The notes under the pieces were generated by a model. The model did not search any database and had not been told where the DNA came from. It saw only the letters and a program-made list of their open reading frames with translations. Source: Granulicella sp. dw_53 (GTDB taxonomy: Bacteria > Acidobacteriota > Terriglobia > Terriglobales > Acidobacteriaceae). From it: a DNA stretch of 64,000 nucleotides. The DNA lies in NCBI RefSeq assembly GCF_018449545.1, contig NZ_JAAVUR010000008.1:62001-126000 (forward strand), written 5' to 3'. Made by a program: the position numbers and the translations under genes. Shown here one piece after another: positions 1 through 64,000 of the stretch. How positions within the stretch are numbered: the stretch's first letter is position 1; every line of letters starts with the position of its first letter.

Positions 1-496
1 CCACGAATAATTGAGACGAAGAGTGGGGATTTCTCAATGCGGGCAAAAGAGCCAGGCCTAAGGAATGAAGAGTTTCATCGACACCCTTCCTGCCCCGCAG
101 GAGATTATCAATTGGGTTCATTTGGTTGTCGTAGCAGAATCCGTTCAAAGTCTTACGAGGTATGTAGAACTGAAGAAAGTAATATGGCTCTGGAAGGTAA
201 AGAACCGGCGGCTTTTCAAGGTCGGAGATACAAGCAGAACCTGCGGAGAGTTTCTCTTCCAGGGCAAGCCGTCCGCGAACCCATAGGGAGCTATTGTTGT
301 TCTCCCGCAGATGAAGATGGATTGAGAATGCTTCTTCAGCAGGTACAGGCAAAGGGAGCTCAGGCATCCCGTCAGAACGGAGTTCAGTTACTGCAAATTG
401 AAGTTGTCTGGCTGACTAAACAGTCAGCGTTGGAGCAGAGGAGAGATGGAAGTATCTCCCAAATTTTGTGCCGTATGCCCCTTGTTCGCTGGTCAT
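1..496 (-). pseudogene. AraC-family regulator paralogue, in-frame amber codon, cut by window edge
   Basis: On the minus strand one frame is open from 496 to the left edge except for a single TAG at 416-418 (codon 27 from the ATG at 494-496). The protein on both sides of the stop aligns with the N-terminal effector domain of the neighbouring AraC regulator at 493-1461 (shared patterns such as LPE-PLP near codon 45 and a VLYLPEPY-like segment). Its ATG overlaps the neighbour's TGA as ATGA, the usual sign of translational coupling, which argues the frame was once read from 496. The next ATG after the stop lies at 367, which would drop about 43 residues. The DNA-binding half would lie beyond the window. 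It is either a pseudogene, a reinitiated shorter protein, or a sequencing error. Confidence 0.7.
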
Positions 497-1461
497 GATC
501 GCAACTCCTTGTGGAGGCGCGCGTCGCCATCGCTTGAACTGGTGCGGTCGCGAGTCATCACCCGTCGCCATACTCCGGGAGTTACCCTGTGAATTCGCTT
601 GAAGGAGCGGTTGAGTGCCGATTGATCCGCAAATCCACACTGAATGGCGATCTCCGCGAGGGGCAGCCGGGAATTCGTCATAAGATCTCTCGCCCTATCC
701 ACCCGAAGTTCCGTCAACCACTTATAAGGCGGCCGGCGAAAAGTTTGTTTGAAGGCCCGAGCGAAGTGGCTCACTGATAGTTCGCATGCTGCGGCAACTT
801 GCTTGAGGGCAATGTTGCCGTCCAGATGAGCCTCCAATAACTCTGTTGCTCTTCGCATCTGCAGAAAAGAGAGTCCACCTTCAAACTTCGGAGCCGATAT
901 CGTCACACCGCCATACGAGGAGACAAAATGACAGTTCAAGGCATGCAAAATATAATCCAGGAAGATCTTCGAAACATGATTGGGTTGCGCTAGCGAGGTC
1001 AGAAGAGTCTTCCCCAAGTGGTAGACGACAGTATCAAATGCTCCAAGCGGCCAGACCAATCGCTTCACAGGCGGCAATCGATGGGCATATGCAACTTCAT
1101 CGAGAGCAGCTTGAGTGATATACACCACCAATGCGTCGAAGGGATTTGGTAGGAAAAGTGCGGGCTCCTCTTGTAAGTCGATTGCACTAACGCTCCCAAT
1201 TGGGTAAAGACCGCTCGATACCTTTTTGCGCCCAAAAAATTGCTCGAGAAAAGGTATAGCTTTGAGTTGCAATGCAACGAGATAGCCATGCTCACCAATG
1301 AGCGGAGGTGCAAATTCTGGAAGACCTTCGCTGCTCTGAACCCTCCCAAACGAGAACGAGGCAATCTCGGACAACTGGACTTCCGCAGTAGGAGAATCCC
1401 TGAGATACATGTTTTTGGCGAGTTGATTCCAGAACGTAGGGACTTCGATGGACGTCTCCAT
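493..1461 (-). CDS. AraC-family transcriptional regulator
   Basis: A 322-residue protein with a C-terminal AraC/XylS double helix-turn-helix in about the last 100 residues: the first helix region around EAHLDGNIALKQVAAACELS and the second around PLAEIAIQCGFADQSALNRS, followed by a RVTPGVWR-type ending. The N-terminal 200 residues are a ligand- or oligomer-sensing domain of no recognisable class. The length suits the family. It overlaps the next gene on the same strand by ATGA, and that gene is a diverged copy of it, so the two form a tandem duplicate. The target genes are unknown; the nearest divergent gene is the propeller protein at 1988. Confidence 0.88.
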   Translation of the reverse strand: METSIEVPTFWNQLAKNMYLRDSPTAEVQLSEIASFSFGRVQSSEGLPEFAPPLIGEHGYLVALQLKAIPFLEQFFGRKKVSSGLYPIGSVSAIDLQEEPALFLPNPFDALVVYITQAALDEVAYAHRLPPVKRLVWPLGAFDTVVYHLGKTLLTSLAQPNHVSKIFLDYILHALNCHFVSSYGGVTISAPKFEGGLSFLQMRRATELLEAHLDGNIALKQVAAACELSVSHFARAFKQTFRRPPYKWLTELRVDRARDLMTNSRLPLAEIAIQCGFADQSALNRSFKRIHRVTPGVWRRVMTRDRTSSSDGDARLHKELRS

Positions 1462-1987
1462 AACCCGATCTAACCTTTCCTTAGAGATGGCCCCAAAGCG
1501 TCGATAGATCGTTGAAGGCGGCTGGAAGAAAGAGCCGACCTACCCGAAAAGAGAACTGTCGATTGCTATCTGCCAACTAACAACCGTGAAGCCAGAATTG
1601 CTTGTGAGGCACACATGTCCATTAGCATGTAGGCCCAAAGCGGCATCCTGGGTTTCTCCTTAGGAGTGTGATTTTACAAATAAAATGTGAGCAAACATAG
1701 ACCTGGAAGAAGGTAAGTGTTTGTCTAACGCATAAAATTATGATAATGCCATCAGAGCCAAACTCCCTTCCATTTGAGTAGCGTCGACGATCGAAGTGGA
1801 GACTTCGGGTGACTGCAGCCTGTGGATAATTGGCGTAGCTCCTTATTGCACTGGCAGGCGGCGTAAATCAGAATGATTCCGTATACTGGGCTGGCCCATC
1901 AGACATGGCTTGTGCACTTCTTTTGAATTCTGACTGTTGCAACCTCTGTCGGTGGGATGAAAGATCAACTCCGAGGAGATTTTTACG
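1462..1987. other. Intergenic region between divergent AraC and SMP-30-like genes
   Basis: No convincing gene. A 75-codon minus-strand ORF here overlaps the start of the next gene and has no family features. The stretch 1660-1750 is AT-rich compared with its surroundings and probably holds the promoter of the AraC gene. Just before 1988 a clear ribosome-binding site (GAGGAG) is visible. I found no strong hairpin. Confidence 0.5.
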
Positions 1988-2878
1988 ATGTTTATTTCGA
2001 ACGCCGGACGTTTCGCCATCTGCGTTGCACTCGTGGCGAGCCTTTCGCAAGCCGCGTCAGCCGCTGACATTTTGATTGTCGATGCGAAGTCGCAGCCCGA
2101 AAGTTTGACTGTGGCCCCGGGCGGCGTGATGATCGTTGGCAGCGCCAGTTCGCCGTTTGTCTATAAGGTGCGTTCGGGTTCGTCTGTTGCCGAGAAGTTT
2201 ATCGATGCCAGTGCCGAAGGTACGGGGACGTTTTTCTTCGGCATGCTGGCGGATGTCTCCAACAATATGTTGTGGACGTGTCAGCTAACCCCGGTTCCGA
2301 ACACCACACCAGCGCAGCGGCACACCGCCTTGAGAGGATTCGACCTCGCTACCGGCACGCCGAAGGTCCGCTGGAACCTGCCGGGGGACAATACTACGTG
2401 CAACGATTTTGCGATCGGACCGGATAAGGCACTTTATATTACGGACACCGGAACCGGCAGAATCTACAAGCTGGCGGCTGGGGCCTCCATCGCAGAGCTC
2501 TACCTGGAGCATCGGACGCTCATGGGTATTGATGGCATCACCTTCCTGGATGGCACGCTGTATGTGAACAACGTCGTCTTCAACAAGCTCTACCGCATTC
2601 CGGTGGATGCTGCAGGGAAACCTGGGACGCCTGTCGATATCTGGATGGACCAGCCCGTAAAGGGGCCTGATGGCATGCGTGCCGCGAACGGTAAGATCTT
2701 CGTCGCCGAAAACGGTAGCGGAAAAGTTTCCGTGCTCACTATCAATGGGGATAAGGCAAGCGTCACTGTGATTCGGGAAGGACTCAAGACGCCGACCGGG
2801 GTCGAACCCGCAGGCGATACTCTCTGGATCGCCGAGCGCGGGGCTGGCAAGGCCGTATCGGTTCCCATGCCCAAGTAG
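1988..2878 (+). CDS. SMP-30/gluconolactonase-like beta-propeller, exported
   Basis: A 296-residue protein with a Sec signal peptide (hydrophobic stretch ending ASAAD near residue 27). The rest shows the repeated strand patterns of a six-bladed NHL/SMP-30 propeller, for example a GPDKALYITDTGTGRIYKL-like blade and IAERGAGKAVSV near the end. Proteins of this family bind metal and often hydrolyse lactones, but individual members have varied roles, so the substrate is not predicted. A GAGGAG site seven or so bases before the ATG supports the start. It is monocistronic, followed convergently by the DAHP synthase gene. Confidence 0.75.
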   Translation: MFISNAGRFAICVALVASLSQAASAADILIVDAKSQPESLTVAPGGVMIVGSASSPFVYKVRSGSSVAEKFIDASAEGTGTFFFGMLADVSNNMLWTCQLTPVPNTTPAQRHTALRGFDLATGTPKVRWNLPGDNTTCNDFAIGPDKALYITDTGTGRIYKLAAGASIAELYLEHRTLMGIDGITFLDGTLYVNNVVFNKLYRIPVDAAGKPGTPVDIWMDQPVKGPDGMRAANGKIFVAENGSGKVSVLTINGDKASVTVIREGLKTPTGVEPAGDTLWIAERGAGKAVSVPMPK

Positions 2879-2893
2879 CGCGGGTTTTGGGCG

Positions 2894-3970
2894 CTATGAT
2901 TGCTTGATATGGATGGTTCGTCGTTTATGGACGGCACTGGCGAGTTCACGCAGGAGTATTTGGGTCTCGGTCCAGTCGATGCAAGCATCGGTGATGCTTT
3001 GGCCATAGACGAGGGCTTTGCCGTGGACAAGAGACTGGGAGCCCGCGACGAGATTGCTTTCGATCATGACGCCCATGATGTGGCGTTCCTCGCTGGTCGT
3101 GATCTGCTCTGACACGGAACGGCATACCGAACCCTGCTTGCGATAATCTTTGCCGCTGTTCGCATGGCTAAAGTCGATCATGATGCGCGGTTTGGCTCCT
3201 GCCTTTTTCATCTGCTCAGAGGTCGAAGCGACAGATTCGGAGTCGTAGTTTGTGGTGTGGCCGCCACCGCGCAAGATGACATGGCAATCTGGATTCCCGG
3301 AGGTGAGGAGGATTGCAGCTTGTCCGGATTCAGAGGTTCCTAGAAATGTATGTGGGTGATTAGCGGAAAGAATGGCGTCAATCGCAATTTGTACATTACC
3401 TGATGTACCGTTCTTGAAGCCAACCGGGCATGAGAGTCCGGATGCGAGCTGGCGATGGACTTGACTCTCGGTGGTTCGCGCGCCAATGGCTCCCCAGCTC
3501 ACGAGGTCGGCGATGTATTGGGGCGAGATCATGTCGAGGAACTCCGTGCCAGCGGGGACTCCCATATCTGCCAGATCGAGGAGGAGGCGACGTGCAATGC
3601 GCAGTCCGTCACTGATACGGAAGGATTCGTCGAAGTAGGGATCGTTAATCAGCCCCTTCCAGCCTAAGGTGGTACGCGGCTTCTCGAAGTAAACTCGCAT
3701 CACGATCATGAGTTCGTCGGAGAGCTCTGCGATGGCCTCTTTCAACAATCCCGCATACTCTCTGGCAGCGATAGGATCGTGGATCGAGCAGGGACCTACG
3801 ACGACCACCAGACGGTCATCCGATCCGTCGAGGATGTCTACGATTTGACGGCGCGCCTCAAAAACAGTGCGCGAAGCGTTCTCGGTGACAGGCATTTCTT
3901 CCTCAAGAAAAATTGGAGGAAGGACAATTCTGCTGGATTTGATCCTGAGATTATTTGTGGGGTATGCCAT
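2894..3970 (-). CDS. aroF: 3-deoxy-7-phosphoheptulonate synthase (DAHP synthase, class I)
   Basis: Catalyses condensation of phosphoenolpyruvate and erythrose 4-phosphate, the first step of the shikimate pathway. The 358-residue length and motifs fit the AroF/AroG/AroH type: GPCSIHDP at 59-66 with the metal-binding Cys, KPRTT at 97-101 for PEP binding, and DFSHANSGKD-type and GVMIESN motifs near the C-terminus. Which feedback class (Phe, Tyr or Trp) it belongs to cannot be read reliably, so the symbol is generic. A palindrome lies just before its start (see separate entry). Its pathway partner aroA lies far away at 32358, and pheC at 29314 acts downstream in phenylalanine synthesis. Confidence 0.93.
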   Translation of the reverse strand: MAYPTNNLRIKSSRIVLPPIFLEEEMPVTENASRTVFEARRQIVDILDGSDDRLVVVVGPCSIHDPIAAREYAGLLKEAIAELSDELMIVMRVYFEKPRTTLGWKGLINDPYFDESFRISDGLRIARRLLLDLADMGVPAGTEFLDMISPQYIADLVSWGAIGARTTESQVHRQLASGLSCPVGFKNGTSGNVQIAIDAILSANHPHTFLGTSESGQAAILLTSGNPDCHVILRGGGHTTNYDSESVASTSEQMKKAGAKPRIMIDFSHANSGKDYRKQGSVCRSVSEQITTSEERHIMGVMIESNLVAGSQSLVHGKALVYGQSITDACIDWTETQILLRELASAVHKRRTIHIKQS

Positions 3971-3981
3971 AGTCGCTCAAC

Positions 3982-4000
3982 CAGCATACTAGGTATGCTG
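3982..4000. promoter_or_regulatory. Palindrome upstream of DAHP synthase
   Basis: CAGCATAC-TAG-GTATGCTG, eight-base perfect arms with a three-base centre, located 12 to 30 bases before the start codon of the minus-strand DAHP synthase gene. Its position would suit a repressor operator or an mRNA hairpin next to the ribosome-binding site. It does not match the E. coli TrpR or TyrR boxes well. The role is inferred only from position and symmetry. Confidence 0.45.
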
Positions 4001-4323
4001 ATAGTGCTGCGGGAGCAAAGTCACCTGGAGAGGTAATCGATTAAATTGTAGCCTTACGATCCTTTAGCTCACAAGACGTGCAGTTTATCATTACCAATAT
4101 TTTTACATTTGCATACGGCATTAACTCCACAATAAGAATCTGGAAGACTCCTTGTCATGTCCTATGCTTAGGTGAGTTGTTCTCGATATCAACCAGGGAA
4201 TGATTTTGGTCCGTCCGACACCGGATCCCTGATAAGGGCCTGTATCGCAGGGAACACCGCGAAGAAAAGATGATGTAACGGTTAGTGAACGCCTAACCGA
4301 TCACGAGATAGAGGGAAGACGAG
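4001..4323. other. Intergenic region with inverted repeat before sugar dehydrogenase
   Basis: No gene found. AT-rich between 4070 and 4140, consistent with divergent promoters. At 4279-4299 an inverted repeat CGGTTAG-7 nt-CTAACCG lies just before the ribosome-binding site of the sugar dehydrogenase gene and could be an operator or a 5' UTR hairpin. Confidence 0.4.
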
Positions 4324-5544
4324 ATGAAACAGTTAGCGATCGCGGGGCTATTTGTGGCTCTGGCGGCAACCCAGGTAGAGGCGCAGATCAATGCAGGCGA
4401 GCAGCAGCCAGAGCCTAGCGTGCCTTTCAACATGGTCCAAGTGGCGACTCTCAATCTGCCCTGGCGGATTGCCTTCCTGCCCGACGGGCGCATGCTGATC
4501 TCCGAGAAGGTCGGCGGCATGCAGTTGGTAACGCAGCAGGGAGCCAAGACGTCTGTCGCGAATGTGCCGGCCGTCCTTAGCAAAGGACAAGGCGGCATGC
4601 TGGGTGTCTTTCTCTCGCCGCACTATGCCAAGGATCACAACGTCTACCTCACCTATTCGGAGCCCGGCGAGGGCGGTTCGAGCCTGGCCCTTGCGCGAGC
4701 CACGCTGACGCTTGGCCAGGATTCGGCGAGCCTTGACGGGCTGAAGGTCATCTGGCGAGATGGCGAGAGGGGCGATGGAGGACAGTTTGGGGCCCAGATA
4801 GCCTTTTCTCCGGATGGAAAGTATCTTTTCCTTACGGTTGGCGACCGGCAGCGCATGACGCCAGCCCAGGATCCAAACCAGCCACTCGGCAAGATTCTGC
4901 GTCTGACGTTGGATGGCAAGCCAGCCAAGGGTAATCCGATGGCAGGGAAGAAGGGCGCTGCCAGCGTGCCTGTAATCGACCCGCCGGCAGATACCGAAGC
5001 TGCGAAGACTGCTCCGGTTGTGAGAACGTATACCTTCCCCGGGCCGAACCTGACGCCGGCGGAGACCTGGACTAGCGGACACCGTACTCCCTACGGTCTG
5101 GCCTTCGCGCCGGACGGACGGTTGTGGGAGGTGGAGCATGGTCCGAAGGGTGGCGATGAGCTGAACCTGATCGAGCCGGGCAAGAATTATGGCTGGCCGC
5201 TGGTCTCCTATGCGGTCAACTACGATAATGTGCCGATCCCAAGCCCGGACACGCGATCTGATCTGACCAAGCCGGTCATCTACTGGACGCCGATTATCGC
5301 GCCTGGCAACCTCATCTTCTATAACGGTGCGATGTTCCCGCAATGGAAAGGTTCCGCCTTCGTGAGCGGTCTGGCGAGCAAGGCGCTTCTCCGCATTACC
5401 TTCGACCCTAAGGGCGAGGCCAAGCCAGCCGAACGCTGGGAGGTCGGTCACCGCATCCGCGACGTGGAGGTTGGTCCCGATGGGGCGCTGTGGATGATCG
5501 AGGATTCCAGGACTGGCGGTCTGTTCCGCGTGACGCCGAAGTAA
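4324..5544 (+). CDS. PQQ-dependent sugar dehydrogenase family protein, exported
   Basis: A 406-residue protein of the glucose/sorbosone dehydrogenase (GSDH) propeller family. A signal peptide ends near residue 21 (QVEAQ). Typical motifs are visible: WRIAFLPDGRMLISEK near the N-terminus, GHRTPYGLAFAPDGRLWEVEHGP-type active-site blade, GGDELNLI, and GKNYGWP. Members oxidise aldoses in the periplasm using pyrroloquinoline quinone; soluble relatives (YliI/Asd type) are close. No PQQ biosynthesis genes lie in the window. The purine-rich GAGGGAAGACGAG just upstream supports this start. Confidence 0.85.
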   Translation: MKQLAIAGLFVALAATQVEAQINAGEQQPEPSVPFNMVQVATLNLPWRIAFLPDGRMLISEKVGGMQLVTQQGAKTSVANVPAVLSKGQGGMLGVFLSPHYAKDHNVYLTYSEPGEGGSSLALARATLTLGQDSASLDGLKVIWRDGERGDGGQFGAQIAFSPDGKYLFLTVGDRQRMTPAQDPNQPLGKILRLTLDGKPAKGNPMAGKKGAASVPVIDPPADTEAAKTAPVVRTYTFPGPNLTPAETWTSGHRTPYGLAFAPDGRLWEVEHGPKGGDELNLIEPGKNYGWPLVSYAVNYDNVPIPSPDTRSDLTKPVIYWTPIIAPGNLIFYNGAMFPQWKGSAFVSGLASKALLRITFDPKGEAKPAERWEVGHRIRDVEVGPDGALWMIEDSRTGGLFRVTPK

Positions 5545-5553
5545 GCTCTAAAC

Positions 5554-5595
5554 CCTCCTGAGGCTCACCGTCCTACCGACGGTGAGTCCAGGAGG
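5554..5595 (+). terminator. Hairpin after sugar dehydrogenase gene
   Basis: Nested perfect stems: an outer 7-bp CCTCCTG/CAGGAGG and an inner 9-bp CTCACCGTC/GACGGTGAG with a 5-base loop. It starts ten bases after the stop codon. The following CTTTCGGGC is not a full U-tract, so it is a probable rather than textbook intrinsic terminator. Confidence 0.65.
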
Positions 5596-5690
5596 CTTTC
5601 GGGCTATTCGTCCGTGTGCCCAACTGGCCATCTGATGGCATGATGACAATGGTTGCGGAGGGATAGCATAGGGCAGATAGGGTATCTCCC

Positions 5691-6110
5691 ATGACCTTTG
5701 TTAGCCTTACTCGCTTACGTATTCGCTCTATCCGCTACCTGCCCCTGTTTGCGATCCATGCCCAGAAGACGCTTCGACAGGTGAAGAAGGCCCCTGGATT
5801 TCAAAAGGGTTCGCTTTTGCCCGATCGGAACTGGACCTTCTGGACTATGACGGCTTGGGACGACCCTGAAAGTATGCGTCGTTATATGACCACGGCGGCT
5901 CATAAGAGGGCGATGCCGCACCTGATGCACTGGTGCGATGAGTCTTCAGTTGCGCATTGGGAGCAAGAGGAGAGTAGCCTGCCTTCCTGGGAGGAGGCCG
6001 ACCGGCGCATGCGAGAGACCGGCCGTGTCTCGAAAGTCAACCACCCAAGTCCTGAGCATGCCAGCCTAAACTATCGCAAGCCGCGAACCTCCGGCGGCGG
6101 CGCCATCTGA
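5691..6110 (+). CDS. DUF3291-like / dimeric alpha-beta barrel protein
   Basis: A 139-residue protein resembling the ferredoxin-like dimeric alpha-beta barrel proteins (DUF3291, monooxygenase-like superfamily). The supporting features are a central FWTMTAWDDPESMRRYMTTAAHK region, where W and the aromatic/His positions are typical of these small haem- or quinone-related proteins, and the overall size. No signal peptide. It stands alone between the sugar dehydrogenase gene and the convergent cytochrome gene. The substrate is unknown. Confidence 0.6.
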   Translation: MTFVSLTRLRIRSIRYLPLFAIHAQKTLRQVKKAPGFQKGSLLPDRNWTFWTMTAWDDPESMRRYMTTAAHKRAMPHLMHWCDESSVAHWEQEESSLPSWEEADRRMRETGRVSKVNHPSPEHASLNYRKPRTSGGGAI

Positions 6111-6127
6111 CTGTGACGATTCCGTTT

Positions 6128-8899
6128 TTACCTCTTGGTGGAGGCGATCAGCAGCTTCCAGTTTGCGTAGTCGGTATTGGCCAATGTGCCGAGTGAACTC
6201 GTCAGGTAATTCAGGCGTGCCGTCGCTGCTGTTTTTGTACGGTCTCGGTCAGCGAGAAAGTAGGGTGGTATCGTCTGCGAATACAGATTGACTGTGACGT
6301 TCAGGCTCTTTGGATCGGTCCCTGTAGGTATCGGAATCTCGTACCGCACGATGGATTGGCCTTTGCCGGCCAGGTACGCTGGGTCTTCGAGCGCATCGCC
6401 CACAGGTTGCGTCGCGTGCAGATAGGGTTCAGGCATATGCAAGTCCGCTGGCCCGTGGAGCGACCAGCCGATCGGCAGGAGGCGGTTGTCTTTGATATCG
6501 TAGTCGCGGCGGGTAAAGCTGGTTGTAAATTTGTGCTCCACGTCCTGCGTCAGCTCTTCGTAGATCTGTACCTGGTCGGAGTTCCGGATAGGATTGGACT
6601 GGCTGAAGTGTGGCTGATACGCGCCACCCACGAACGACTCGGTGGGTAGCACTTGCCCGGAGAAGTTAGTTAACTGACCTTTCTCGTTTGTGGCGCCTGA
6701 GCTAAAGAATGGCTTTCCATTCGCGGTCGCTTGGAGTTCCAGAAAAGCACGGCGAAAACCGACGCCGCTAGGGAAACGATGTCCGGCTTTGTTGGTGACT
6801 GTGACTTCCACGATCAGTTTGTCTGCACGGACCTCCCACTTACTGATCGCGGCCGTTGCAGTGATGCTTTGGGCCTGCTGCACGAGGTTGTTCGAAGCCG
6901 CGTTGAGATCTGTCGCCAGGCCCGTCATGTAGTCGGCTAGCCGGACGCCGAGCGTCTCATTGTTGTTCTCTTTGTTGACCGGCTGGAGGAACATCTGCAA
7001 TAGAAAGCCATTGGTTCCGAGTAGCTCGTGGCGCTTGTAGCCGTCCTCGCGATATCTCACGTTGAGTTGGTCGGGAGTCGCAAGATGATCCGTGACCGGA
7101 TAGGTGAGGTCTTGCACGATGGCGATCCTGTCTGTGATCTTTGCCACGTTGACGTGGGTGCGGTCGTTTACATAGCCCGAAGGCATGTGGCATTCCTGAC
7201 ATGTCTTCGGAGTCGCACCCACAGAGCCGTATTCGTTGCGATATTGGCTGTTGAGCCACTCGGGATAGGTCGCTTGTTCCACCGATTTCTTGTTCGAATC
7301 CATACTATCGAGCACGGGAAGGAGGATGGTGTGACAGGTACCGCACATCTGCGGCGATTGAAGATAAGCATTGTGCTTCGGCTTCACGCCTAAGCCGGTG
7401 TCCATGGGATATGTTGTGACGACGTCATCCTTGAAGGGACCGTTCAACTCGTCTGAGGGCGTGAGGTTGAAGACCCCATTGATCTGATGGTCGAGGAAGT
7501 AGCTCAGGGTCGGCTCCTTGGGAGCCGCCATTCGGTGGCACACCTCGCAGCTGATGCCGTCGCGTGCAAGGCCTCCATATTTGAATCCCTCGTGCGCTGG
7601 ATCAGTCTCGTAGACGAAGTCGACTTTGAACGCCTGGTTGGGGTGTTCGGCGGCAAAGGTTCTCTTGCCCATGGCGCCGTGGCAGGTCATACAGGTGTCA
7701 ATAATGAGCTGCTTCTTGGCTGGTTCGCGTTGGGCGGCTAACTCGCTGTCCAGTTGCGAGTAGAACACCGGATCGCGACCGGCGAGTCCCATCGGCGACC
7801 AGCGCCACTCGCCGTAGGGCGAGACGTTGATGGTGGACGATGTCTTCGATGGAAGAATCATCGAAGGGCCCAGACTGACGTTTGTAAGGCCGCTGTGGCA
7901 TCCAAGGCACTGCGACGAGGTGACGAAATTGGGAGAGGTGGCATCGTGTGGGTTCGAGGCCGGTCTGGCGAGAACGTCGTCGAAGGTTTCGGGAGGGAAT
8001 CGTTCGATGGAAGGCGGCTTCGTTACCCCCTTGAGGAAGAGCCCTCGCATGTCCTCTTGAATCGCTGCGTTCTGCTGATGGGATGGAAAACGGGATGGCT
8101 GAATCAACTGTTCGTTCGGAAGCGCCTTGTCGTCGACAAGCGAGAGGTTTGGCTTCTGAAGATAATCGATGAGAGTATGCCCGAAGCCGCATGTCTTGGG
8201 CGGCTCTTCGGCGCTTGCATCTCTCCAGCTATTGTCCACCCGGAACTGCAGCGGCCAGCCGGGTGCGCCTTCGATATTGCTCAGTGACGAGAAGGTAAGA
8301 TTTTTTTCTGCGGACGCATGGCAGCGAAGGCAGTAAAGCCCATACCCAGCATTCGGATATTGAAACTCGTTGGAGAAGTTCATCGAGTTTGAGGGCTTGC
8401 TGCCGTTCCAGAGTTCAGCCCAAAACCAGCCGTCGCGCGAGGCCTTTGAGTTCCTGATCATGATGGTCCAGTCGTTGGAACATCCAAGGCCATCGATGGG
8501 GATATCACGGTAGTGGGCCGCAGGACCCGGAGCGAACTGCTCCTTGATGATGACGGCGCCATCTGGAATGTCACCCTGGCGGCCGTGCAGAAGCCAATTC
8601 GATACCTCTGGAGAGTAGTAAATATGGACCGGGGGATGAACTGTGGCCGAGACGCCATTCATGAGAGGGCCGGTATCCCGGACCCATTTATCTTTGCACC
8701 AGCCCAGTTTTCTGTAACCAAGGGTATTCAGATACGCCAAAACTTGCTTCTCAAACTTCACCGGTTCGCCAGGTGGAAGCTGCGCCGGAAGCCTCATTTG
8801 CGTCGGCACGGGCAGCGCCTTCGAGCAAGGGTTTGGAATCTCCTGAGCGTGGGCAGCAGCTATCAATACAACAAAGAGTGGAAAGGCGAACCATCGCAT
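6128..8899 (-). CDS. P460-like domain fused to a hexahaem cytochrome c
   Basis: A 923-residue exported protein (signal peptide ending AHAQ near residue 19). Six CxxCH haem-binding motifs lie at 190-194, 331-335, 403-407, 451-455, 519-523 and 567-571. Residues about 70-200, with a GDIPDGAVIIKEQ segment and the first CxxCH, look like a cytochrome P460-type domain. Residues 320-580 resemble multihaem (cytochrome c554/NapC-like) modules. The last 300 residues lack haem sites and look like beta-rich domains. It would carry electrons in the periplasm; its donor is unknown, although the exported PQQ-type dehydrogenase encoded nearby is a possible partner. Domain naming is from motifs only. Confidence 0.8.
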   Translation of the reverse strand: MRWFAFPLFVVLIAAAHAQEIPNPCSKALPVPTQMRLPAQLPPGEPVKFEKQVLAYLNTLGYRKLGWCKDKWVRDTGPLMNGVSATVHPPVHIYYSPEVSNWLLHGRQGDIPDGAVIIKEQFAPGPAAHYRDIPIDGLGCSNDWTIMIRNSKASRDGWFWAELWNGSKPSNSMNFSNEFQYPNAGYGLYCLRCHASAEKNLTFSSLSNIEGAPGWPLQFRVDNSWRDASAEEPPKTCGFGHTLIDYLQKPNLSLVDDKALPNEQLIQPSRFPSHQQNAAIQEDMRGLFLKGVTKPPSIERFPPETFDDVLARPASNPHDATSPNFVTSSQCLGCHSGLTNVSLGPSMILPSKTSSTINVSPYGEWRWSPMGLAGRDPVFYSQLDSELAAQREPAKKQLIIDTCMTCHGAMGKRTFAAEHPNQAFKVDFVYETDPAHEGFKYGGLARDGISCEVCHRMAAPKEPTLSYFLDHQINGVFNLTPSDELNGPFKDDVVTTYPMDTGLGVKPKHNAYLQSPQMCGTCHTILLPVLDSMDSNKKSVEQATYPEWLNSQYRNEYGSVGATPKTCQECHMPSGYVNDRTHVNVAKITDRIAIVQDLTYPVTDHLATPDQLNVRYREDGYKRHELLGTNGFLLQMFLQPVNKENNNETLGVRLADYMTGLATDLNAASNNLVQQAQSITATAAISKWEVRADKLIVEVTVTNKAGHRFPSGVGFRRAFLELQATANGKPFFSSGATNEKGQLTNFSGQVLPTESFVGGAYQPHFSQSNPIRNSDQVQIYEELTQDVEHKFTTSFTRRDYDIKDNRLLPIGWSLHGPADLHMPEPYLHATQPVGDALEDPAYLAGKGQSIVRYEIPIPTGTDPKSLNVTVNLYSQTIPPYFLADRDRTKTAATARLNYLTSSLGTLANTDYANWKLLIASTKR

Positions 8900-8931
8900 C
8901 GTGCGATCCTTTCGCAGGCTCGGGCCCGCGT

Positions 8932-9258
8932 CTAACTCAAACTTCCTTGTGACGATGAAGACCGTTTAGCGCTAGGAATTGCGGCTTTCGGATCTGCCAT
9001 ATCCATCGAATATGCGGATTCGATGCGGCTGGCATGTTTTGTGTGAAGGGCTGAGGTCGACTCACGGATACAACTGGGATGCCGGAAGATCAGGATTGTT
9101 TTGCCAGTGGAACTCAGATGCTTTGCGGTATGGATGTAGTCCCATCTGGGACTGGTTGCATCGAAGCGGGAGAGCAAAACCGTGGCCGTGTCGTCGGGAT
9201 TATCCGACTTTTCTCCATGCCGAATCATGACTATTTGAGCTGGGCAGGTGGTGCTCAT
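8932..9258 (-). pseudogene. Histidine-phosphatase-like fragment
   Basis: From an ATG at 9258 with a weak purine-rich site before it, the protein begins with IVMIRHGEKSDNPDD, a clear match to the RHGE active-site start of the histidine phosphatase (phosphoglycerate mutase-like) superfamily. After about 25 residues the similarity stops: the second catalytic His and the rest of the fold are not recognisable, and the total of 108 residues is too short. I read it as a truncated or decayed gene. A short functional protein cannot be excluded. It lies just upstream of the cytochrome gene on the same strand. Confidence 0.4.
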
Positions 9259-9577
9259 CGTGTGTGCCTCGCTTACATGGGTCAGCGAAAGTTTGCTGGA
9301 GCCGCACACTGGTGTCAACAACAAAGTTGGTGGGCTTTGATGGCGCCCTGCCATTCACCTGGTGGCTAGCTCAGTTTTGGTACTCCGAAGTTGGTTTTGG
9401 TTGGCCGGCATTGTCGACCTGGCGTGGCGAAAGTGCGTCTGTTCTAGCTTTTGAACGATCTCCATGATTTCTGCTGTAGATCGTAGCCGGTGGAAAAACT
9501 CCGCAGCCATAACGTCGATCCCGCTCGATCCAGAAATGGCGTCGGCCTAATGGGCAGGGAGTTGTCTTTTTTAAATA
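9259..9577. other. Upstream region of the TonB receptor
   Basis: No convincing gene; several ORFs of 60-106 codons cross here in different frames without family features. The right-hand part is AT-rich and leads into the receptor promoter. Confidence 0.4.
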
Positions 9578-9605
9578 TTGACAATAGAACATAAATGCGT
9601 AACAT
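9578..9605 (+). promoter_or_regulatory. Probable sigma-70-type promoter of the TonB receptor gene
   Basis: TTGACA at 9578-9583, a 16-base spacer, and TAACAT at 9600-9605, in an AT-rich stretch 54 bases before the ATG. The -35 box is consensus; the -10 is weaker. A possible regulator site follows at 9616-9640. Confidence 0.5.
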
Positions 9606-9615
9606 TCACAACAAT

Positions 9616-9640
9616 ACGTAAACAAATGAAAATTCATGAA
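9616..9640. promoter_or_regulatory. Possible AgaR/DeoR-type operator
   Basis: An A-rich segment containing AAATGAAAA, read on the other strand as TTTTCATTTGTTTAC. It resembles the T-rich TTTCRTTT-repeat sites described for AgaR-type DeoR repressors. A similar AAATGAAA core lies between agaS and the PfkB gene. It sits just downstream of the predicted promoter, where a repressor would act. Inference only. Confidence 0.3.
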
Positions 9641-9658
9641 GCCTGAAAGGAAGCCTCT

Positions 9659-12600
9659 ATGTCCATGCGAAGGAATCTGAAGAAGAATCACTTCATTGCA
9701 CTTGGTCTCTTTTCGGTTTTTGCGTTAACGGGCCGGTTGAAAGCGCAGATTGATACTGCCACGGTCGCCGGACGCGTCACCGATAGGTCGGGCGCGACTG
9801 TGCCACTGGCGGACATCGAGGTGACCAGTACCGAGACGAACTTCGTGTATCACGCCAAGAGCGCGTCAAATGGTGAGTGGACGATCAGCCCGGTCCATAT
9901 CGGCACTTATAAGTTGACGGTGAGGGCGCCGGGGTTCAACCAATCGGTTGCCGGTCCGTTCACTTTGAGCGTTCAGCAACGGCAACAGATCGACCTTGTA
10001 CTGCAGACGGGGGCGGTCAGTTCAGTTGTGGAAGTGACGGATACTGCGCCAGTTTTGGAGACGGCTACCTCTGAGCGGAGCCAGCTCATCGATAGCCGCA
10101 CGATGCGGACGCTTCCATTGAATGGGCGGAATCCGGTGCAGCTTGCGCAGTTGTCTGCTGGTGTGACGGTCAGCGAGCCCGGGGCCCGCGATGAGCAAGG
10201 ATATGGTTTCAGTGCGAATGGAGCGCGTTCTTTGCAGAACAACTTTCTGCTTGATGGCATCGATAACAACTCAAATCTTCCTGACCTTTTGAATGAAGCG
10301 AACTATGTGGTGATGCCGTCGGTGGATGCTCTTCAGGAGTTTCGGTTCGAAACGGACTCCTACTCCGCAGAGTTTGGCCGTGCGACGGGGGCGGTGATCA
10401 ACGCAACGACCAAGAGCGGTACGAACCATATCCATGGTGTGCTGTATGAGTTTCTACGCAACCAGGCGTTTGATGCGCGGAACTACTTCGATCAGACACT
10501 TCCTCCGTATCACCAGAACCAGTTTGGTGCGACGATCGGCTTGCCGATCCTGCATGACAAGCTCTTCCTATTTGCGGACTACGAAGGTTTGAGGTTATCG
10601 CAGGGACAGACCTATACTGCCCTCATTCCGACTGCTGCACAACGGTCAGGAGATTTCTCAAGCCAACTCGACCTCACATCTCCCACCGGGGTCGCCGATT
10701 GCAATGGCCGAGCCACTTACAATGGCGAACTCTTCGATACCAAGAACACTCAGGCTTCTGCGGCGAGCCCGACTGGTTATTGCGGTGTGCCTTTTGGCTA
10801 TAACGCGGATGGGACCCCTTCAAACGTGATCCCTCGATCGGGCATCGATACGCTTGGCGCGAAGTTGGCGGCTCTATATCCGCTGCCGAATGCGAACGGG
10901 GCAGGCTATAACTACGTATCGAACCCAAAGCTGCTACGCAACGCCAATCAGGGTGATGTGCGCGTAGACCAGGTGCTCGCGCATAGCGATAATATCTTCT
11001 ATCGGTTCAGCATGAGCCGCGCTCCGTCAACGATTCCGGCTACGTTTCCCGGGCTGGCGGATGGTGGCGGCTTCTTCAGCGGAGTAGGGGATAACCGGGC
11101 CTATTCGATTGCCGTGAGTGAGACGCATGTGTTCTCTCCCACGCGAGTGAACGAGATTCGTGTGGGCTACAACCGGCTGCATACGAATCGCTTCCAGTTC
11201 AACTCGGGGACGGACGTTTCGGGTCAGATTGGATTCCCAGGGGTACCCTATCAAGCGGGCACGAACAATGGTGGATTGCCGCAGATGTTCTTCAACGATG
11301 TAGCCACGCTGGGTAGTCCGACATACCTGCCATCGAACGAAATTCAGAATACCTATTCTCTGTCTGATACGTTCACGCTCATTGTGCACGATCACAGTAT
11401 CAAGTTCGGTGGGGAGTACCGTCCGGAGGAGTTCACCATCTTCCAACCTGCTGCTCCACGCGGGACGCTTAACTTTGGAACGCAATTCACTGATAATCCC
11501 GCCGACCAGGGAACAGGCGGGAGCGGTTTCGCGACTCTACTTACAGGACAGCCTGATGGTGGTGGGATAAACAACATTAACAACGTCGACTATAACCGTA
11601 AGGTCTATGGCATATTTCTGCAGGATGATTGGCGTGTCACAACTGCATTGACGATCAATGCGGGCATTCGCTATGACATCTTCTCCGCCATTCTCGAACG
11701 TCATAACTCGCAGGCGAACTTCAATCCGATTACAGGGCAGCTCGATATTCCTCGAAGCAGTAATGCTGTACTCACGCCGACGCTTGCAAGTTTATTGACG
11801 GTAAATAGAACGGCCTCGAATGGCCTCATTCCTCCGACTTACACGAACTTCTCTCCCCGTTTCGGACTGGCTTACCAGTTCAAGAAAGGTTGGGTGGTGC
11901 GGGCGGCTTCGGGGCTCTTCTTCAATGGAGAGGAGAGCGGACCTTACAGTAATCCGAGCCCAGGCTTCAATCCACCTTACTTCGCCTCGCAAAACTTTGT
12001 GGCGCCTTGTAGCCTCGCATCGTATGCGGCGGTGCTGGATTGTTCTGTCCCCGGGCTTCGTACGCTTGCGAATGGATTTCCGGCCAATGCTCTGAGCGAT
12101 CCGAATACGCCGAATCTATTTTCTGAGGATAAGTTGAGGACGCCCTATGTGGCGCAGTGGCACCTGACCGTGCAGCACGAACTCACGCCGCATACCACTG
12201 TCGAGGTCGCCTATGTGGGCTCGAAGGGATCGCACCTTTATACGTTCGGTAATTTGAACCAGGCTTCACCCACGGCGGATTCTTCGGCGGCTTCGGCGCC
12301 ACGCAGACCGTTCCAAAAACTCGATACATCGATTGGGTGGTTGCGCTCGAATGGATTCTCAAACTACAACTCTGTTCAGTTGAAACTGGAACAGCATCTG
12401 AGGCATGGTGTGGCAGCGATTGTGAACTATACGTATAGCCATGCGCTTGGAAATTCCTCAAACGCAAATCTGGGCGCACAGAACAATGACTCCTTCAGGA
12501 ATGAGCGCTTGATAAGCGAGTATGGAAATCTGGACTTCGATAACCGGCATCGGTTTACGGCAGGTTATTCGTGGGATCTTCCGATTGGAAAGGGAACTGC

Positions 12601-13108
12601 TTTTGCAGGGAGCGCAGGGCCTGCATTGAATTACTTGATCGGCAATTGGCAGCTTTCGGGGATTGCGACGTTGTCTTCGGGGACCTGGTTCACCGTTACC
12701 GACTCCAACGCAAACTTTGCAAACTCGGATGGGCAGCAGAGACCTGACTTTGTGCAGGGCCAAAAGGCCTCAGGGAAGCCGTGTATTGCCGGGACGTTCT
12801 TCAACACATGCGCTTTCCAGGACCCCGCGCTTGGATCGTATGGCAATGTCTCTATGAATACGGTGAATGGACCTGGAAACAAAAACTGGGATGTCTCGAT
12901 ATTGAAGACAATTCCGGTCAGCGAGGCAAGGCGCTTTGAACTACGCGGAGAGTTCTACAATGTGCTCAACCATCCGAACTTCCTCTTTGCCGCGCCGGGA
13001 CCGCAGAACTCCAATAATGCGACTACGTTCGGTTCAACGAACTTTGGAGTTGTGACTGCTGCTCGAGATCCGAGATTAATTCAGATCGGGCTGAAGCTCT
13101 ACTACTAA
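9659..13108 (+). CDS. TonB-dependent receptor with carboxypeptidase-regulatory-like domain (Oar-like)
   Basis: A 1149-residue outer-membrane transporter of the type very abundant in Acidobacteriota. After a signal peptide (ending near residue 30, RLKAQ) comes a carboxypeptidase-regulatory-like Ig-fold (about residues 33-115, VAGRVTDRSGATVPLADIEV...), then a plug-like region with LPLNGRNPVQL and FLLDGIDNN, and a large beta-barrel ending in an aromatic strand (GLKLYY). It probably imports an oligosaccharide into the periplasm. Its position at the head of the GalNAc genes suggests GalNAc-containing glycans. AAGGAAG precedes the ATG. Confidence 0.9.
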   Translation: MSMRRNLKKNHFIALGLFSVFALTGRLKAQIDTATVAGRVTDRSGATVPLADIEVTSTETNFVYHAKSASNGEWTISPVHIGTYKLTVRAPGFNQSVAGPFTLSVQQRQQIDLVLQTGAVSSVVEVTDTAPVLETATSERSQLIDSRTMRTLPLNGRNPVQLAQLSAGVTVSEPGARDEQGYGFSANGARSLQNNFLLDGIDNNSNLPDLLNEANYVVMPSVDALQEFRFETDSYSAEFGRATGAVINATTKSGTNHIHGVLYEFLRNQAFDARNYFDQTLPPYHQNQFGATIGLPILHDKLFLFADYEGLRLSQGQTYTALIPTAAQRSGDFSSQLDLTSPTGVADCNGRATYNGELFDTKNTQASAASPTGYCGVPFGYNADGTPSNVIPRSGIDTLGAKLAALYPLPNANGAGYNYVSNPKLLRNANQGDVRVDQVLAHSDNIFYRFSMSRAPSTIPATFPGLADGGGFFSGVGDNRAYSIAVSETHVFSPTRVNEIRVGYNRLHTNRFQFNSGTDVSGQIGFPGVPYQAGTNNGGLPQMFFNDVATLGSPTYLPSNEIQNTYSLSDTFTLIVHDHSIKFGGEYRPEEFTIFQPAAPRGTLNFGTQFTDNPADQGTGGSGFATLLTGQPDGGGINNINNVDYNRKVYGIFLQDDWRVTTALTINAGIRYDIFSAILERHNSQANFNPITGQLDIPRSSNAVLTPTLASLLTVNRTASNGLIPPTYTNFSPRFGLAYQFKKGWVVRAASGLFFNGEESGPYSNPSPGFNPPYFASQNFVAPCSLASYAAVLDCSVPGLRTLANGFPANALSDPNTPNLFSEDKLRTPYVAQWHLTVQHELTPHTTVEVAYVGSKGSHLYTFGNLNQASPTADSSAASAPRRPFQKLDTSIGWLRSNGFSNYNSVQLKLEQHLRHGVAAIVNYTYSHALGNSSNANLGAQNNDSFRNERLISEYGNLDFDNRHRFTAGYSWDLPIGKGTAFAGSAGPALNYLIGNWQLSGIATLSSGTWFTVTDSNANFANSDGQQRPDFVQGQKASGKPCIAGTFFNTCAFQDPALGSYGNVSMNTVNGPGNKNWDVSILKTIPVSEARRFELRGEFYNVLNHPNFLFAAPGPQNSNNATTFGSTNFGVVTAARDPRLIQIGLKLYY

Positions 13109-13121
13109 AGAGGGCAAACAG

Positions 13122-13160
13122 ATAAAGACCGCAATGGTTAATCACCATTGCGGTCTTTAT
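13122..13160. terminator. Strong bidirectional terminator between TonB receptor and DeoR gene
   Basis: A perfect 17-bp stem (ATAAAGACCGCAATGGT and its complement) with a 5-base loop, flanked by T/A runs in both directions, between two convergent genes. It starts 14 bases after the receptor's stop codon. Confidence 0.85.
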
Positions 13161-13189
13161 TTGTGCGGGCTCATTTTGGGAACGTGGTA

Positions 13190-14017
13190 CTAAACGAGAA
13201 TTAGTTTGCAGCCGAAGGAGCGGATTCTCTCCTGTACCTCTGGTTGCAGGCTTACGTCGCTGATGACGATGTCGACCTCTGAGAAGGAGGCAATCAGAGA
13301 CATGCTGCGCTTGCTGAATTTACTGGCATCGGCGACTACGATGATCTCTCGTGCGGCGCGGAGCATGGCTCGATTCGCCATGGTCTCTTCGAGGTTGGTG
13401 CCACTTACTCCGAAGTCGGGATCGCAGCCCGCACCGCAGAGGAAGAGCTTGTCGGCAGAGAACTGCTCCAACATGTCCTCAGTGGCACGGCCGACGATAG
13501 AGGCAGAGTCGTTGCGGACGGTGCCGCCCATCATGATGATTTGCGTATTGCGGGAGTTGAGAAGCTCGGCTGCGATGTTTACGCCATTGGTGATGACCTG
13601 AATATGCGGAATATTCTTGAGATTGCGAGCGACTTCGAGGGCAGTGGTGCCTGAATCGAGGATGATCGTCTCTCCCTCGCGAACGAGGGTCGCAGCCATC
13701 GCGCCGATGCGCTGCTTCTCCTTGGATTGGCTCTTGATGCGCTCGTGGATTGGCGACTCACGGAAGACGGTGTCCTGGATGACCGCGCCGCCGTGCGAGC
13801 GCTGCACCAGGCCGCGTTGGTCGAGTTCGTTGAGATCGCTGCGGATCGTCACGGCGGAGGTGTTGAAGCGCCGGACGAGCTCGTTTACCTTGGCCCGGCC
13901 TTCTGACCGAAGGATCTGCAGAATTTGCATGCGGCGCTCTTCCGCCATCATGCCTTCTTGCAGTGGTTCTTCTGTGCGCATTTCATTTAGATGATTTTCA
14001 ATTACTTCTTTCTTCAT
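13190..14017 (-). CDS. DeoR/GlpR-family transcriptional repressor (AgaR-like)
   Basis: Typical DeoR architecture: an N-terminal winged helix-turn-helix (EERRMQILQILRSEGRAKVNELVRRF followed by VTIRSDLNELDQRGLVQRSHGGA) and a C-terminal sugar-phosphate-binding domain (ILDSGTTALEVA, VITNGVNIA, MGGTVR). Such repressors are released by a phosphorylated sugar. The open frame continues to 14080 but the first 21 residues look non-coding; I chose the ATG at 14017. A later ATG at 13948 follows AAGAAGG and gives the usual family length of about 252 residues. It is the likely local regulator of the GalNAc genes and lies downstream of the membrane acyltransferase gene on the same strand. Confidence 0.88.
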   Translation of the reverse strand: MKKEVIENHLNEMRTEEPLQEGMMAEERRMQILQILRSEGRAKVNELVRRFNTSAVTIRSDLNELDQRGLVQRSHGGAVIQDTVFRESPIHERIKSQSKEKQRIGAMAATLVREGETIILDSGTTALEVARNLKNIPHIQVITNGVNIAAELLNSRNTQIIMMGGTVRNDSASIVGRATEDMLEQFSADKLFLCGAGCDPDFGVSGTNLEETMANRAMLRAAREIIVVADASKFSKRSMSLIASFSEVDIVISDVSLQPEVQERIRSFGCKLILV

Positions 14018-14125
14018 TGCACCCAATCTGTGTCTGGATCGATATGCGGCAAACGCCCGCCATTCTCGTACCTCAGGCATTGTTCGGAATAGCTTATTTC
14101 TAGTAGCTCTTTCTAGCTTGACGGC

Positions 14126-15316
14126 TCAAATGCGAAGGAAAATCTTATTTCGGAACATCCAGTGAAGTATAAGCCAATAGATAGCGAGCGTAAGTGCCCC
14201 GATAAACACCGGCTCAAGCGCAGTGCCAAAGACGTTCAGAGCACGCATGCCAAGGTTGATGCGGAAGCTGCTCAGAATGAAGTCTTCGAAGAGGTGGGCC
14301 ATCAGGTAGGCAGCGATTGAGTTCATGCCCACGACGACGAGCGGAAACGCGATCCGTGTGTTTTTCTTGACGTCCACAAACCAGGAGAAGATGGCAAGGA
14401 AGAGGAAGCAGCCCCCCCCGCTCCAGAGCGTCCATGCAGGCGTCCAGATTCGTTTGACGATGGGACAGATGCCGGTTATGTGCAGCAGGAATCCGCCGGC
14501 AAGGAGAACACCCGCGGCGATCAGGAACTTGCGGACCGGAATGACCAGCGGATTTGCGATGAACCACCGTCCTGCGGCCAGGCCGAGCAGCATTGTGGCG
14601 AGCGTGGGGATGAAGCTGAGGGTGAGATAGCCACCGTCGTTGAAGAGAAAGCGGCTCGGGCGGGGAAATAGATTCAGGAACCAGAGATCGAAGACTTGTC
14701 CAAGGTTGCTGTTCTTGTTCCAGTGCGAGGCAAAGCCATGAAGAAGATGCTGGTGCCAGTTATCTGGAACTCCAACGCTGGCGTAGGGGAAGTCCGGACC
14801 AGGGGCTGGATATAGGGCCCAGGCGAGCCAATAACTGAACAGGATTGCTCCGAAGGCGGTCCACTGCCAGCGCGGCCGAACGAAGGTGAGGAGGACTGCG
14901 AAGGTGTATCCGAGACCGATCTGGGTGAGCGTATCTTCGAACGTGAAGCTCGTCATGCTGCTGTGAATGGAACGCAGGAAGATACCCAAGGCCACGAGAA
15001 GGAAGCTTCGCCAGATGGTGTGGCCGACGATCTTCTGGAAGCTCTGATCCTTTTTCTGACGGCTGCGTAAGGAGTAGGGGAGAGCGACGCCCACCAGAAA
15101 GGTGAAGGACGGCTGGATCATGTCATGAAGGCCCATGCCCACCCATTCAACGTGGGTCTGATTGAAGGCGAGTATCCGCCAAAGGGTACTATTTGGGAAG
15201 GAATGAGCGACCGTTTCAAATTGCATGACTTCGCCCATCATGAGAAGCATGACCAGGCCACGATACGCATCGACTGCAACGTTGCGTTGTGGCGGAACGG
15301 TTACGGATGCATCCAT
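14126..15316 (-). CDS. HGSNAT/DUF5009-like membrane acyltransferase
   Basis: A 396-residue integral membrane protein with about ten or eleven hydrophobic segments. Its beginning, VAVDAYRGLVMLLMMGEVMQF, is the hallmark of the DUF5009/heparan-alpha-glucosaminide N-acetyltransferase-like family (also called NagX), whose members are thought to move acyl groups across the membrane to amino sugars. Bacterial homologues often sit in amino-sugar or sugar-acid loci, which fits this context. It is transcribed with the DeoR gene and divergently from the GH109 gene. Confidence 0.78.
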   Translation of the reverse strand: MDASVTVPPQRNVAVDAYRGLVMLLMMGEVMQFETVAHSFPNSTLWRILAFNQTHVEWVGMGLHDMIQPSFTFLVGVALPYSLRSRQKKDQSFQKIVGHTIWRSFLLVALGIFLRSIHSSMTSFTFEDTLTQIGLGYTFAVLLTFVRPRWQWTAFGAILFSYWLAWALYPAPGPDFPYASVGVPDNWHQHLLHGFASHWNKNSNLGQVFDLWFLNLFPRPSRFLFNDGGYLTLSFIPTLATMLLGLAAGRWFIANPLVIPVRKFLIAAGVLLAGGFLLHITGICPIVKRIWTPAWTLWSGGGCFLFLAIFSWFVDVKKNTRIAFPLVVVGMNSIAAYLMAHLFEDFILSSFRINLGMRALNVFGTALEPVFIGALTLAIYWLILHWMFRNKIFLRI

Positions 15317-15408
15317 AGATGGATCTCCCAGGTAGTTTCTGCGGTGGACGAATTCAGATTTGTCTCGCGCTGTGGTGCGCCGATTCTAGCATGGCCATCC
15401 TTCGTTAT

Positions 15409-15538
15409 CTTTCACTTTCCTTCGTGATGGGCTAATTATTATTTTGACAGCCTTCGCCACATCGAATAAGCTCATGCGAAAGATACATTGTTTGCGATTG
15501 TTTGCGATTGATTGCATCGGTAGCCTAAGGAGAGTCGA
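15409..15538. promoter_or_regulatory. Divergent control region with short tandem repeats before GH109 gene
   Basis: Contains CTTTCACTTTCCTTCG at 15409-15424, a loose relative of the T-rich DeoR-type motif, an AT-rich stretch at 15432-15450, and overlapping copies of TTTGCGATTG near 15490-15510. AAGGAGA before the TTG at 15539 sets the start of the GH109 gene. Confidence 0.4.
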
Positions 15539-16900
15539 TTGAACTCAGACGATAAGGTGCTCGGGTTAGAGTCGTTGAGCAGACGGCGGTTTGTGCAGAT
15601 GGGCGCGGCAGCTGCCGTTGTCACTAACCTGGGAGGTCTTGCACATGCTCAGGTGTCCGGATCGGCGTCGATGATCGGTGTGCCCTTTGAGAAGCGAAAC
15701 CCTCGTGTGGCGATGATTGGCACCGGAGGCCGCGGGACGAATCTGCTCGAAAACCTGCTTGCTGCCGATGCGCAGATTGTGGGGCTGTGCGATCTCGTGA
15801 AGGCGAAGGCGGAGCACGCGGCTTCTCTCGTCGTGGCGTCAGGGCAGAAGAAGCCAGAGCTATATACGGATGGACCGCATGACTTCGAGAAGATGCTTAG
15901 CAGGCAGGATGCAGATCTGGTTGTGATTGCGACTCCGTGGCTCTGGCATGCGGAGATGGCGGTCTTCGGGATGAAGCATGGCAAAGATGTCGCTGTCGAA
16001 GTCCCGGCGGTTACGACGATCGAAGACTGCTGGAAGATCGTAAAGGCCTCTGAAGAGACACGCAAGCACTGCATGATGCTCGAAAACTGTTGCTACGGTT
16101 ACAACGAGACGTTGATCCTGCGGATGGTGCATGCGGGCAAACTCGGCGATCTGCTATACGGTGAGGGAGCTTACCTTCACGATCTACGCGAAGAGCTGTT
16201 CTCGAACGCTGGTGAGGGCTTGTGGCGGCGTGCCGAGCACACCAAGCGCGATGGCAATCTCTATCCGACCCATGGGCTTGGACCGGTGGCCAACTACATG
16301 GGCATTCAGCGCGGAGACCGGTTTGGGCACATCGTTTCTATGAGCACACCGCAGCGGGGTTTGGATGCTTACCGTAAGGAACATCTGAAGGCGGGAGATC
16401 CTCGCATGGCAGAGAAGTACGTTACGGGTGACATGAACACTTCCTTGATCAAGACGGCCAATGGGCTGACGATCACGGTGAAGCACACGGTTTCGACTCC
16501 GCATCCGTATGACCGGATCAATTTGATTGCGGGAACGAAGGGCATCTTTGAAGACTATCCTCCGCGCATCTATCTCGACGGACAGAACTCCGATGAGTCG
16601 TGGGAGTCGATTGATAAGTGGAAGGAGTATCAGCATCCACTTTGGAAGACCGAAGGTGAGATCGCGAAGAAACTCGGCGGACACGGTGGAATGGACTACA
16701 TCATGTTGTATCGGTTGTTGCAGTGCGTTCGCGAGGGCCTGCCGCCAGATATGGATGTCTACGACGCTGCTGCCTGGTCTTCGGTGACTCCGCTCAGCAT
16801 CGCTTCTGTAAGCCACGGTAGCGCGCCCATGGAGTTTCCTGACTTCACCGGAGGCAAGTGGCAACAGCGAAAGGCTTCGGCGATCGCGACACAGGTTTAG
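15539..16900 (+). CDS. GH109-type alpha-N-acetylgalactosaminidase, Gfo/Idh/MocA fold, Tat-exported
   Basis: A 453-residue protein starting at TTG with a strong AAGGAGA site. The N-terminus carries a twin-arginine signal (SRRRF at 14-18, then a hydrophobic stretch), so it is exported folded. The NAD(P)-binding Rossmann motif (MIGTGGRGTNLLENL) and the segment RRAEHTKRDGNLYPTHG are characteristic of family GH109, which removes terminal alpha-GalNAc using a tightly bound NAD as redox helper. GalNAc released here would feed the AgaS/AgaZ genes alongside. GH109 also contains members of untested specificity, so the substrate is inferred from family and context. Confidence 0.85.
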   Translation: MNSDDKVLGLESLSRRRFVQMGAAAAVVTNLGGLAHAQVSGSASMIGVPFEKRNPRVAMIGTGGRGTNLLENLLAADAQIVGLCDLVKAKAEHAASLVVASGQKKPELYTDGPHDFEKMLSRQDADLVVIATPWLWHAEMAVFGMKHGKDVAVEVPAVTTIEDCWKIVKASEETRKHCMMLENCCYGYNETLILRMVHAGKLGDLLYGEGAYLHDLREELFSNAGEGLWRRAEHTKRDGNLYPTHGLGPVANYMGIQRGDRFGHIVSMSTPQRGLDAYRKEHLKAGDPRMAEKYVTGDMNTSLIKTANGLTITVKHTVSTPHPYDRINLIAGTKGIFEDYPPRIYLDGQNSDESWESIDKWKEYQHPLWKTEGEIAKKLGGHGGMDYIMLYRLLQCVREGLPPDMDVYDAAAWSSVTPLSIASVSHGSAPMEFPDFTGGKWQQRKASAIATQV

Positions 16901-16933
16901 GCCTATTCCTGGCTCAAGAGATAGTCTTAGTGC

Positions 16934-17917
16934 ATGAGGATCGATGATCGAATCGTGCTTGAAAATGGTGCCTTACGAGTCGTTCTGGCACCCCGGAGTG
17001 GTGCAAGGATCGTATCTCTACAAGGTGGTGGGCTGGAGTTTCTGCTTCAGCCTTACAATCTCTCCGATCAACTTGATCCCAGCGAGTTGTTGATCCCGGG
17101 ACTGGCGTTTCAGGACGGCGCCTGCTCGGGAATGGATGAATGCTTGCCAACGGTTGCTAGGTCCAAAGCTGGTGTGCCGGGTCTTGAGGCGCCAGATCAC
17201 GGCGACTACTGGAACATTCCGTGGACGATCGTCGAGCGCGCGGACCCGGCATCGGTGACCGTCACTGCAGATGGTACCAGCCGACCGTTGCGCTTCACAA
17301 AGCGGCTCGATCTGCAATCGACTTTCTTGAGGATCGAGTACAGCCTTGAAAATCTAGGCGCTGCGCATGTCGAGTATCTCTATGCGTGCCATCCTTTGTT
17401 TGCGATCGATGCGGGCGACCGCATCGTGCTACCTGCAGAGGTGACAGCGACGCGTTTGGAGTACTCGCACCGGAGGCGTCTGGGAGGTAAAGGCGATACC
17501 GTATCGTGGCCCATTGCTCAAACCGAGGCTGGGCCGATTGATGTTAGCGTGACGCTTGATCCGCATGCCGACACCGGGGACATGCTCTATACAGAAGCAC
17601 TTACCGTAGGCCGGTGTGGACTCTATCGTGCTGCCGCGCAACGAGGTGTGGTGCTCAAATTTGATCCTGCCAGCTTGCCTCATCTCGGGCTCTGGCTTTG
17701 CTATGGGGGATGGCCGCCTGACGCGGGCCCACGTCAGGTGGCTGTTGCGCTCGAGCCTACGGTTGCACCGCGTGGTTCGCTTGAGGATGCAGTTCGCGAT
17801 GGAGTTGCGGTCGTCTTGTCTCCCCACGAGATACGTTCGTGGAGCCTCGAATTTCATCTGGAAGGTTTGGCCGGAGGGATCAGTGAAGAGACGTTTGCTG
17901 CACTCGTTGCCGGGTAA
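16934..17917 (+). CDS. Galactose-mutarotase-like protein
   Basis: A 327-residue cytosolic protein of the galactose mutarotase-like/aldose 1-epimerase superfamily. It shows the beta-sandwich pattern with LAPRSGARIVSLQGGGLEFL at the start and a YACHPLFAIDAGDRIVLP segment in the middle, which supplies the characteristic His. It is probably co-transcribed with the GH109 gene 33 bases upstream, and would interconvert anomers of the released sugar. The sequence is divergent, so the specificity is not read. Confidence 0.72.
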   Translation: MRIDDRIVLENGALRVVLAPRSGARIVSLQGGGLEFLLQPYNLSDQLDPSELLIPGLAFQDGACSGMDECLPTVARSKAGVPGLEAPDHGDYWNIPWTIVERADPASVTVTADGTSRPLRFTKRLDLQSTFLRIEYSLENLGAAHVEYLYACHPLFAIDAGDRIVLPAEVTATRLEYSHRRRLGGKGDTVSWPIAQTEAGPIDVSVTLDPHADTGDMLYTEALTVGRCGLYRAAAQRGVVLKFDPASLPHLGLWLCYGGWPPDAGPRQVAVALEPTVAPRGSLEDAVRDGVAVVLSPHEIRSWSLEFHLEGLAGGISEETFAALVAG

Positions 17918-17926
17918 ACTCTTCCC

Positions 17927-19216
17927 TTATGGATGCGAGCGAGTGGGTCTGCATGCCTGTGCATAGACGCGAAGAACGTCTCGTACCTTATCTACAACGA
18001 GCGAGGAAGTGTCGCCGGCGATCTGGCCTGTTCGTACGCGCTCATATTGTGCTCGCAGATAGAGGCTGAGAACGCTCTCGGGAACTTTGATCGCGTCGAG
18101 GTTGTCGGTGAGCCGTTTCACGGCTTCGACAATTTCAGGATAATGCCAGTAGTATCGGACGCGATCGCTATAGCTAAAGCGTCTGAGGAGAGCCTGTTGC
18201 TTGAGGTCGTCGGAGTAGTAAGGCTGCCAGGATTCCGGGTGGGCCAGCATCGTGTCATCGATGACCCGAAGGAGATTCGATTGTTGCGGAGAAGGAATCA
18301 GCAGCGCCTCAATTGAGGCTAACGCATCAAACGCTTCACGCAGGGCGAAGGTAAGTGCGGGCCCGACCTTGAGGATAGCGAAGCCGTCTTCGACTAGCTC
18401 TGTATAAGCCTGCGCAAATTGGTAGTCGGTCGAGTGCGCTTCCAGGACGATGGAGACGGCCTTCTCGCGGCGCCACTTGATGAGCGTCTCGGCTTTGGAG
18501 CGCTGGTAGTGGACTACGCTGTCGTGGTCGAATTCAACGCCAGGTTGGACGACCATTGCGATAACACGACTCCAGGCGTCACTCAAACCATTGGCCGCGA
18601 AGGCAGCGCGGTGCACCTCCAGCGTATGAGCCGCGGCTTCAGGCGGAGTGACGGCCAGAGTATCAAGAGAGTGTGTTGCGCCACCAGGTGTTGGGACTTC
18701 TGTGCCGATGACATAGACAGGCTTATCCGCTCCCGCAGGGCATGCAGCCTCTGCTGCGAGACAAAGCTGTACGCTGCGATTTGCGACCCCTTCGTCGTTG
18801 AGCGGCGGATCGCCGAGACAGGACATGCTCGCATCAAGATGGATCTTGCTGAAGGACGCCGCGGCGTAGGCGGATACCATTGTGGTTGCGTGCTCCATGG
18901 CTTCCGCAACGGGCAGGGTTCGCCATGGATTAGGACCGAGATGATCTCCCCCGAGGATGAGCTTGTCGGGAGCGAGGCCAGCTTTGTCTGCGATCTTTTC
19001 TGCAAAGATGCGAAAGTCGGCCGGCTTCATGCCGGTGTATCCGCCGAACTGATTGACCTGGTTGCTGGTGGCCTCTAGTAGTAGCAAGCTCCCGTCAGCG
19101 GCAGCCTGTTCGGCGGCGGCGCGTACGACGAGGGGATGGGCGGAGCAGACGGAGGTGATTCCTAGCTGCGTACCATCCTGTTGCAGTCTGAGGTGACTTT
19201 GCAGAGTGGTAGACAT
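17927..19216 (-). CDS. agaZ: GatZ/KbaZ-family protein (PF08013): tagatose-bisphosphate aldolase subunit or tagatose-6-phosphate epimerase
   Basis: A 429-residue TIM-barrel protein of the GatZ/KbaZ/AgaZ family: GITSVCSAHPLVVRAA, LLLEATSNQVNQFGGYTGM, LGGDHLGPNPW and the KIHLDASMSC segment are typical. In enteric bacteria these proteins stabilise the catalytic GatY/KbaY aldolase. No GatY-type gene is present in this window. A relative from Agrobacterium has been shown to act alone as a D-tagatose-6-phosphate 4-epimerase, which is a real alternative here. Its ATG follows the agaS stop directly (TAA-ATG), so the two are coupled. Confidence 0.85.
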   Translation of the reverse strand: MSTTLQSHLRLQQDGTQLGITSVCSAHPLVVRAAAEQAAADGSLLLLEATSNQVNQFGGYTGMKPADFRIFAEKIADKAGLAPDKLILGGDHLGPNPWRTLPVAEAMEHATTMVSAYAAASFSKIHLDASMSCLGDPPLNDEGVANRSVQLCLAAEAACPAGADKPVYVIGTEVPTPGGATHSLDTLAVTPPEAAAHTLEVHRAAFAANGLSDAWSRVIAMVVQPGVEFDHDSVVHYQRSKAETLIKWRREKAVSIVLEAHSTDYQFAQAYTELVEDGFAILKVGPALTFALREAFDALASIEALLIPSPQQSNLLRVIDDTMLAHPESWQPYYSDDLKQQALLRRFSYSDRVRYYWHYPEIVEAVKRLTDNLDAIKVPESVLSLYLRAQYERVRTGQIAGDTSSLVVDKVRDVLRVYAQACRPTRSHP

Positions 19217-20404
19217 TTAGCGATAGATCGTGAAGTCGTTCACGACTCGGTTAATTACGCCTGCTGGGCTTGGTGCATCTGGACGAAGTCCGAATGAGAT
19301 CGACGAGTAAAGACCAAGAAGCTGCCCGAAGATGATGTCGACAGGAGGCCGGTAAGCATCCGGAAACGATCCTTCGATTGCGTGGTAGGTGTCGCAGAGA
19401 GGCCGAGCTTCAGCCTCGCTCGATTTCAAGCCGACGATGACACAGGTCGCGGTAATCTTCTTCGCTCGGATCTCTCGGAGGAGGTCGATCTCATAGAGGA
19501 GACGCGGGCGCTCCGAGGAGAGGAAGCAGATAAAGTCGGTGTCGCTGTCGAGTGCGGCCATGGGGCCGTGTCGCAGTCCAAGAGAGGTCTGCGACATTGT
19601 TTTGATCCGCCCGCCCGACATCTCAAGGACTTTTAGAGATGCTTCCTGCGCGACGGCAGCAAGAGAGCCGGAACCGATCATGCAGATGCGCCGGTTTCCG
19701 CGGGCTGCTGCCATATTCTTTGAGAGTTCGGCGGAGTCGGCGAGGAACTTGTTCGCAGCCGCGATCATAGTATCAAGGATGGGCTTGTACTCAGCAAAGC
19801 TCCAGGCATGGGCCAGGCATTGCCCAAAGATCACCATGTTGGTAAAGGAGCTTGTCATGGCAAGACTGCGGTCGTTGACCGCATCGTCGAGGATTGCCGT
19901 GCAGGCGTGAGGATGTTTTGCCGCAAGTGCAGCCATGCGCGAGTTAGGATTGCAGGTGACTACAAGGTGTGAGATCTCGGGATACACCTCGATTGCCTGT
20001 TCCAGTACGCTTACACCCTCAGGCGAGTCGCCAGAGCGAGAGAAGGATATCCAGAGATAGCGGCGGCCCGGGATGACGTACTCAGAAAGACTAGGGAGCA
20101 GGCTGGTGCTTGCGACCGCCGATGTCTCACAACCCCAACGTTGCCTAAGGAGCAGAGCGAGTGACTCCCCGATATAGTCAGATGTGCCCGCCCCGATCAG
20201 CATTACGACCGGACGCTTTTCGAGCGGACCGGTTACTCCGGCACGTTCGAGAAAACTTATGAACTTTTGCTGATTTGATTCGAAGAGTTGGGCAGTTTTT
20301 TGCCAGGTCTCGGGCTGTTGAGCAATCTCGCGCGGTGTGAAAGCTAACCCTCGTGACTCCTGCTCGGCGATCGGTAGTTCAAGCAAACTGGTCAAGGCGC
20401 CCAC
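19217..20404 (-). CDS. agaS: AgaS-type sugar isomerase/deaminase (SIS domains)
   Basis: A 395-residue protein with two SIS sugar-isomerase domains: LIGAGTSDYIGESLA, ISFSRSGDSPEGVSVL in the first and CMIGSGSLAAVAQEASLKVLEMSGG, LGLRHGPM in the second. The length and the DDAVNDRSLAMTSSFTNM segment match AgaS, which deaminates and isomerises D-galactosamine 6-phosphate to D-tagatose 6-phosphate. It is divergent from the PfkB kinase with 76 bases between and directly upstream of agaZ, supporting a GalNAc/GalN pathway. Confidence 0.87.
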   Translation of the reverse strand: MGALTSLLELPIAEQESRGLAFTPREIAQQPETWQKTAQLFESNQQKFISFLERAGVTGPLEKRPVVMLIGAGTSDYIGESLALLLRQRWGCETSAVASTSLLPSLSEYVIPGRRYLWISFSRSGDSPEGVSVLEQAIEVYPEISHLVVTCNPNSRMAALAAKHPHACTAILDDAVNDRSLAMTSSFTNMVIFGQCLAHAWSFAEYKPILDTMIAAANKFLADSAELSKNMAAARGNRRICMIGSGSLAAVAQEASLKVLEMSGGRIKTMSQTSLGLRHGPMAALDSDTDFICFLSSERPRLLYEIDLLREIRAKKITATCVIVGLKSSEAEARPLCDTYHAIEGSFPDAYRPPVDIIFGQLLGLYSSISFGLRPDAPSPAGVINRVVNDFTIYR

Positions 20405-20480
20405 GAACGAGCCTCCAAAACAGATTCAAATAAAAAGTAAATGAAACCAAACACAAACAATAGTAACATGGAAACCAATT
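20405..20480. promoter_or_regulatory. Divergent agaS-pfkB control region with AAATGAAA motif
   Basis: A short, very AT-rich spacer between divergent genes. AAATGAAA at 20439-20446 lies within an A-rich run (20427-20457). The opposite strand reads TTTCATTTACTTTTT, similar to AgaR-type operators and to the site before the TonB receptor. Regulation by the locus DeoR repressor is inferred. Confidence 0.4.
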
Positions 20481-21464
20481 ATGAAAGAACAAACTCCTGC
20501 AGAAGAGCTTTCCGAGCAGTCTCTGACTAACCGCCGCTTCGATGTCACAATCGCCGGAGAGATCAATCTCGATCTCATTTTGTATGGCTTGCCTGAGGTT
20601 ATGCAAATGGAGCGGGAGCTGCTAGCGTCCGATTTCAAGATTACTCTTGGGGGTTCGTCAGCAATTGTCGCTCACAATCTAGCCTCATTAGGGATGAAGG
20701 TAGGATTCGTAACGCGGGTTGGGCCAGACGATTTTGGAAAACTGGCTTTGGAGAGACTGGTAGAGGGTGGTGTCGACGTTTCGGAGATACAGTCCGGCGG
20801 TTCAACAGGAACCGGCGTGACGGTCCTCCTTTCGCACGGTTCTGAGCGGCATATCTTGACCTATCTGGGAACAATCGCGAAGTTGACGGCTGAAAGCTTA
20901 CCGTTGGATTATCTCGAATCTTCCCGCCACTTCCATCTTTCGTCGTTGTATCTGCAGCGTGGGTTGCAGCCCGGACTTCCAGAACTGCTAAAGAGGCTAA
21001 AGGGTGCCGGCTTGACCGTCTCTCTCGACACGAATGACGATCCCGAAGGCGAATGGGGAGGAATTCTCGATGACATTCTCGAGTTCGTCGACATCCTTCT
21101 ACCGAGCGAAGGAGAACTCATTCGTATGGCCCATGCTTCGACGTTGGAGGATGCCTTGGAGGTCATGGGACGGAGGGTTCCGGTGATTGTGGTGAAGTGT
21201 GGCGCACGCGGATCGCTAGTCCAACAAGGACAGACTCGCGAAGATGTCCCAGGGCTGCCCGTCGTTCCTGTCGATACGATTGGTGCTGGAGACAGCTTCA
21301 ACGCAGGCTTCCTAAGTGCCTATCTGCGTGGGGCGTCGGTTGTTGAAGCCGCTCGTATGGGCAATATCACGGGTGCGCTTTCTACATTGGCCGCGGGAGG
21401 CACAGAGGCCTTCCGGGATGCGGTGCTTCGCGATAGTTTCCTGTCGCAGCACCTAAAAAAATAA
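20481..21464 (+). CDS. PfkB-family carbohydrate kinase
   Basis: A 327-residue ribokinase-type sugar kinase. Visible motifs: AGEINLDLILYGLPEV at the start, GGSSAIVAHNLASLG (first PfkB signature) near residue 58, and DTIGAGDSFNAGF at about 265-277 containing the catalytic Asp and anion hole. In this locus it may phosphorylate tagatose 6-phosphate to the bisphosphate, or phosphorylate free GalNAc or another sugar, since no other GalNAc kinase is present here. The choice cannot be made from sequence. The gene is 53 bases before the amidohydrolase gene and probably in its operon. Confidence 0.82.
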   Translation: MKEQTPAEELSEQSLTNRRFDVTIAGEINLDLILYGLPEVMQMERELLASDFKITLGGSSAIVAHNLASLGMKVGFVTRVGPDDFGKLALERLVEGGVDVSEIQSGGSTGTGVTVLLSHGSERHILTYLGTIAKLTAESLPLDYLESSRHFHLSSLYLQRGLQPGLPELLKRLKGAGLTVSLDTNDDPEGEWGGILDDILEFVDILLPSEGELIRMAHASTLEDALEVMGRRVPVIVVKCGARGSLVQQGQTREDVPGLPVVPVDTIGAGDSFNAGFLSAYLRGASVVEAARMGNITGALSTLAAGGTEAFRDAVLRDSFLSQHLKK

Positions 21465-21517
21465 AACGAGATAAGACGAAACGTAATGCCGATGGCATGA
21501 CCGGTGAGGAGGTATAC

Positions 21518-22576
21518 ATGGAAGCGATCGACAAAGATAAATTCGTAGACATGGTCAATGCGACGGCAGAAGTGAGCCTCAGGCTCAGCGACTTCCATCC
21601 GCGCTCGTCTTTGAGCACGGCTGTGCATACCATCGAACGCGGCCGATTCCCGGTGATCGACTATCACAACCATCTCGACTCGACCGATCCCAGAGAAGTT
21701 CTTTCGATCATGGATCAGTGCGGGGTGGAACACGTAGTCAACATCACCATGCAGGTGGGCCAGAAGGCACTCGATATTATGGACAAGTTTCACACTGCAG
21801 CGCCGACTCGTTTCTCCAGCATTGGATGGATGGACTGGAGCGGAGTCGACCGCGCTGACTTTGTGCAGGTCACTCTCGACCGCTTGCAACGACTGATCGA
21901 TCATGGCGCGTGCGGAATCAAGTTCTGGAAAGATTTCGGCCTCACTGTGCGTGACCCCCAGGGAAAGCTCTTTCCGATTGATGATGAGCGCTTCGCAGAG
22001 ATCTTCGAGGCTTGCGGAAGACTCGGTCTTCCCGTTATGTTCCATACTGCCGATCCCAGCGCTTTCTTTGAGCCGATCGATGAATTCAACGAGCGGTACG
22101 AGGAACTGGCGGCTCATCCTGATTGGGGTTTCTCTGCCTCGCCTGTATCGAAGCGCACGCTCCTGGAGCAGCGAAACCGGGTTATCGAGCGCCATCCTGG
22201 AACTACGTTTGTCGGAGCGCACTGCGCAGAGAGTGGCGAAGATCTTGAATACCTCTCTCAGCAGCTCGATCGACTTCCAAACTTACAGATCGATATCAGC
22301 GCCCGTACCCCCGAACTCGGCCGCCAGCCCTATAGCGCACGTACCTTTTTTCTGAAATATTGCGATCGAATACTCTTTGGCACCGACCTCCTGCCAGATA
22401 CGGAGATGTATCGACTTTACTTCCGTTTTCTAGAGACGGCGGACGAGTACTTCGAGTATCCCTCGCATGCATCGAGGCAGGGACGATGGAATATCTACGG
22501 TCTTTTCTTGCCGGACGATGTCCTGCGTAAGATCTACCGAGAGAACGCTCTAAAGCTTATGCCGCATCTGCGTTAA
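21518..22576 (+). CDS. Amidohydrolase-family (amidohydrolase_2) metal-dependent TIM-barrel hydrolase
   Basis: A 352-residue protein with the metal-binding pattern of amidohydrolase_2 proteins: HNH at 50-52, a Lys-bearing GIKFWKDFG strand, HTADPSAFF, GAHCAES, and the FGTDLLPD Asp near the C-terminus. I chose the ATG at 21518 because GAGGAGG lies six bases before it; the frame is open to 21497. The substrate is unknown. It could replace a NagA/AgaA deacetylase in the pathway, or act on a lactone or uronate, but it is not a NagA homologue. Confidence 0.78.
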   Translation: MEAIDKDKFVDMVNATAEVSLRLSDFHPRSSLSTAVHTIERGRFPVIDYHNHLDSTDPREVLSIMDQCGVEHVVNITMQVGQKALDIMDKFHTAAPTRFSSIGWMDWSGVDRADFVQVTLDRLQRLIDHGACGIKFWKDFGLTVRDPQGKLFPIDDERFAEIFEACGRLGLPVMFHTADPSAFFEPIDEFNERYEELAAHPDWGFSASPVSKRTLLEQRNRVIERHPGTTFVGAHCAESGEDLEYLSQQLDRLPNLQIDISARTPELGRQPYSARTFFLKYCDRILFGTDLLPDTEMYRLYFRFLETADEYFEYPSHASRQGRWNIYGLFLPDDVLRKIYRENALKLMPHLR

Positions 22577-22621
22577 AAATCGATAGGATCTGACTACTCC
22601 ATGATCTCTTGCCGTCGGTCT

Positions 22622-23784
22622 TTATGTGCCCCGGACGAGAAACCGGCGCTTGAGCCACTCTCTAACGGGTTCATCGTAGAGTTTGAGGCAGGCATATGCG
22701 ATCGTGATGCTTGCGGCTAATAGCAGTCCGCCCATCACGGCTCCGTACGTTGCGGGGATTTTATTGCGCGTGACCCAGGCGGTATAGACATAGATCAAGG
22801 GGTAGTGCGTGATATAGAGCGGATAGGATAGGTCTCCGAAGAACTTGCAAAGCCTGGTAGAAGATCTCCCAGTGATACTATCGCCTGCGCCCAGTGAGAC
22901 GATGATCGGGAAAAGACGATGATGCAAACTGATTCATATAGTCCGTTCATCCAGAGATCTTCGGGTCCTCCGATCCTGGGGACGGAAAAGATGGCGATGA
23001 GGAGGAGGCTGCAAACAAAGAACGCACCCTTGATGTTAATTTGCTTGCCCAGACGCATGAGAAGCATGCCGGCGAAGAAAGGGTAGAGCAGACGTGCAAA
23101 GCCAATGTGGAGTTGTGTCCGGTCTACAGACCATCCACCGATAACATCGCCGCGGGGCCCGAAGACCGCGAGGTGAACGAGGAGGCCACCGGAGAGGAGA
23201 ACAAATACACCGAGCGCTTTATTGGAGAGCTTGCGAAAGCCGATGGCATAGAGAATATTTGCAATGTACTCAAAAAAGAGGGACCAGGCTGGGCCGTCGA
23301 GCGGGTGCATCTCCTGCCATCCACGGATGTCCATGGAGGGGAGCAATGGGATCAGGGTAAAGCCGACCAGCATTACGATCAGCGTCTTCCAGACGGGCGT
23401 AGAGCTGACCAGCGGAAATACGGGACCGCTCTGAAAGTAAAAAAGGGCGGCTCCAATGATGCTTCCCATGATGACCATGGGCTGCAGGCGGATGAGCCGA
23501 CGTTTGTAGAAGTCCCATTGGGTCATCTTTCCCCAACGGTCATCGTAGGCATAGGCAACAACAAAACCGGATAAAAGGAAGAAGAAGTCTACTGCCAGAT
23601 ATCCGTGATTGATGATCTGCTTGAAGGGGCTGCCGCCCGCATACGTTTCAAAGGTATGAAAGATCACGACCATCAGAGAGGCTACGCCACGTAAGCCGTC
23701 GAGGATCTCGTAGTGACTTTTGGTTTGAAGAGACTCAGGTCCTTTGTTCATGGGTGCTGACAAGAATACATTGGCCAGCGTCAA
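22622..23784 (-). pseudogene. Acyltransferase-3 (OafA/YrhL-like) membrane protein, frameshifted
   Basis: Two overlapping frames together make one acyltransferase-3 protein. The 5' part (23784 down to about 22920) carries YEILDGLRGVASLMVVIFHTFE and VDFFFLLSGFVVAYAY, the usual start of the family. The 3' part (to 22622) continues with FFGDLSYPLYITHYPLIY and the last membrane segments. The switch occurs at a TTTT run near 22912 in the minus-strand sequence GTCTTTTCCCGATC; adding one T would restore the frame. It is either a true recent pseudogene or a homopolymer sequencing error. An ATG at 23751 is an alternative start. Confidence 0.8.
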
Positions 23785-23798
23785 TCTGCATCGACGAA

Positions 23799-23831
23799 AG
23801 TGCTGATCATTATTTCGAAATGATCAGCACT
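23799..23831 (-). terminator. Hairpin between MFS and acyltransferase genes
   Basis: A perfect 13-bp stem AGTGCTGATCATT/AATGATCAGCACT with a 7-base loop, starting eight bases beyond the MFS stop codon on the minus strand. The T-run after it is poor, so it is a probable terminator. Confidence 0.6.
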
Positions 23832-23838
23832 CTGCGGG

Positions 23839-25125
23839 CTACCGTTTTGCTCTTCGCGGCTCCACATCGGGTAGGAATCCGGTGAGCAGGCCTATCGCGG
23901 GGAGGTAGGCGCAAAGGCGATATACGGTGATGATGCTCGTTACGTCGGCGATCTTGCCGAGTACGGCTGCGCCTATGCCACCCATGCCGAAGGCGACTCC
24001 GAAGAAGAGTCCCGAGATCATGCCGACACGGCCGGGCAGAAGCTCCTGCGCGTAGACGAGGATCGCGGAGAAGGCCGACGCGATGACAAAGCCAATGATC
24101 ACCGAGAGCACGCCGGTCCAGAAGAGCGAAGCGTACGGCAGGATAAGAGTGAAGGGAAGTACACCCAGAATCGAGATCCAGATGACGAGCTTGCGGCCCC
24201 ATCGGTCGCCTGCAGAGCCGCCAATGAGTGTGCCCGCGGCTACCGCTCCGAGAAAGGCGAACAGCATAATCTGTGAGGTGCGCACGGAGACCTGAAATCG
24301 CTGGATCAGGTAGAAGGTGTAGTAGCTCGACAGGCTGGCGAGGTAGAAGTACTTCGAAAAGATGAGCGCGATGAGGATCAAGAGGGCAGTCACGATGCGG
24401 CCCTTTGAGAGATTCGCTACAGCGGTGTTTTCGACGTGCTTCGTTCCAGAGCTCTCCGCTTGCCGCTCCCTATACCAGCGGCCAATACGATAGAGCACTG
24501 CGATGCCGACGATGGCAGGGATCGCGAACCAAGCCATCCCTTTCTGTCCCTGCGGCAGAACGATGAACGCCGCGAGCAGCGGACCGATGGCGGACCCCGA
24601 GTTGCCGCCTACCTGGAAGAAGGACTGCGCGAAGCCATGCTTGCCGCCCGAGGCCATACGCGCGATCCGCGAGCTCTCCGGATGGAAGATTGCAGAGCCA
24701 ATGCCGACCAGACAAGAGGCCGCGATGAGCCAGCCGAACGTCGGTGCTACGGCAAGTAGAAGCAAACCGAGGAGCGTAAACGTCATGCCGGCAGGGAGAG
24801 CGAAGGGCATGGGCCGCTTATCAGTGAACTGGCCGACCAGAGGCTGAAGCATCGATGCCACTACCTGATACGTGAAGGTGAGTAGGCCGAGGTGAGCGAA
24901 GTCAAGATGAAACTGGCTCTTGAGAATGGGGTAGATCGAGGGCAAAAGCGACTGCACCATGTCGTTGAGCAGGTGACAGAAGCTGATGGCAGCCAGCACG
25001 CGTAGCAGTGTGCCGGAGGGCTGGCTCTGTGGGGCTTCGGACAACAGGATGGGTTCCTGCGCCTGGAACACAGCGTCAGGTATGTCGGCTGCGGGCATGA
25101 TTGCGGGAGAGGAATTTTCGTTCAT
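23839..25125 (-). CDS. MFS transporter, fosmidomycin-resistance (Fsr)-like
   Basis: A 428-residue major-facilitator protein with twelve hydrophobic segments after a 40-residue cytoplasmic leader. CHLLNDMVQSLLPSIYPILK and the GIGSAIFHPESSRIARMASGGKHGFAQSFFQVGGNSG segment are typical of the Fsr subfamily, known as drug or small-molecule exporters. Its place beside the sugar genes might instead indicate sugar transport, but the sequence favours the Fsr group. It appears monocistronic. Confidence 0.83.
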   Translation of the reverse strand: MNENSSPAIMPAADIPDAVFQAQEPILLSEAPQSQPSGTLLRVLAAISFCHLLNDMVQSLLPSIYPILKSQFHLDFAHLGLLTFTYQVVASMLQPLVGQFTDKRPMPFALPAGMTFTLLGLLLLAVAPTFGWLIAASCLVGIGSAIFHPESSRIARMASGGKHGFAQSFFQVGGNSGSAIGPLLAAFIVLPQGQKGMAWFAIPAIVGIAVLYRIGRWYRERQAESSGTKHVENTAVANLSKGRIVTALLILIALIFSKYFYLASLSSYYTFYLIQRFQVSVRTSQIMLFAFLGAVAAGTLIGGSAGDRWGRKLVIWISILGVLPFTLILPYASLFWTGVLSVIIGFVIASAFSAILVYAQELLPGRVGMISGLFFGVAFGMGGIGAAVLGKIADVTSIITVYRLCAYLPAIGLLTGFLPDVEPRRAKR

Positions 25126-25443
25126 TAGGGGTGCGAGGCTGGCGCGACATTAGATCCGAATATAAGTTTAGTGCGCGACCGCCCGTGATTCGAGGCGTAT
25201 AACAAGTCCCTATATTTAGATAAGTGAAGCTTTACCTCTCTCGTAGTCAAGCCGTCTCCGGTTGGCGGTTGATCGCCAACTTTCAAGCTCTATTATCGAT
25301 CTCGCTTGAGACGACTATTTTGACGCATGAGTAGAGAAGATAATTTGTGACCGGCCAGACATTATAATGTCTGGCCGGCGACAGCCTTAGATCACATTGC
25401 GTTCACAAACGGATCAATTACGGCTCAATATCAGCCGTTAGCA
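25126..25443. other. Intergenic region with a long palindrome
   Basis: No gene. AT-rich upstream of the MFS gene. The notable content is the perfect palindrome at 25351-25378, listed separately. Confidence 0.5.
25351..25378. repeat. Perfect 28-bp palindrome
   Basis: CCGGCCAGACATTA followed directly by its exact complement, with no loop. It lies about 65 bases beyond the stop of the small gene at 25444 (minus strand) and 225 bases upstream of the MFS gene's start. It could be a terminator for the former, a site for a dimeric regulator or site-specific recombinase, or a REP-like element. Confidence 0.7.
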
Positions 25444-25740
25444 TTAGTCGCTTTGGCTGAGTACCGGCTCCAGGCGCAGAATCTCCAACTGTTCAGGTGT
25501 GAGATCCACATCTTCGCAGCAGGCAGCGGAGTTTGGAGCGGTGGCGGCAGCGGCGACTGCCTGGATGAGTTCCGCATGGGTGGCAGGATCTATCTCCGCT
25601 TCGAGAAGTAAATCCAAAAACACACCCTCGTCCCTGTACTGCGTGACGATGGGTTGGGGAGCGTGCTTCCGGCCATTGACGACGGCTGTGACTCGAAACA
25701 ATGCGAGTGGAGTATGGCTGAATGCCAGCTTGATTTGCAT
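25444..25740 (-). CDS. Small hypothetical protein
   Basis: About 98 residues from the ATG at 25740, which has an AAGGCGG sequence 8-11 bases upstream; the frame is open to a TTG at 25818 that overlaps the stop of the receiver-like gene as TTGA. The protein starts with a basic, beta-prone region (MQIKLAFSHTPLALFRVTAV), has a central EGVFLDLLLEAEID segment, two adjacent Cys near residue 74, and an acidic end (DVDLTPEQLEILRLEP). No domain recognised. It is probably in the same transcript as the truncated receiver-like gene. Confidence 0.5.
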   Translation of the reverse strand: MQIKLAFSHTPLALFRVTAVVNGRKHAPQPIVTQYRDEGVFLDLLLEAEIDPATHAELIQAVAAAATAPNSAACCEDVDLTPEQLEILRLEPVLSQSD

Positions 25741-25814
25741 GGAATGAACCGCCTTAAGCCTATGACGCATATTTCGCTTTTTAGGGTGGCTGCGTTCTTC
25801 TTCCGAATCGTCAG

Positions 25815-26111
25815 TCAAATGTCAATCAAGTGGGTTACGTGGAGCAAGAAATCATCAGGCGAGATAACAGATGAAAGCCGATATACCTTTTTAGCCCTAA
25901 CCAGCATTTCATCAATCGTGCGTTGTTCTTCGATTGAGACCGTATGACAAAGGAGAAATAGGTCGTAGGGGATGGTGGATTTGACGGCATGCTCTTTAAA
26001 CTCGTCGGTGGTGGTCACGATATCGGTGGTGAAACCTGCAGACTCGAGAGGCAGCTTTCGAGTCAGTAATAGCTCCTCATCGCGACCGATGGCCAGAACG
26101 CGACGAGGATT
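25815..26111 (-). pseudogene. Receiver-like protein (copy A), 5' end lost, no phospho-Asp
   Basis: The frame from 26111 to 25815 aligns throughout with the receiver-like protein at 28492-28812: NPRRVLAIGRDEELLLTRK versus NPRRILIYGRDAVLLKTRR at the start, CHTV in both at the third strand, and SPDDFLLHV versus SPTDFLRHV at the end. A TAA at 26112-26114 precedes the homologous N-terminus and no ATG lies in it; the only start is a GTG at 26018, which would remove the first strand and helix. The usual phospho-accepting Asp position is taken by the CHTV segment. Expression of a short form from 26018 is possible. Confidence 0.6.
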
Positions 26112-26234
26112 TTATGTCTAGAGAGAGATTCACAGGACTGATGCTCACTCTACGCTGCGATACTCATTTAGTAGTCAGCTACACGACACAAAGCGAATAA
26201 AGCCAACTATCTTTGTTTACGCTACATCTCAGCG

Positions 26235-26285
26235 TTTGATGACACCAACGAAAGTAGTTTCGTGTCGGATTAATGACATCGGAGG
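26235..26285 (+). promoter_or_regulatory. Leader of copy A shared with copy B
   Basis: TTTGAYGACACMAACGWAAG at 26235-26254 and the ribosome-binding site GGAGG at 26281-26285 are shared with 28928-28947 and 28975-28979 at almost the same spacing to a TTG start. The conserved box lies about 36 bases before the start codon, so it may be an operator, a promoter part, or an mRNA element. Confidence 0.5.
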
Positions 26286-26289
26286 CTAC

Positions 26290-26682
26290 TTGCGAAACTT
26301 AGATCAAGTAGGTGCCGAACAAAGTATTCGCCTGGTGGCCAATGCGGTTGCAGCTTTGGCGAACCTGGTTTATCTCATCGAGCAAGAGCGATACGAACCG
26401 GACGAGGTCTTGAAATTTACAAGGATGGCTCATAATCCCCTCCGTTCTCTGACCAGGTTCGTTCAACAGTATCCAATGGACCCCAAAGATGGAGAGGATC
26501 GAATGGAAGAACCTTTGTTGATTTTGAACTCGGAACGACTGGATGGAGACCAATTGATGGTTCATTTTTCGGACTGTACTTATGCGATTCTATACTCCAG
26601 ACCAATTAGCGAAGCTTTCACCCGACAGGGAATCGGAAGAGACGAGTTCGGAATAGCTTATGTGGTGCGCCTCGTCATCTAA
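26290..26682 (+). CDS. Orphan DHp-like helical protein (copy A)
   Basis: A 130-residue protein. Residues about 10-57 (AEQSIRLVANAVAALANLVYLIEQERYEP...RSLTRFVQQYP) are homologous to the protein at 28984 and resemble the helix pair of histidine-kinase DHp domains of the HEINNPLEALTNLLYL type, but with no His at the phosphorylation position and no ATPase domain. The last 70 residues form a separate small beta-rich part (DGDQLMVHFSDCTYAILYS). The TTG at 26290 is chosen because GGAGG lies four bases before it and both copies share TTG-CGR-AAY; the frame is open to 26236. It is divergent from the receiver-like copy A. Confidence 0.65.
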   Translation: MRNLDQVGAEQSIRLVANAVAALANLVYLIEQERYEPDEVLKFTRMAHNPLRSLTRFVQQYPMDPKDGEDRMEEPLLILNSERLDGDQLMVHFSDCTYAILYSRPISEAFTRQGIGRDEFGIAYVVRLVI

Positions 26683-26963
26683 TCTTCGAAGCGTCCTCCG
26701 AACTTTCCTTTGACCTCTGTCAGTTCATAGCGGTTGGGGAACTCCACAATCTCCCCGGCACGAAGTTGATTGACGAGATGCTTTGCAAGTTCTGGTGAGA
26801 CTACTTTCGTGAAGTCTTTCTCAAACGTACCGACATTGACCGACCACCATTTATGCGACTCCTTCTCAGAAGCAGCTACGAAGGTAACGGTCTCTAAACG
26901 ACCCTTGAACACGCCTTCGGTCGAGAGGGAGGGAACGGCAACGAGTTTGTAGGTTTTCGCCAT
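26679..26963 (-). CDS. Small hypothetical protein
   Basis: A 94-residue Lys/Glu-rich soluble protein with no signal peptide or membrane segment (starts MAKTYKLVAVPSLSTEG, ends KGKFGGRFED). Alternating hydrophobic residues suggest a small beta fold. It converges with the DHp-like gene, the two overlapping by four bases at their stops. A GAGGA-type site lies about ten bases before the ATG. No family recognised. The Lys content is higher than in flanking conserved genes, consistent with an accessory gene. Confidence 0.55.
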   Translation of the reverse strand: MAKTYKLVAVPSLSTEGVFKGRLETVTFVAASEKESHKWWSVNVGTFEKDFTKVVSPELAKHLVNQLRAGEIVEFPNRYELTEVKGKFGGRFED

Positions 26964-27354
26964 TGGAAGATATCCTCGCGCTTTCTTCAGGTTTCGTACG
27001 TTGTTTGGTTAACTCGTCGTGCTGCGGACGTAAATTCTTGCCGAACGGTTGTGTAGGCCGTCGATTCAGGCTGCTACTCATAGGCGAATAATAGGCGAAA
27101 GTATTCGGTATGTCATCCACAGATTTTTATATTGAGAGTGCAGCCGAAAGCACTGTCCTAAGGCTGGAGCGCCCATCAACTTTTTCAACCCTGGTTGGAA
27201 TATTGTTGGCGATTCCTGGTTATAACAGTGGTTGCCACCTAAAACTGAGATTCTTCTCGCCACGTTCTGAAGCAGAAGCATAGGATCAACTCATGTTTGT
27301 TGCGCTTGGGAATTCAGTCAGGCACCAATCAGTCAATTCAGTGGTGTCTATTCC
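26964..27354. other. Intergenic, low-GC region
   Basis: No supported gene. ORFs of 60-85 codons here show no recognisable features and conflict with one another. It probably carries the promoter of the acyltransferase gene at 27355 and of the small gene at 26963. Confidence 0.4.
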
Positions 27355-28485
27355 ATGGCTGCATCGCAGAGCATTCTTGCAGAAGAACGATCCTCCGTAT
27401 CCTTGCCACTGGACGAGCCTCAGGGGTCCGGGTACGAACGTCACATCTTCGAACTTGACGGCATTCGAGGCATAGCCGCTCTGGCTGTCGTCTTCTGCCA
27501 TGTGGCTCAGCATGTGGTGATGTATTCCACTGGTCTTCTGCACGCCGTGCTGAATGTTTGTGTATTTGGGTTTCTTGGGGTGGATGTATTCTTCGCACTG
27601 TCCGGATTCCTAATCACGGGGATCCTGCTAAAGAAGCGGGACCGGAAGCACTATTACCGAAACTTCTATGCTCGCCGCATCCTTCGCTTAGCGCCTTGTT
27701 ATTTATTGATCATCGCGCTGGTGTGGATGTTTGTTCCTTTTAGCGGACCATTCTTACTGCTCTCTTTGGTTTATGCGGCGAACTTCGCGCCGTTATTCCA
27801 TATTCCTTATGCGTATGGAGTTCTATGGTCGCTCTCCGTGGAAGAACATTTCTATTTGATTTGGCCATGGGTGGTGCGGTTTGTTCGTCCGCGAGGAATC
27901 GCCATGGTATGCGTCGGAGTGTGTTTCTTGACTCCGGCGCTTCGTATCTACGAAGCGTACAGAGGTACTTTAACGTTCTACTTCTCCTGGGATCGCTTCG
28001 ATGGAATGGCCTGGGGCGGACTACTCGCTGTCGCCCTGTATTCGGGATGGATAACAAGAGAACGTCAAAAGAAGCTCCCGTTAGCTCTGCTGCTAAGCGC
28101 GTTATTCCTTTTCGCGAGTGCATTGTTGTACGTCCGATCCCGCGGGATGGGAGGCGCATTACTCTATAGCGCGTCGCCAATTTTTAGTGTTGTTGTGATA
28201 GCAATGGCTGTTACAGCTCATAGAAAGATGTTTTCGATACTTCGCTCTCCGTTACTGCGATTCTTTGGAGACATCAGCTATTGGGTTTATCTCTCACACT
28301 TCCTGGCTCTCAACCTGACGATGGATTTGCTCAAATCCAGACTCCCGCAAGCGGTTCAGCATGGTGGTTTCCCTTTGTGGGTGGTGGTCTTCAGCGCGAC
28401 ACTCATTCCGTCTGTGATAACTGGTGTGGCAGTGCGCCGATGGATCGAACTTCCAGCCTTGAGATTGAAAAATAGGTTCGCTTAG
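27355..28485 (+). CDS. Acyltransferase-3 (OafA/YrhL-like) membrane protein
   Basis: A 376-residue protein with about ten membrane segments. FELDGIRGIAALAVVFCHVAQHV near residue 30 provides the conserved Arg and His of the acyltransferase-3 family, followed by FLGVDVFFALSGFLITGIL and WSLSVEEHFYLIWP. These proteins O-acetylate surface sugars or lipids. No clear ribosome-binding site precedes the ATG, and the frame has no other good start nearby. It sits between the two copies of the duplicated small-gene pair and is unlike them. Confidence 0.83.
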   Translation: MAASQSILAEERSSVSLPLDEPQGSGYERHIFELDGIRGIAALAVVFCHVAQHVVMYSTGLLHAVLNVCVFGFLGVDVFFALSGFLITGILLKKRDRKHYYRNFYARRILRLAPCYLLIIALVWMFVPFSGPFLLLSLVYAANFAPLFHIPYAYGVLWSLSVEEHFYLIWPWVVRFVRPRGIAMVCVGVCFLTPALRIYEAYRGTLTFYFSWDRFDGMAWGGLLAVALYSGWITRERQKKLPLALLLSALFLFASALLYVRSRGMGGALLYSASPIFSVVVIAMAVTAHRKMFSILRSPLLRFFGDISYWVYLSHFLALNLTMDLLKSRLPQAVQHGGFPLWVVVFSATLIPSVITGVAVRRWIELPALRLKNRFA

Positions 28486-28491
28486 TTACGT

Positions 28492-28812
28492 CTACGCTGT
28501 GGAGACTAGCTCCCGGACGTGACGCAAGAAGTCTGTAGGCGAGATTGCAGTGGAGAGCGCGTAGAGCTCCGTGTTGGCCCGGTTGGCTGCCTCTCCCAAG
28601 GCTTGCTGCTCGTACTCTTCCACCGTGTGGCAAGCGATGAAGAGCCGGTAGGGTGGGTGGGCGTCGTCCAGGCATCGTTCGAGCTCTGCTGCACTTCCGG
28701 CGATGACAACTGAGAATCCAGCCTTCACCAGGATCGCTCGGCGAGTTTTAAGCAGCACTGCGTCCCGTCCATAGATGAGGATGCGGCGTGGATTGGAGTC
28801 GGGGGATGCCAT
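28492..28812 (-). CDS. Receiver-like protein without phospho-Asp (copy B)
   Basis: About 106 residues from the ATG at 28812 (the frame is open to 28899). The pattern of strands and helices matches a response-regulator receiver: PRRILIYGRDAVLL, AGFSVVIAGSAAEL, PYRLFIACHTV, and a C-terminal helix DFLRHVRELV. In a true receiver the end of the third strand carries the phosphorylated Asp; here the segment is CHTV at 61-64, and the homologous copy A has the same CHTV. It is divergent from the DHp-like gene at 28984. Phospho-independent signalling is inferred. Confidence 0.68.
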   Translation of the reverse strand: MASPDSNPRRILIYGRDAVLLKTRRAILVKAGFSVVIAGSAAELERCLDDAHPPYRLFIACHTVEEYEQQALGEAANRANTELYALSTAISPTDFLRHVRELVSTA

Positions 28813-28927
28813 ACAGATTGATTTCAATTTTATGATTGTGCGCTCGCGCCCAGCAACTTTAATGCGGCTTTTCATTCGACAGAGGCTGGTATAGGCCAAC
28901 CCTCATGCTTTGCCTCACATCTGAGGC

Positions 28928-28979
28928 TTTGACGACACAAACGTAAGGCGGTTTGATGTTGATTTCATAGCGTTGGAGG
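28928..28979 (+). promoter_or_regulatory. Leader of copy B shared with copy A
   Basis: Matches the box at 26235-26254 (two to three differences in 20 bases), followed by GGAGG at 28975-28979 just before a TTG start. The distance from box to start differs by one base between copies. Confidence 0.5.
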
Positions 28980-28983
28980 CTTC

Positions 28984-29178
28984 TTGCGGAACTCACCTTC
29001 CGGTAGAGCGGAACAGATAATTCAGGAGATGATTAACCCCGTCGAGGCTTTGGTTAATCTTAATTACCTAATCCAACATGAGCGTTATGACCCAGCGAAA
29101 GTACTGAGCTTAACCCGCATTGCTGATGGCCAGCTTCGATGTTTGACGGACATGATCCAACGCGGTCCAGAATACTGA
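28984..29178 (+). CDS. Orphan DHp-like helical protein (copy B)
   Basis: A 64-residue protein starting at TTG with GGAGG four bases upstream. INPVEALVNLNYLIQHERYDPAKVLSLTRIADGQLRCLTDMIQ resembles the first helices of a histidine-kinase DHp domain (INNPLEALTNLLYL type), with Gln where the phosphorylated His would be. It lacks the 70-residue C-terminal part of copy A. The pairing with a divergent, Asp-less receiver-like gene is the same as in copy A. The function is unknown. Confidence 0.6.
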   Translation: MRNSPSGRAEQIIQEMINPVEALVNLNYLIQHERYDPAKVLSLTRIADGQLRCLTDMIQRGPEY

Positions 29179-29313
29179 GTCCTCTCACTTCGCATGCGTT
29201 ATCTGGGTTGAATAGAGAAAGTTTGTCGTTCTCGATATCGAGGTACGGGCGAGATGGGTGCCATCGCTGATCGTTGATGACTCGTACGGTCCGGGCTCAA
29301 ACGCGGCACGGCC

Positions 29314-30177
29314 CTATTCCAGCCATTTCGCGACGAGTTGTTTTCGTTCGCCGGTCTGGTTCATGATGTTGAGCCACTGGTCTACGTAAGCCTTCCATGT
29401 GACGTCGCGAGGCAGAAGGTAGGCGAGGTCGGTGTTGTTGAAGGGATGATCGGGATGGATCGCGCAGAGTTCCTTGTGTAGTTTTTGCTGGGTGAGGGTT
29501 TCCACGGAATCGGTAATCATGACGTCGGCTTTGCCGCTTATGATCTGGTCGAAGATCGTGGCGTTATCGGGGAAGATCTCTATATGGGCCTGATGAAGAT
29601 GGGTCTTGGCGAAGATCTCGTTGGTGCCGCCTGGCGGCTCGATCACGCGAACTGAGGGGTGATCGATATCGGATAGGGTTTGGTACTTCTCTTTGTCTGT
29701 GCAGCGTGTAATTGGCGTTTTGCCGCCGTGCATTACGGGGACGGAGAAGTAGGCGACCCTCTGCCGCTGCAGGTTGATGGAGATTCCACCCATGGCGATG
29801 TCGAACTTGTTAGCCGCCAGATCCTGCATCAGGGTGGGCCAGGTGAAGCGAACGAGCTCCAGCTTTACTCCGAGGGATTTGGCGAGGGAGGCTGCCATAT
29901 CTACCTCCAACCCCTCCATCGTAGGGCCTACGACAATGGAGAAGGGGCGGTAGTCGCCGCTCAGACCGACACGGAGGGTTCCGCGCGCCAGAATTTCGTC
30001 GAGACGGGAGGAGTTGGGGGCCGGTGGTCTCTCTACATCCGACTGCTGTGCAATCCCGGTATCGGTTGGGATAGGGCTGGCGTTGGCCTGAGGGTAACGA
30101 ATGGCCACCAGCGCAAGCAGCAACAACAGGCGTTTCTTGGCGCTGAGACTGCGCGGAATGATGGATACGATCTGCAA
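29314..30177 (-). CDS. pheC: Periplasmic cyclohexadienyl dehydratase-type protein
   Basis: A 287-residue exported protein with the fold of polar-amino-acid-binding proteins (SBP_bac_3). The segments RLDEILARGTLRVGLSGDYRPFS, LEVDMAASLAKSLGVKLELVRFTWPTLMQDLAANKFDIAMGGIS and KTPITRC are very close to PheC cyclohexadienyl dehydratases, which convert prephenate to phenylpyruvate or arogenate to phenylalanine, rather than to transport proteins. There are no ABC transporter genes beside it. A hydrophobic signal sequence lies at residues 17-33. It is divergent from miaB. A binding-protein role is the alternative. Confidence 0.78.
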   Translation of the reverse strand: MQIVSIIPRSLSAKKRLLLLLALVAIRYPQANASPIPTDTGIAQQSDVERPPAPNSSRLDEILARGTLRVGLSGDYRPFSIVVGPTMEGLEVDMAASLAKSLGVKLELVRFTWPTLMQDLAANKFDIAMGGISINLQRQRVAYFSVPVMHGGKTPITRCTDKEKYQTLSDIDHPSVRVIEPPGGTNEIFAKTHLHQAHIEIFPDNATIFDQIISGKADVMITDSVETLTQQKLHKELCAIHPDHPFNNTDLAYLLPRDVTWKAYVDQWLNIMNQTGERKQLVAKWLE

Positions 30178-30378
30178 AGAATTCTCCTGATATGTGGTTC
30201 GCGATCACTTATAGAAGATATCGGTGCAGCGCCAGATGCCTGCCTGTAAGTGACTCATGAGAATAGGAACAAGTTAAACGGTATTTTGTTCCCTTTTGCC
30301 AAGATGGCGGTTAGATGAGGCATTGATCGGCTAGATGATATCTGGGGTTAGCCGGTTTTCAGCAGATATACTTACAGT

Positions 30379-31770
30379 GTGAGCAAAACTTTTTATATCG
30401 AGACCTTTGGCTGCCAGATGAATGCCCACGACTCCGAAAAAGTGATCGGGACGTTGGAACGGCAGGGGTACGCGCGGGTGCAGGATGAGGTGGATGCGGG
30501 TCTGATTCTCTATAACACCTGCTCGATTCGGGATAAGGCCGAGCAGAAGGTCTTCCATCGCCTCAATGAATACAAAAAGATGCAGGGCGAGGGAAAGCGA
30601 TTCGCCGTGATCGGGTGCGTGGCGCAGCAGGAGGGAGAGAAGATCTTCGAGCGGGCTCCTTATGTTTCGTTGGTGGCCGGATCAGCCTCGTACCGGAATC
30701 TGCCGGAGATGCTGGCGAGGCTAGAGGCCGGAGAGACGCGGATTACGGGTCTGGACGACCGGCAGACGGACGAGACCTTCGAGACGGAGTTTACAGCCCG
30801 GTCCAATCCGCATCGCGGCTACATCACGATTATTGAAGGATGCGATAAGTTCTGTGCCTACTGCGTTGTGCCTTATACGCGCGGCAAAGAGCGGAGCCGG
30901 ACGGCCGCTTCTGTGCTGGTTGAGGCGCGGAAGATGGTGGACGAGGGCTTCACGGAGATCCAGTTTTTGGGACAAAATGTGAACTCATATCGCGATCCTT
31001 CGGGACGGATGTCGTTCGCGGAGTTGTTAGTGGCTGTGGGTGAGTTGCCAGGGATCCGGCGGGTACGGTTTACGACTTCGCATCCGCGGCATTTCACCAG
31101 GGATATCGTGGAGGCAATCGACGCTACGCCAACTCTTTGTGACCATATCCATCTGCCGGTGCAGTCTGGTTCGAGCGCGGTGCTGAAGGCGATGGCGCGG
31201 GAGTACACGCGGGATTGGTACCTGGAGCGAATGAGCTGGATCAAGGCGGCGAAGCGGGATATCAGCATTACAAGCGATATGATCGTTGGCTTCCCGGGCG
31301 AGACCGATGAGGACTTTGAGCAGACAATTACGCTGCTCGACGAGGTGAAGTATGACGCCGTGTTTGCCTTCAAGTTCTCGCCGCGGCCGAATACGCCTGC
31401 GGTGACGATGGCGGACAGCATTCCGGACGAAGTGAAGACGGAGCGGCTGCGGATCTTGATGGATCGTCAGCGGGAGATCCAGCGCGAGCACTATGGAAGG
31501 CATCTAAACGAGCTGCAGGAGTGCATGGTGGAGAGTCATAACTTGGTGCGGAACCAGGTTGTGGGTCGCAGCTCGCAGAATAAGACCGTGAACTTCACGA
31601 CCGCGGTTCTGGATGTGTTGCCTCCAGTGGGCAGTTATCTGCCGGTGAGGATTACACAGACGCTGCCGAATTGCCTGGTTGGTGAGGCTGTTGCAGCGGG
31701 ACCTGACGTCTCGGATGGCATGTTTTTCATTCCCACAGTTCGCAAACCGCAGTTTGTGGTGTTGAATTAG
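30379..31770 (+). CDS. miaB: tRNA-2-methylthio-N6-dimethylallyladenosine synthase
   Basis: A radical SAM methylthiotransferase of 463 residues acting on i6A37 of tRNA. N-terminal UPF0004 domain with FGCQMN, CSIRDKAEQK and GCVAQQEG supplying the three cluster Cys; radical-SAM motif CDKFCAYC with GKERSR after it; C-terminal TRAM domain. The start is GTG at 30379, giving MSKTFYIETFGCQMN as usual for the family. The next gene starts two bases after its stop, forming an operon. Confidence 0.95.
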   Translation: MSKTFYIETFGCQMNAHDSEKVIGTLERQGYARVQDEVDAGLILYNTCSIRDKAEQKVFHRLNEYKKMQGEGKRFAVIGCVAQQEGEKIFERAPYVSLVAGSASYRNLPEMLARLEAGETRITGLDDRQTDETFETEFTARSNPHRGYITIIEGCDKFCAYCVVPYTRGKERSRTAASVLVEARKMVDEGFTEIQFLGQNVNSYRDPSGRMSFAELLVAVGELPGIRRVRFTTSHPRHFTRDIVEAIDATPTLCDHIHLPVQSGSSAVLKAMAREYTRDWYLERMSWIKAAKRDISITSDMIVGFPGETDEDFEQTITLLDEVKYDAVFAFKFSPRPNTPAVTMADSIPDEVKTERLRILMDRQREIQREHYGRHLNELQECMVESHNLVRNQVVGRSSQNKTVNFTTAVLDVLPPVGSYLPVRITQTLPNCLVGEAVAAGPDVSDGMFFIPTVRKPQFVVLN

Positions 31771-31772
31771 GT

Positions 31773-32288
31773 ATGGTTGAGGCAGCTAAAGTTCGTGGTT
31801 CCGAAGAAGTCGAGATGCAGATTCGCGGATTGATGATGGATCCGGTGACGAATATGCCGATCGTCGTACTGAAGGATGTAGACAGCGACGTTGTATTGCC
31901 TATCTGGGTCGGAATCTTCGAGGCAAATGCGATTGCGCTGGAGTTGGAGAAGACGGCAACTCCAAGGCCGATGACGCACGATCTGCTGCAGAATCTTGCG
32001 CGTGGATTGAATGCGCAGGTGCAGAAGGTTGTGGTCTCGGAGTTGCGTGACGAGACCTTCTTCGCAGTGATCTGGATGGATCATGCGGGAGAGACTGTTG
32101 CGATCGATGCTCGGCCTTCGGATGCGATTGCGCTGGCTTTGCGATGGGATTGTCCGATCTATGTGAACCGAACTGTGTTGGAGCAGTCGAAGCAACCGTC
32201 TACGGGAGCACAGACGGTGAATGCAGACGAGATGCGACGCTGGCTCGAGAACCTGAACGATGATGAGATGGGTCGCTACAAGATGTAG
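31773..32288 (+). CDS. Bifunctional nuclease family protein (DUF151)
   Basis: A 171-residue protein of the BFN/DUF151 family: IRGLMMDPVTNMPIVVLKD, LPIWVGIFEANAIALELE, RPMTHDLLQNL and IDARPSDAIALALR are all characteristic. Plant and bacterial members have been reported to have nuclease activity, but the cellular role is not settled. It is co-transcribed with miaB two bases upstream. Confidence 0.88.
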   Translation: MVEAAKVRGSEEVEMQIRGLMMDPVTNMPIVVLKDVDSDVVLPIWVGIFEANAIALELEKTATPRPMTHDLLQNLARGLNAQVQKVVVSELRDETFFAVIWMDHAGETVAIDARPSDAIALALRWDCPIYVNRTVLEQSKQPSTGAQTVNADEMRRWLENLNDDEMGRYKM

Positions 32289-32304
32289 TGGAGCTTTTGC
32301 CTTT

Positions 32305-32324
32305 CATTCCTGTGAATGTTTTTT
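32305..32324 (+). terminator. Weak terminator-like hairpin
   Basis: CATTC-CTGT-GAATG followed by six T residues, 17 bases after the stop of the DUF151 gene and before aroA. The 5-bp stem is short, so some readthrough into aroA is likely. Confidence 0.35.
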
Positions 32325-32357
32325 GGGAATGGCTGCTGTCGCCTAAAATAGAGTTCA

Positions 32358-33647
32358 ATGTCTATTCAAGTCGTTCGTCCTGCTCTCAATTTTCAAGGTT
32401 CTGTTGCACTTCCTGGTGACAAGTCCATCTCTCACCGTTACGCGATGCTCGCTGGCCTTGCCGAGGGGACTACGCGGCTTTCGAACTTTTCCACCGGGGC
32501 GGACCCCCATTCTTCACTGGATTGTATGGCTGCGCTCGGGGCTGCGGTCGTTCGTAAGGAGGATGGGACGATTGAGGTTACTGGGACAGCGGGCGAGTTC
32601 GTCCAGCCAGCGGGAGCGCTGGATTGTGGCAACTCCGGCTCGACGATGCGGATGCTCGCGGGGTTGATCGCTCCGCATCCACATACGTTTACCATGATCG
32701 GCGACCACTCGCTGACGCTGCGGCCTATGGAGCGAATCCGCAAACCGTTAGAGAAGATGGGCGTGCGAATGGATCTGGTGGATGGACATGCTCCGATTAC
32801 CATCCACGGAGGGCCGTTGAAGGCCATCGACTTCGATACTCCTATTCCTTCGGCGCAGGTGAAGACTGCGGTGTTGTTCGCCGGGCTGCAGGCGGAGGGA
32901 ACTACGTCGCTCTCAGAGTCGGTGCGGACTCGGGACCATTCAGAGCATGCGTTGCGGGCGTTTGGCGCTACGCTGCTGCGGACTGGCGAGAGGCTCAGTA
33001 TTCCGGGTGGGCAGAAGCTGAAGGCTATTGATGCCACGGTTCCTGGCGATCTTTCGTCCGCGGCTTTCTTCCTTTGCGCTGCGTTGTTGTTTCCGGAGTC
33101 GAATCTGATTCTGGATTCGATTGGGATGAACCCGACCCGGGCTTCGTTGCTGGATGTGATTACGGCGCTGGGCGGACGGATCAAGGTGCTGAACGTCGAG
33201 GAGCAACATGGGGAGCTGATCGGGACGATTCAGGTGAACACCACTCCGGGCGGCTTCAACGGGACGACGATCAGCGGGGCGCTCTCGGCGCAGTTGATCG
33301 ATGAGTTGCCGGTGCTGGCGGCGATTGCTCCCTATACGCGGGATGGAATTACCATCCGCGATGCCAAGGAGCTGCGGATCAAGGAGTCCGACCGGATCGC
33401 GCTGGTGGCTCAGAACCTTCGCGCGATGGGCGCGGAACTGACCGAGCACGAGGACGGGCTGACGATTCCGGGCGGGCAGCAGTTGCATGGGGCGCAGATC
33501 GACTCGGGTTCGGACCACCGGATTACGATGGCGTTTGCCATCGCCGCGCTGCGGGCGACCGGGGAGACCGAGATCCACGGCGCGGAGGCTGCGGGGATCT
33601 CGTTTCCGGAGTTCTTTACGCTGCTCGATACCCTCAGCCAGCGTTAG
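32358..33647 (+). CDS. aroA: 3-phosphoshikimate 1-carboxyvinyltransferase (EPSP synthase)
   Basis: A 429-residue enzyme of the shikimate pathway, joining shikimate 3-phosphate and PEP. Motifs: GDKSISHRYAMLAGLAEG near the start, CGNSGSTMRMLAG, PGDLSSAAFF, and LRIKESDRI near the C-terminus. The two-domain inside-out barrel length is normal. It is convergent with the cupin gene. DAHP synthase (2894) and pheC (29314) in the same window act earlier and later in aromatic amino acid synthesis but are not in one operon. Confidence 0.95.
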   Translation: MSIQVVRPALNFQGSVALPGDKSISHRYAMLAGLAEGTTRLSNFSTGADPHSSLDCMAALGAAVVRKEDGTIEVTGTAGEFVQPAGALDCGNSGSTMRMLAGLIAPHPHTFTMIGDHSLTLRPMERIRKPLEKMGVRMDLVDGHAPITIHGGPLKAIDFDTPIPSAQVKTAVLFAGLQAEGTTSLSESVRTRDHSEHALRAFGATLLRTGERLSIPGGQKLKAIDATVPGDLSSAAFFLCAALLFPESNLILDSIGMNPTRASLLDVITALGGRIKVLNVEEQHGELIGTIQVNTTPGGFNGTTISGALSAQLIDELPVLAAIAPYTRDGITIRDAKELRIKESDRIALVAQNLRAMGAELTEHEDGLTIPGGQQLHGAQIDSGSDHRITMAFAIAALRATGETEIHGAEAAGISFPEFFTLLDTLSQR

Positions 33648-33665
33648 GCCCGGCTGCTGTCTCGG

Positions 33666-34073
33666 TTATGCTGGAGTGGCTAAATATTCTTCGTCGGTGA
33701 CTTGCTGGCTCCATACGGCGTCGGTGCCGGCCTCGTCGGCTTCCTGCAGGGCGAGGTGGGTCATGGTGTGGTTCGGCGATGCGCCGTGCCAGTGGAGCTC
33801 ATTGGGCAGGATGGAGACGGTGTCGCCGGGACGGATGATCTGGACGGGTTGACCCTGGAGCTGGATCAGGCCGGTTCCGGCGAGGACGTGGAGGGTCTGG
33901 CCGACGGGATGCGTGTGCCAGGCGGTGCGTGCTCCTGGGGTGAAGGAGACGCGGAAGGCCTTGAGACGCGAGGGCGGCTGGTTGACGATGACTTCGTCTA
34001 GCCAGACGGAGCCGGTGAAATACTCCGGGTTACCTGGACGGGTGGGGCGGTCTTCGGGCTTCAGTATCTTCAT
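33666..34073 (-). CDS. Cupin-domain protein
   Basis: A 135-residue single-domain cupin. The first metal-binding motif TAWHTHPVGQTLHVLAGTG and the second PNELHWHGA are intact, with the usual His residues. Small cupins like this are found as isomerases, dioxygenases or binding proteins, and the closest type here looks like the carboxymuconolactone-decarboxylase-associated cupins. The ATG at 34073 is preferred because AAAGGTAGAG lies directly before it; the frame is open to 34121. Confidence 0.8.
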   Translation of the reverse strand: MKILKPEDRPTRPGNPEYFTGSVWLDEVIVNQPPSRLKAFRVSFTPGARTAWHTHPVGQTLHVLAGTGLIQLQGQPVQIIRPGDTVSILPNELHWHGASPNHTMTHLALQEADEAGTDAVWSQQVTDEEYLATPA

Positions 34074-34468
34074 CTCTACCTTTCGGGGCCTCCCCCCGGG
34101 TTTATTGCATAAATTATTCATTCGGGATGGCTAGCTCTGGACTCTCCGAGGGCAATCCCGAGGTTTATAGGAGCCAGATAACACCAATATATCCGTCGGA
34201 GGGGGCCACCGTCGCTGGCCGCCAGCGGGGCCAACGTGCCTGATGTCAAGCGCCTCGGATGCCACGTTGCGGGCGTCATCCATCCAGATCGCAACCCAAC
34301 TAAGATACTTTGCATGGATGCCGGATACGTCCGCTACCAGGCGCGGGCCACGACTCGAAAGCAAAACTACCCGCAAAACCTGAAAATACGGCGTCAGGAA
34401 ACATCTTAGCCCCACTATTAGACTGCGGAGAATATGGCCCCCGCATTGTGGCTGCGGGAGGGCGAAAT
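34074..34468. other. Intergenic region without a clear gene
   Basis: Nothing convincing is encoded. A minus-strand ORF of 94 codons at 34131-34415 has no recognisable features. The right end runs into the palindromic repeats listed below. Confidence 0.4.
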
Positions 34469-34500
34469 CCCACCCTTCGCGAGAGACAAAGGCGCGAAGG
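34469..34500. repeat. REP-like palindromic repeat, copy 1
   Basis: CCTTCGCG (34474-34481) pairs with CGCGAAGG (34493-34500). The 32-base unit differs by one base from positions 50791-50822, 16 kb away, and lies outside coding sequence in both places. Confidence 0.75.
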
Positions 34501-34530
34501 CTGGCACCCCTCCCTAGGAGGAGGTGCCAG
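34501..34530 (-). terminator. Hairpin spanning the stop codon of the anti-sigma gene
   Basis: CTGGCACC pairs with GGTGCCAG and CCTCC with GGAGG (one bulged base). The loop bases 34514-34516 are the TAG stop of the minus-strand anti-sigma gene. The neighbouring REP-like hairpin follows at once, so the pair may act together as a transcript end. Confidence 0.45.
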
Positions 34531-35395
34531 CCATGATGATCGGCATAGTCGGCGTAGTAGCTCCGCCCTCGTCCTCGACCGTCACCCCAAAGGCCTTGGC
34601 CTCAACCCCCTTGGGCAGAGTAGGCAGCAGGACACTGCCGTTGCCCTTGGCATCCGGGTGGAAGGTGCCCGCCGGAATCGGATCACGTCCATCGGCCGGA
34701 ATCAGCCAGAGCTCGTAGATCTTGTAGGGCAGCAGCGGCTCCATGTTGCTGGCGAGGAAGACCAGCGATCCCTTGTCCGCGACATAGGTGATCCGACCCT
34801 GTGGCACAGGCGGAGCCTTCGGCTTCTGCAGCGTCACCCGCATGGCCGTGGCATCGTTCATGGTGTCCAGCAACTGCCGTGCCTCTGCGGCGTCGGCGGT
34901 CAGCCGTACCAGTTGTCCATGCTCGCTGGCCACGGTAGTGCGCAAAGCTTCGCGCTCCTGGTAGAGCCTGCCAGCCGCGACAGCGAGTCCTGCGGCGACG
35001 GCCCAGCCAACCCAGGGAAGCGCCCTGCGGACGAAGCTCCGCCGTGGTAGCTCGTCCTCATCGAAGTAGCTGGAGCCGCTATCGCCTCTCTGCGGCTGCT
35101 CACTGCGGAAGGGCGACTCAGGCTCAGGGATCGCCGGAGCAGGACGCGAGATGGGAACGATCTTCTTCTCGCGTGCAACCTGCTTCAGCAGGCGCTCGCG
35201 GGCCAGCGCCGGAGGCGAGTGGAGGTCGACGGTATGGGCATAGATCGCAAGATCCCCCTGGACTGCGGCAAGCTCTCGGCTACACTCCGCGCAATCCTCC
35301 AGATGGTGCGTAATGGCAGCAACCTCCTCCGCGGATAGAAGCTGCATGGCATACAGGGCAAGATCGTCTTGTTCGAAGTGTTTGTTCGCGTTCAT
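34514..35395 (-). CDS. Anti-sigma-K-type factor (RskA-like), zinc-finger and membrane protein
   Basis: A 293-residue single-pass membrane anti-sigma factor. The N-terminus has a zinc-binding anti-sigma motif H31xxxC35xxC38. A membrane segment lies at about residues 127-143 (LPWVGWAVAAGLAVAAG). The periplasmic part (ITYVADKGSLVFLASNMEPLLPYKIYELWLIPADGRDPIPAGTF) matches RskA anti-sigma-K domains. Its start overlaps the sigma gene's stop by ATGA, so the two are made together. Release by proteolysis is typical of the family; the signal is unknown. Confidence 0.9.
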   Translation of the reverse strand: MNANKHFEQDDLALYAMQLLSAEEVAAITHHLEDCAECSRELAAVQGDLAIYAHTVDLHSPPALARERLLKQVAREKKIVPISRPAPAIPEPESPFRSEQPQRGDSGSSYFDEDELPRRSFVRRALPWVGWAVAAGLAVAAGRLYQEREALRTTVASEHGQLVRLTADAAEARQLLDTMNDATAMRVTLQKPKAPPVPQGRITYVADKGSLVFLASNMEPLLPYKIYELWLIPADGRDPIPAGTFHPDAKGNGSVLLPTLPKGVEAKAFGVTVEDEGGATTPTMPIIMAGTSS

Positions 35396-35958
35396 GCCTT
35401 GAATGCCTTTCTCAGCGTCGTCAGCGCGCTGCGTATTCTGGTCTTGACTGTGCCTAGTGGGTCTCCGGTCATCTCCGCGATCTCGGTGTGGGTCAGACCG
35501 TCGAAGAAGGCCATCTCGAGCGTCTTGCGCTGCTCGGTCGGCAGCAGGTGAATGACACCTCGAGCCTTCTCCATCATATGGTTCCGCTCCGCCTCATCCG
35601 CGAGATTGTAAGGCGAGGCGAGGGACATCTCGTTCACCTGCTCGGTCGGTCGCTTGCGCCGCAGCGTATCGATGGAGCGGTTCCGCGAGACGACAGCCAG
35701 CCAGCCGCCCAGCGTGCCACGGGTCGCAATAAAACTGTCTGGATTGCGCCAGATCTGCATGAAGATCTCCTGGAGCACATCCTCAGCCGCGGAGGGATCG
35801 CGCAGGACACGCAGTGCAACGGAGTACACAACCTTCGAGTAACGGTCGAACAACAAGGCCATCGCGGCCTCATCGCCCTTCTGGACCATCAAGAGCAGCC
35901 CGGCATCGTCTTGCGTCGATGGCGGTACAAGATGCCCTGCTCCTGTCTCTCTATACAT
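35392..35958 (-). CDS. ECF sigma factor (SigK-like)
   Basis: A 188-residue sigma-70-family factor of the extracytoplasmic function class. Region 2 is seen in LFDRYSKVVYSVALRVLRDPSAAEDVLQEIFMQIW and region 4 in LLPTEQRKTLEMAFFDGLTHTEIAEMTGDPLGTVKTRIRSALTTLRKAF. The partner anti-sigma gene follows with a 4-base overlap. The pair is likely autoregulated from the 200-base spacer shared with tlyA, but I could not identify a -35/-10 pair with confidence. Confidence 0.93.
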   Translation of the reverse strand: MYRETGAGHLVPPSTQDDAGLLLMVQKGDEAAMALLFDRYSKVVYSVALRVLRDPSAAEDVLQEIFMQIWRNPDSFIATRGTLGGWLAVVSRNRSIDTLRRKRPTEQVNEMSLASPYNLADEAERNHMMEKARGVIHLLPTEQRKTLEMAFFDGLTHTEIAEMTGDPLGTVKTRIRSALTTLRKAFKA

Positions 35959-36157
35959 AAAACGCTTCCCAACTCGTATTAGATTGCCGACCGATCAAAG
36001 ATTTACTCCCGCAGGCAATCGCACTCGAAAGAATGAACTGAATAACTCTATGATGCAGCAAAACGCCGGTCGAAGAGCACATCGTCCCCGTACTTAGTAC
36101 GGTACCAGTCCGCATGTAAGCTGGGAATGGAACCGCTCGCGAGGCAAAGCGCAACTC

Positions 36158-36940
36158 ATGAAGATTCGTCTGGACAAAATGCTCGTCGATCAAGGCCACG
36201 CAGCCTCACGCGAACGAGCGCAAGCGCTCATCCTCGCGGGCCGCGTGCTGGTCGAAGAGCAGCGCATCGACAAGCCTGGAACTCCCATAGCAGAAGGCGC
36301 TGCAATTCGCCTCCTCGGCTCCGACCTGAAGTATGTCAGTCGCGGCGGTCTCAAGCTGGAGCAGGCTCTGAAGCACTGGAACATCGACCTGACCGGTTTG
36401 AGCTGCATCGACATAGGAGCTTCCACAGGAGGCTTCACCGACTGCATGCTCCAAAGCGGCGCAGAGTCAGTCTTAGCCGTCGACACAGGTTACGGCCAGA
36501 TCGCCCAGAAGCTGAGAGACGATCCGCGCGTCTCCCTCCGCGAGCGAACCAACGCGCGTCTCCTCTCTCCAGGCGAACTGCTGGTCGAAGGCGCATCAGT
36601 GCCAGCGTTCCTGTCCATGGACGTCTCCTTCATCTCGGCGACGCTGGTGCTTCCGGCAGTCCTCGGAGCGCTCACGCAGGACGACGAAGCATGGCAAGGC
36701 GAAGCAGTCATCCTGGTGAAGCCGCAGTTCGAGGCAGGACGATTGCACGTCGGCAAAGGAGGAATTGTCCGTGATCCCGACGCGCGCCAGATGGCGATCG
36801 AGCGCGTGCGAACCTGCGTCGTAGAGCAGGGAGGTCGATCGATCGACCTGATCGACTCCCCGATTCGCGGCATGGAAGGCAATCACGAGTACCTGCTTCA
36901 CGCCCGGTTTGGGTCGGCTGGCGTGGAGCCGTTACACTAG
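36158..36940 (+). CDS. tlyA: TlyA-family rRNA 2'-O-methyltransferase
   Basis: A 260-residue protein with an N-terminal S4 RNA-binding domain (RLDKMLVDQGHAASRERAQALILAGRVLV) and an FtsJ-like methyltransferase domain (CIDIGASTGGFTDCMLQSGA as the SAM-binding loop; LVKPQFEAGR and GNHEYLLHA near the end). TlyA proteins methylate ribose in 16S and/or 23S rRNA; older annotation calls them haemolysins. nadK starts six bases after its stop. Confidence 0.92.
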   Translation: MKIRLDKMLVDQGHAASRERAQALILAGRVLVEEQRIDKPGTPIAEGAAIRLLGSDLKYVSRGGLKLEQALKHWNIDLTGLSCIDIGASTGGFTDCMLQSGAESVLAVDTGYGQIAQKLRDDPRVSLRERTNARLLSPGELLVEGASVPAFLSMDVSFISATLVLPAVLGALTQDDEAWQGEAVILVKPQFEAGRLHVGKGGIVRDPDARQMAIERVRTCVVEQGGRSIDLIDSPIRGMEGNHEYLLHARFGSAGVEPLH

Positions 36941-36946
36941 ACCTCG

Positions 36947-37813
36947 ATGTCATCCACCCTTTTAGCCGCCATCATCTCGAAGCCCCAGAAGCCGGAACTC
37001 GCCGGGATTCTGCGCGACCTTGTCTCATGGCTCGAGTCCCACGGATACAAATACGTCCTCGATCCCGAAAGCGCAGTCTACTTAGGCTCCTCCAAGCCAG
37101 TACCGCGCCCCGAACTGCCGCAATATCAACCGAATCTGGTGATCGTGCTGGGAGGAGACGGCACCTTGCTGGCTGCGGCACGCGCCTTTGCAAGGACAAC
37201 AACGCCGATTCTTTCGGTCAATCTCGGATCGCTCGGTTTCCTGACCGAGATTCCGCTCTCCGACCTGTACTCGACCCTGCAAGCCTGGTGCGACAACTGC
37301 GCCGAGGTCGAGCTCCGCAGAATGATGCACGCTGAGCTGCACCGCGATGGCCAGTTGTTCCAGCAGTGGGATGCGCTGAACGACGTCGTAGTCGCGAAGG
37401 GAGCAATCGCCCGCATGGCAGACTTCAGGGTTGAGATCGACCAGCAGTTCGTCGCTACCTTTCGCGCCGACGGCATCATCGTCTCCACGCCAACCGGTTC
37501 TACAGCCTACAACCTGGCTGCGGCAGGACCGATCGTAATGCCGAGCGTGAATGCGATGGTGGTAACGCCGATCTGTCCCCACCTGCTGACGATCCGGCCT
37601 ATTGTGGTTCCTGGAGACTCCACCATAAGCATTGATGTAGAAGGAGTTCCGAACGAGACCTATCTGACCGTGGATGGACAGGAAGCGGTCTCGCTGCGGG
37701 TCGCCGACAAGATTACCTGTTGCCGCTCGGACTACAGCGTCAGTCTGTTGCGGCTACATCCGAACGGGCTATTCAACGTGCTGCGGTCGAAGCTGAAGTG
37801 GGGAGAGCGGTAA
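36947..37813 (+). CDS. nadK: NAD kinase
   Basis: A 288-residue ATP-NAD kinase making NADP. The GGDGT motif (LVIVLGGDGTLLAAAR, about residues 64-79) and LGSLGFLTE are present, with the C-terminal TPTGSTAYNLAAAGPIV signature. It follows tlyA with six bases between, a common bacterial pairing. It is convergent with the ABC ATPase gene. Confidence 0.94.
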   Translation: MSSTLLAAIISKPQKPELAGILRDLVSWLESHGYKYVLDPESAVYLGSSKPVPRPELPQYQPNLVIVLGGDGTLLAAARAFARTTTPILSVNLGSLGFLTEIPLSDLYSTLQAWCDNCAEVELRRMMHAELHRDGQLFQQWDALNDVVVAKGAIARMADFRVEIDQQFVATFRADGIIVSTPTGSTAYNLAAAGPIVMPSVNAMVVTPICPHLLTIRPIVVPGDSTISIDVEGVPNETYLTVDGQEAVSLRVADKITCCRSDYSVSLLRLHPNGLFNVLRSKLKWGER

Positions 37814-37845
37814 GACCTGTCGTAGTGGGCTACGAGCCGTGGGTA

Positions 37846-38607
37846 TTAGCGTCGCAAGGTGACGATGGGACCGCCGACTGGATGGCAGAAGACCTTTCCG
37901 TGGCTGAGGGCGATGCGGCGCTGGGCTAATGTGGCCATTTCAGGATCGTGGGTGACCATGACGACGGTGTGCCCGTTGCGGTGCAGGTCCTTGAGGAGAT
38001 CGGCGACGATGGCCTGATTGGCGGCGTCGAGGTTGCCGGTGGGCTCGTCGGCGAGCAGGATGGGTGGGTTGTTGATGAGAGCACGGGCGATGCAGACGCG
38101 CTGCTGCTCGCCGCCGGAGAGCTCGCTGGGGAGGTGTCCGGTGCGGTGGCCGAGGCCGACGCGATCCAGGGCGGCTTTGGCTTCCTTCTCGTCGGTCATG
38201 GAGTGGAAGTACTGGGCGAGCATCACGTTCTCGACGGCGGAGAGGTAGGGGATGAGGTGGAACTGCTGGAAGATGAATCCGATCTTCTCTGCTCGGAAGC
38301 GGTCGAGCTCGGTAGAGGACATGGATGCGACGTCGACGTTGTCTATCTTGAGCTCGCCGCGGGTGGGACGGTCGAGGCAGCCGAGCATGTTGACCAAGGT
38401 GCTCTTGCCGGAGCCGGAGGGGCCGGTGATGGCGACCCATTCGCCAGCGACGATGGAGAAGGTGGCGTCCTCGAGGGCGCGTACTACATCGCCGCGGCCA
38501 GCGTACTCGCGGCAGACGCCTTCGAGGGAGATGACGGCGCAGTCCGGCCGGGTGGTATTGGCGGGCCAGTCGGACTTGATCTCTGCCACTACTTTCGCTT
38601 CGGACAT
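37846..38607 (-). CDS. ABC transporter ATP-binding protein (MacB/LolD type), iron-uptake cluster
   Basis: A 253-residue ATPase with Walker [10 protein letters not shown], signature LSGGEQQR, Walker [13 protein letters not shown] and the His switch VMVTHD. It belongs to the LolD/MacB group that pairs with FtsX-type permeases. It is the last gene of a minus-strand run FTR1-DUF2318 fusion, permease, permease, ATPase, an order known from FTR1/P19-type iron uptake loci. The 30-residue N-terminal leader is longer than usual. Confidence 0.88.
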
Positions 38608-38658
38608 ACGGTTCTCAATTCGATTCTATTGGTTCTGACGGCTGGCGGGAGGATTCTC

Positions 38659-39801
38659 TTACTCTCCTTTGAGCAAGGCCGCGGGTTGGAGGCCGCGAAG
38701 CACACGAGCGGGGAAGAAGGCCGCGAGGAGTGCGATTGCAAGGTTGAGAAGCAGCACCAGAGGCATCACCGAGAGACGCGGCAGCGTGGCGGTGTGGAAG
38801 TTGATCTCGCTGATGGCGAAGGCCGCTGCGGAGCCTATGACGAAGCCGACGAAGACCCCGGCGAGCGCGAGGATGAGAGCTTCGAAGAGGAAGATGCTCA
38901 TGAGATGGATCTGGGTTCCGCCAAGAGCTTTCATGAGGGCGAAGTCGCGGCGCCGTTCGAGGACGCTGGCGGAGAGGGTAGCGAGGACGGAGACGCCGAC
39001 GGTAAGGGCGATCAGAAGAAGCGCCGCGTACATGAGGGCGTGGGTGCGATCGACGATGCGCGACTCGCCTTCGACCAACTGACGTACCGGTTGCACCTGA
39101 ACTCCGGGCAAGGCCTGCTTGAGTTGAGCGAGGGCAGTGTCGATCGCAGCAGTACCGCCGGAGATCTGGACCTCGATGACGCTGGGCGTGACGCCGGTCC
39201 ATGCGGTGAAGGCTTCGAGCGGCATGTAGATGCGGCTGTCTTCGTCGCCTCCGGTCTTGAGGCGTCCGGTGCCGTTGAGTGTTACGGATTTGCTGGCGAA
39301 GGTGAGTTTTACGGAGTGTTCGTCGCCAATGAAGTTGGCTGCGCGTTGGCCTAAGAGGGCTGGCGACGGTTGGCCGGAAGGGTCAGGCCAGTTGGAGACC
39401 TGCCACCAGCTATTGAGACGGCGGACGGCGGCGAAGTCGGTTCCGGAGACGACGACAGAGGTTCCGGTATCGGTGGTGGCGACGGCGTAGGCGAAGGGTG
39501 CGGTGAGGGCAGCCGGGCCTGCTGCCTGCTGGACCTTTGAGAGAGTATCTGGAGGCAGGACGGCGTTGGCTGTGGCGGTGACGACGATGTTGGCGCCGAA
39601 GCTGCGGAACTCTTTGTGGAGCTTGTTGTCGAGATCGGCGTAGAGGGTGAGGAGCGCCGTTGCGACGCCTGCGGAGACGGTGAGGGCTACGAGGGCGGAT
39701 ATGGAGCGGGCGCGACGATGAACCAGGGAGCGGCGCAGAATGCGGACGAGGCTGAGCTTGCTTGCCGGGTGGTACTGGCCGGGTGTTGAGGGCTCGCTCA
39801 T
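38659..39801 (-). CDS. FtsX-type ABC permease, second of two in iron-uptake cluster
   Basis: A 380-residue permease from the ATG at 39801, which overlaps the upstream permease's TGA by ATGA; the longer open frame upstream is only an Arg-rich shadow of that gene. One membrane segment near residues 30-50, a long periplasmic domain, and three C-terminal membrane segments ending FFPARVLRGLQPAALLKGE. RRRDFALMKALGGTQIHL is the typical coupling segment of MacB/FtsX permeases. Confidence 0.88.
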   Translation of the reverse strand: MSEPSTPGQYHPASKLSLVRILRRSLVHRRARSISALVALTVSAGVATALLTLYADLDNKLHKEFRSFGANIVVTATANAVLPPDTLSKVQQAAGPAALTAPFAYAVATTDTGTSVVVSGTDFAAVRRLNSWWQVSNWPDPSGQPSPALLGQRAANFIGDEHSVKLTFASKSVTLNGTGRLKTGGDEDSRIYMPLEAFTAWTGVTPSVIEVQISGGTAAIDTALAQLKQALPGVQVQPVRQLVEGESRIVDRTHALMYAALLLIALTVGVSVLATLSASVLERRRDFALMKALGGTQIHLMSIFLFEALILALAGVFVGFVIGSAAAFAISEINFHTATLPRLSVMPLVLLLNLAIALLAAFFPARVLRGLQPAALLKGE

Positions 39802-41108
39802 GCGTTGGCTCGCAGGACGGACGAAGGGTCCATTTTGAGGGCGCTGCGGATGGAAGGAGTAGACCCGGCGATGGCGACGATGAGGGCGGTGGCTACAACG
39901 ACCGGTAAGAGGACAGGGATGAAGATGGAGGTCGCGGGGAGGGTCGATACGGCAATGGCGGGAACTCCGGAGCCGGCGAAGATGTGGGCTCCGAGCCACG
40001 CGGCGAGGCCGGAGCCAAAGAGATAGCCCAGGACTCCGGCGAAGAGGGCGAGGAGACCGGACTCGGCGTAGAAGAGCAGGGCGATGGAGGCTTTGCTGGC
40101 TCCAAGAGAACGCATGAGGCCGATCTCGCCGCGACGCTCCAGGATGGCGGTGGCCATGGCGGCAGAGACGGCGAAGCTGGCTGCGAGAAGTGCGGCTATC
40201 GAGATGAGCCACATGAGGCCGGAGATTCGGGCGAGGACGGTGCCTTCGGTCTGTTCGACCTTGCGGATCTGTTCGGCGGCTGCTCCGGGGATGACTTCGC
40301 GGATCTGGTAGGAGATGGAGTTGGCGTAGGGACGACAGTACCAGATCTCGCGCTGCTTGGGGGAGAGGGTGTCGGGGTCTGTGCGGGCGAAGGAGTCTTC
40401 GGGTTTGGTGCGGGCGGAGACTTCGACACGGGAGACTGCGTCGGGGGTGTTGTTGAGGAATTGGGCCGTGGCGAGGGGGAGGAGGAGCTTCTCGTCGTTC
40501 TCGTCGCCGGTGGAGACGGTGCCGGTGATGTGAAGGTTCTGCGTGTTTGCCGCGATGACGGGGAGGTTATCTCCGGTGCGGAGGTTGAGCCGGTTGGATA
40601 AGCTGCTGCCGATGACGGCCTCTTCTTTGGAGGTGGGCCATGAACCGTTGAGCTTCCATGAAGGGTGTAGCTCGCTTGCGCCGGTTGTGATAGTCGCGGC
40701 GCCGCTGCCGAGGGGGTGATGGAACCACAGGCCTACAGCAGAGATGGGGGTGGTGCCGTCTGGGAAGACGTGCTTGAGTTGCAGCGGCAGCTCAGGTGAG
40801 ATGCCGTTGATGTTGTTTGCCCAGAAGATCGTTTTGAGCTTGGAGAGGTCGGACTCTTTAAGGTAGGCGTTGCCGGTGGCGGGTTTGATGTCTACTCCAC
40901 CTACTTTTACGGCGAGTTGTTCGGCCTTGGGGTAGACGACGATGTTTGCGCCGTAGACGGCTAGTTCTTTATGGATGCGATCGCCGATTGTGGTCGCGAG
41001 GGCGAGCATGGCGGTGACGGCGGTAGTGCCGAATAGGATGGCGATGCCTGCCAGGAGTTTGCGGCGGCGTTGTCTTACGAAGGATTCCCAGAGGAGGCGG
41101 AGGAACAT
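39798..41108 (-). CDS. FtsX-type ABC permease, first of two in iron-uptake cluster
   Basis: A 436-residue permease with an N-terminal membrane segment (KLLAGIAILFGTTAVTAMLAL), a periplasmic domain of about 240 residues and three C-terminal membrane segments; ERRGEIGLMRSLGASKASIA is the coupling region. It ends in an ATGA overlap with the second permease. Such permease pairs next to FTR1 and DUF2318 genes are thought to help deliver or energise iron import. Confidence 0.88.
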   Translation of the reverse strand: MFLRLLWESFVRQRRRKLLAGIAILFGTTAVTAMLALATTIGDRIHKELAVYGANIVVYPKAEQLAVKVGGVDIKPATGNAYLKESDLSKLKTIFWANNINGISPELPLQLKHVFPDGTTPISAVGLWFHHPLGSGAATITTGASELHPSWKLNGSWPTSKEEAVIGSSLSNRLNLRTGDNLPVIAANTQNLHITGTVSTGDENDEKLLLPLATAQFLNNTPDAVSRVEVSARTKPEDSFARTDPDTLSPKQREIWYCRPYANSISYQIREVIPGAAAEQIRKVEQTEGTVLARISGLMWLISIAALLAASFAVSAAMATAILERRGEIGLMRSLGASKASIALLFYAESGLLALFAGVLGYLFGSGLAAWLGAHIFAGSGVPAIAVSTLPATSIFIPVLLPVVVATALIVAIAGSTPSIRSALKMDPSSVLRANA

Positions 41109-41177
41109 CAGGCGGCCTTCCAGTGGAATCGGAGGTGATGTGCGGAGGACGGTTCGCTGATGCGAATGCTCACTTTA

Positions 41178-41203
41178 GCGCGATGAAGCTGCGCGAAGGG
41201 GGG
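41178..41203. repeat. REP-like palindromic repeat, related copy
   Basis: Shares GCGATGAAGCTGC with the hairpin at 50880-50918 and is followed by GAAGGGGGG. It lies in the short gap between the FTR1 fusion and the first permease. It is more diverged than the two near-identical copies at 34469 and 50791. Confidence 0.45.
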
Positions 41204-41260
41204 ACACTCGGCTTTGGTGGCGAAGAATGATGACATTACGTTTTCATCTACTTGTCGCGT

Positions 41261-42529
41261 CTACTTTTCGAAGACTGCTGCGAGGGTGCGGAGGTCGGCG
41301 GCGGCGATGGTGATCTGACCGTTGGTGTTCGTGGATTTGAGGGGGATAGGGTTGCAGCCGCCGGGTTGACCCATGGAGCCTGCGTTGAGGGGTGAGGCGC
41401 ACATCTTGCAGGTGATGCCCTGGGAGCCGATGTAGAAGCCTACCGGGCCGCAGATGCTGCAGGCGTCGGCGACGGTGACGATGTTGCCGTCGGGCTTGCG
41501 GAAGAGGAGGAAGCGGACCTCGGTTTGGCCGCCCTTGCCGTCGTCGACGCGGACGCCGTAGCGGTGGAGCTTGTCGTCGTTGACGTCTGCGGTGGGGACT
41601 GCGACCTGGCTGCCGACGAGGGTGACGGTGGTGGTCGGGCTGAGGGCGGTGGTGCTTTTGGCGTAGATGAACTCGGCGGTGGAGAGAAAGATGAAGAGGA
41701 AGCTGGCGGAGGCGACGGCCGTCATCCACATCTTCTCGCGCCGCTGCGACCACTCGAACTTACGCTTCTCCGCTGGTGTGGCGGTCTCGGAGAGCCGGGC
41801 CGGGATGCGCCCCTTGTACTCCAGAAGCATCATGAGGCCGGCGAGGGCGAGCATCGTGATGAAGAAGAAGAGATCGTTGCGGACGATGGGGCCGATGAGG
41901 CGCATCTCGGCGGCGCTGGAGGGCAGGACGCCGTTCTCGGAGAGCTCGTGCAGGCCGCTTACAAGAAGCTGGAAGGTGACGAAGTAGAGGATGACGGTGG
42001 TGACGCGGAAGAAGCGTTGCAGATTGATCTTCACGCTGCCGCGGATGAAGAGCACGCCGAAGACGATGGAGACGGCGACGCCGAGGAGAGTACCGGTGAA
42101 GCTGAGGAGCTCGGTCGAGTTGAGGGAGACGGCGGAGAGGATGAGAACGGTCTCGACACCTTCGCGGAGGACCAGGAGGAAGACGAAGAAGAAGAGGCCG
42201 GTGCGGGAGGTGTTGCCGATGAGGCTGGCGACTTTGCCCTCGATCTGGCCCTTGAGGGTGCGGGCGGTCTTGTGCATGAACCAGATCATGCTAACGACGA
42301 AGGCGGCGGCGGCGAGCATCACCCAGCCCTCGAAGATGTCTGGATTGAAGTTGAGATGGGAGATCAGCACCGCGACCGCAACGCTGGCGGCAATGGCCGC
42401 GCCCAGCGCCCAGAAGACGGTTCGCTTGAGCTCCTGCCGGCCTATCTTGCTGAGATAAGCGAAGATAATTCCAACGATGAGAGACGCTTCGACGCCTTCG
42501 CGAAGCGTGATGATAAAGGCCTGCAACAT
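41261..42529 (-). CDS. FTR1-family iron permease fused to a DUF2318 domain
   Basis: A 422-residue membrane protein. Residues 1-280 form the seven-segment FTR1 permease with the two iron-binding REGVE motifs at 10-14 and 122-126. After a further membrane segment (about 290-310), the periplasmic C-terminus carries Cys at 357, 360, 374, 377 and 392 (CSICG and CKMC motifs), matching DUF2318, a predicted Fe-S or iron-binding membrane-associated domain usually encoded by a separate gene. It would form the channel of a high-affinity ferrous iron system with the two permeases and the ATPase downstream. No P19-type copper protein is found in the window. Confidence 0.88.
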   Translation of the reverse strand: MLQAFIITLREGVEASLIVGIIFAYLSKIGRQELKRTVFWALGAAIAASVAVAVLISHLNFNPDIFEGWVMLAAAAFVVSMIWFMHKTARTLKGQIEGKVASLIGNTSRTGLFFFVFLLVLREGVETVLILSAVSLNSTELLSFTGTLLGVAVSIVFGVLFIRGSVKINLQRFFRVTTVILYFVTFQLLVSGLHELSENGVLPSSAAEMRLIGPIVRNDLFFFITMLALAGLMMLLEYKGRIPARLSETATPAEKRKFEWSQRREKMWMTAVASASFLFIFLSTAEFIYAKSTTALSPTTTVTLVGSQVAVPTADVNDDKLHRYGVRVDDGKGGQTEVRFLLFRKPDGNIVTVADACSICGPVGFYIGSQGITCKMCASPLNAGSMGQPGGCNPIPLKSTNTNGQITIAAADLRTLAAVFEK

Positions 42530-42767
42530 AGAGAAGCTAACTCATTCCTGGCGGGGTTCTAGGCTCGTGCCGGCTAAGTCTGCGGGTCGAACTGAACCCT
42601 AGGACGTCTGATCTCACAGGAGTTGGAACAACCTGCATTTCCAATATCAGTCTAATGCGGACTAAATTGGTCGTCAATCAGAGATGGCACATCGAGTGCG
42701 TCTCCGCCGCGCGGAACGGAGCAGAAAGATTAGAGGAATTTTGAAATTTAGATCAAGTTGGAGGGGA

Positions 42768-42844
42768 TGGTGCGCCCGGAAGGAGTCGAACCTCCGACCT
42801 ACTGGTTCGTAGCCAGTTGCTCTATCCAGCTGAGCTACGGGCGC
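42768..42844 (-). tRNA. tRNA-Arg (ACG)
   Basis: 77 nt including the encoded CCA. Acceptor GCGCCCG/CGGGCGC, D-arm GCTC-AGCTGGATA-GAGC, anticodon arm ACTGG-CTACGAA-CCAGT (anticodon ACG), T-arm with GGTTCGA. It is 83 bases downstream of the second tRNA-Arg on the same strand and differs from it mainly in the anticodon arm. Confidence 0.95.
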
Positions 42845-42927
42845 ACGTTGCGTTGCTGCAACTTTCCAAGAATAACGGAGTTTGCGGGTTAGAGCAACCG
42901 CGAAGAGTGTGGATTGTGCGAGATAAA

Positions 42928-43004
42928 TGGTGCGCCCGGAAGGATTCGAACCTCCGACCCTTTGGTTCGAAGCCAAATGCTCTATCCAGCTGAGCTACGG
43001 GCGC
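42928..43004 (-). tRNA. tRNA-Arg (TCG)
   Basis: 77 nt including CCA. The same acceptor and D-arm as the neighbour, anticodon arm TTTGG-CTTCGAA-CCAAA (anticodon TCG, reading CGA and relatives). The two probably arose by tandem duplication and are likely one transcript. Confidence 0.95.
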
Positions 43005-43068
43005 GTAGGACCTATCTGTGACGTTAACTAAAAAAACGACCGCTGGCAATGGGTGCTGTGATTTCAGG

Positions 43069-43347
43069 CTAGGTGGCGGCTGGGGGGATCGGGTCAGGAG
43101 TGGGTGCCGGCGGAGGTGGGGTGAACATGGGAAGGGCTTCGACGATATCCAGGCCGGCGCGGCGGAGGAGCTGGTGGATGACCGGTTCGGTGAGGCGGGT
43201 GGCATCGTACTCGATGCGGACGGTGTGGGCGGTCTCGTTGAGTTCCAGTTTGCGGACGCCGTAGACCTCGCGAAGTCTTGCGATGGCGAGTGTTGCAGGT
43301 TCCGTTGGGGGAGCGCCGTAACGGTAGAGAACGTCAAGCTGAGTCAT
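43069..43347 (-). CDS. Small protein with a metal-transport (HMA)-like pattern
   Basis: 92 residues from the ATG at 43347 (the frame is open to 43416). The region LDVLYRYGAPPTEPATLAIARLREVYGVRKLELNETAHTVRIEYDATRLTEPVIHQLLRRAGLDI has the beta-alpha-beta spacing of a heavy-metal-associated domain but lacks the CxxC metal site. The tail is a Pro-rich stretch. Possibly a structural relative; the function is unknown. It is divergent from the HAD gene. Confidence 0.6.
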   Translation of the reverse strand: MTQLDVLYRYGAPPTEPATLAIARLREVYGVRKLELNETAHTVRIEYDATRLTEPVIHQLLRRAGLDIVEALPMFTPPPPAPTPDPIPPAAT

Positions 43348-43408
43348 GGGTTGATGATAGCAGTGGCTGGATCGGCTATCCAGAGGTGAGAGTTCGTAGA
43401 ATGGTGAG

Positions 43409-44011
43409 ATGACCACAGATTTGGTTGAGGGAAGTTTCTCAGGGCTGATCTTCGATTGCGATGGAACTTTGGTGGATACGGCTCCGTTGCACTATTACGC
43501 GCTACAGGTGGGGCTGAAGCCGCATGGGTTGGCGATGGAGAGTGGGTGGTATTTCGATCGGGTGGGGCTGACTCCGAAGGATTTGTTGGACGAGTTTGAG
43601 GCGCTGGTTGGCCCGGTGGAGCGGGAGAAGGTGCTCGCTGGCTATACCGTGGCGTTTCAGGAGGGTTTGTCGCGTCTGCAGGAGGTGCAGGTGATTGCGA
43701 CGATTGCCCGCGAGTGGAAGGGCAGGGTGCCGATGATGGTGGCCTCGAATGGGCAGAGGGGGAACGTGGAGGGGACGCTGCGGGCGACGGGTTTGCTGGG
43801 GCTGTTCGATGGGCTGGTGGCGGCGGAGGATGTGAAGCGGGGGAAGCCGGCTCCGGATGTGTTTCTGGAGGCGGCGAGACGGATGGGAGTGGCTCCGGAG
43901 CGGTGCGTGGTCTTCGAGGACTCGGACGAGGGGCTGGAGGCGGCTCGGCTGGCGGGGATGGACGGTCGGGATATTCGGCTGGTATTTACTCCGGAGTGGA
44001 AGAGGCATTAG
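43409..44011 (+). CDS. HAD-family hydrolase (beta-phosphoglucomutase-like)
   Basis: A 200-residue HAD phosphatase with motif I DCDGTLVDT, a cap domain between residues 20 and 90, motif II VASNG, the conserved Lys in KRGKPAPDVFL and motif III VVFEDSDEGLEAARLAGM. The family includes sugar-phosphate phosphatases and phosphoglucomutases; the substrate is not predicted. Its stop overlaps the end of the convergent thioredoxin gene by four bases. Confidence 0.85.
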   Translation: MTTDLVEGSFSGLIFDCDGTLVDTAPLHYYALQVGLKPHGLAMESGWYFDRVGLTPKDLLDEFEALVGPVEREKVLAGYTVAFQEGLSRLQEVQVIATIAREWKGRVPMMVASNGQRGNVEGTLRATGLLGLFDGLVAAEDVKRGKPAPDVFLEAARRMGVAPERCVVFEDSDEGLEAARLAGMDGRDIRLVFTPEWKRH

Positions 44012-44490
44012 AGGCGGTTGAGGTAGTCGAGGATCTCGGGGCTGGTCCAGTTCTGGGCGGAGACGAACTTGCGCCGGAGGACTCCGTTGCGGTCGATGAT
44101 GTAGGTCTCGGGGATCTGTGCGGTTCCGTACATAGTGTTGATTCGCGCGGTCGGGTCGCGGATGGTGAGCAGGTCGACGTGGTTCTTGGTGAGGAAGCGC
44201 TGGTAGATGTCGGGATCCTCGTCCATGCTGATGGCGACTACGGTGACTTGAGGGAGCTTGCGCTGCATCTCCAGGAGACTGGGAAGCTCTTCGATGCAGG
44301 GCGCACACCAGGTGGCCCAGAGATTCAGGACGACGATACGTCCGCGGAGCTTGCTTAAGTCGGCGCTTTTGGCGCCATCGCTGACGGTGAACTGCGGGGC
44401 GATGTTGCCGACGTGACCAGGATGGTTGCCGCGATCACAGCCGGTGACGAGAAGGGCGATACAGGCGAAAGTAGACAGCAGTCTGCGCAC
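44008..44490 (-). CDS. TlpA-like thioredoxin lipoprotein
   Basis: A 160-residue periplasmic thiol reductase anchored as a lipoprotein (lipobox LVTGC, Cys18). The thioredoxin fold carries WCAPC at 61-65 (in LWATWCAPC) and the cis-Pro region QIPETYIIDRNG. TlpA-like thioredoxins are usual companions of FTR1/P19/DUF2318 iron systems; this one is 1.5 kb from the FTR1 fusion on the same strand, separated by two tRNAs, a small gene and the opposite-strand HAD gene, so the link is only suggestive. Confidence 0.87.
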   Translation of the reverse strand: MRRLLSTFACIALLVTGCDRGNHPGHVGNIAPQFTVSDGAKSADLSKLRGRIVVLNLWATWCAPCIEELPSLLEMQRKLPQVTVVAISMDEDPDIYQRFLTKNHVDLLTIRDPTARINTMYGTAQIPETYIIDRNGVLRRKFVSAQNWTSPEILDYLNRL

Positions 44491-44520
44491 AAGTTGCTCC
44501 AGTTCCTATAATACGAAGTC

Positions 44521-45624
44521 GTGGCCACTTACGACGACGCAATCCTGACTGAGAATACGGCTTTGACGACTGAGACACGACCGCTGGAGCTGTCGGTGAT
44601 CGTTCCGGCGCGGAATGAGGCGGCTGCTTTGCCGGGAATGCTGGCATCGGTTCTGGCGCAGTCCGAACCGGGATTTGAGCTGGGTAAGCAGTGGGAGTTG
44701 ATCGTGATCAACGACGACTCGGTGGATGCTACGCGGGATATCGCCGAGGAGGCTGCTGCGGGCCGTGAAGGCGTTACGGTGATGGATGCTCCGGCGCTGG
44801 ATCTTACCGATCGCGGCGGGTTTACCGGGAAGAACAACGCCTGCTGGGCTGGAGCGCAGGCGGCTCAAGGGCGATGGCTGCTGTTTACCGATGCCGATAC
44901 GGTGCACGAACCGGGCGGGATTTCGCGGGCGATTCGGGAGGCGGAGAGGCATCATGCGCTGCTGCTGTCGTACTCGCCGCGGCAGATCGTGACGGGGTTC
45001 TGGCAGCGTGCGGTGATGCCGATGGTGTTCTCGGAGTTGGCGAGTGTGTATCCGATGAAGCAGGTGAACGATCCGAGCCTGAGGATTGCGGCGGCGAACG
45101 GGCAGTTCCTGATGGTCGAGCGTGATGCTTACTTCTCGGTTGGAGGACATCGCGCTCTCGGACGATCGGTGCTGGAGGACGTTGCGCTGGCGCATGCGAT
45201 CAAGCGCGGGCCGAGGGTGATTCGGTTTCGGTACGCTCCGGATGCGCTTTCGACGCGGATGTATCGGACGACTGAGGCGATGATTGAGGGCTGGACGAAG
45301 AATATGGCGTTGCTGTTTCCTTCGCCGGTGGCTTTGGCTCTTTGGCGCGTCTTGGACCTACTGCTGTTCTTCGGTCTTCCGGTGCTGGCTTTTACGGTTC
45401 CTCCCAAGATTCCTTACCAGGGGATTGTGTTCCTGCTGCTTTGGGTTCGGACTGGTTTCCGGTTTTATAACAGGGTGATGCGATCGAACTTCCCTGTGGT
45501 TGATGTGGCGGTTTCGATTCTGGGGATTCCGTTGTTTGTCTTTCTGCTGATACGGAGCGTTGTGCATCATAGGATCAACAAATCGGTCACCTGGAAGGGG
45601 CGAAGTTACAAGAGTGTCAGTTAG
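44521..45624 (+). CDS. Family 2 glycosyltransferase with C-terminal membrane segments
   Basis: A 367-residue protein starting at GTG. The GT-A fold is evident: LSVIVPARNEAAALPGMLASVL, INDDSVDATRDIAEEA, FTDADTVHEPGG (DxD), and a QFLMVERDAYFSVGGH region followed by LEDVALAHAIKR (the ED motif). Two or three C-terminal hydrophobic segments (about 270-350) anchor it. It is similar to hopanoid- or carotenoid-associated GT2 enzymes (HpnB/CrtQ type), but the acceptor is not predicted. Confidence 0.83.
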   Translation: MATYDDAILTENTALTTETRPLELSVIVPARNEAAALPGMLASVLAQSEPGFELGKQWELIVINDDSVDATRDIAEEAAAGREGVTVMDAPALDLTDRGGFTGKNNACWAGAQAAQGRWLLFTDADTVHEPGGISRAIREAERHHALLLSYSPRQIVTGFWQRAVMPMVFSELASVYPMKQVNDPSLRIAAANGQFLMVERDAYFSVGGHRALGRSVLEDVALAHAIKRGPRVIRFRYAPDALSTRMYRTTEAMIEGWTKNMALLFPSPVALALWRVLDLLLFFGLPVLAFTVPPKIPYQGIVFLLLWVRTGFRFYNRVMRSNFPVVDVAVSILGIPLFVFLLIRSVVHHRINKSVTWKGRSYKSVS

Positions 45625-45746
45625 TTGCAGGTGCGAGTTGAATCTGAGGTTGCTTTCCGTCGTCTAATGGAAGGGAAGCAAGAGCACGAGACTACGACAA
45701 GAACTAAAGACAAGAGTAAAAGATCTTGTTGGAAAGCTTTTTTTAT

Positions 45747-46157
45747 ATGATCTTCCTGACCCGCAAAGCCGAGTTTTCTTCCGCACACTTCTACTGGAAC
45801 GACCAATGGTCTCCAGAGGAGAACGAGCGCGTGTTTGGCAAGTGCGCGAACCGCAATGGCCATGGGCATAACTACACGCTCGAAGTGACGGTGTCGGGCG
45901 AGGTCGATCCGACTTCGGGCTTTGTCGTCGACCTGAAGGAGCTGAAGGACATCGTGGAGCGCGAGGTGGTGAGCGTTTATGACCATCGCCATCTGAATCT
46001 CGAGGTGCCGGAGTTCAAGACCGCGATTCCGACGACGGAGAATATTGCCATCGCCATATGGAAGCGGTTGGAGGGCAAGATTCCCGGAGCCGCGCTGCAC
46101 AGGATACGGGTTTACGAGATGCCCGACCTGTTTGCGGACTACTATGGTGAGCGCTGA
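45747..46157 (+). CDS. queD: 6-pyruvoyl-tetrahydropterin synthase/QueD family protein, paralogue 1
   Basis: A 136-residue T-fold enzyme acting on dihydroneopterin triphosphate. FSSAHFYWND and NGHGHNY give the three zinc-binding His, and FGKCANRNGHGH contains the catalytic Cys; IPTTENIAIAIW and the final RVYEMPDLFADY are family features. The ATG at 45747 follows GGAAAG by ten bases. Its stop overlaps the next start (TGATG). Whether it makes 6-carboxytetrahydropterin for queuosine, or a pterin for folate or tetrahydrobiopterin, cannot be read. Confidence 0.87.
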   Translation: MIFLTRKAEFSSAHFYWNDQWSPEENERVFGKCANRNGHGHNYTLEVTVSGEVDPTSGFVVDLKELKDIVEREVVSVYDHRHLNLEVPEFKTAIPTTENIAIAIWKRLEGKIPGAALHRIRVYEMPDLFADYYGER

Positions 46158-46588
46158 TGCCTAAGGCATATCTATCCCGGCGATATCACTTCAGCGCCTC
46201 GCATCGGCTGCACAGCGAGGCGTATGGCGAAGACCAGAACCGCACTGTGTTCGGCAAGTGCAACAACCCGCATGGTCATGGACATAACTACATCGTCCAG
46301 GTCACGGTGAGCGGTCCGGTCAATCCGGTGACTGGAATGGTCTGCAATCTGGGGGATCTGGATGCGTTTGCGAAGACGCATCTGCTGGAGCGATTCGACC
46401 AGACGAATCTGAATACCCTGGATTGCTTTCAGGGCACTGTCTCGACGACAGAGAATCTGTCCCTCGAGATCCACCGCATCTTTGCAGCGTTTTCTGCCGC
46501 TCATCTGGAGCGGGTGCATATTGAGGAGACGAGCAACAACTCCTTCGACTACGCCGGCGACGAGACGGTTGCTGCCGGTAGGATTTAG
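46157..46588 (+). CDS. queD: 6-pyruvoyl-tetrahydropterin synthase/QueD family protein, paralogue 2
   Basis: A 143-residue relative of the preceding protein with the same key residues: [23 protein letters not shown] and [15 protein letters not shown]. It differs enough (roughly one third identity by eye) to suggest a different specificity. It is translationally coupled to paralogue 1 and 14 bases before folE. The trio GTP cyclohydrolase plus two pterin synthases suggests a dedicated pterin route. Confidence 0.87.
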
Positions 46589-46602
46589 AAAGGTTCATAA
46601 CC

Positions 46603-47202
46603 ATGGCAAGCCCGTTAGCGACGATCGAACCGACAACATTGGAGGGTGTTTCCACCCAGGAGCTGTACCGGGAGCTGCTAGTCCGGATCGGCGAGGACCC
46701 TAACCGCGATGGGCTGTTGCGCACGCCGGAGCGGATGGAGAAGTCGATGGCGTTCCTGACGCGGGGTTACACGATGAACGTCACGGAGGTGCTGCACAAT
46801 GCACTGTTCGATGTGGACTATGACGAGATGGTGATCGTGAAGGACATCGAGTTTTATTCGATGTGTGAGCATCATCTGCTGCCGTTCTTTGGGAAGGCGC
46901 ATGTGGCGTATGTGCCGAACGGCAAGGTGATCGGCTTGAGCAAGATTCCGCGGCTGGTGGATGTGTTCTCGCGGCGGCTTCAGGTGCAGGAGCGGCTGAC
47001 CCGGCAGATCTGCGATGCGATTACGGAGGCGATCCAGCCTCAGGGCGTGGCCGTGATTCTGGAGGGACAGCACCTTTGCATGATGATGCGCGGGGTGGAG
47101 AAGCAGCACTCGGATACCGTTACGTCGGCGATGGTAGGGGTGTTCAAGACCCAGATGCAGACCCGGAATGAGTTCCTCTCCCTGGTGCGGCGGCAGAGCT
47201 AG
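46603..47202 (+). CDS. folE: GTP cyclohydrolase I
   Basis: A 199-residue enzyme making dihydroneopterin triphosphate from GTP. The diagnostic [22 protein letters not shown] motif supplies the zinc Cys and His residues, with [24 protein letters not shown] and GVEKQHSDT following. It is the third gene of the operon with two QueD/PTPS-like genes whose substrate it provides. Confidence 0.95.
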
Positions 47203-47798
47203 TTCTAATGCCGATACCGGCCCTTGGGCACCCCCTCCCCCTTGCCGGGGGCTAACCCGAGTGGAATCAATTGGTTGGAGAGGGTAGGCCTCGACAAAAT
47301 ATTGATTCCAGGCTGGTTGCGTCCAAAAAGGTGAGCCAGCTAGGGTTAGTGCTACCCGAGCCTGTCTTAGGCGTAGGTGGAATTTTTCAAATACTTTCCA
47401 TTGAGCTGTTGGCTCTAAGCCAATTGCTTTATTTCTTCTACTTCTATTTTAGAGAATTGACCAAAACTAACGTGCCACTTTTATCTTCTGTGTTTTGCTA
47501 TGGTTAGGTGGTTTTGGGGCTTGACATGCGTTTTTGCTGGGAAAATGGGCGGACAACACTCTAACTTCAACTCTGGGCGGAGATAGCGCGAGAGTCGAAG
47601 CGAATTGTCTGGTCAGCGGTTTGTTGCTTTTTGCGTTGTCTATGAGGCCTCGGGTATCGCCTCGCACGTAGAGCACAGCCCTGCGAACTCCGAATGGAGT
47701 CACAGGCGAGCCGTGCTGCTTCTGCGGTGCGCACGGCGCTACCGAAAACAAGGTCGAGCCAGATTAGATGAAGGCAGGATTGCTCTCGACTGTCAGCA
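47203..47798. other. Large intergenic region with inverted repeat, no supported gene
   Basis: Holds an inverted repeat TGGAATCAAT (47262-47271)/ATTGATTCCA (47301-47310), a C-rich/G-rich hairpin near 47232-47250, and a low-GC stretch 47390-47520. ORFs on both strands (94 codons minus at 47467-47751, 111 codons plus at 47605-47940) have no family features and overlap the methyltransferase gene or each other. It may be the edge of an inserted segment. Confidence 0.45.
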
Positions 47799-48704
47799 TT
47801 ATGCTGAACGCGTTAGCGATGCTGCCATAGCCGAATTCAGGCGAGAGTTAGAGATTTTTGGCCCAGTCCTTGTTAGCTTCTCGATTGCGAAGATTAATGA
47901 CTTCGGCAGAAAAGGCAACAACGCTCCTGTCTTTGCGTGACCCTTTGTAAGTGAGTTTCCAAAGAGGATGAGATGTTCGAGCTTTAGATCAGCTTTCTTT
48001 GCCCATACTTCTAGCTCATCGGCATAGGGTAAGAAGATATGTCCATCGGAATTTGGCCCGAATTGTACGGATTCGTAGATTGAAGGGTCCGGGCAGTCTG
48101 AAAAACGCGGCAAGCCATTTCGAATGTATCCTCCATTCGGAGTGGTCAAGACAATGGTTCCGCCAGGTTTGAGTAATAGGGATAACTTTTTAAGGAACTG
48201 ATCGGGGTGGGCGACATGTTCAATGATTTCGGCGGCGACTATGACATCAAAGTATCCGATCTCCTCGATCTGAAGATCGAATACATTGCCAGGGCGATAG
48301 TCTATTGAGCCGAACTCATATTTCTGACGGACATAGTCGACCAACTCGGCCCGCAGATCATTCCATACAACCTGATACCCCATTTCAGCTAAGGTCAGGG
48401 AAAAATTTCCCTGCGCGGCCGCAAGGTCCAAAACTCTAGCAGGCGCCGCTGCAGCTTTTTTGACAAGGTCGATTGTAATCTTGAAACGATTTTCATATCC
48501 GTAGGTATAGCCCAGATTAGAACGGCTCTGCCAAAACTCCAGCTCGTCGTAAAAGTGGCTGGTCTTCACTGATTCTGGCCAAGACGGATCAAACGAAACT
48601 CTTTTCACTTGCAGCTCCTTGTTGAGTTCGACGCGCAGCTTGTTAATTGAACTTTTATGGAGCCAGGTAGGCTCGAAGCATGGAACTGGATACTTATTGC
48701 GCAA
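47799..48704 (-). CDS. SAM-dependent methyltransferase (class I)
   Basis: A 301-residue protein with a class I Rossmann methyltransferase domain: ARVLDLAAAQGNFSLTLAEMGYQVVWNDLR (motif I), FDVIVAAEIIEHVAHPDQFLKKLSLLLKPGGTIVLTTPN (motifs II and III). It resembles UbiE/COQ5-like or glycan-associated methyltransferases, without a specific substrate. Its DNA is noticeably more AT-rich than the flanking genes, with codons such as TTT, AAT and TTG, suggesting acquisition from elsewhere. It has no operon partner. Confidence 0.82.
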   Translation of the reverse strand: MRNKYPVPCFEPTWLHKSSINKLRVELNKELQVKRVSFDPSWPESVKTSHFYDELEFWQSRSNLGYTYGYENRFKITIDLVKKAAAAPARVLDLAAAQGNFSLTLAEMGYQVVWNDLRAELVDYVRQKYEFGSIDYRPGNVFDLQIEEIGYFDVIVAAEIIEHVAHPDQFLKKLSLLLKPGGTIVLTTPNGGYIRNGLPRFSDCPDPSIYESVQFGPNSDGHIFLPYADELEVWAKKADLKLEHLILFGNSLTKGHAKTGALLPFLPKSLIFAIEKLTRTGPKISNSRLNSAMAASLTRSA

Positions 48705-49042
48705 GGGGTTGCTGTTCCGCTATGCCCCTAAAGTATCGTTACGAGCCTTCTATCTGTATACAGACGCTCTACCATTTCCGAGGAGAGACGAATAATAATC
48801 TTTCTATCAATCTATCGCAAATGGCACAAAATGATGATCGTACCAGTTGCCTTTGAACTGATGGGTATACAAGGAGTAGCTCTTCTCCGTAAATTTTTAG
48901 TAAGAAGAGTTTGGGAATCAATTCGGGATTTCCTGTCATCTAGTAACAATCAGCTTTCCGATCAGGAATTGTGCGGGAATTTCCAGAGACGATTCGTGTT
49001 ATATAGGGATGCAGGTTTCCACACGTTAAGGGGTAATAAGAC
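48705..49042. other. AT-rich intergenic region before the YceI gene
   Basis: AT-rich, no supported gene; a 71-codon ORF at 48831-49046 overlaps the YceI start and looks random. AAGGGG at about 49027-49032 is the YceI ribosome-binding site. Promoters for the divergent genes are expected here but none is clear. Confidence 0.4.
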
Positions 49043-49594
49043 ATGAGTACGAGCACCGCTCCCGTTGTCAGCACCTGGAACATCGACCCGGCTCATTCGG
49101 TCGTCGAGTTCAAGGTAAAACACATGATGATCTCTAACGTGAAGGGGAAGTTCACCGGCATCTCCGGCGTTCTGAGCCTGGACGAAAGCGATATAACGAA
49201 GTCCCATGGAACCGCAAGCGTTGAAGTTGCAACGATCAATACGAGCGATGAGCAGCGCGATACGCATGTGAAGAGTGCTGAGTTCTTCGATGTGGAGAAG
49301 TTCCCGACCATTTCGTTGAAGTCGACCAAGGTCACCCGCAAGTCGGAAGATACGCTGGTGGTGAATGCCGATCTGACAATTCGTGACATCACCAATAACG
49401 TCGAGTTTCTGGTGGAAGGACCGAGCGCTCCGGGTAAGGATCCGTGGGGGAACATCCGCATCGGATTGGAGGCGACGGCCAAGATCAGCCGCAAGGAGTT
49501 TGGGCTGGTGTGGAACGTCACTCTGGAGACCGGTGGAGTTCTGGTGAGCGATGAGGTTAGCCTCACTTTGGATGTTGAGCTGATCAAGGCGTAG
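49043..49594 (+). CDS. YceI-family protein
   Basis: A 183-residue lipocalin-like YceI protein: WNIDPAHSVVEFKVKHMMISNVKGKFTGISG at the start, QRDTHVKSAEFFDVEKFPTISLKSTKV in the middle and FGLVWNVTLETGGVLVSDEVSL near the end. The family binds isoprenoid-type lipids such as polyprenyl chains. Unlike E. coli YceI there is no signal peptide, so it is probably cytosolic. It is monocistronic with a strong terminator. Confidence 0.9.
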   Translation: MSTSTAPVVSTWNIDPAHSVVEFKVKHMMISNVKGKFTGISGVLSLDESDITKSHGTASVEVATINTSDEQRDTHVKSAEFFDVEKFPTISLKSTKVTRKSEDTLVVNADLTIRDITNNVEFLVEGPSAPGKDPWGNIRIGLEATAKISRKEFGLVWNVTLETGGVLVSDEVSLTLDVELIKA

Positions 49595-49624
49595 TTTCCC
49601 GCTGCAAATGCAGTTGAAGCCGCA

Positions 49625-49657
49625 AAGAGGGTGGACAGGTGATCTGTCCACCCTCTT
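49625..49657 (+). terminator. Strong terminator after the YceI gene
   Basis: A perfect 14-bp stem AAGAGGGTGGACAG/CTGTCCACCCTCTT with a 5-base loop, followed by CTGTTCTC, 30 bases after the stop codon. Confidence 0.85.
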
Positions 49658-49756
49658 CTGTTCTCCGCTGATGTGGCGGATGTTTTTGGCTGGAATAAAT
49701 TAATCGTTGAAGGGTTCTTTTCTCCGACTTCTATACCTTTACAAGCCGGAGGCATC

Positions 49757-50716
49757 ATGGCTGGAATCGTACATCGTACTGTCGAGAGCAACGGGATTCG
49801 TATTCATATCGCTGAGCAGGGAGAGGGCCCGCTGGTTCTGCTCTGCCATGGCTTTCCTGAGAGCTGGTACTCGTGGCGTCATCAGTTGAAGGCGCTGGCG
49901 AAGGCTGGGTTTCGTGCGGTTGCGCCGGATATGCGGGGCTATGGGGGGACGGATCGGCCAGAGGCTGTCGAGAGCTACACGTTGATCCATCATGTAGGCG
50001 ATATGGTTGGGCTGGTGCAGGCGCTGGGTGAATCTCAGGCGGTGATCGTTGGCCATGACTGGGGCGCGCCGGTGGCGTGGAATGCGGCTTTGATGCGGCC
50101 GGATCTGTTTCGCGGCGTTGTTGGGTTGAGTGTGCCGATACGGCCCCGATCTGCTGTGCGTCCGACGACCTTGATGCCGCGGCGGGAGGGCGCCATCTGG
50201 TATTCGCTGTACTTCCAAGAGTATGGGAGGGCCGACGCGGAGTTTGGACGGGATGTCCGGGAGTCCCTGTATACGTTGATGGGGTCTGGATTCGGGGAGA
50301 CGTTGCCGGACGACAAACTCGTCATGGCTGACCCTGTGCGGGGACTCCTGGTTAATTTTCCCCGGCCCGCGGAGTTGCCGGCCTGGTTGAGCGATGAGGA
50401 TTTGAACCAGTACACTGCTCAATTTAACAAGACCGGCTTTACGGGCGGGTTGAATTGGTACCGAAACATGGACAGGAATTGGGAGCTTCTGGCGCCGTGG
50501 GATGGGGCTAAGGTAAGGGTTCCGGGGCTTTATATCTGTGGCGACCGCGATGTTGTCGGGCGCTTTCTTGGATTTGATTCGGTAGTTGCGGGGTTGAAGG
50601 ATCTTGTTCCGAATTTGCGAGGGAGCGTGCGGCTTCCGGATTGTGGGCACTGGACTCAGCAGGAGAAGCCGGATGAGGTGAATGCTGCTTTGATTCGGTT
50701 CTTGCGGGAGTTGTAG
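49757..50716 (+). CDS. Alpha/beta hydrolase, epoxide hydrolase-like
   Basis: A 319-residue alpha/beta-hydrolase. HGFPESWYSWRHQL carries the oxyanion HGxP motif; the nucleophile elbow is GHDWGA, where the Asp is typical of epoxide hydrolases and dehalogenases; the final His is in LPDCGHWTQQEKP. A cap domain fills residues 135-240. The ATG at 49757 is preferred (GGAGG five bases before); the frame is open to 49673. The natural substrate is unknown. Confidence 0.85.
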   Translation: MAGIVHRTVESNGIRIHIAEQGEGPLVLLCHGFPESWYSWRHQLKALAKAGFRAVAPDMRGYGGTDRPEAVESYTLIHHVGDMVGLVQALGESQAVIVGHDWGAPVAWNAALMRPDLFRGVVGLSVPIRPRSAVRPTTLMPRREGAIWYSLYFQEYGRADAEFGRDVRESLYTLMGSGFGETLPDDKLVMADPVRGLLVNFPRPAELPAWLSDEDLNQYTAQFNKTGFTGGLNWYRNMDRNWELLAPWDGAKVRVPGLYICGDRDVVGRFLGFDSVVAGLKDLVPNLRGSVRLPDCGHWTQQEKPDEVNAALIRFLREL

Positions 50717-50730
50717 TGCGTGGTATTGGA

Positions 50731-50747
50731 ATCCTTCGTGGAAGGAT
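50731..50747. repeat. Small palindrome after epoxide hydrolase gene
   Basis: ATCCTTC-GTG-GAAGGAT, 14 bases beyond the stop codon. It shares the CCTTCG/GAAGG core of the larger repeats that follow and may be a relative or a short terminator. Confidence 0.45.
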
Positions 50748-50790
50748 GGGGTGGGCGGAGTTTTGGGGCTGCGGCGGGTAAGTTCTACTT

Positions 50791-50833
50791 CCCACCCTTC
50801 GCGAGAGGCAAAGGCGCGAAGGATGGGGCACCC
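50791..50833. repeat. REP-like palindromic repeat, copy 2
   Basis: CCTTCGCG (50796-50803) pairs with CGCGAAGG (50815-50822). Positions 50791-50822 are identical to 34469-34500 except for one base, and a GGGGCACCC tail follows. It lies between the epoxide hydrolase gene and truB. Confidence 0.75.
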
Positions 50834-50879
50834 GGGCTTTGGTTCTTGGGAGAGGAGTGCGGTCGTGCTTCGCACGATA

Positions 50880-50918
50880 CCCCACCCTATTTGCGATGAA
50901 GCTGCAAAAAGGGTGGGG
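50880..50918. repeat. REP-like hairpin, variant unit
   Basis: CCCCACCCT pairs with AGGGTGGGG and inner TTTGC with GCAAA around GATGAAGCT. Its GATGAAGCTGC core is found again at 41178-41203. With the preceding element it makes a cluster of hairpins before truB. Confidence 0.7.
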
Positions 50919-51005
50919 CACCCGTTTTTGTGCTGCTTCGTGCTGATGTTGGGTGAGGATTTAGCACGGAAGCGTGGGGTTTGCAGAGCAAGTAATCTGG
51001 TGGGG

Positions 51006-51887
51006 ATGAATGGTCTTTTGATTTTGGACAAACCTGCGGGGATAACCTCGCATGACGTGGTGTCGATTGTGCGCCGGGCAACAGGTGAGCGGGCGATTGG
51101 GCATCTGGGGACGCTGGATCCGATGGCGACCGGGGTGTTGCCGCTGTTGCTGGGGAAGTACACGCGGCTGACGCAGTTCTTCGGCAGGGCGGAGAAGAAG
51201 TACGAGGGGACGATTCAGTTCGGGTTTGCTACGGATAGCTTCGATGCGGATGGGGTGGCGGTGGGGGCGAGGGCCGCTTTGACGGTGGGGCTGGCTGAGC
51301 TGAGGGTGTTGGCGGCTCGGTTTCATGGGGAGATGGACCAGGTGCCGCCGATCTTTTCGGCGAAGAAGATCAATGGGGTTCCGGCGCATAAGCTGGCGCG
51401 GGCGGGGGTGGAGGTGCCGGTGAAGGCGGCGCGGATTCATCTGTTTGGGTTCGAGTTGCTGGATCTGAATGAGGAGACGGGCGAGGCAAGGTTCACGATG
51501 CATGTGTCGGCGGGTGGGTATGTGCGGTCGGTGGCGCATGAGTTGGGGCTGTTGGCGGGGTGTGGGGCGCATCTTTCGAGTCTGCGGAGGACGCAGGCGG
51601 GGCTGTTTACGCTGGAGCAGGCGGTGACGGTCGTGGAGCTGAAGGGGTTGGCGAATGCCGCGGAGATCGAGGCGTGGCTGCCGCATCCGAGGACGATTTT
51701 GCCGGAGATGCCGTCGGTGACGGTGGATGACCAGTTGGCAGGGCGGTTGAGGAATGGGATGCAGGTGAATCTGCCGGAGTTCTCGGAGGCTCCGCTGGTG
51801 AAGGTGTTTACTTCGCCTACGGAGATGATGGCGATTGCGAAGCGGGTGGCGGGGACTTTGATGCAGCCTATTGTGGTGCTGGGGTAA
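51006..51887 (+). CDS. truB: tRNA pseudouridine-55 synthase
   Basis: A 293-residue pseudouridine synthase modifying U55 in the tRNA T-loop. Start LLILDKPAGITSHDVV, catalytic region GHLGTLDPMATGVLPLLLGKYTR with the nucleophilic Asp, and YVRSVAHELG further on. The ATG at 51006 is the only one fitting the family start; the upstream open frame runs through the repeat cluster. It is not in the usual infB-rbfA neighbourhood. Confidence 0.95.
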   Translation: MNGLLILDKPAGITSHDVVSIVRRATGERAIGHLGTLDPMATGVLPLLLGKYTRLTQFFGRAEKKYEGTIQFGFATDSFDADGVAVGARAALTVGLAELRVLAARFHGEMDQVPPIFSAKKINGVPAHKLARAGVEVPVKAARIHLFGFELLDLNEETGEARFTMHVSAGGYVRSVAHELGLLAGCGAHLSSLRRTQAGLFTLEQAVTVVELKGLANAAEIEAWLPHPRTILPEMPSVTVDDQLAGRLRNGMQVNLPEFSEAPLVKVFTSPTEMMAIAKRVAGTLMQPIVVLG

Positions 51888-52004
51888 GGCGTAACGGTGA
51901 TCTGGAGGATAAAAAGCTGATAAGAGCTGGATGGAGTGCGGGCGGTTTTTGGGGAAGGCTTAACACCGATTTCGCCGATTGCACCGATAAGGACGGGTAC
52001 TGCG
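51888..52004. other. Spacer with short CACCGAT repeats
   Basis: Contains CACCGAT-TTCGCCGAT-TG-CACCGAT at about 51964-51988, three near-copies of a 7-9 base word, between truB and the convergent tesA. Nothing else is seen. Confidence 0.4.
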
Positions 52005-52769
52005 TTATTTTTTGATTAGGGGTTGGATGTAGGGGAGGATGTTTTGGGCTACTAGTTTGTTGCCTGCGGCGGTGGCGTGGGTGCGGTCGCGTTGCATCAT
52101 GCCGGGGGTGCCGAAGACTCCCTGGAGGATGAAGGGGATTAGGGGGACGCGGTATTTTTTGGCGAGGAGGGAGTAGGTGGCGTCGAACTGCTGGATGTAG
52201 TCGGGGCCGTAGTCGGGGGGAAGGGTGATGCCGGCGAGGACGATTTTGGCGCCGCTTGCTTTGAGGGTGGAGACGATCTTGTCGAGGTTGACGCGGGAGT
52301 CGGAGATGGGCAGGCCGCGGAGGCCGTCGTTGCCACCGAACTCGACGATGATGACGGCGGGGTGGAGGGCGAGGATGGTGTCGAGGCGGCTGATGCCGTC
52401 CTTGGTGGTGTTGCCGCTGATGCCCTGGTTGACGACGCGGTAGTGGTAGCCCTGGGCGTCGAGGGAGGACTGGAGGTAGTCAGGGTAGGTCTGGCCGGCC
52501 TCGGTGCCGAAGCCGGCGGTGAGGCTGTCGCCGAAGCAGACGATGAGGGGGCGGGGATCGTTGGCGTTGGCGGTGGCGGAGGTGGCTGGCGCGGGTGCGG
52601 GGTCGGCGGGGGCGGGGGGTTCGGCTGCGGAGGGCTGGGGGGCTTCGGGGGCGGGGGCGCCGTTGCGGGAGTCCAGCTCGGAGGAGCGGGCGGAGCCCTT
52701 GTCGGTGCGGCATCCTGTGGGCGGGAGGCAGAGTGCGACTAGTATGAAGACAAAGCTAAGTTTGCGCAT
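52005..52769 (-). CDS. tesA: SGNH/GDSL esterase lipoprotein (TesA-like arylesterase)
   Basis: A 254-residue lipoprotein (lipobox near PPTGC, Cys20) with a low-complexity Ala/Pro linker at about 35-70. The SGNH blocks are present: FGDSLTAGFG (Ser), GISGNT (Gly), EFGGNDGLRG (Asn) and DRTHATAAGN (Asp/His). This is the TesA/arylesterase type, acting on acyl esters or thioesters at the periplasmic side. It is divergent from ybbA-ybbP, as tesA is in E. coli. Confidence 0.88.
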   Translation of the reverse strand: MRKLSFVFILVALCLPPTGCRTDKGSARSSELDSRNGAPAPEAPQPSAAEPPAPADPAPAPATSATANANDPRPLIVCFGDSLTAGFGTEAGQTYPDYLQSSLDAQGYHYRVVNQGISGNTTKDGISRLDTILALHPAVIIVEFGGNDGLRGLPISDSRVNLDKIVSTLKASGAKIVLAGITLPPDYGPDYIQQFDATYSLLAKKYRVPLIPFILQGVFGTPGMMQRDRTHATAAGNKLVAQNILPYIQPLIKK

Positions 52770-52922
52770 TTTGGGTAAAGGTACCAGTCGGTTACCGGAG
52801 CTTATGTCGTGTTTTGTCGCGACATGAACTCTTATGGCCGGCTTTCGTATCTAAAGTTGTTAGATGCTTCGATAGGTTTGATGCATCTGTTTTTCAATTG
52901 CTCCATCCGGGAGAATCTTACG

Positions 52923-53729
52923 GTGACTGAAGCTGCTTTAAGTTTGTCCGATCCGATGATTGTGGTGGTAGGCCTGCGGCGGTCGATTCGGAATGGGACG
53001 CGCACGGTGGACATTCTGAAGGGACTGGATTTTTCGATTCCGCGAGGGCAGTTTGCGGCGATTATGGGGTCGTCGGGGTCGGGGAAGTCGACGCTGTTGG
53101 GGCTGTTGGCGGGACTGGATACGCCTAGCGCGGGCAATGTGCATTTGAATGGGACGGCGATCTCGTATCTGCCGGAGGATAAGCTGGCGCAGGTGCGGGG
53201 GAGGACGATCGGGTTTGTGTTTCAGTCGTACCAGTTGATTCCTACGCTGACGGCGCTGGAGAATGTGCTGCTACCGCATGAGTTGAATGCCGACGCGAAG
53301 GATGGCAAGGCGGGGCTGGCGCGGGCTCGGGAGCTGCTGACGAGTGTGGGCTTGGGGGACCGGATGGACCACTATCCGGTGCAGCTTTCGGGGGGCGAGC
53401 AGCAGCGGGTGGCCCTGGCGAGGGCGTTTATTCTGCGGCCGCCGATTGTGCTGGCGGATGAGCCTACGGGGAATCTGGATACGACGAATGGCGCGCATGT
53501 GCTGGAGCTGCTGTTGAATCTGAATCGCATGGAGGGGACGACGCTGGTGCTGGTGACGCATGATCCGGTGCTGGCGAGCTATGCCAACCGGAGGATTGTG
53601 TTGCGGGATGGGGTGATTCTCTCGGATGAGATGAGTGCGAATCCTGAGGATGGGCTGGTGGGTGGGACTGTTGGAGCTGCGGGCGGGATGGGGCACTCAG
53701 TGATTGTGGGTGGCGGCGGGGAGCGGTAA
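52923..53729 (+). CDS. ybbA: ABC transporter ATP-binding protein (YbbA-like)
   Basis: A 268-residue ATPase from the GTG at 52923, which has GGGAG about nine bases before; the frame is open to 52809. Walker A GSSGSGKST, signature QLSGGEQQR, Walker [13 protein letters not shown], switch LVTHD. It pairs with the 865-residue permease that starts on its stop codon (TAATG). The YbbA-YbbP system with divergent tesA is conserved in many bacteria; the transported molecule is not known. Confidence 0.88.
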   Translation: MTEAALSLSDPMIVVVGLRRSIRNGTRTVDILKGLDFSIPRGQFAAIMGSSGSGKSTLLGLLAGLDTPSAGNVHLNGTAISYLPEDKLAQVRGRTIGFVFQSYQLIPTLTALENVLLPHELNADAKDGKAGLARARELLTSVGLGDRMDHYPVQLSGGEQQRVALARAFILRPPIVLADEPTGNLDTTNGAHVLELLLNLNRMEGTTLVLVTHDPVLASYANRRIVLRDGVILSDEMSANPEDGLVGGTVGAAGGMGHSVIVGGGGER

Positions 53730-56326
53730 TGGCAGGACTTTCGTATGCTTCGGCGTTGAGGATTGCGGCTCGCGAGATGCGGTCTTCGCGGGGGAAGTTC
53801 TTTTTTGTGGTGCTGTCGGTGGCGATCGGCGTGGCGGCGCTGACGGGGGTGCGGGGATTTTCGGCTTCGTTTCGCGGAACGCTGCTGATGCGGGCGCGGT
53901 CGATTCTGGCGGGAGATCTGTCGGCGAGGATGTTTCAGCAACCTACTCCGGAGCAGGAGAAGGGGCTGAAGGAGATTGAGGCGAGTGGGGTGAAGGTGTC
54001 GCCGGTGACGGAGCTGCTGTCGATGGTGAGTGCGACCACGACGATGGACCCGCTGCTGGTGTCGCTGAAGGCGGTGGATCCGGCGGAGTATCCGTTCTAT
54101 GGGGCGGTGGACTTGATGCCGGCGGGGAGTCTGCGGGATGTGTTGACTGCGGATACGGTGATCGTGGCGGACGATCTGCTGGTGCGGTTGAAGCTGAAGA
54201 TAGGGGATTCGCTGAAGATTGGGAGCAAGGCGTTTCGGATCGCCTCGGTGGTTACGAATGAGCCGGACCGTTTGAGCGGGAGCTTTGCGGCGGGGCCACG
54301 GGTGCTGATCTCTAGGGAGGGGTTGGAGGCGAGTGGATTGCTGGCTCCGGGGAGTCATGCTGGGCAGCGGTATTTGTTCAAGCTGCCAACGCCTAGGAAT
54401 GGCGCGGCGATCTCAGATAAAGACGTCGCTGATTTGAAGGAGCGCCTGGTGAAGATGCTGCCAGAGGCGCAGGTGACGGACTATCGGGAGACGAATCCGG
54501 CGCTGGCGCAGGGGCTGGATCGGGCGACGAGTTTGTTGTCGCTGATGAGCCTGGTGGCGCTGGTGCTGGGTGCGGTGGGTGTGGCGATGGCGATGCGGGC
54601 GCATCTGCAGCAGAGGCTGGATACGATCGCGATTATGAAGTCGCTGGGGGCGCGGTCGGGGCAGATTATGAGGATCTATCTGCTGCAGACGCTGCTGCTG
54701 GGGCTGCTAGGGGGAGTGCTGGGTGTGGCGCTGGGAGTCGGGGTGCAACTGGCGTTTCCTTTGCTGCTGGCGAAGCTGATCAACGTCGATACGGAGTTGC
54801 AGGTGCAATGGCAGACGGTAGCGACGGGGCTCGCTGCGGGGATTCTTACGACGTTGTTGTTTACGCTGCCTGCTCTGCTGGATATTCGTGGGGTCAGGCC
54901 GATTTTGATTTTGCGGCGGGCGGTGGAGGATAACGACGATCCTTTTGTTTCGGCACTGTTCAATAAGCTGAGGAAGAACGTTGCGCAGATTGGGGCTGCG
55001 GCGCTGATCCTTGCGGGGCTGGCGGCGATTGCTACTACGCTGAGCGATTCGGTTGCGGTGGGCAGGGCGTTTTCTCTGGGGCTGGTGGCGGTGCTGCTGG
55101 TGCTGCTGGCGGCTTCGGCGGCGGTGTTGAGCGGGCTGAGATTTCTGTTGAATAAGACGAGGCTGAGTCTGCCCTCTTCGGTGCGGCATGGGCTGGCGAA
55201 TCTGTATCGGCCGGGAAATCCTTCGGCGGCGTTGCTGGCTGCGTTGGGCATGGGCGTGATGCAGATTATGACGGTGTACCTGGTGCAGCAGTCGGTGGTG
55301 TCGGACCTGCATATTTCTTCGGCGCCGAATCTGCCGAATGTGTTTCTGGTGGATATTACGAGTGACGAGATTGAAGGGGTGAAGGTGCTGCTGAAGGGGC
55401 AGAGCAGCGTGACGGCGGCTCCGGAGCTGCTGCCGGTGGTATCTTCGCGGATTATTGCGCTGGATGGCAGGCCTGCGAGTGAGGTGAAGCTGAAGAACTT
55501 TCCGAAGCGGATGCTGCAGTCGATCTCGTTGAGCTGGTTTGAGGCTCCTCCTGCGGGCGTGACGGTGACGAAGGGTAAGTGGTGGACGGCGGGGCAGAGT
55601 GCGGATGCCGGGAAGGTGCCGCTGGTCGCGGTGAGTGAGCGGCAGGCTGAGCGGTTGGGTGTGCATGTGGGGTCGACGATTACGTTTGCGGCGCAGGATA
55701 CGAGGTTCGTAGCGACGGTGGCGGCGTTGACGAAGACGGATGGGCAGCATGCTTTTTCGCGGGCGGAGTTTATGCTGCCGCGGGAGGCGCTGAAGGGGCT
55801 TCCGGTGGTCTGGTACGGGGGTGTCCATGCCGATCCGCAGCGCGTGGGGGAGCTGCAGCGGGCGCTGTATAAGGCCTATCCGACGGTGACGGTGATCAAT
55901 GTGGCGCAGGCGCTGGAGACGGTGCGGGCGGTGGTGATTCAGATTACGTATGTGATTCAGTTTCTGGCGGCGTTCAGCATCTTTGCGGGGATTATTATTC
56001 TGGCGAGCAGCATTGCGGGGACTCGGTACAGGAGGATTCGCGAGGTGGTGGTGCTGAAGACGCTGGGAGCTACGCGGGCTCGGATTGCCACGGTGTTTTC
56101 GATTGAGTTTGCGGTGCTGGGGCTGGTCGCGGGGATCGTGGGGATTGGGTTTGCGAATGTGATTGCACGGGTGTTGCTGAAGCAGTTGACGGCGGAGTAT
56201 CACTTTGTGTGGAGATGGAATGCGCTGGCGCTGTTGGGAACGGCTGGGCTGACGGTGGCTACGGGATGGGCGGCGAGTCACCGGATTCTGGGGCAGAAGC
56301 CGTTGGAGATTCTGCGGGAGGAGTAG
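53729..56326 (+). CDS. ybbP: ABC transporter permease (YbbP-like)
   Basis: A large 865-residue permease with two FtsX-type halves, about ten membrane segments in groups at residues 20-40, 270-400, 420-480 and 730-850. Coupling regions RLDTIAIMKSLGARSGQIM and RIREVVVLKTLGATRARIA are seen. It starts on the last base of the ybbA stop. The length matches YbbP and not the shorter MacB type. Confidence 0.9.
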   Translation: MAGLSYASALRIAAREMRSSRGKFFFVVLSVAIGVAALTGVRGFSASFRGTLLMRARSILAGDLSARMFQQPTPEQEKGLKEIEASGVKVSPVTELLSMVSATTTMDPLLVSLKAVDPAEYPFYGAVDLMPAGSLRDVLTADTVIVADDLLVRLKLKIGDSLKIGSKAFRIASVVTNEPDRLSGSFAAGPRVLISREGLEASGLLAPGSHAGQRYLFKLPTPRNGAAISDKDVADLKERLVKMLPEAQVTDYRETNPALAQGLDRATSLLSLMSLVALVLGAVGVAMAMRAHLQQRLDTIAIMKSLGARSGQIMRIYLLQTLLLGLLGGVLGVALGVGVQLAFPLLLAKLINVDTELQVQWQTVATGLAAGILTTLLFTLPALLDIRGVRPILILRRAVEDNDDPFVSALFNKLRKNVAQIGAAALILAGLAAIATTLSDSVAVGRAFSLGLVAVLLVLLAASAAVLSGLRFLLNKTRLSLPSSVRHGLANLYRPGNPSAALLAALGMGVMQIMTVYLVQQSVVSDLHISSAPNLPNVFLVDITSDEIEGVKVLLKGQSSVTAAPELLPVVSSRIIALDGRPASEVKLKNFPKRMLQSISLSWFEAPPAGVTVTKGKWWTAGQSADAGKVPLVAVSERQAERLGVHVGSTITFAAQDTRFVATVAALTKTDGQHAFSRAEFMLPREALKGLPVVWYGGVHADPQRVGELQRALYKAYPTVTVINVAQALETVRAVVIQITYVIQFLAAFSIFAGIIILASSIAGTRYRRIREVVVLKTLGATRARIATVFSIEFAVLGLVAGIVGIGFANVIARVLLKQLTAEYHFVWRWNALALLGTAGLTVATGWAASHRILGQKPLEILREE

Positions 56327-56416
56327 TAAGAGTTGAGCGATTGAACTCTATCTCCTGTTTTAATTTTGGTGGAGTAAGCCGCTGGCGATCCTCGTTCGGG
56401 TCATGCAGAATGGTGC

Positions 56417-57631
56417 ATGGCTTCAGCAGAGTTCTCTCCAGCCGTACGACCCTGGGCTCGCATCGACGGCGTAGACCTTCTTCGTGGTCTCGCCATCTTT
56501 TTTGTGTTGATGAATCACGTCAATATGCAATTGCTTGGGGCGAAGGTTCCTTACACGCAGGGCCTGCCCGCGCAGTTGGTTTCCTCGCTGGTGTGGAACG
56601 GTCAGTTTGGTGTGCAGATCTTCTTTGCTATCTCTGGCTTTCTTATTACATCGACTACGCTGCGGCGTTGGGGTTCGCCTGCGGGCGTGAATGTTCGGGA
56701 GTTTTACCTGCTGAGGTTTGCGCGTATCGGGCCTCTGCTTCTGCTGTTGCTTGCGGTTTTGAGTGTTCTTCATCTGGGACACGTTGAGAGATTCGTTGTG
56801 TCTCATAAGACGGGGGGATTAGGGCGGGCCTTGCTTGCGGCGCTCACCTTTCACATCAACCTTCTAGAGGCTCGCAGAGGTTACCTGCCGCCGAGTTGGG
56901 ACATCCTGTGGTCGCTCTCGGTTGAGGAGATGTTTTATCTTTTCTTTCCGCTTGCGTGCCGTCTCTTTCGCCGTGGCAGGTTCCTTCTCATTCCGCTGCT
57001 GACGTTTGTTTTGGTTGGTCCTTTTGCGCGGGCACGAGCGTTTAATCCTAACCCTGTGTGGCGGGAGTATTCCTATCTTGGGGGAATGGATGCGATCGCT
57101 CTTGGCTGCCTTACGGCGCTCTTTCTTGCGAGACGGCGGTTGTCCCGTGGTGTCCTGTGGGCGTTAGGTAGTGTTGGCGTAGCTCTGCTGGTATTTAGTT
57201 TGGGATTTTCTATTCGTGCGTATCTCTGGGGGCTTGGACGCAATGGGCTGAATATGACGATCCTGGCTGTTGGGGCCTGCATGGTGATTGCGGTGTCGGC
57301 GCAGACGGAGTGGCGGGCTCCGCGTATTTTGCGGCCGCTTCTTGCGCTGGGACGGCGTAGCTATGAGGTCTACCTTACGCATGTGTTTGTCGTTCTGGGG
57401 CTCTTTTTTCTGTTTGTATTGGCGAACAAACCGATGAGAGCGGTGCCAATGCTTTTTATTGGCGTTGTTATCCTGGCGGGCGTGTTTGGTGAGATTATGG
57501 CGCGAGGGTATTCGGAGCCGATGAATCGATGGCTTCGCAGGCGTTGGGGGCGAGGAGTTGGGAGGCTTGGTTCGGTGGTTGGGAGTGATGAGGCTCCGGA
57601 GTTGGTGGAGTCCCGGACCAAAATCTTATAG
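56417..57631 (+). CDS. Acyltransferase-3 (OafA/YrhL-like) membrane protein
   Basis: A 404-residue protein with about ten membrane segments. RIDGVDLLRGLAIFFVLMNHVNMQL carries the family Arg and His; GVQIFFAISGFLITSTTLRRWG and WSLSVEEMFYLFFPLACRLF follow. It probably acetylates a cell-surface sugar. It is the third acyltransferase-3 gene in the window, counting the frameshifted one. Confidence 0.86.
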   Translation: MASAEFSPAVRPWARIDGVDLLRGLAIFFVLMNHVNMQLLGAKVPYTQGLPAQLVSSLVWNGQFGVQIFFAISGFLITSTTLRRWGSPAGVNVREFYLLRFARIGPLLLLLLAVLSVLHLGHVERFVVSHKTGGLGRALLAALTFHINLLEARRGYLPPSWDILWSLSVEEMFYLFFPLACRLFRRGRFLLIPLLTFVLVGPFARARAFNPNPVWREYSYLGGMDAIALGCLTALFLARRRLSRGVLWALGSVGVALLVFSLGFSIRAYLWGLGRNGLNMTILAVGACMVIAVSAQTEWRAPRILRPLLALGRRSYEVYLTHVFVVLGLFFLFVLANKPMRAVPMLFIGVVILAGVFGEIMARGYSEPMNRWLRRRWGRGVGRLGSVVGSDEAPELVESRTKIL

Positions 57632-57644
57632 TCTGTTCTAGCTC

Positions 57645-57786
57645 ATGCTCAATAAGTTGATCTTCGCCAATCTAGCTCACAGGCCAGTTCGGACTGTTCT
57701 GAGCGTTCTCGCCATCGCGGTTGAAGATCGTTCCTGGCATTAAAGCGGTTCAACAGGATGCTACCGAGGCGCTGTCGTATGAGTGA
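57645..57786 (+). pseudogene. FtsX-type permease remnant: both ends kept, middle deleted
   Basis: From the ATG at 57645 the sequence MLNKLIFANLAHRPVRTVLS is the usual N-terminus of a DevC/MacB-type permease. It runs for about 27 codons, then the frame shifts at about 57722-57731 and continues as VPGIKAVQQDATEALSYE-stop, the usual C-terminal end of the same family. About 350 residues between are missing. The final TGA (57784-57786) overlaps the ATG of the ATPase gene at 57779, as expected for a former operon. Confidence 0.75.
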
Positions 57787-58453
57787 AGGTTCGATTATTC
57801 AGGTTCGTCAACTTACTAAGACGTATCGTGTGGGCGATGTTGAAGTCCATGCATTGCGTGGGGTTGATCTCGAGGTGGCCAAGGGGGAGTTTATTGCCGT
57901 GGTTGGATCTTCCGGGTCGGGTAAGTCGACACTCTTTAATATTCTAGGTGGACTTACTCCGGCTACTACGGGAAGTATTCATATCCGTGGTAAAGATCTA
58001 GCTGGAATGACGAGTGCGGAACGGACTAACTTGCGGAAAGACACTGTAGGATTTGTCTTCCAGAAGTACAATTTGCTGCCTACTTTGTCGGCTGAAGATA
58101 ATATCCGCCTGGTGAAGTACATCGGTGGGCATAGCACCGATTTCGACGCGCCGTTCAATGAGGTATTGAGGTTGCTGGGGATCGCGGACCGTCTGAAGCA
58201 TAAGCCTCGTGCGCTCTCGGGAGGGCAGCAACAACGGATTGCCATTGCCCGGGGAATCGTGAATGGACCTGCAATTCTGCTGGCGGATGAACCTACGGGA
58301 AATCTGGATAGCCAGAACTCGGTGGCAGTTCTGAAGCTGATAAAGAATTTGAACCAACGGCTCGGGCAGACGATTTTGATGATTACTCATGACCCAGAGG
58401 CTGCGGCCTATGCGGATCGTAAGGTGCATATGCATGATGGGCGTATTGTTTGA
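57779..58453 (+). CDS. ABC transporter ATP-binding protein (MacB/LolD type), partner lost
   Basis: A 224-residue ATPase from the ATG at 57779. Walker A GSSGSGKST, signature LSGGQQQR, Walker [13 protein letters not shown] and switch LMITHD are all intact. Its natural permease partner appears to be the gene whose two ends remain just upstream. It may now serve another permease or be on its way to loss. Confidence 0.87.
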   Translation: MSEGSIIQVRQLTKTYRVGDVEVHALRGVDLEVAKGEFIAVVGSSGSGKSTLFNILGGLTPATTGSIHIRGKDLAGMTSAERTNLRKDTVGFVFQKYNLLPTLSAEDNIRLVKYIGGHSTDFDAPFNEVLRLLGIADRLKHKPRALSGGQQQRIAIARGIVNGPAILLADEPTGNLDSQNSVAVLKLIKNLNQRLGQTILMITHDPEAAAYADRKVHMHDGRIV

Positions 58454-58477
58454 TCAAGTTGGGTGTGTAAGTAAGAT

Positions 58478-59107
58478 TTATTTCTGAGTTATTGACCTGA
58501 GAATGGAGTGCAGTGTTTTATTGGCGAAGGTGTCGAAAGGGGTATTTGTTCCCAGGAATTGTTCTGTGAACGCGCGAAAGAAGGAGGCAGCCATCAGGGT
58601 GGTGGCGGCGGTGGCTGCGTCGATGGTTGGGTCGATACGGTTTAGATTTTGTTCGGCTTGGATGTAGTTCCGGAGCCGGCCTACGCCTCCGTGGGGTCCT
58701 TTGCCGCGGACGGTGAGGGTTTTGCGGTAGGCGATGAGGAGTTCGGGATCCGCAAAGAGGGAACAGAACATGGGCGTGACGCGCTCGTGAAATGCGGCGA
58801 TGGCGCGCAGGGCTTTTTTCAGATTTTTCTCTGGCGTGGATTTGCCGATGGCCTGTTCCAGTGTCTGTAGAGGGATGAGCATGTCAGGGAGGCTCTCTTC
58901 GAGGACCGCGAGTAGTAGCTGAAGGCGACCTCTGAAGTGGACGTAGATGGCTGCTTCGGAGCAGCCGACCTCTTCCGCGATGGCGCGGGTGGTGACGCTG
59001 CCGAGGCCCTTGGTGCGGAGAAGATTCTCGGTTGCGGCGATGATCTGAGGGCGGCGGCTGGGGCGGCCCCGTGTGGGTGGTGGTTTGGTTTGGGGCGCTT
59101 TTTTCAT
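58478..59107 (-). CDS. TetR-family transcriptional regulator
   Basis: A 209-residue TetR regulator from the ATG at 59107 (the frame is open to 59185). The helix-turn-helix is GLGSVTTRAIAEEVGCSEAAIYVHFRGRLQLLLAVLEES at about residues 35-70; the rest is the helical ligand-binding part. It is divergent from the membrane-protein gene at 59210 and a symmetrical site lies between them, so it probably represses that gene and itself. Confidence 0.87.
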   Translation of the reverse strand: MKKAPQTKPPPTRGRPSRRPQIIAATENLLRTKGLGSVTTRAIAEEVGCSEAAIYVHFRGRLQLLLAVLEESLPDMLIPLQTLEQAIGKSTPEKNLKKALRAIAAFHERVTPMFCSLFADPELLIAYRKTLTVRGKGPHGGVGRLRNYIQAEQNLNRIDPTIDAATAATTLMAASFFRAFTEQFLGTNTPFDTFANKTLHSILRSITQK

Positions 59108-59176
59108 TGGTGTGGATTCAGTGTGACAGGAGTTTGGGTTGATTAAAACGTTTGCAGATCTCTGATTAAAAATTAT

Positions 59177-59190
59177 AGTGAGCACTCACT
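59177..59190. promoter_or_regulatory. Palindromic operator, TetR/membrane-protein spacer
   Basis: AGTGAG-CA-CTCACT, perfect six-base arms, next to TTAAAAATTATAG and 20 bases before the ATG of the membrane protein gene. Size and position suit a TetR dimer; GTGAG/CTCAC-type half-sites are usual for several TetR groups. Confidence 0.6.
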
Positions 59191-59209
59191 CAGTATTGAA
59201 AGGATTTTT

Positions 59210-59662
59210 ATGACTCGATTGACAGTTGCAAGATGGATTATGAGCGTTCTGTTGTCGGTGGGCGGGGTTCTTTCGTTTGTGTTGGACTGGAGTTCGAATC
59301 ATCTGTTGAATCCGGCCTGGCATGCGCATGCTCGGTTTCATGGGGCGTTGATGTTGTTCTTGTTGGCTGGGGTATCGTTGACCGGCCTGTGGTTATTGTG
59401 GCGGGATAGCCGAGAGCCAGAGGTTGCGGTGAAGGTCGCGGCTTTAATCTCGATCTCTTACTGGACTCCGCTGTTTTATATTCCTTTTGTTCTGCCGTCT
59501 TCGACGTGGTGGGCAGGAAAGGTGGGGGCGGAGCCGAGGATCGATGGGGTGATTGTGTATCCGAATCTGGTGGTTGCCGGAGTATTTTTGATTGCTACTC
59601 GTGTTGCTCTGCGGCTTCTGTCTTCCAAGGAAGGAGGAGTGCAAGTGCCGGTAACTCATTAG
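59210..59662 (+). CDS. Small four-helix membrane protein
   Basis: A 150-residue protein with four hydrophobic segments (about 8-26, 43-63, 78-96, 116-134). HLLNPAWHAHARFHGALMLFLLAGVSLTGLW contains conserved-looking His residues typical of small DUF-type membrane proteins of the acetyl-transferase/quinone-like group; no function is assigned. It is probably the target of the divergent TetR regulator. GAAAGGA precedes the ATG. Confidence 0.7.
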   Translation: MTRLTVARWIMSVLLSVGGVLSFVLDWSSNHLLNPAWHAHARFHGALMLFLLAGVSLTGLWLLWRDSREPEVAVKVAALISISYWTPLFYIPFVLPSSTWWAGKVGAEPRIDGVIVYPNLVVAGVFLIATRVALRLLSSKEGGVQVPVTH

Positions 59663-59773
59663 TGAAACTGTATTTCTATTGACATGTCTTAGTCTGGTTC
59701 CATAGATTTCATGTGCGGCTCTGTTGGCTTTGTTATGCCTTGTGTTGCGAGTGGATGAAGATCGGAGTGATGG

Positions 59774-61033
59774 ATGCGGATGAATTGGAGTGGTTCGGTT
59801 CGGGGCGCGGTGGCATTGGCGCTGGTGGGGAGCTTTGGTTTGCAGGCTTCGGCGCAGCAGGTGGGTGCGGGTCCGGATGCTTTGCAGGGGGCTACTCCGG
59901 CGCAGTTGGCGGGGATTGCGAAGGATAATTCGAGGCACTTTGGGGACGATCCGGAGGACGGGGGGCCGTTGGCCACGGATCTTTCGGCGAAGCTTACGAC
60001 GGCGGCGGTCGCGAAGGCGATGCGCAAGGTGGCGGACTGGCAGTTGGCGCGGTCGGAGCCTTATTTCGACCGCATCTGGACGTGGAGTGTCTTGTATAGC
60101 GGGTTTATGGCGGCGTCGGATTCGCTGGGGGATGCGAAGTATCGCGATGCCATGGAGCGGATGGGGAAGCGATATGACTGGCAGTTGCGGTCACATCTTC
60201 CGGATGCGGATGACGAGAGTGTGGGGCAGACTTATTTGGAGCTCTCTCTGTTGAAGAAGGATCCGGCGATGATGACGCCGACCAAGACGGAGCTGGATGC
60301 TTTGCTGGAGGCTCCGCGGGTGGCGAAGAATCCGGGGCCGGCGAGGCCGATTGTGTGGTGGTGGTGCGATGCGCTGTTTATGGGGCCTCCAACGTGGGCG
60401 CGGATGTATGCGGCGACTGGGGATAGGAAGTACATCACGTATCTCGACGAGGAGTTTGCGAAGACTTCGGATCTGCTTTATGACAAGACGGATCACTTGT
60501 ATGCGCGGGATATTACGTATCTGACGAAGACGGAGAAGAACGGCAAGAGGATGTATTGGTCGCGGGGCGAGGGTTGGGTGATGGGCGGGCTGGTGCGGAC
60601 GCTGCAGTATCTGCCGAAGGACGATCCGGCGCGGGCGAAGTATGAGACGCAGTTGAAGGAGATGGCGGCGGCGGTGTCGGCGCTGCAGGGCCCGGATGGG
60701 TTGTGGCGGGCGGGGATGCTGGATCCGCAGAGCTATGCGGTGGCGGAGGTTTCAGGTTCAGCCCTGATGGCGTATGGGTTGGCCTGGGGTGTGAATGAGG
60801 GGCTACTGGATGCGAAGGTGTATCGGCCGGTGATTGAAAAGGTTTGGGCGGGGATGCTGAAGCATGTCTATGCCGACGGCAGGCTGGGTGGGATTCAGCA
60901 GACTGGGGCGGAGCCGGCGCCGTTTCGGCCGACGGCTAGTTATACCTATGGTGTGGGAGGTTTTCTACTGGCTGGGTCGGAGATACGGCGGATGGCGGCG
61001 GGGCATCCAACGGCCCATAAAGGGAAACGATGA
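59774..61033 (+). CDS. Glycoside hydrolase family 105-type unsaturated glucuronyl/rhamnogalacturonyl hydrolase
   Basis: A 419-residue exported protein (signal peptide ending ASAQQ near residue 29) with the (alpha/alpha)6-barrel pattern of GH88/GH105: WTWSVLYSGFMAAS near the start, WWWCDALFMGPPTWARMYAATGDRKYITYLDEEF, YWSRGEGWVMGGLVRTLQYLP, and SGSALMAYGLAWGVNEGLL. Family members remove unsaturated uronic acids from pectin- or gellan-derived oligosaccharides. The neighbouring galactokinase and uridylyltransferase genes fit breakdown of galactose-bearing pectin side chains. Confidence 0.86.
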   Translation: MRMNWSGSVRGAVALALVGSFGLQASAQQVGAGPDALQGATPAQLAGIAKDNSRHFGDDPEDGGPLATDLSAKLTTAAVAKAMRKVADWQLARSEPYFDRIWTWSVLYSGFMAASDSLGDAKYRDAMERMGKRYDWQLRSHLPDADDESVGQTYLELSLLKKDPAMMTPTKTELDALLEAPRVAKNPGPARPIVWWWCDALFMGPPTWARMYAATGDRKYITYLDEEFAKTSDLLYDKTDHLYARDITYLTKTEKNGKRMYWSRGEGWVMGGLVRTLQYLPKDDPARAKYETQLKEMAAAVSALQGPDGLWRAGMLDPQSYAVAEVSGSALMAYGLAWGVNEGLLDAKVYRPVIEKVWAGMLKHVYADGRLGGIQQTGAEPAPFRPTASYTYGVGGFLLAGSEIRRMAAGHPTAHKGKR

Positions 61034-61094
61034 GGGGTTCCGGTTGGCTGTAGGATAACTGGAGTCACAGAATTTTCGGTTCGCAGGGGCGGCA

Positions 61095-62288
61095 ATGAAG
61101 GTTGATGAAGTACGGACGCTGGAAGAACACTTTGAGCGTTTCGGAGTAGAAGGGAAGGCGTTTCGGGCCCCGGCGCGGGTGAACCTGATTGGCGAACATA
61201 CGGACTATACCGGCGGCCTGGTGATGCCGATGGCGATCGGCTTCCAAACTGTTGCGGTGCTGAGTCCGCGGGAGGATGGGCGGGCGGTCTTTTACTCGCA
61301 GAACTATGGGACGGAGTTTGCGGTGGATGTTGCCTCGGTGGGGCTGGACCGGCGGGGTGAGTGGAGCGACTATGCGGTAGGGGTGTTGTGGGCGCTGGCG
61401 CAGGAGGGTGTTGCGGTGGGCGGCTTCAGCATGACGTTGCGTGGCGATGTGCCGCTGGGGGCCGGGTTGAGTTCGTCGGCTTCGGTGGAGGTGGCGACGG
61501 CGATGGCGCTGCTGGATTATGCGGGGGTGGATCTGCCGATCGAGAGGCTTGCGACAGCTTGCCGGCGGGCGGAGAACGAGTATGTGGGGGCGAAGACAGG
61601 GATCATGGACCAGTTCGTCGTCGCCGGAGCGGTAGCGCATCGGGCGATGATGCTGGACTGCCGGTCGCTGGAGTTTGAGTTGTTGCCGCTGCCGGAGGAC
61701 GTGCGGGTGGTGATCTGCAACTCGATGGTGAAGCATCGGCTGGCGGACGTTGCAGGATATGGCGATCGCAGAGGTGAGGTCGAGGCGGGGCAAGAGGTAG
61801 TTCGGCGGGAGCGGCCGGGAGTATTGCAGTTGCGCGATGCGACGCTGGCGGATCTTGAGGCTTGTGCGGACAAGATGAGTGCCGCGAGCTTTCATCGCTG
61901 CCGGCATATCGTGACGGAGAATGCGCGGGTGGTGGATTCGCGGGCGGCGCTGCTGCGGGGCGATGTGGTGCAGTTCGGCGAGATTATGAAGGCGGCGCAT
62001 GTGAGCATGCGGGATGACTTTGCCGCGAGCTGCGCTGAGGTGGATACGCTGGTGGAGATTGCCTCAAAGCAAGCCGGTTGTTATGGGGCGCGGATTACGG
62101 GTGGTGGATTTGGAGGGTGTACGGTGAATCTGGTGCAGGCCGATGCGACGGAGGATTTCGTCACGGCGGTAGTGGCAAGGTATCGGACGGCTACGGGGAT
62201 TAGTGCGGAGTGCTTTGTGTGCGCTCCTGCGGATGGAGCTTTGGCGCTGCGGGCGGGTGTTCTGGCGGCGAAGGACGGAGCAAAATGA
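61095..62288 (+). CDS. galK: Galactokinase
   Basis: A 397-residue GHMP kinase phosphorylating galactose at C1. ARVNLIGEHTDYTGGLVMPMAI near residue 27, GDVPLGAGLSSSASVEVA (ATP-binding loop) and GARITGGGFGGCTVNLV near the C-terminus are diagnostic. Its stop overlaps the galT start as ATGA, so the two Leloir enzymes are coupled. Confidence 0.95.
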   Translation: MKVDEVRTLEEHFERFGVEGKAFRAPARVNLIGEHTDYTGGLVMPMAIGFQTVAVLSPREDGRAVFYSQNYGTEFAVDVASVGLDRRGEWSDYAVGVLWALAQEGVAVGGFSMTLRGDVPLGAGLSSSASVEVATAMALLDYAGVDLPIERLATACRRAENEYVGAKTGIMDQFVVAGAVAHRAMMLDCRSLEFELLPLPEDVRVVICNSMVKHRLADVAGYGDRRGEVEAGQEVVRRERPGVLQLRDATLADLEACADKMSAASFHRCRHIVTENARVVDSRAALLRGDVVQFGEIMKAAHVSMRDDFAASCAEVDTLVEIASKQAGCYGARITGGGFGGCTVNLVQADATEDFVTAVVARYRTATGISAECFVCAPADGALALRAGVLAAKDGAK

Positions 62289-63337
62289 AACCGCTTACGC
62301 AGAGTGTTTGGCTGGCGAAGAGTCCGCATCGGAGGTTTAATCCGCTGAAACAAGAGTGGGTGCTGGTCTCACCGAACCGCACGCAGAGGCCGTGGCAGGG
62401 ACAGACGGAGACGACGGCTGCTCCGGCGGCGTTGCAGTATGACCCGACGTGCTATCTGTGTCCGGGGAATGAGCGTGCGGGAGGCGTGCGGACGGATGTT
62501 TATACGAGCACGTATGTCTTCGAGAACGACTATGCGGCGTTGAAGCCCGATGTGCCGGACCTCAAGGTGGATGAGGGCGGGAAGGGGCTGCTGGTCGCTG
62601 AGGGAGAGAGTGGGGTTTGCCGGGTGATCTGCTTTTCGCCGCGGCATGACCTGACGTTGGCGAAGATGTCCGTGCCGGAGATACGGACGGTGGTGGACGT
62701 CTGGACGGAGCAGAGCCTAGAGCTGGGCGCGAACCCGGATATACGGTATGTGCAGATCTTTGAGAATCGCGGGGCGATGATGGGGGCGAGCAATCCGCAT
62801 CCGCATGGGCAGGTGTGGGCGAGCCGGTCGATTCCGAATGAGGTGGTGGCGGAGCAGAAGGGGCAGGCGGCGTATCTCGCGGAGCATGGGGGGTGTCTGC
62901 TGTGCGCGTATCGCGAGATGGAGATGGGCCTGGGCGAGCGAGTGGTAGCGGCGAACGCGCATTTTGTCGCGGTGGTGCCGTACTGGGCGGTGTGGCCGTT
63001 CGAGGTGCTGGTATTGCCGGTGCGGCATGTGGCTGATCTGGCTGAGATGACCGATGCAGAGCGGGATGGATTGGCGGCGATGCTGCAGACGGTGACTTCG
63101 ACGTATGACAAGGTGTTCGATACCCCGTTCCCTTATTCGATGGGGCTGCATCCTGCGCCTTGCGATGGGGAGAAGCATCCGGCTTGGCACTTTCATGCGC
63201 ACTTCTATCCTCCGTTGCTGCGGTCGGCGACGATACGGAAGTTTATGGTGGGGTTCGAGCTGCTGGGGGGACCGCAGCGGGATATTACCCCGGAGACGGC
63301 GGCAGAGATGTTGCGGATGGCGAGTATGAAGTCTTAG
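62285..63337 (+). CDS. galT: Galactose-1-phosphate uridylyltransferase
   Basis: A 350-residue enzyme exchanging UMP between UDP-glucose and galactose 1-phosphate. HRRFNPLKQEWVLVSPNR, CYLCPGNERAGG (zinc Cys pair), NPHPHGQVWAS with the catalytic HPH, and HPAWHFHAHFYPPLLR are seen. The ATG at 62285 overlaps the galK stop. UDP-galactose 4-epimerase is not in the window. Confidence 0.95.
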   Translation: MKPLTQSVWLAKSPHRRFNPLKQEWVLVSPNRTQRPWQGQTETTAAPAALQYDPTCYLCPGNERAGGVRTDVYTSTYVFENDYAALKPDVPDLKVDEGGKGLLVAEGESGVCRVICFSPRHDLTLAKMSVPEIRTVVDVWTEQSLELGANPDIRYVQIFENRGAMMGASNPHPHGQVWASRSIPNEVVAEQKGQAAYLAEHGGCLLCAYREMEMGLGERVVAANAHFVAVVPYWAVWPFEVLVLPVRHVADLAEMTDAERDGLAAMLQTVTSTYDKVFDTPFPYSMGLHPAPCDGEKHPAWHFHAHFYPPLLRSATIRKFMVGFELLGGPQRDITPETAAEMLRMASMKS

Positions 63338-63354
63338 CAGGAACAGGAGTTGAC

Positions 63355-64000
63355 ATGGTGCGGTGGCTGTTGGTTGGGGTGGGCGATATTGCGCGAAAGC
63401 GGGTGATTCCTGCGATTCTGACGGAGCCTCGTAGCCAGCTCTATGGGGTGGTTACGAGGGATTTGAAGAAGGCGGATGCCTATCCGGGGGTGGCCGCCTG
63501 GGCGACGCTGGATGCCGCGCTGCAGGATGATGCGATCGATGCGGTGTATCTGGCTTCTCCGGTTGCGCTGCATGCTCCGCAGGCGATCGCTTGTTTGAAG
63601 GCTGGCAAGCATGTGCTGTGCGAGAAGCCTACGGCGATGAACTTTTCCGAAGCAGAGGAGATGGTCGCGGCTGCCCGGGAGAGTGGAAGGCTGTTGGGGG
63701 TGAGTTATTACCGGAGGGCTTATCCGAAGCTGATGCGGGCGAAGGAGCTGATTGCGGAGGGAGCGATTGGGCAGCCAGTGCTGGTGGAGGCGAACGCGCA
63801 TGGATGGCTGGAGAGCGAGGAGCGCGGGTGGCTGCGAGACCCGGCGCTGGCTGGCGGTGGGCCGCTCTATGACACGGGGTCGCACCGCATCGATGCGATG
63901 AACTTTCTGTTCGGCCAGCCGGTGCGGGCGACGGGGATGCTATCGAATGCGGTGCATCCGGTGGGAGATGGGATGGGGGTGGAGGATTCGGCGACGGTGT
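63355..64000 (+). CDS. Gfo/Idh/MocA-family oxidoreductase (partial, runs off the window)
   Basis: The first 215 residues of an NAD(P)-dependent sugar oxidoreductase; CAGGAG lies five bases before the ATG at 63355. VRWLLVGVGDIARKRVIPAIL is the Rossmann fold start, HVLCEKPTAM the conserved EKP motif, and GGPLYDTGSHRIDAMNFLFG the GxxxDxGxHxxD substrate site. It follows galT with 17 bases between and is probably in the gal operon. The substrate is unknown. Confidence 0.87.
   Translation, partial: MVRWLLVGVGDIARKRVIPAILTEPRSQLYGVVTRDLKKADAYPGVAAWATLDAALQDDAIDAVYLASPVALHAPQAIACLKAGKHVLCEKPTAMNFSEAEEMVAAARESGRLLGVSYYRRAYPKLMRAKELIAEGAIGQPVLVEANAHGWLESEERGWLRDPALAGGGPLYDTGSHRIDAMNFLFGQPVRATGMLSNAVHPVGDGMGVEDSATV

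Follow-up and report, generated by a model that had tools for sequence, protein, structure and literature searches.

A pseudo-receiver and a kinase-derived helical hairpin encoded back to back in Granulicella: a candidate phosphorylation-free docking pair

The window, by which we mean the whole 64,000-nucleotide stretch of Granulicella sp. dw_53 DNA analyzed here, holds an intact back-to-back pair (copy B) of a receiver-like gene and a gene for a helical hairpin. We assign the short protein as the DHp hairpin of a histidine kinase, devoid of both the ATPase domain and the phospho-His, and give roughly even odds (probability of about 0.5) to the pair being a phosphorylation-free docking module that arose from a pseudo-receiver/kinase operon. 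More specifically, pseudo-receiver B (105 amino acids) lies intact on the minus strand at 28492..28809; its ATG start is assumed, and is a choice because the open frame extends back to a TTG at 28899. Hairpin B (64 amino acids; 28984..29178, plus strand) starts with TTG and is preceded on the same strand by a ribosome-binding-like GGAGG (28975..28979) and by leader box B, TTTGACGACACAAACG (28928..28943).

Copy A has the same layout. Hairpin A (26290..26487, plus strand) also starts with TTG, lacks the core Pro (H+5) and Glu (H+7), and runs in frame into a C-terminal extension (26488..26682), giving an open reading frame (ORF) of 130 residues (26290-26682). A ribosome-binding-like GGAGG (26281..26285) and leader box A, TTTGATGACACCAACG (26235..26250), the latter found by the genome-wide box search, precede it on the plus strand. 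Pseudo-receiver A (98 codons; 25815..26111, minus strand) has no start codon, ATG, GTG and TTG being absent before 26018, and four in-frame stops (TGA, TGA, TAG, TAA) fall within the 13 codons upstream; it has therefore probably decayed. The two hairpins share 49% identity and the two receivers 44%. A scan of the two intergenic regions detected no sigma-70-like sites or terminators. The duplicated pair that a preliminary description had placed at 25815-26682 and 28492-29178 is present, and the loss of phosphorylation residues that it claimed for both copies is borne out: Cys replaces the phospho-Asp in both receivers (alignments with 3crn), and, in the hairpin alignment, the residue at the phospho-His position is Gln for copy B and Arg for copy A. 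The TTG starts that it described as conserved apply to the two hairpins.

The leader box, TTTGAYGACACMAACG, occurs four times with at most one mismatch in the 6,151,722-base genome (control, 0), namely, at copy A, at copy B, at C8 and at a C11 remnant, so that its proposed retention in both window copies stands. A coding N-terminus was considered for the box and rejected: the frame is open in three of the four copies and stopped in B, and the C8/C11 differences look by eye mostly non-synonymous, for which reasons we take the box as probably untranslated. A scan of genome contigs with a single window protein as query found no relative. Additional copies lie on two more contigs of the same genome. 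The C8 hairpin retains a His and is missing three residues; the C11 pair, which has no leader box, includes a His-bearing hairpin cut by a stop; and C11 also carries another hairpin that is broken, as is the receiver remnant belonging to it. The extension of hairpin A is similar to a small ORF located after the C8 hairpin in another frame and to one beside the damaged C11 hairpin. Since the majority of these copies are damaged, copy B is the sole good candidate in this genome.

The DHp likeness proposed for the plus-strand protein is supported by a profile built from kinases only (12 full-length sequences). In a set of 8,467 ORFs, this profile matched hairpin B with an E value of 9.4e-9 and hairpin A with one of 8.4e-5; no other ORF below 190 codons scored better than 1.0. 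Pfam gave no HisKA (PF00512) match on the window hairpins, and no HATPase domain was matched in the 130 residues of hairpin A, hairpin B being only 64 residues long. The model of the hairpin is a two-helix hairpin, with which a fold search does not discriminate, and the DHp assignment stands on sequence. Among 19 aligned hairpins (a short kinase-like ORF that retains the His, L207, was left out of the hairpin counts), the phospho-His is absent from 16 and kept in 3. Position H+11 is Asn in all 19, as in general kinases, whereas 10 of 11 pseudo-receiver-adjacent kinases have His or Tyr there; those kinases may therefore be neither the ancestors of the hairpins nor what the hairpins mimic. Among the matches listed, the closest outside relatives of hairpin B are L201 and L200, which are frame-broken (L201) or at a contig edge.

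The receiver-like proteins belong to an Asp-less receiver family that occurs across the Acidobacteriaceae and is almost confined to that one bacterial family. The 40 loci taken from outside the genus were high-scoring rows of a match list rather than a random draw. In 58 aligned members, the phospho-Asp site is Cys in 53, Gly in 4 and Ser in 1, a His adjoins this site in 45, and the first pocket acid is Gly throughout (58/58); in pseudo-receiver B, the pocket acids are replaced by Gly and Arg. Searches of the window proteins against Pfam, NCBIfam and PHROGs returned nothing or weak matches well below the cut-offs, and PF00072 matched neither window receiver (0 families at E 10), while 10 of the 58 aligned relatives reached PF00072 at E 0.1, with 0.0068 as the best value. 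The family's weak profile matches include the FrzS pseudo-receiver (E 0.012), and the model of the window type has a shortened receiver fold, (beta-alpha)4, B being one strand and one helix short of the canonical fold. Together with the 3crn alignment, these matches and the model uphold the receiver likeness claimed earlier, and homology by profile and alignment likewise supports the derivation of both proteins from two-component parts. The fold is that of a receiver and the phospho-Asp and acid pair are missing, which places the family among receiver homologues without catalytic residues, i.e., pseudo-receivers. Surveys of this class start mainly from PF00072 matches, to which most of the present family does not belong.

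Across the genus (62 genomes), 78 matches yielded 75 pseudo-receiver genes; two matches, one with internal stops and one weak, fell below the cut-off of the profile, and a third, located at the end of a contig, was left out. A hairpin-only protein adjoins 22 of the 75, in 11 of the 62 genomes, so the pair does recur in other genomes; a further 13 pseudo-receivers lie upstream of a kinase-length gene, and 40 have no DHp neighbor within 700 bases. The divergent arrangement described as kept holds for copies A and B and for 14 of the 22 pairs, but the other 8 are tandem, making three gene orders in all. No single ORF contained both domains among the 13,672 ORFs of the loci examined. Mapped on the receiver tree, the hairpin label requires nine changes, at least four of them forced by starred branches (41 of 71 inner branches are open), indicating that the same reduced form recurs.

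Both partners are under purifying selection among orthologues in three species, as is the case in L087/L097. By comparison, hairpin A versus C8 gives a pN/pS of 0.65 (p 0.021), i.e., weak selection, and most comparisons with the window copies involve synonymous sites that are close to saturated. That both phosphate-carrying residues have been lost, yet relatives are held by selection, suggests binding rather than chemistry. This selection on both proteins, and the recurrence of the reduced form, also make it unlikely that the pairs are nonfunctional remains of operons that once encoded a pseudo-receiver and a kinase, the latter since shortened to its first helices. Such decay would nonetheless fit the missing start of receiver A, the cut and broken C11 genes, the C8 deletion, the broken frame of L201, and L048, whose kinase-length ORF carries Gln in place of the phospho-His as well as a changed ATPase motif and looks like an intermediate.

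Alternatively, both proteins could be functional in separate jobs, the hairpin binding other DHp dimers (as a dominant-negative or anti-kinase) or a normal response regulator, with adjacency reflecting descent rather than contact. In the surrounding stretch examined, at least seven further short hairpin ORFs (L202 to L204 among them) have no pseudo-receiver, and the short DHp hairpin of L205 lies 57 bases behind an Asp-bearing response regulator; the partner of a hairpin thus need not be a pseudo-receiver, and the Asn at H+11 that hairpins share with general kinases points the same way. Against this, 22 hairpins adjoin a pseudo-receiver in three gene orders, and the distances of pseudo-receivers and hairpins correlate within genomes, although linked genes can diverge in step without touching and the correlation is compatible with no contact. 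On balance, we regard separate jobs as improbable. Still less likely is that the Cys-His at the old phospho-Asp site forms a redox or metal site by which the pseudo-receiver senses redox state or metal and accordingly holds or lets go of the hairpin. Both residues are frequent in the family, and Cys at this site was rare (26 sequences) in a 2015 survey of Pfam-recognized Asp-less receivers (PMC4395418), but selection is clearest in the three-species set, which has Gly, not Cys, there.

If the pair is a docking module, the hairpin would dimerize in the manner of a DHp domain, and the pseudo-receiver would dock on it via the former kinase:regulator interface. Because relatives encode the same type of pseudo-receiver with a full kinase, the pseudo-receiver probably regulates kinase activity by binding, by analogy with the inhibition of CckA by Osp, and the hairpin probably titrates the pseudo-receiver or acts as a rival of the kinase in binding it. 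More speculatively, and in our estimate improbably as a whole, kinases of the genus that are linked to Cys-type pseudo-receivers may have been reduced, on several independent occasions, to nothing more than a docking hairpin. The product would be a two-protein switch free of phosphate: a receiver lacking its output face and a kinase lacking catalysis would regulate signaling through binding alone, with the Cys-His perhaps acting as the gate.

Sda, to which structure entry 3d36 refers, is a small helical hairpin that inhibits sporulation kinases; to our knowledge, it is not derived from DHp, whereas the hairpin described here, likewise small and helical, is DHp by sequence. Pseudo-histidine kinases such as DivL, in the portions of PMC4211667 and PMC5361649 available, are similarly kinase-derived and serve to make protein contacts instead of working as ordinary kinases; in contrast to these, our hairpin is bare (64 residues in copy B), with neither ATPase nor sensor. 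Osp is a receiver-like single-domain protein that acts on CckA by direct binding; it belongs to a different lineage, no partner hairpin is mentioned in the available part of PMC9430884, and we liken it to the present pair by description, not by sequence. Known pseudo-receivers, as far as the available parts of PMC12632262 and PMC4395418 describe them, share with this family a receiver fold without phospho-Asp chemistry. They differ in that the present family is nearly restricted to a single bacterial family, has Gly as first acid and Cys-His at the Asp site, is mostly missed by PF00072, is modeled as (beta-alpha)4 in the window type, and is in part paired with a dead kinase remnant. The module had been proposed as undescribed; this stands insofar as searches of open-licence literature showed no report of it, but pseudo-receivers and pseudo-histidine kinases are known as classes.

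The switching of bacterial pseudo-receivers is called a mystery in a 2025 review (PMC12632262). The pseudo-receiver described here is accompanied by a small candidate partner, and nature provides replicates in which the neighbor is either a live kinase or a dead remnant of one, making such switching testable with two small proteins. The finding also draws attention to a large family of receivers, most of which escape the standard domain model.

Copy B, one of two back-to-back gene pairs in the window, comprises a receiver-like ORF lacking the phospho-Asp (the pseudo-receiver; 28492-28809, minus strand) and a short ORF corresponding to the DHp part of a histidine kinase without the ATPase (the hairpin; 28984-29178, plus strand), the latter with a TTG start and GGAGG ahead of it. 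The hairpin ORF of copy A (26290-26682, plus strand) likewise has a TTG start and GGAGG ahead, but its receiver-like partner is only an open frame (25815-26111, minus strand): a start codon is absent before 26018, and the 13 codons upstream contain four in-frame stops. The TTG starts of the preliminary description stand for both hairpin genes, but not for receiver A.

The leader box, a short repeat before the hairpin gene, is kept in both copies, as had been described. In the 6.15-Mb genome, in which the window lies on contig 55, TTTGAYGACACMAACG has four matches at ≤1 mismatch (control, 0), located in copies A and B, in a pair on contig 8 (C8) and in a damaged copy on contig 11 (C11). A genome-wide search for further copies, which the preliminary description had proposed, found them on contigs 8 and 11, with one further pair on each; contig 11 additionally carries the damaged hairpin, next to which a receiver begins but passes into other sequence after its first residues. 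At the same mismatch threshold the leader box was absent from the C11 pair proper, whose hairpin retains the His (HEVSNPLEAL) and is truncated by a stop codon. The C8 hairpin also retains the His and is missing three residues. Hairpin A is extended in frame, and the extension resembles a small ORF that in C8 follows the hairpin in a different frame and that also adjoins the damaged C11 hairpin. Because copy A, C8, and both C11 copies are damaged or keep the His, copy B is the only pair in this genome with both genes seemingly whole and both sites lost.

Two neighboring features were recorded. By eye, copy A, the C11 pair, and genome G329 each have a small ORF with VEFPNRYEL or a near variant in convergent orientation to the hairpin gene; ORFs of this type lie at 26679-26963 (minus strand) in the window, at about 1086-1196 (plus strand) in locus L004, and after the hairpin (minus strand) in locus L200, and the ORF is a conserved neighbor. 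Separately, an acyltransferase-like ORF (22795-23784, minus strand) stops early, with its C-terminal part seemingly in another frame (22622-22927), and a frame change is likely in this region (22622-23784, minus strand).

The preliminary description had likened the plus-strand helical protein to a kinase dimerization domain, and profile searches bear this out. When 8,467 ORFs were scored with a profile built from 12 full-length kinases, all 22 hairpin-only ORFs matched at E ≤8.4e-5 (4.1e-15 to 8.4e-5), and the best other ORF of <190 codons gave an E of 1.0. As the 22 hairpins had been chosen beforehand with a profile containing both kinases and hairpins, the kinase-only profile tests their homology rather than their choice. 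The model of hairpin B has helices at residues 5-32 and 37-59 (pLDDT 88.7), and by fold search it was indistinguishable from other hairpins. Residue counts in 19 aligned hairpins (without L044, L065, and L109) versus 11 kinases revealed that the phospho-His, present in 11/11 kinases, is replaced in most hairpins (Arg in 7, Ser and Glu in 2 each, and Gln, Thr, Asp, Tyr, and Ala in 1 each) and retained in 3. Glu at H+1 (one residue after the phospho-His) fell from 10/11 to 8/19 and Pro at H+5 from 11/11 to 8/19, whereas Glu H+7 (18/19), Asn H+11 (19/19), and Leu H+12 (18/19) are kept in hairpins. Position H+11, one of the kinase-regulator specificity positions, is His or Tyr in 10 of the 11 pseudo-receiver-adjacent kinases versus Asn in every aligned hairpin. 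Across a broader set of 29 kinases from the fetched loci it is Asn in 16, His in 12, and Tyr in 1, and by our own sorting Asn occupies it in 15 of the 17 kinases of this set not adjoining a pseudo-receiver.

Recurrence of the pair was sought across 62 genomes belonging to the genus and found in 11 of them. At E 1e-4, 32 of these 62 have pseudo-receiver matches (78 in total), and 75 ORFs were recovered, with neighbors sought within 700 bases. Twenty-two adjoin a hairpin-only ORF: 14 of these pairs are divergent, and in the others the pseudo-receiver comes first in 5 and the hairpin in 3. Another 13 are followed in tandem by a kinase-length ORF, and for 40 neither neighbor was found within that distance. 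One of the 13 kinase-length ORFs (L048:520-1308) has Gln in place of the phospho-His as well as a changed ATPase motif, and is a possible kinase-to-hairpin intermediate. In the family, the pseudo-receiver was detected at E 1e-8 in 248/398 genomes and 65/79 genera; in a draw across the phylum it was present in 28/396 genomes. Three of these do not belong to the family, and their matches lie in longer frames, of 313 to 1046 residues. Among 42 pseudo-receivers at 40 loci outside the genus, a nonrandom sample of high-scoring matches, a kinase lay downstream in tandem in 2 cases, upstream in 1, and convergent in 1, and a hairpin-only neighbor was not found. On these counts, the pseudo-receiver extends throughout the family and its pairing with a hairpin is, as far as sampled, genus-limited.

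Simple pN/pS counts, rather than a tree model, gave hairpin values of 0.20 to 0.33 and receiver values of 0.32 to 0.37 across three species (L045, L049, L093; Fisher p 5.8e-5 to 1.5e-8), 0.26 and 0.31 for L087/L097, and 0.40 (p 1.7e-3) and 0.31 for L080/L082, in which the His is kept. Copies A and B gave 0.43 (hairpin) and 0.51 (receiver), with synonymous sites near saturation; for A versus C8, the receiver gave 0.31 and the hairpin just 0.65 (p 0.021). Among the genome-wide matches listed, those of the L049, L071, and L087 hairpins run beyond a stop. The receiver tree has 75 rows and few columns, and 41 of its 71 inner branches are open; on it, the hairpin label requires 9 changes, of which starred branches force at least 4. 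Hairpin pairing has thus likely been gained or lost repeatedly. Partner distances correlate: over 33 pairs r is 0.62, with p 0.0002 within genomes, and over 20 hairpin pairs, without L065 and L109, r is 0.69 (p 0.0096). This fits a unit traveling together and does not prove contact.

A hairpin search of the genomes yielded at least 7 more short DHp ORFs for which no pseudo-receiver was found in the fetched stretch; of these, L200 sits at the edge of a contig, the frame of L201 is broken, and the match in L206 contains a stop. Outside this genome, hairpin B is closest to L201 (67% over 43 residues) and L200 (55% over 56 residues) among those compared. In the same set, at L205:982-2196, a DHp-only ORF without the His follows an Asp-bearing response regulator codirectionally, at a distance of 57 bases; hairpins therefore occur with live regulators too.

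A 2025 review terms pseudo-receiver regulation a mystery and reports the His to be absent in 0.9% of HisKA domains (722/76,471; PMC12632262), and a 2015 survey counts 26 Cys-type Asp-less receivers (PMC4395418). Open-licence literature searched for DHp-only proteins and for cases in acidobacteria yielded no report of this module. A precedent for action through binding is Osp, a receiver-like protein that binds the transmitter domain of a kinase and thereby stops it (PMC9430884). Copies A and B have lost both phosphate sites, and their kinase part lacks the catalytic engine, which rules out the ordinary relay from His to Asp through them. What remains is a receiver core and a DHp hairpin, the two elements that contact each other when a kinase and its regulator form a complex. 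The simplest working model for them would be docking and titration, in which the hairpin may partner with the pseudo-receiver, with other DHp dimers, or with other regulators.
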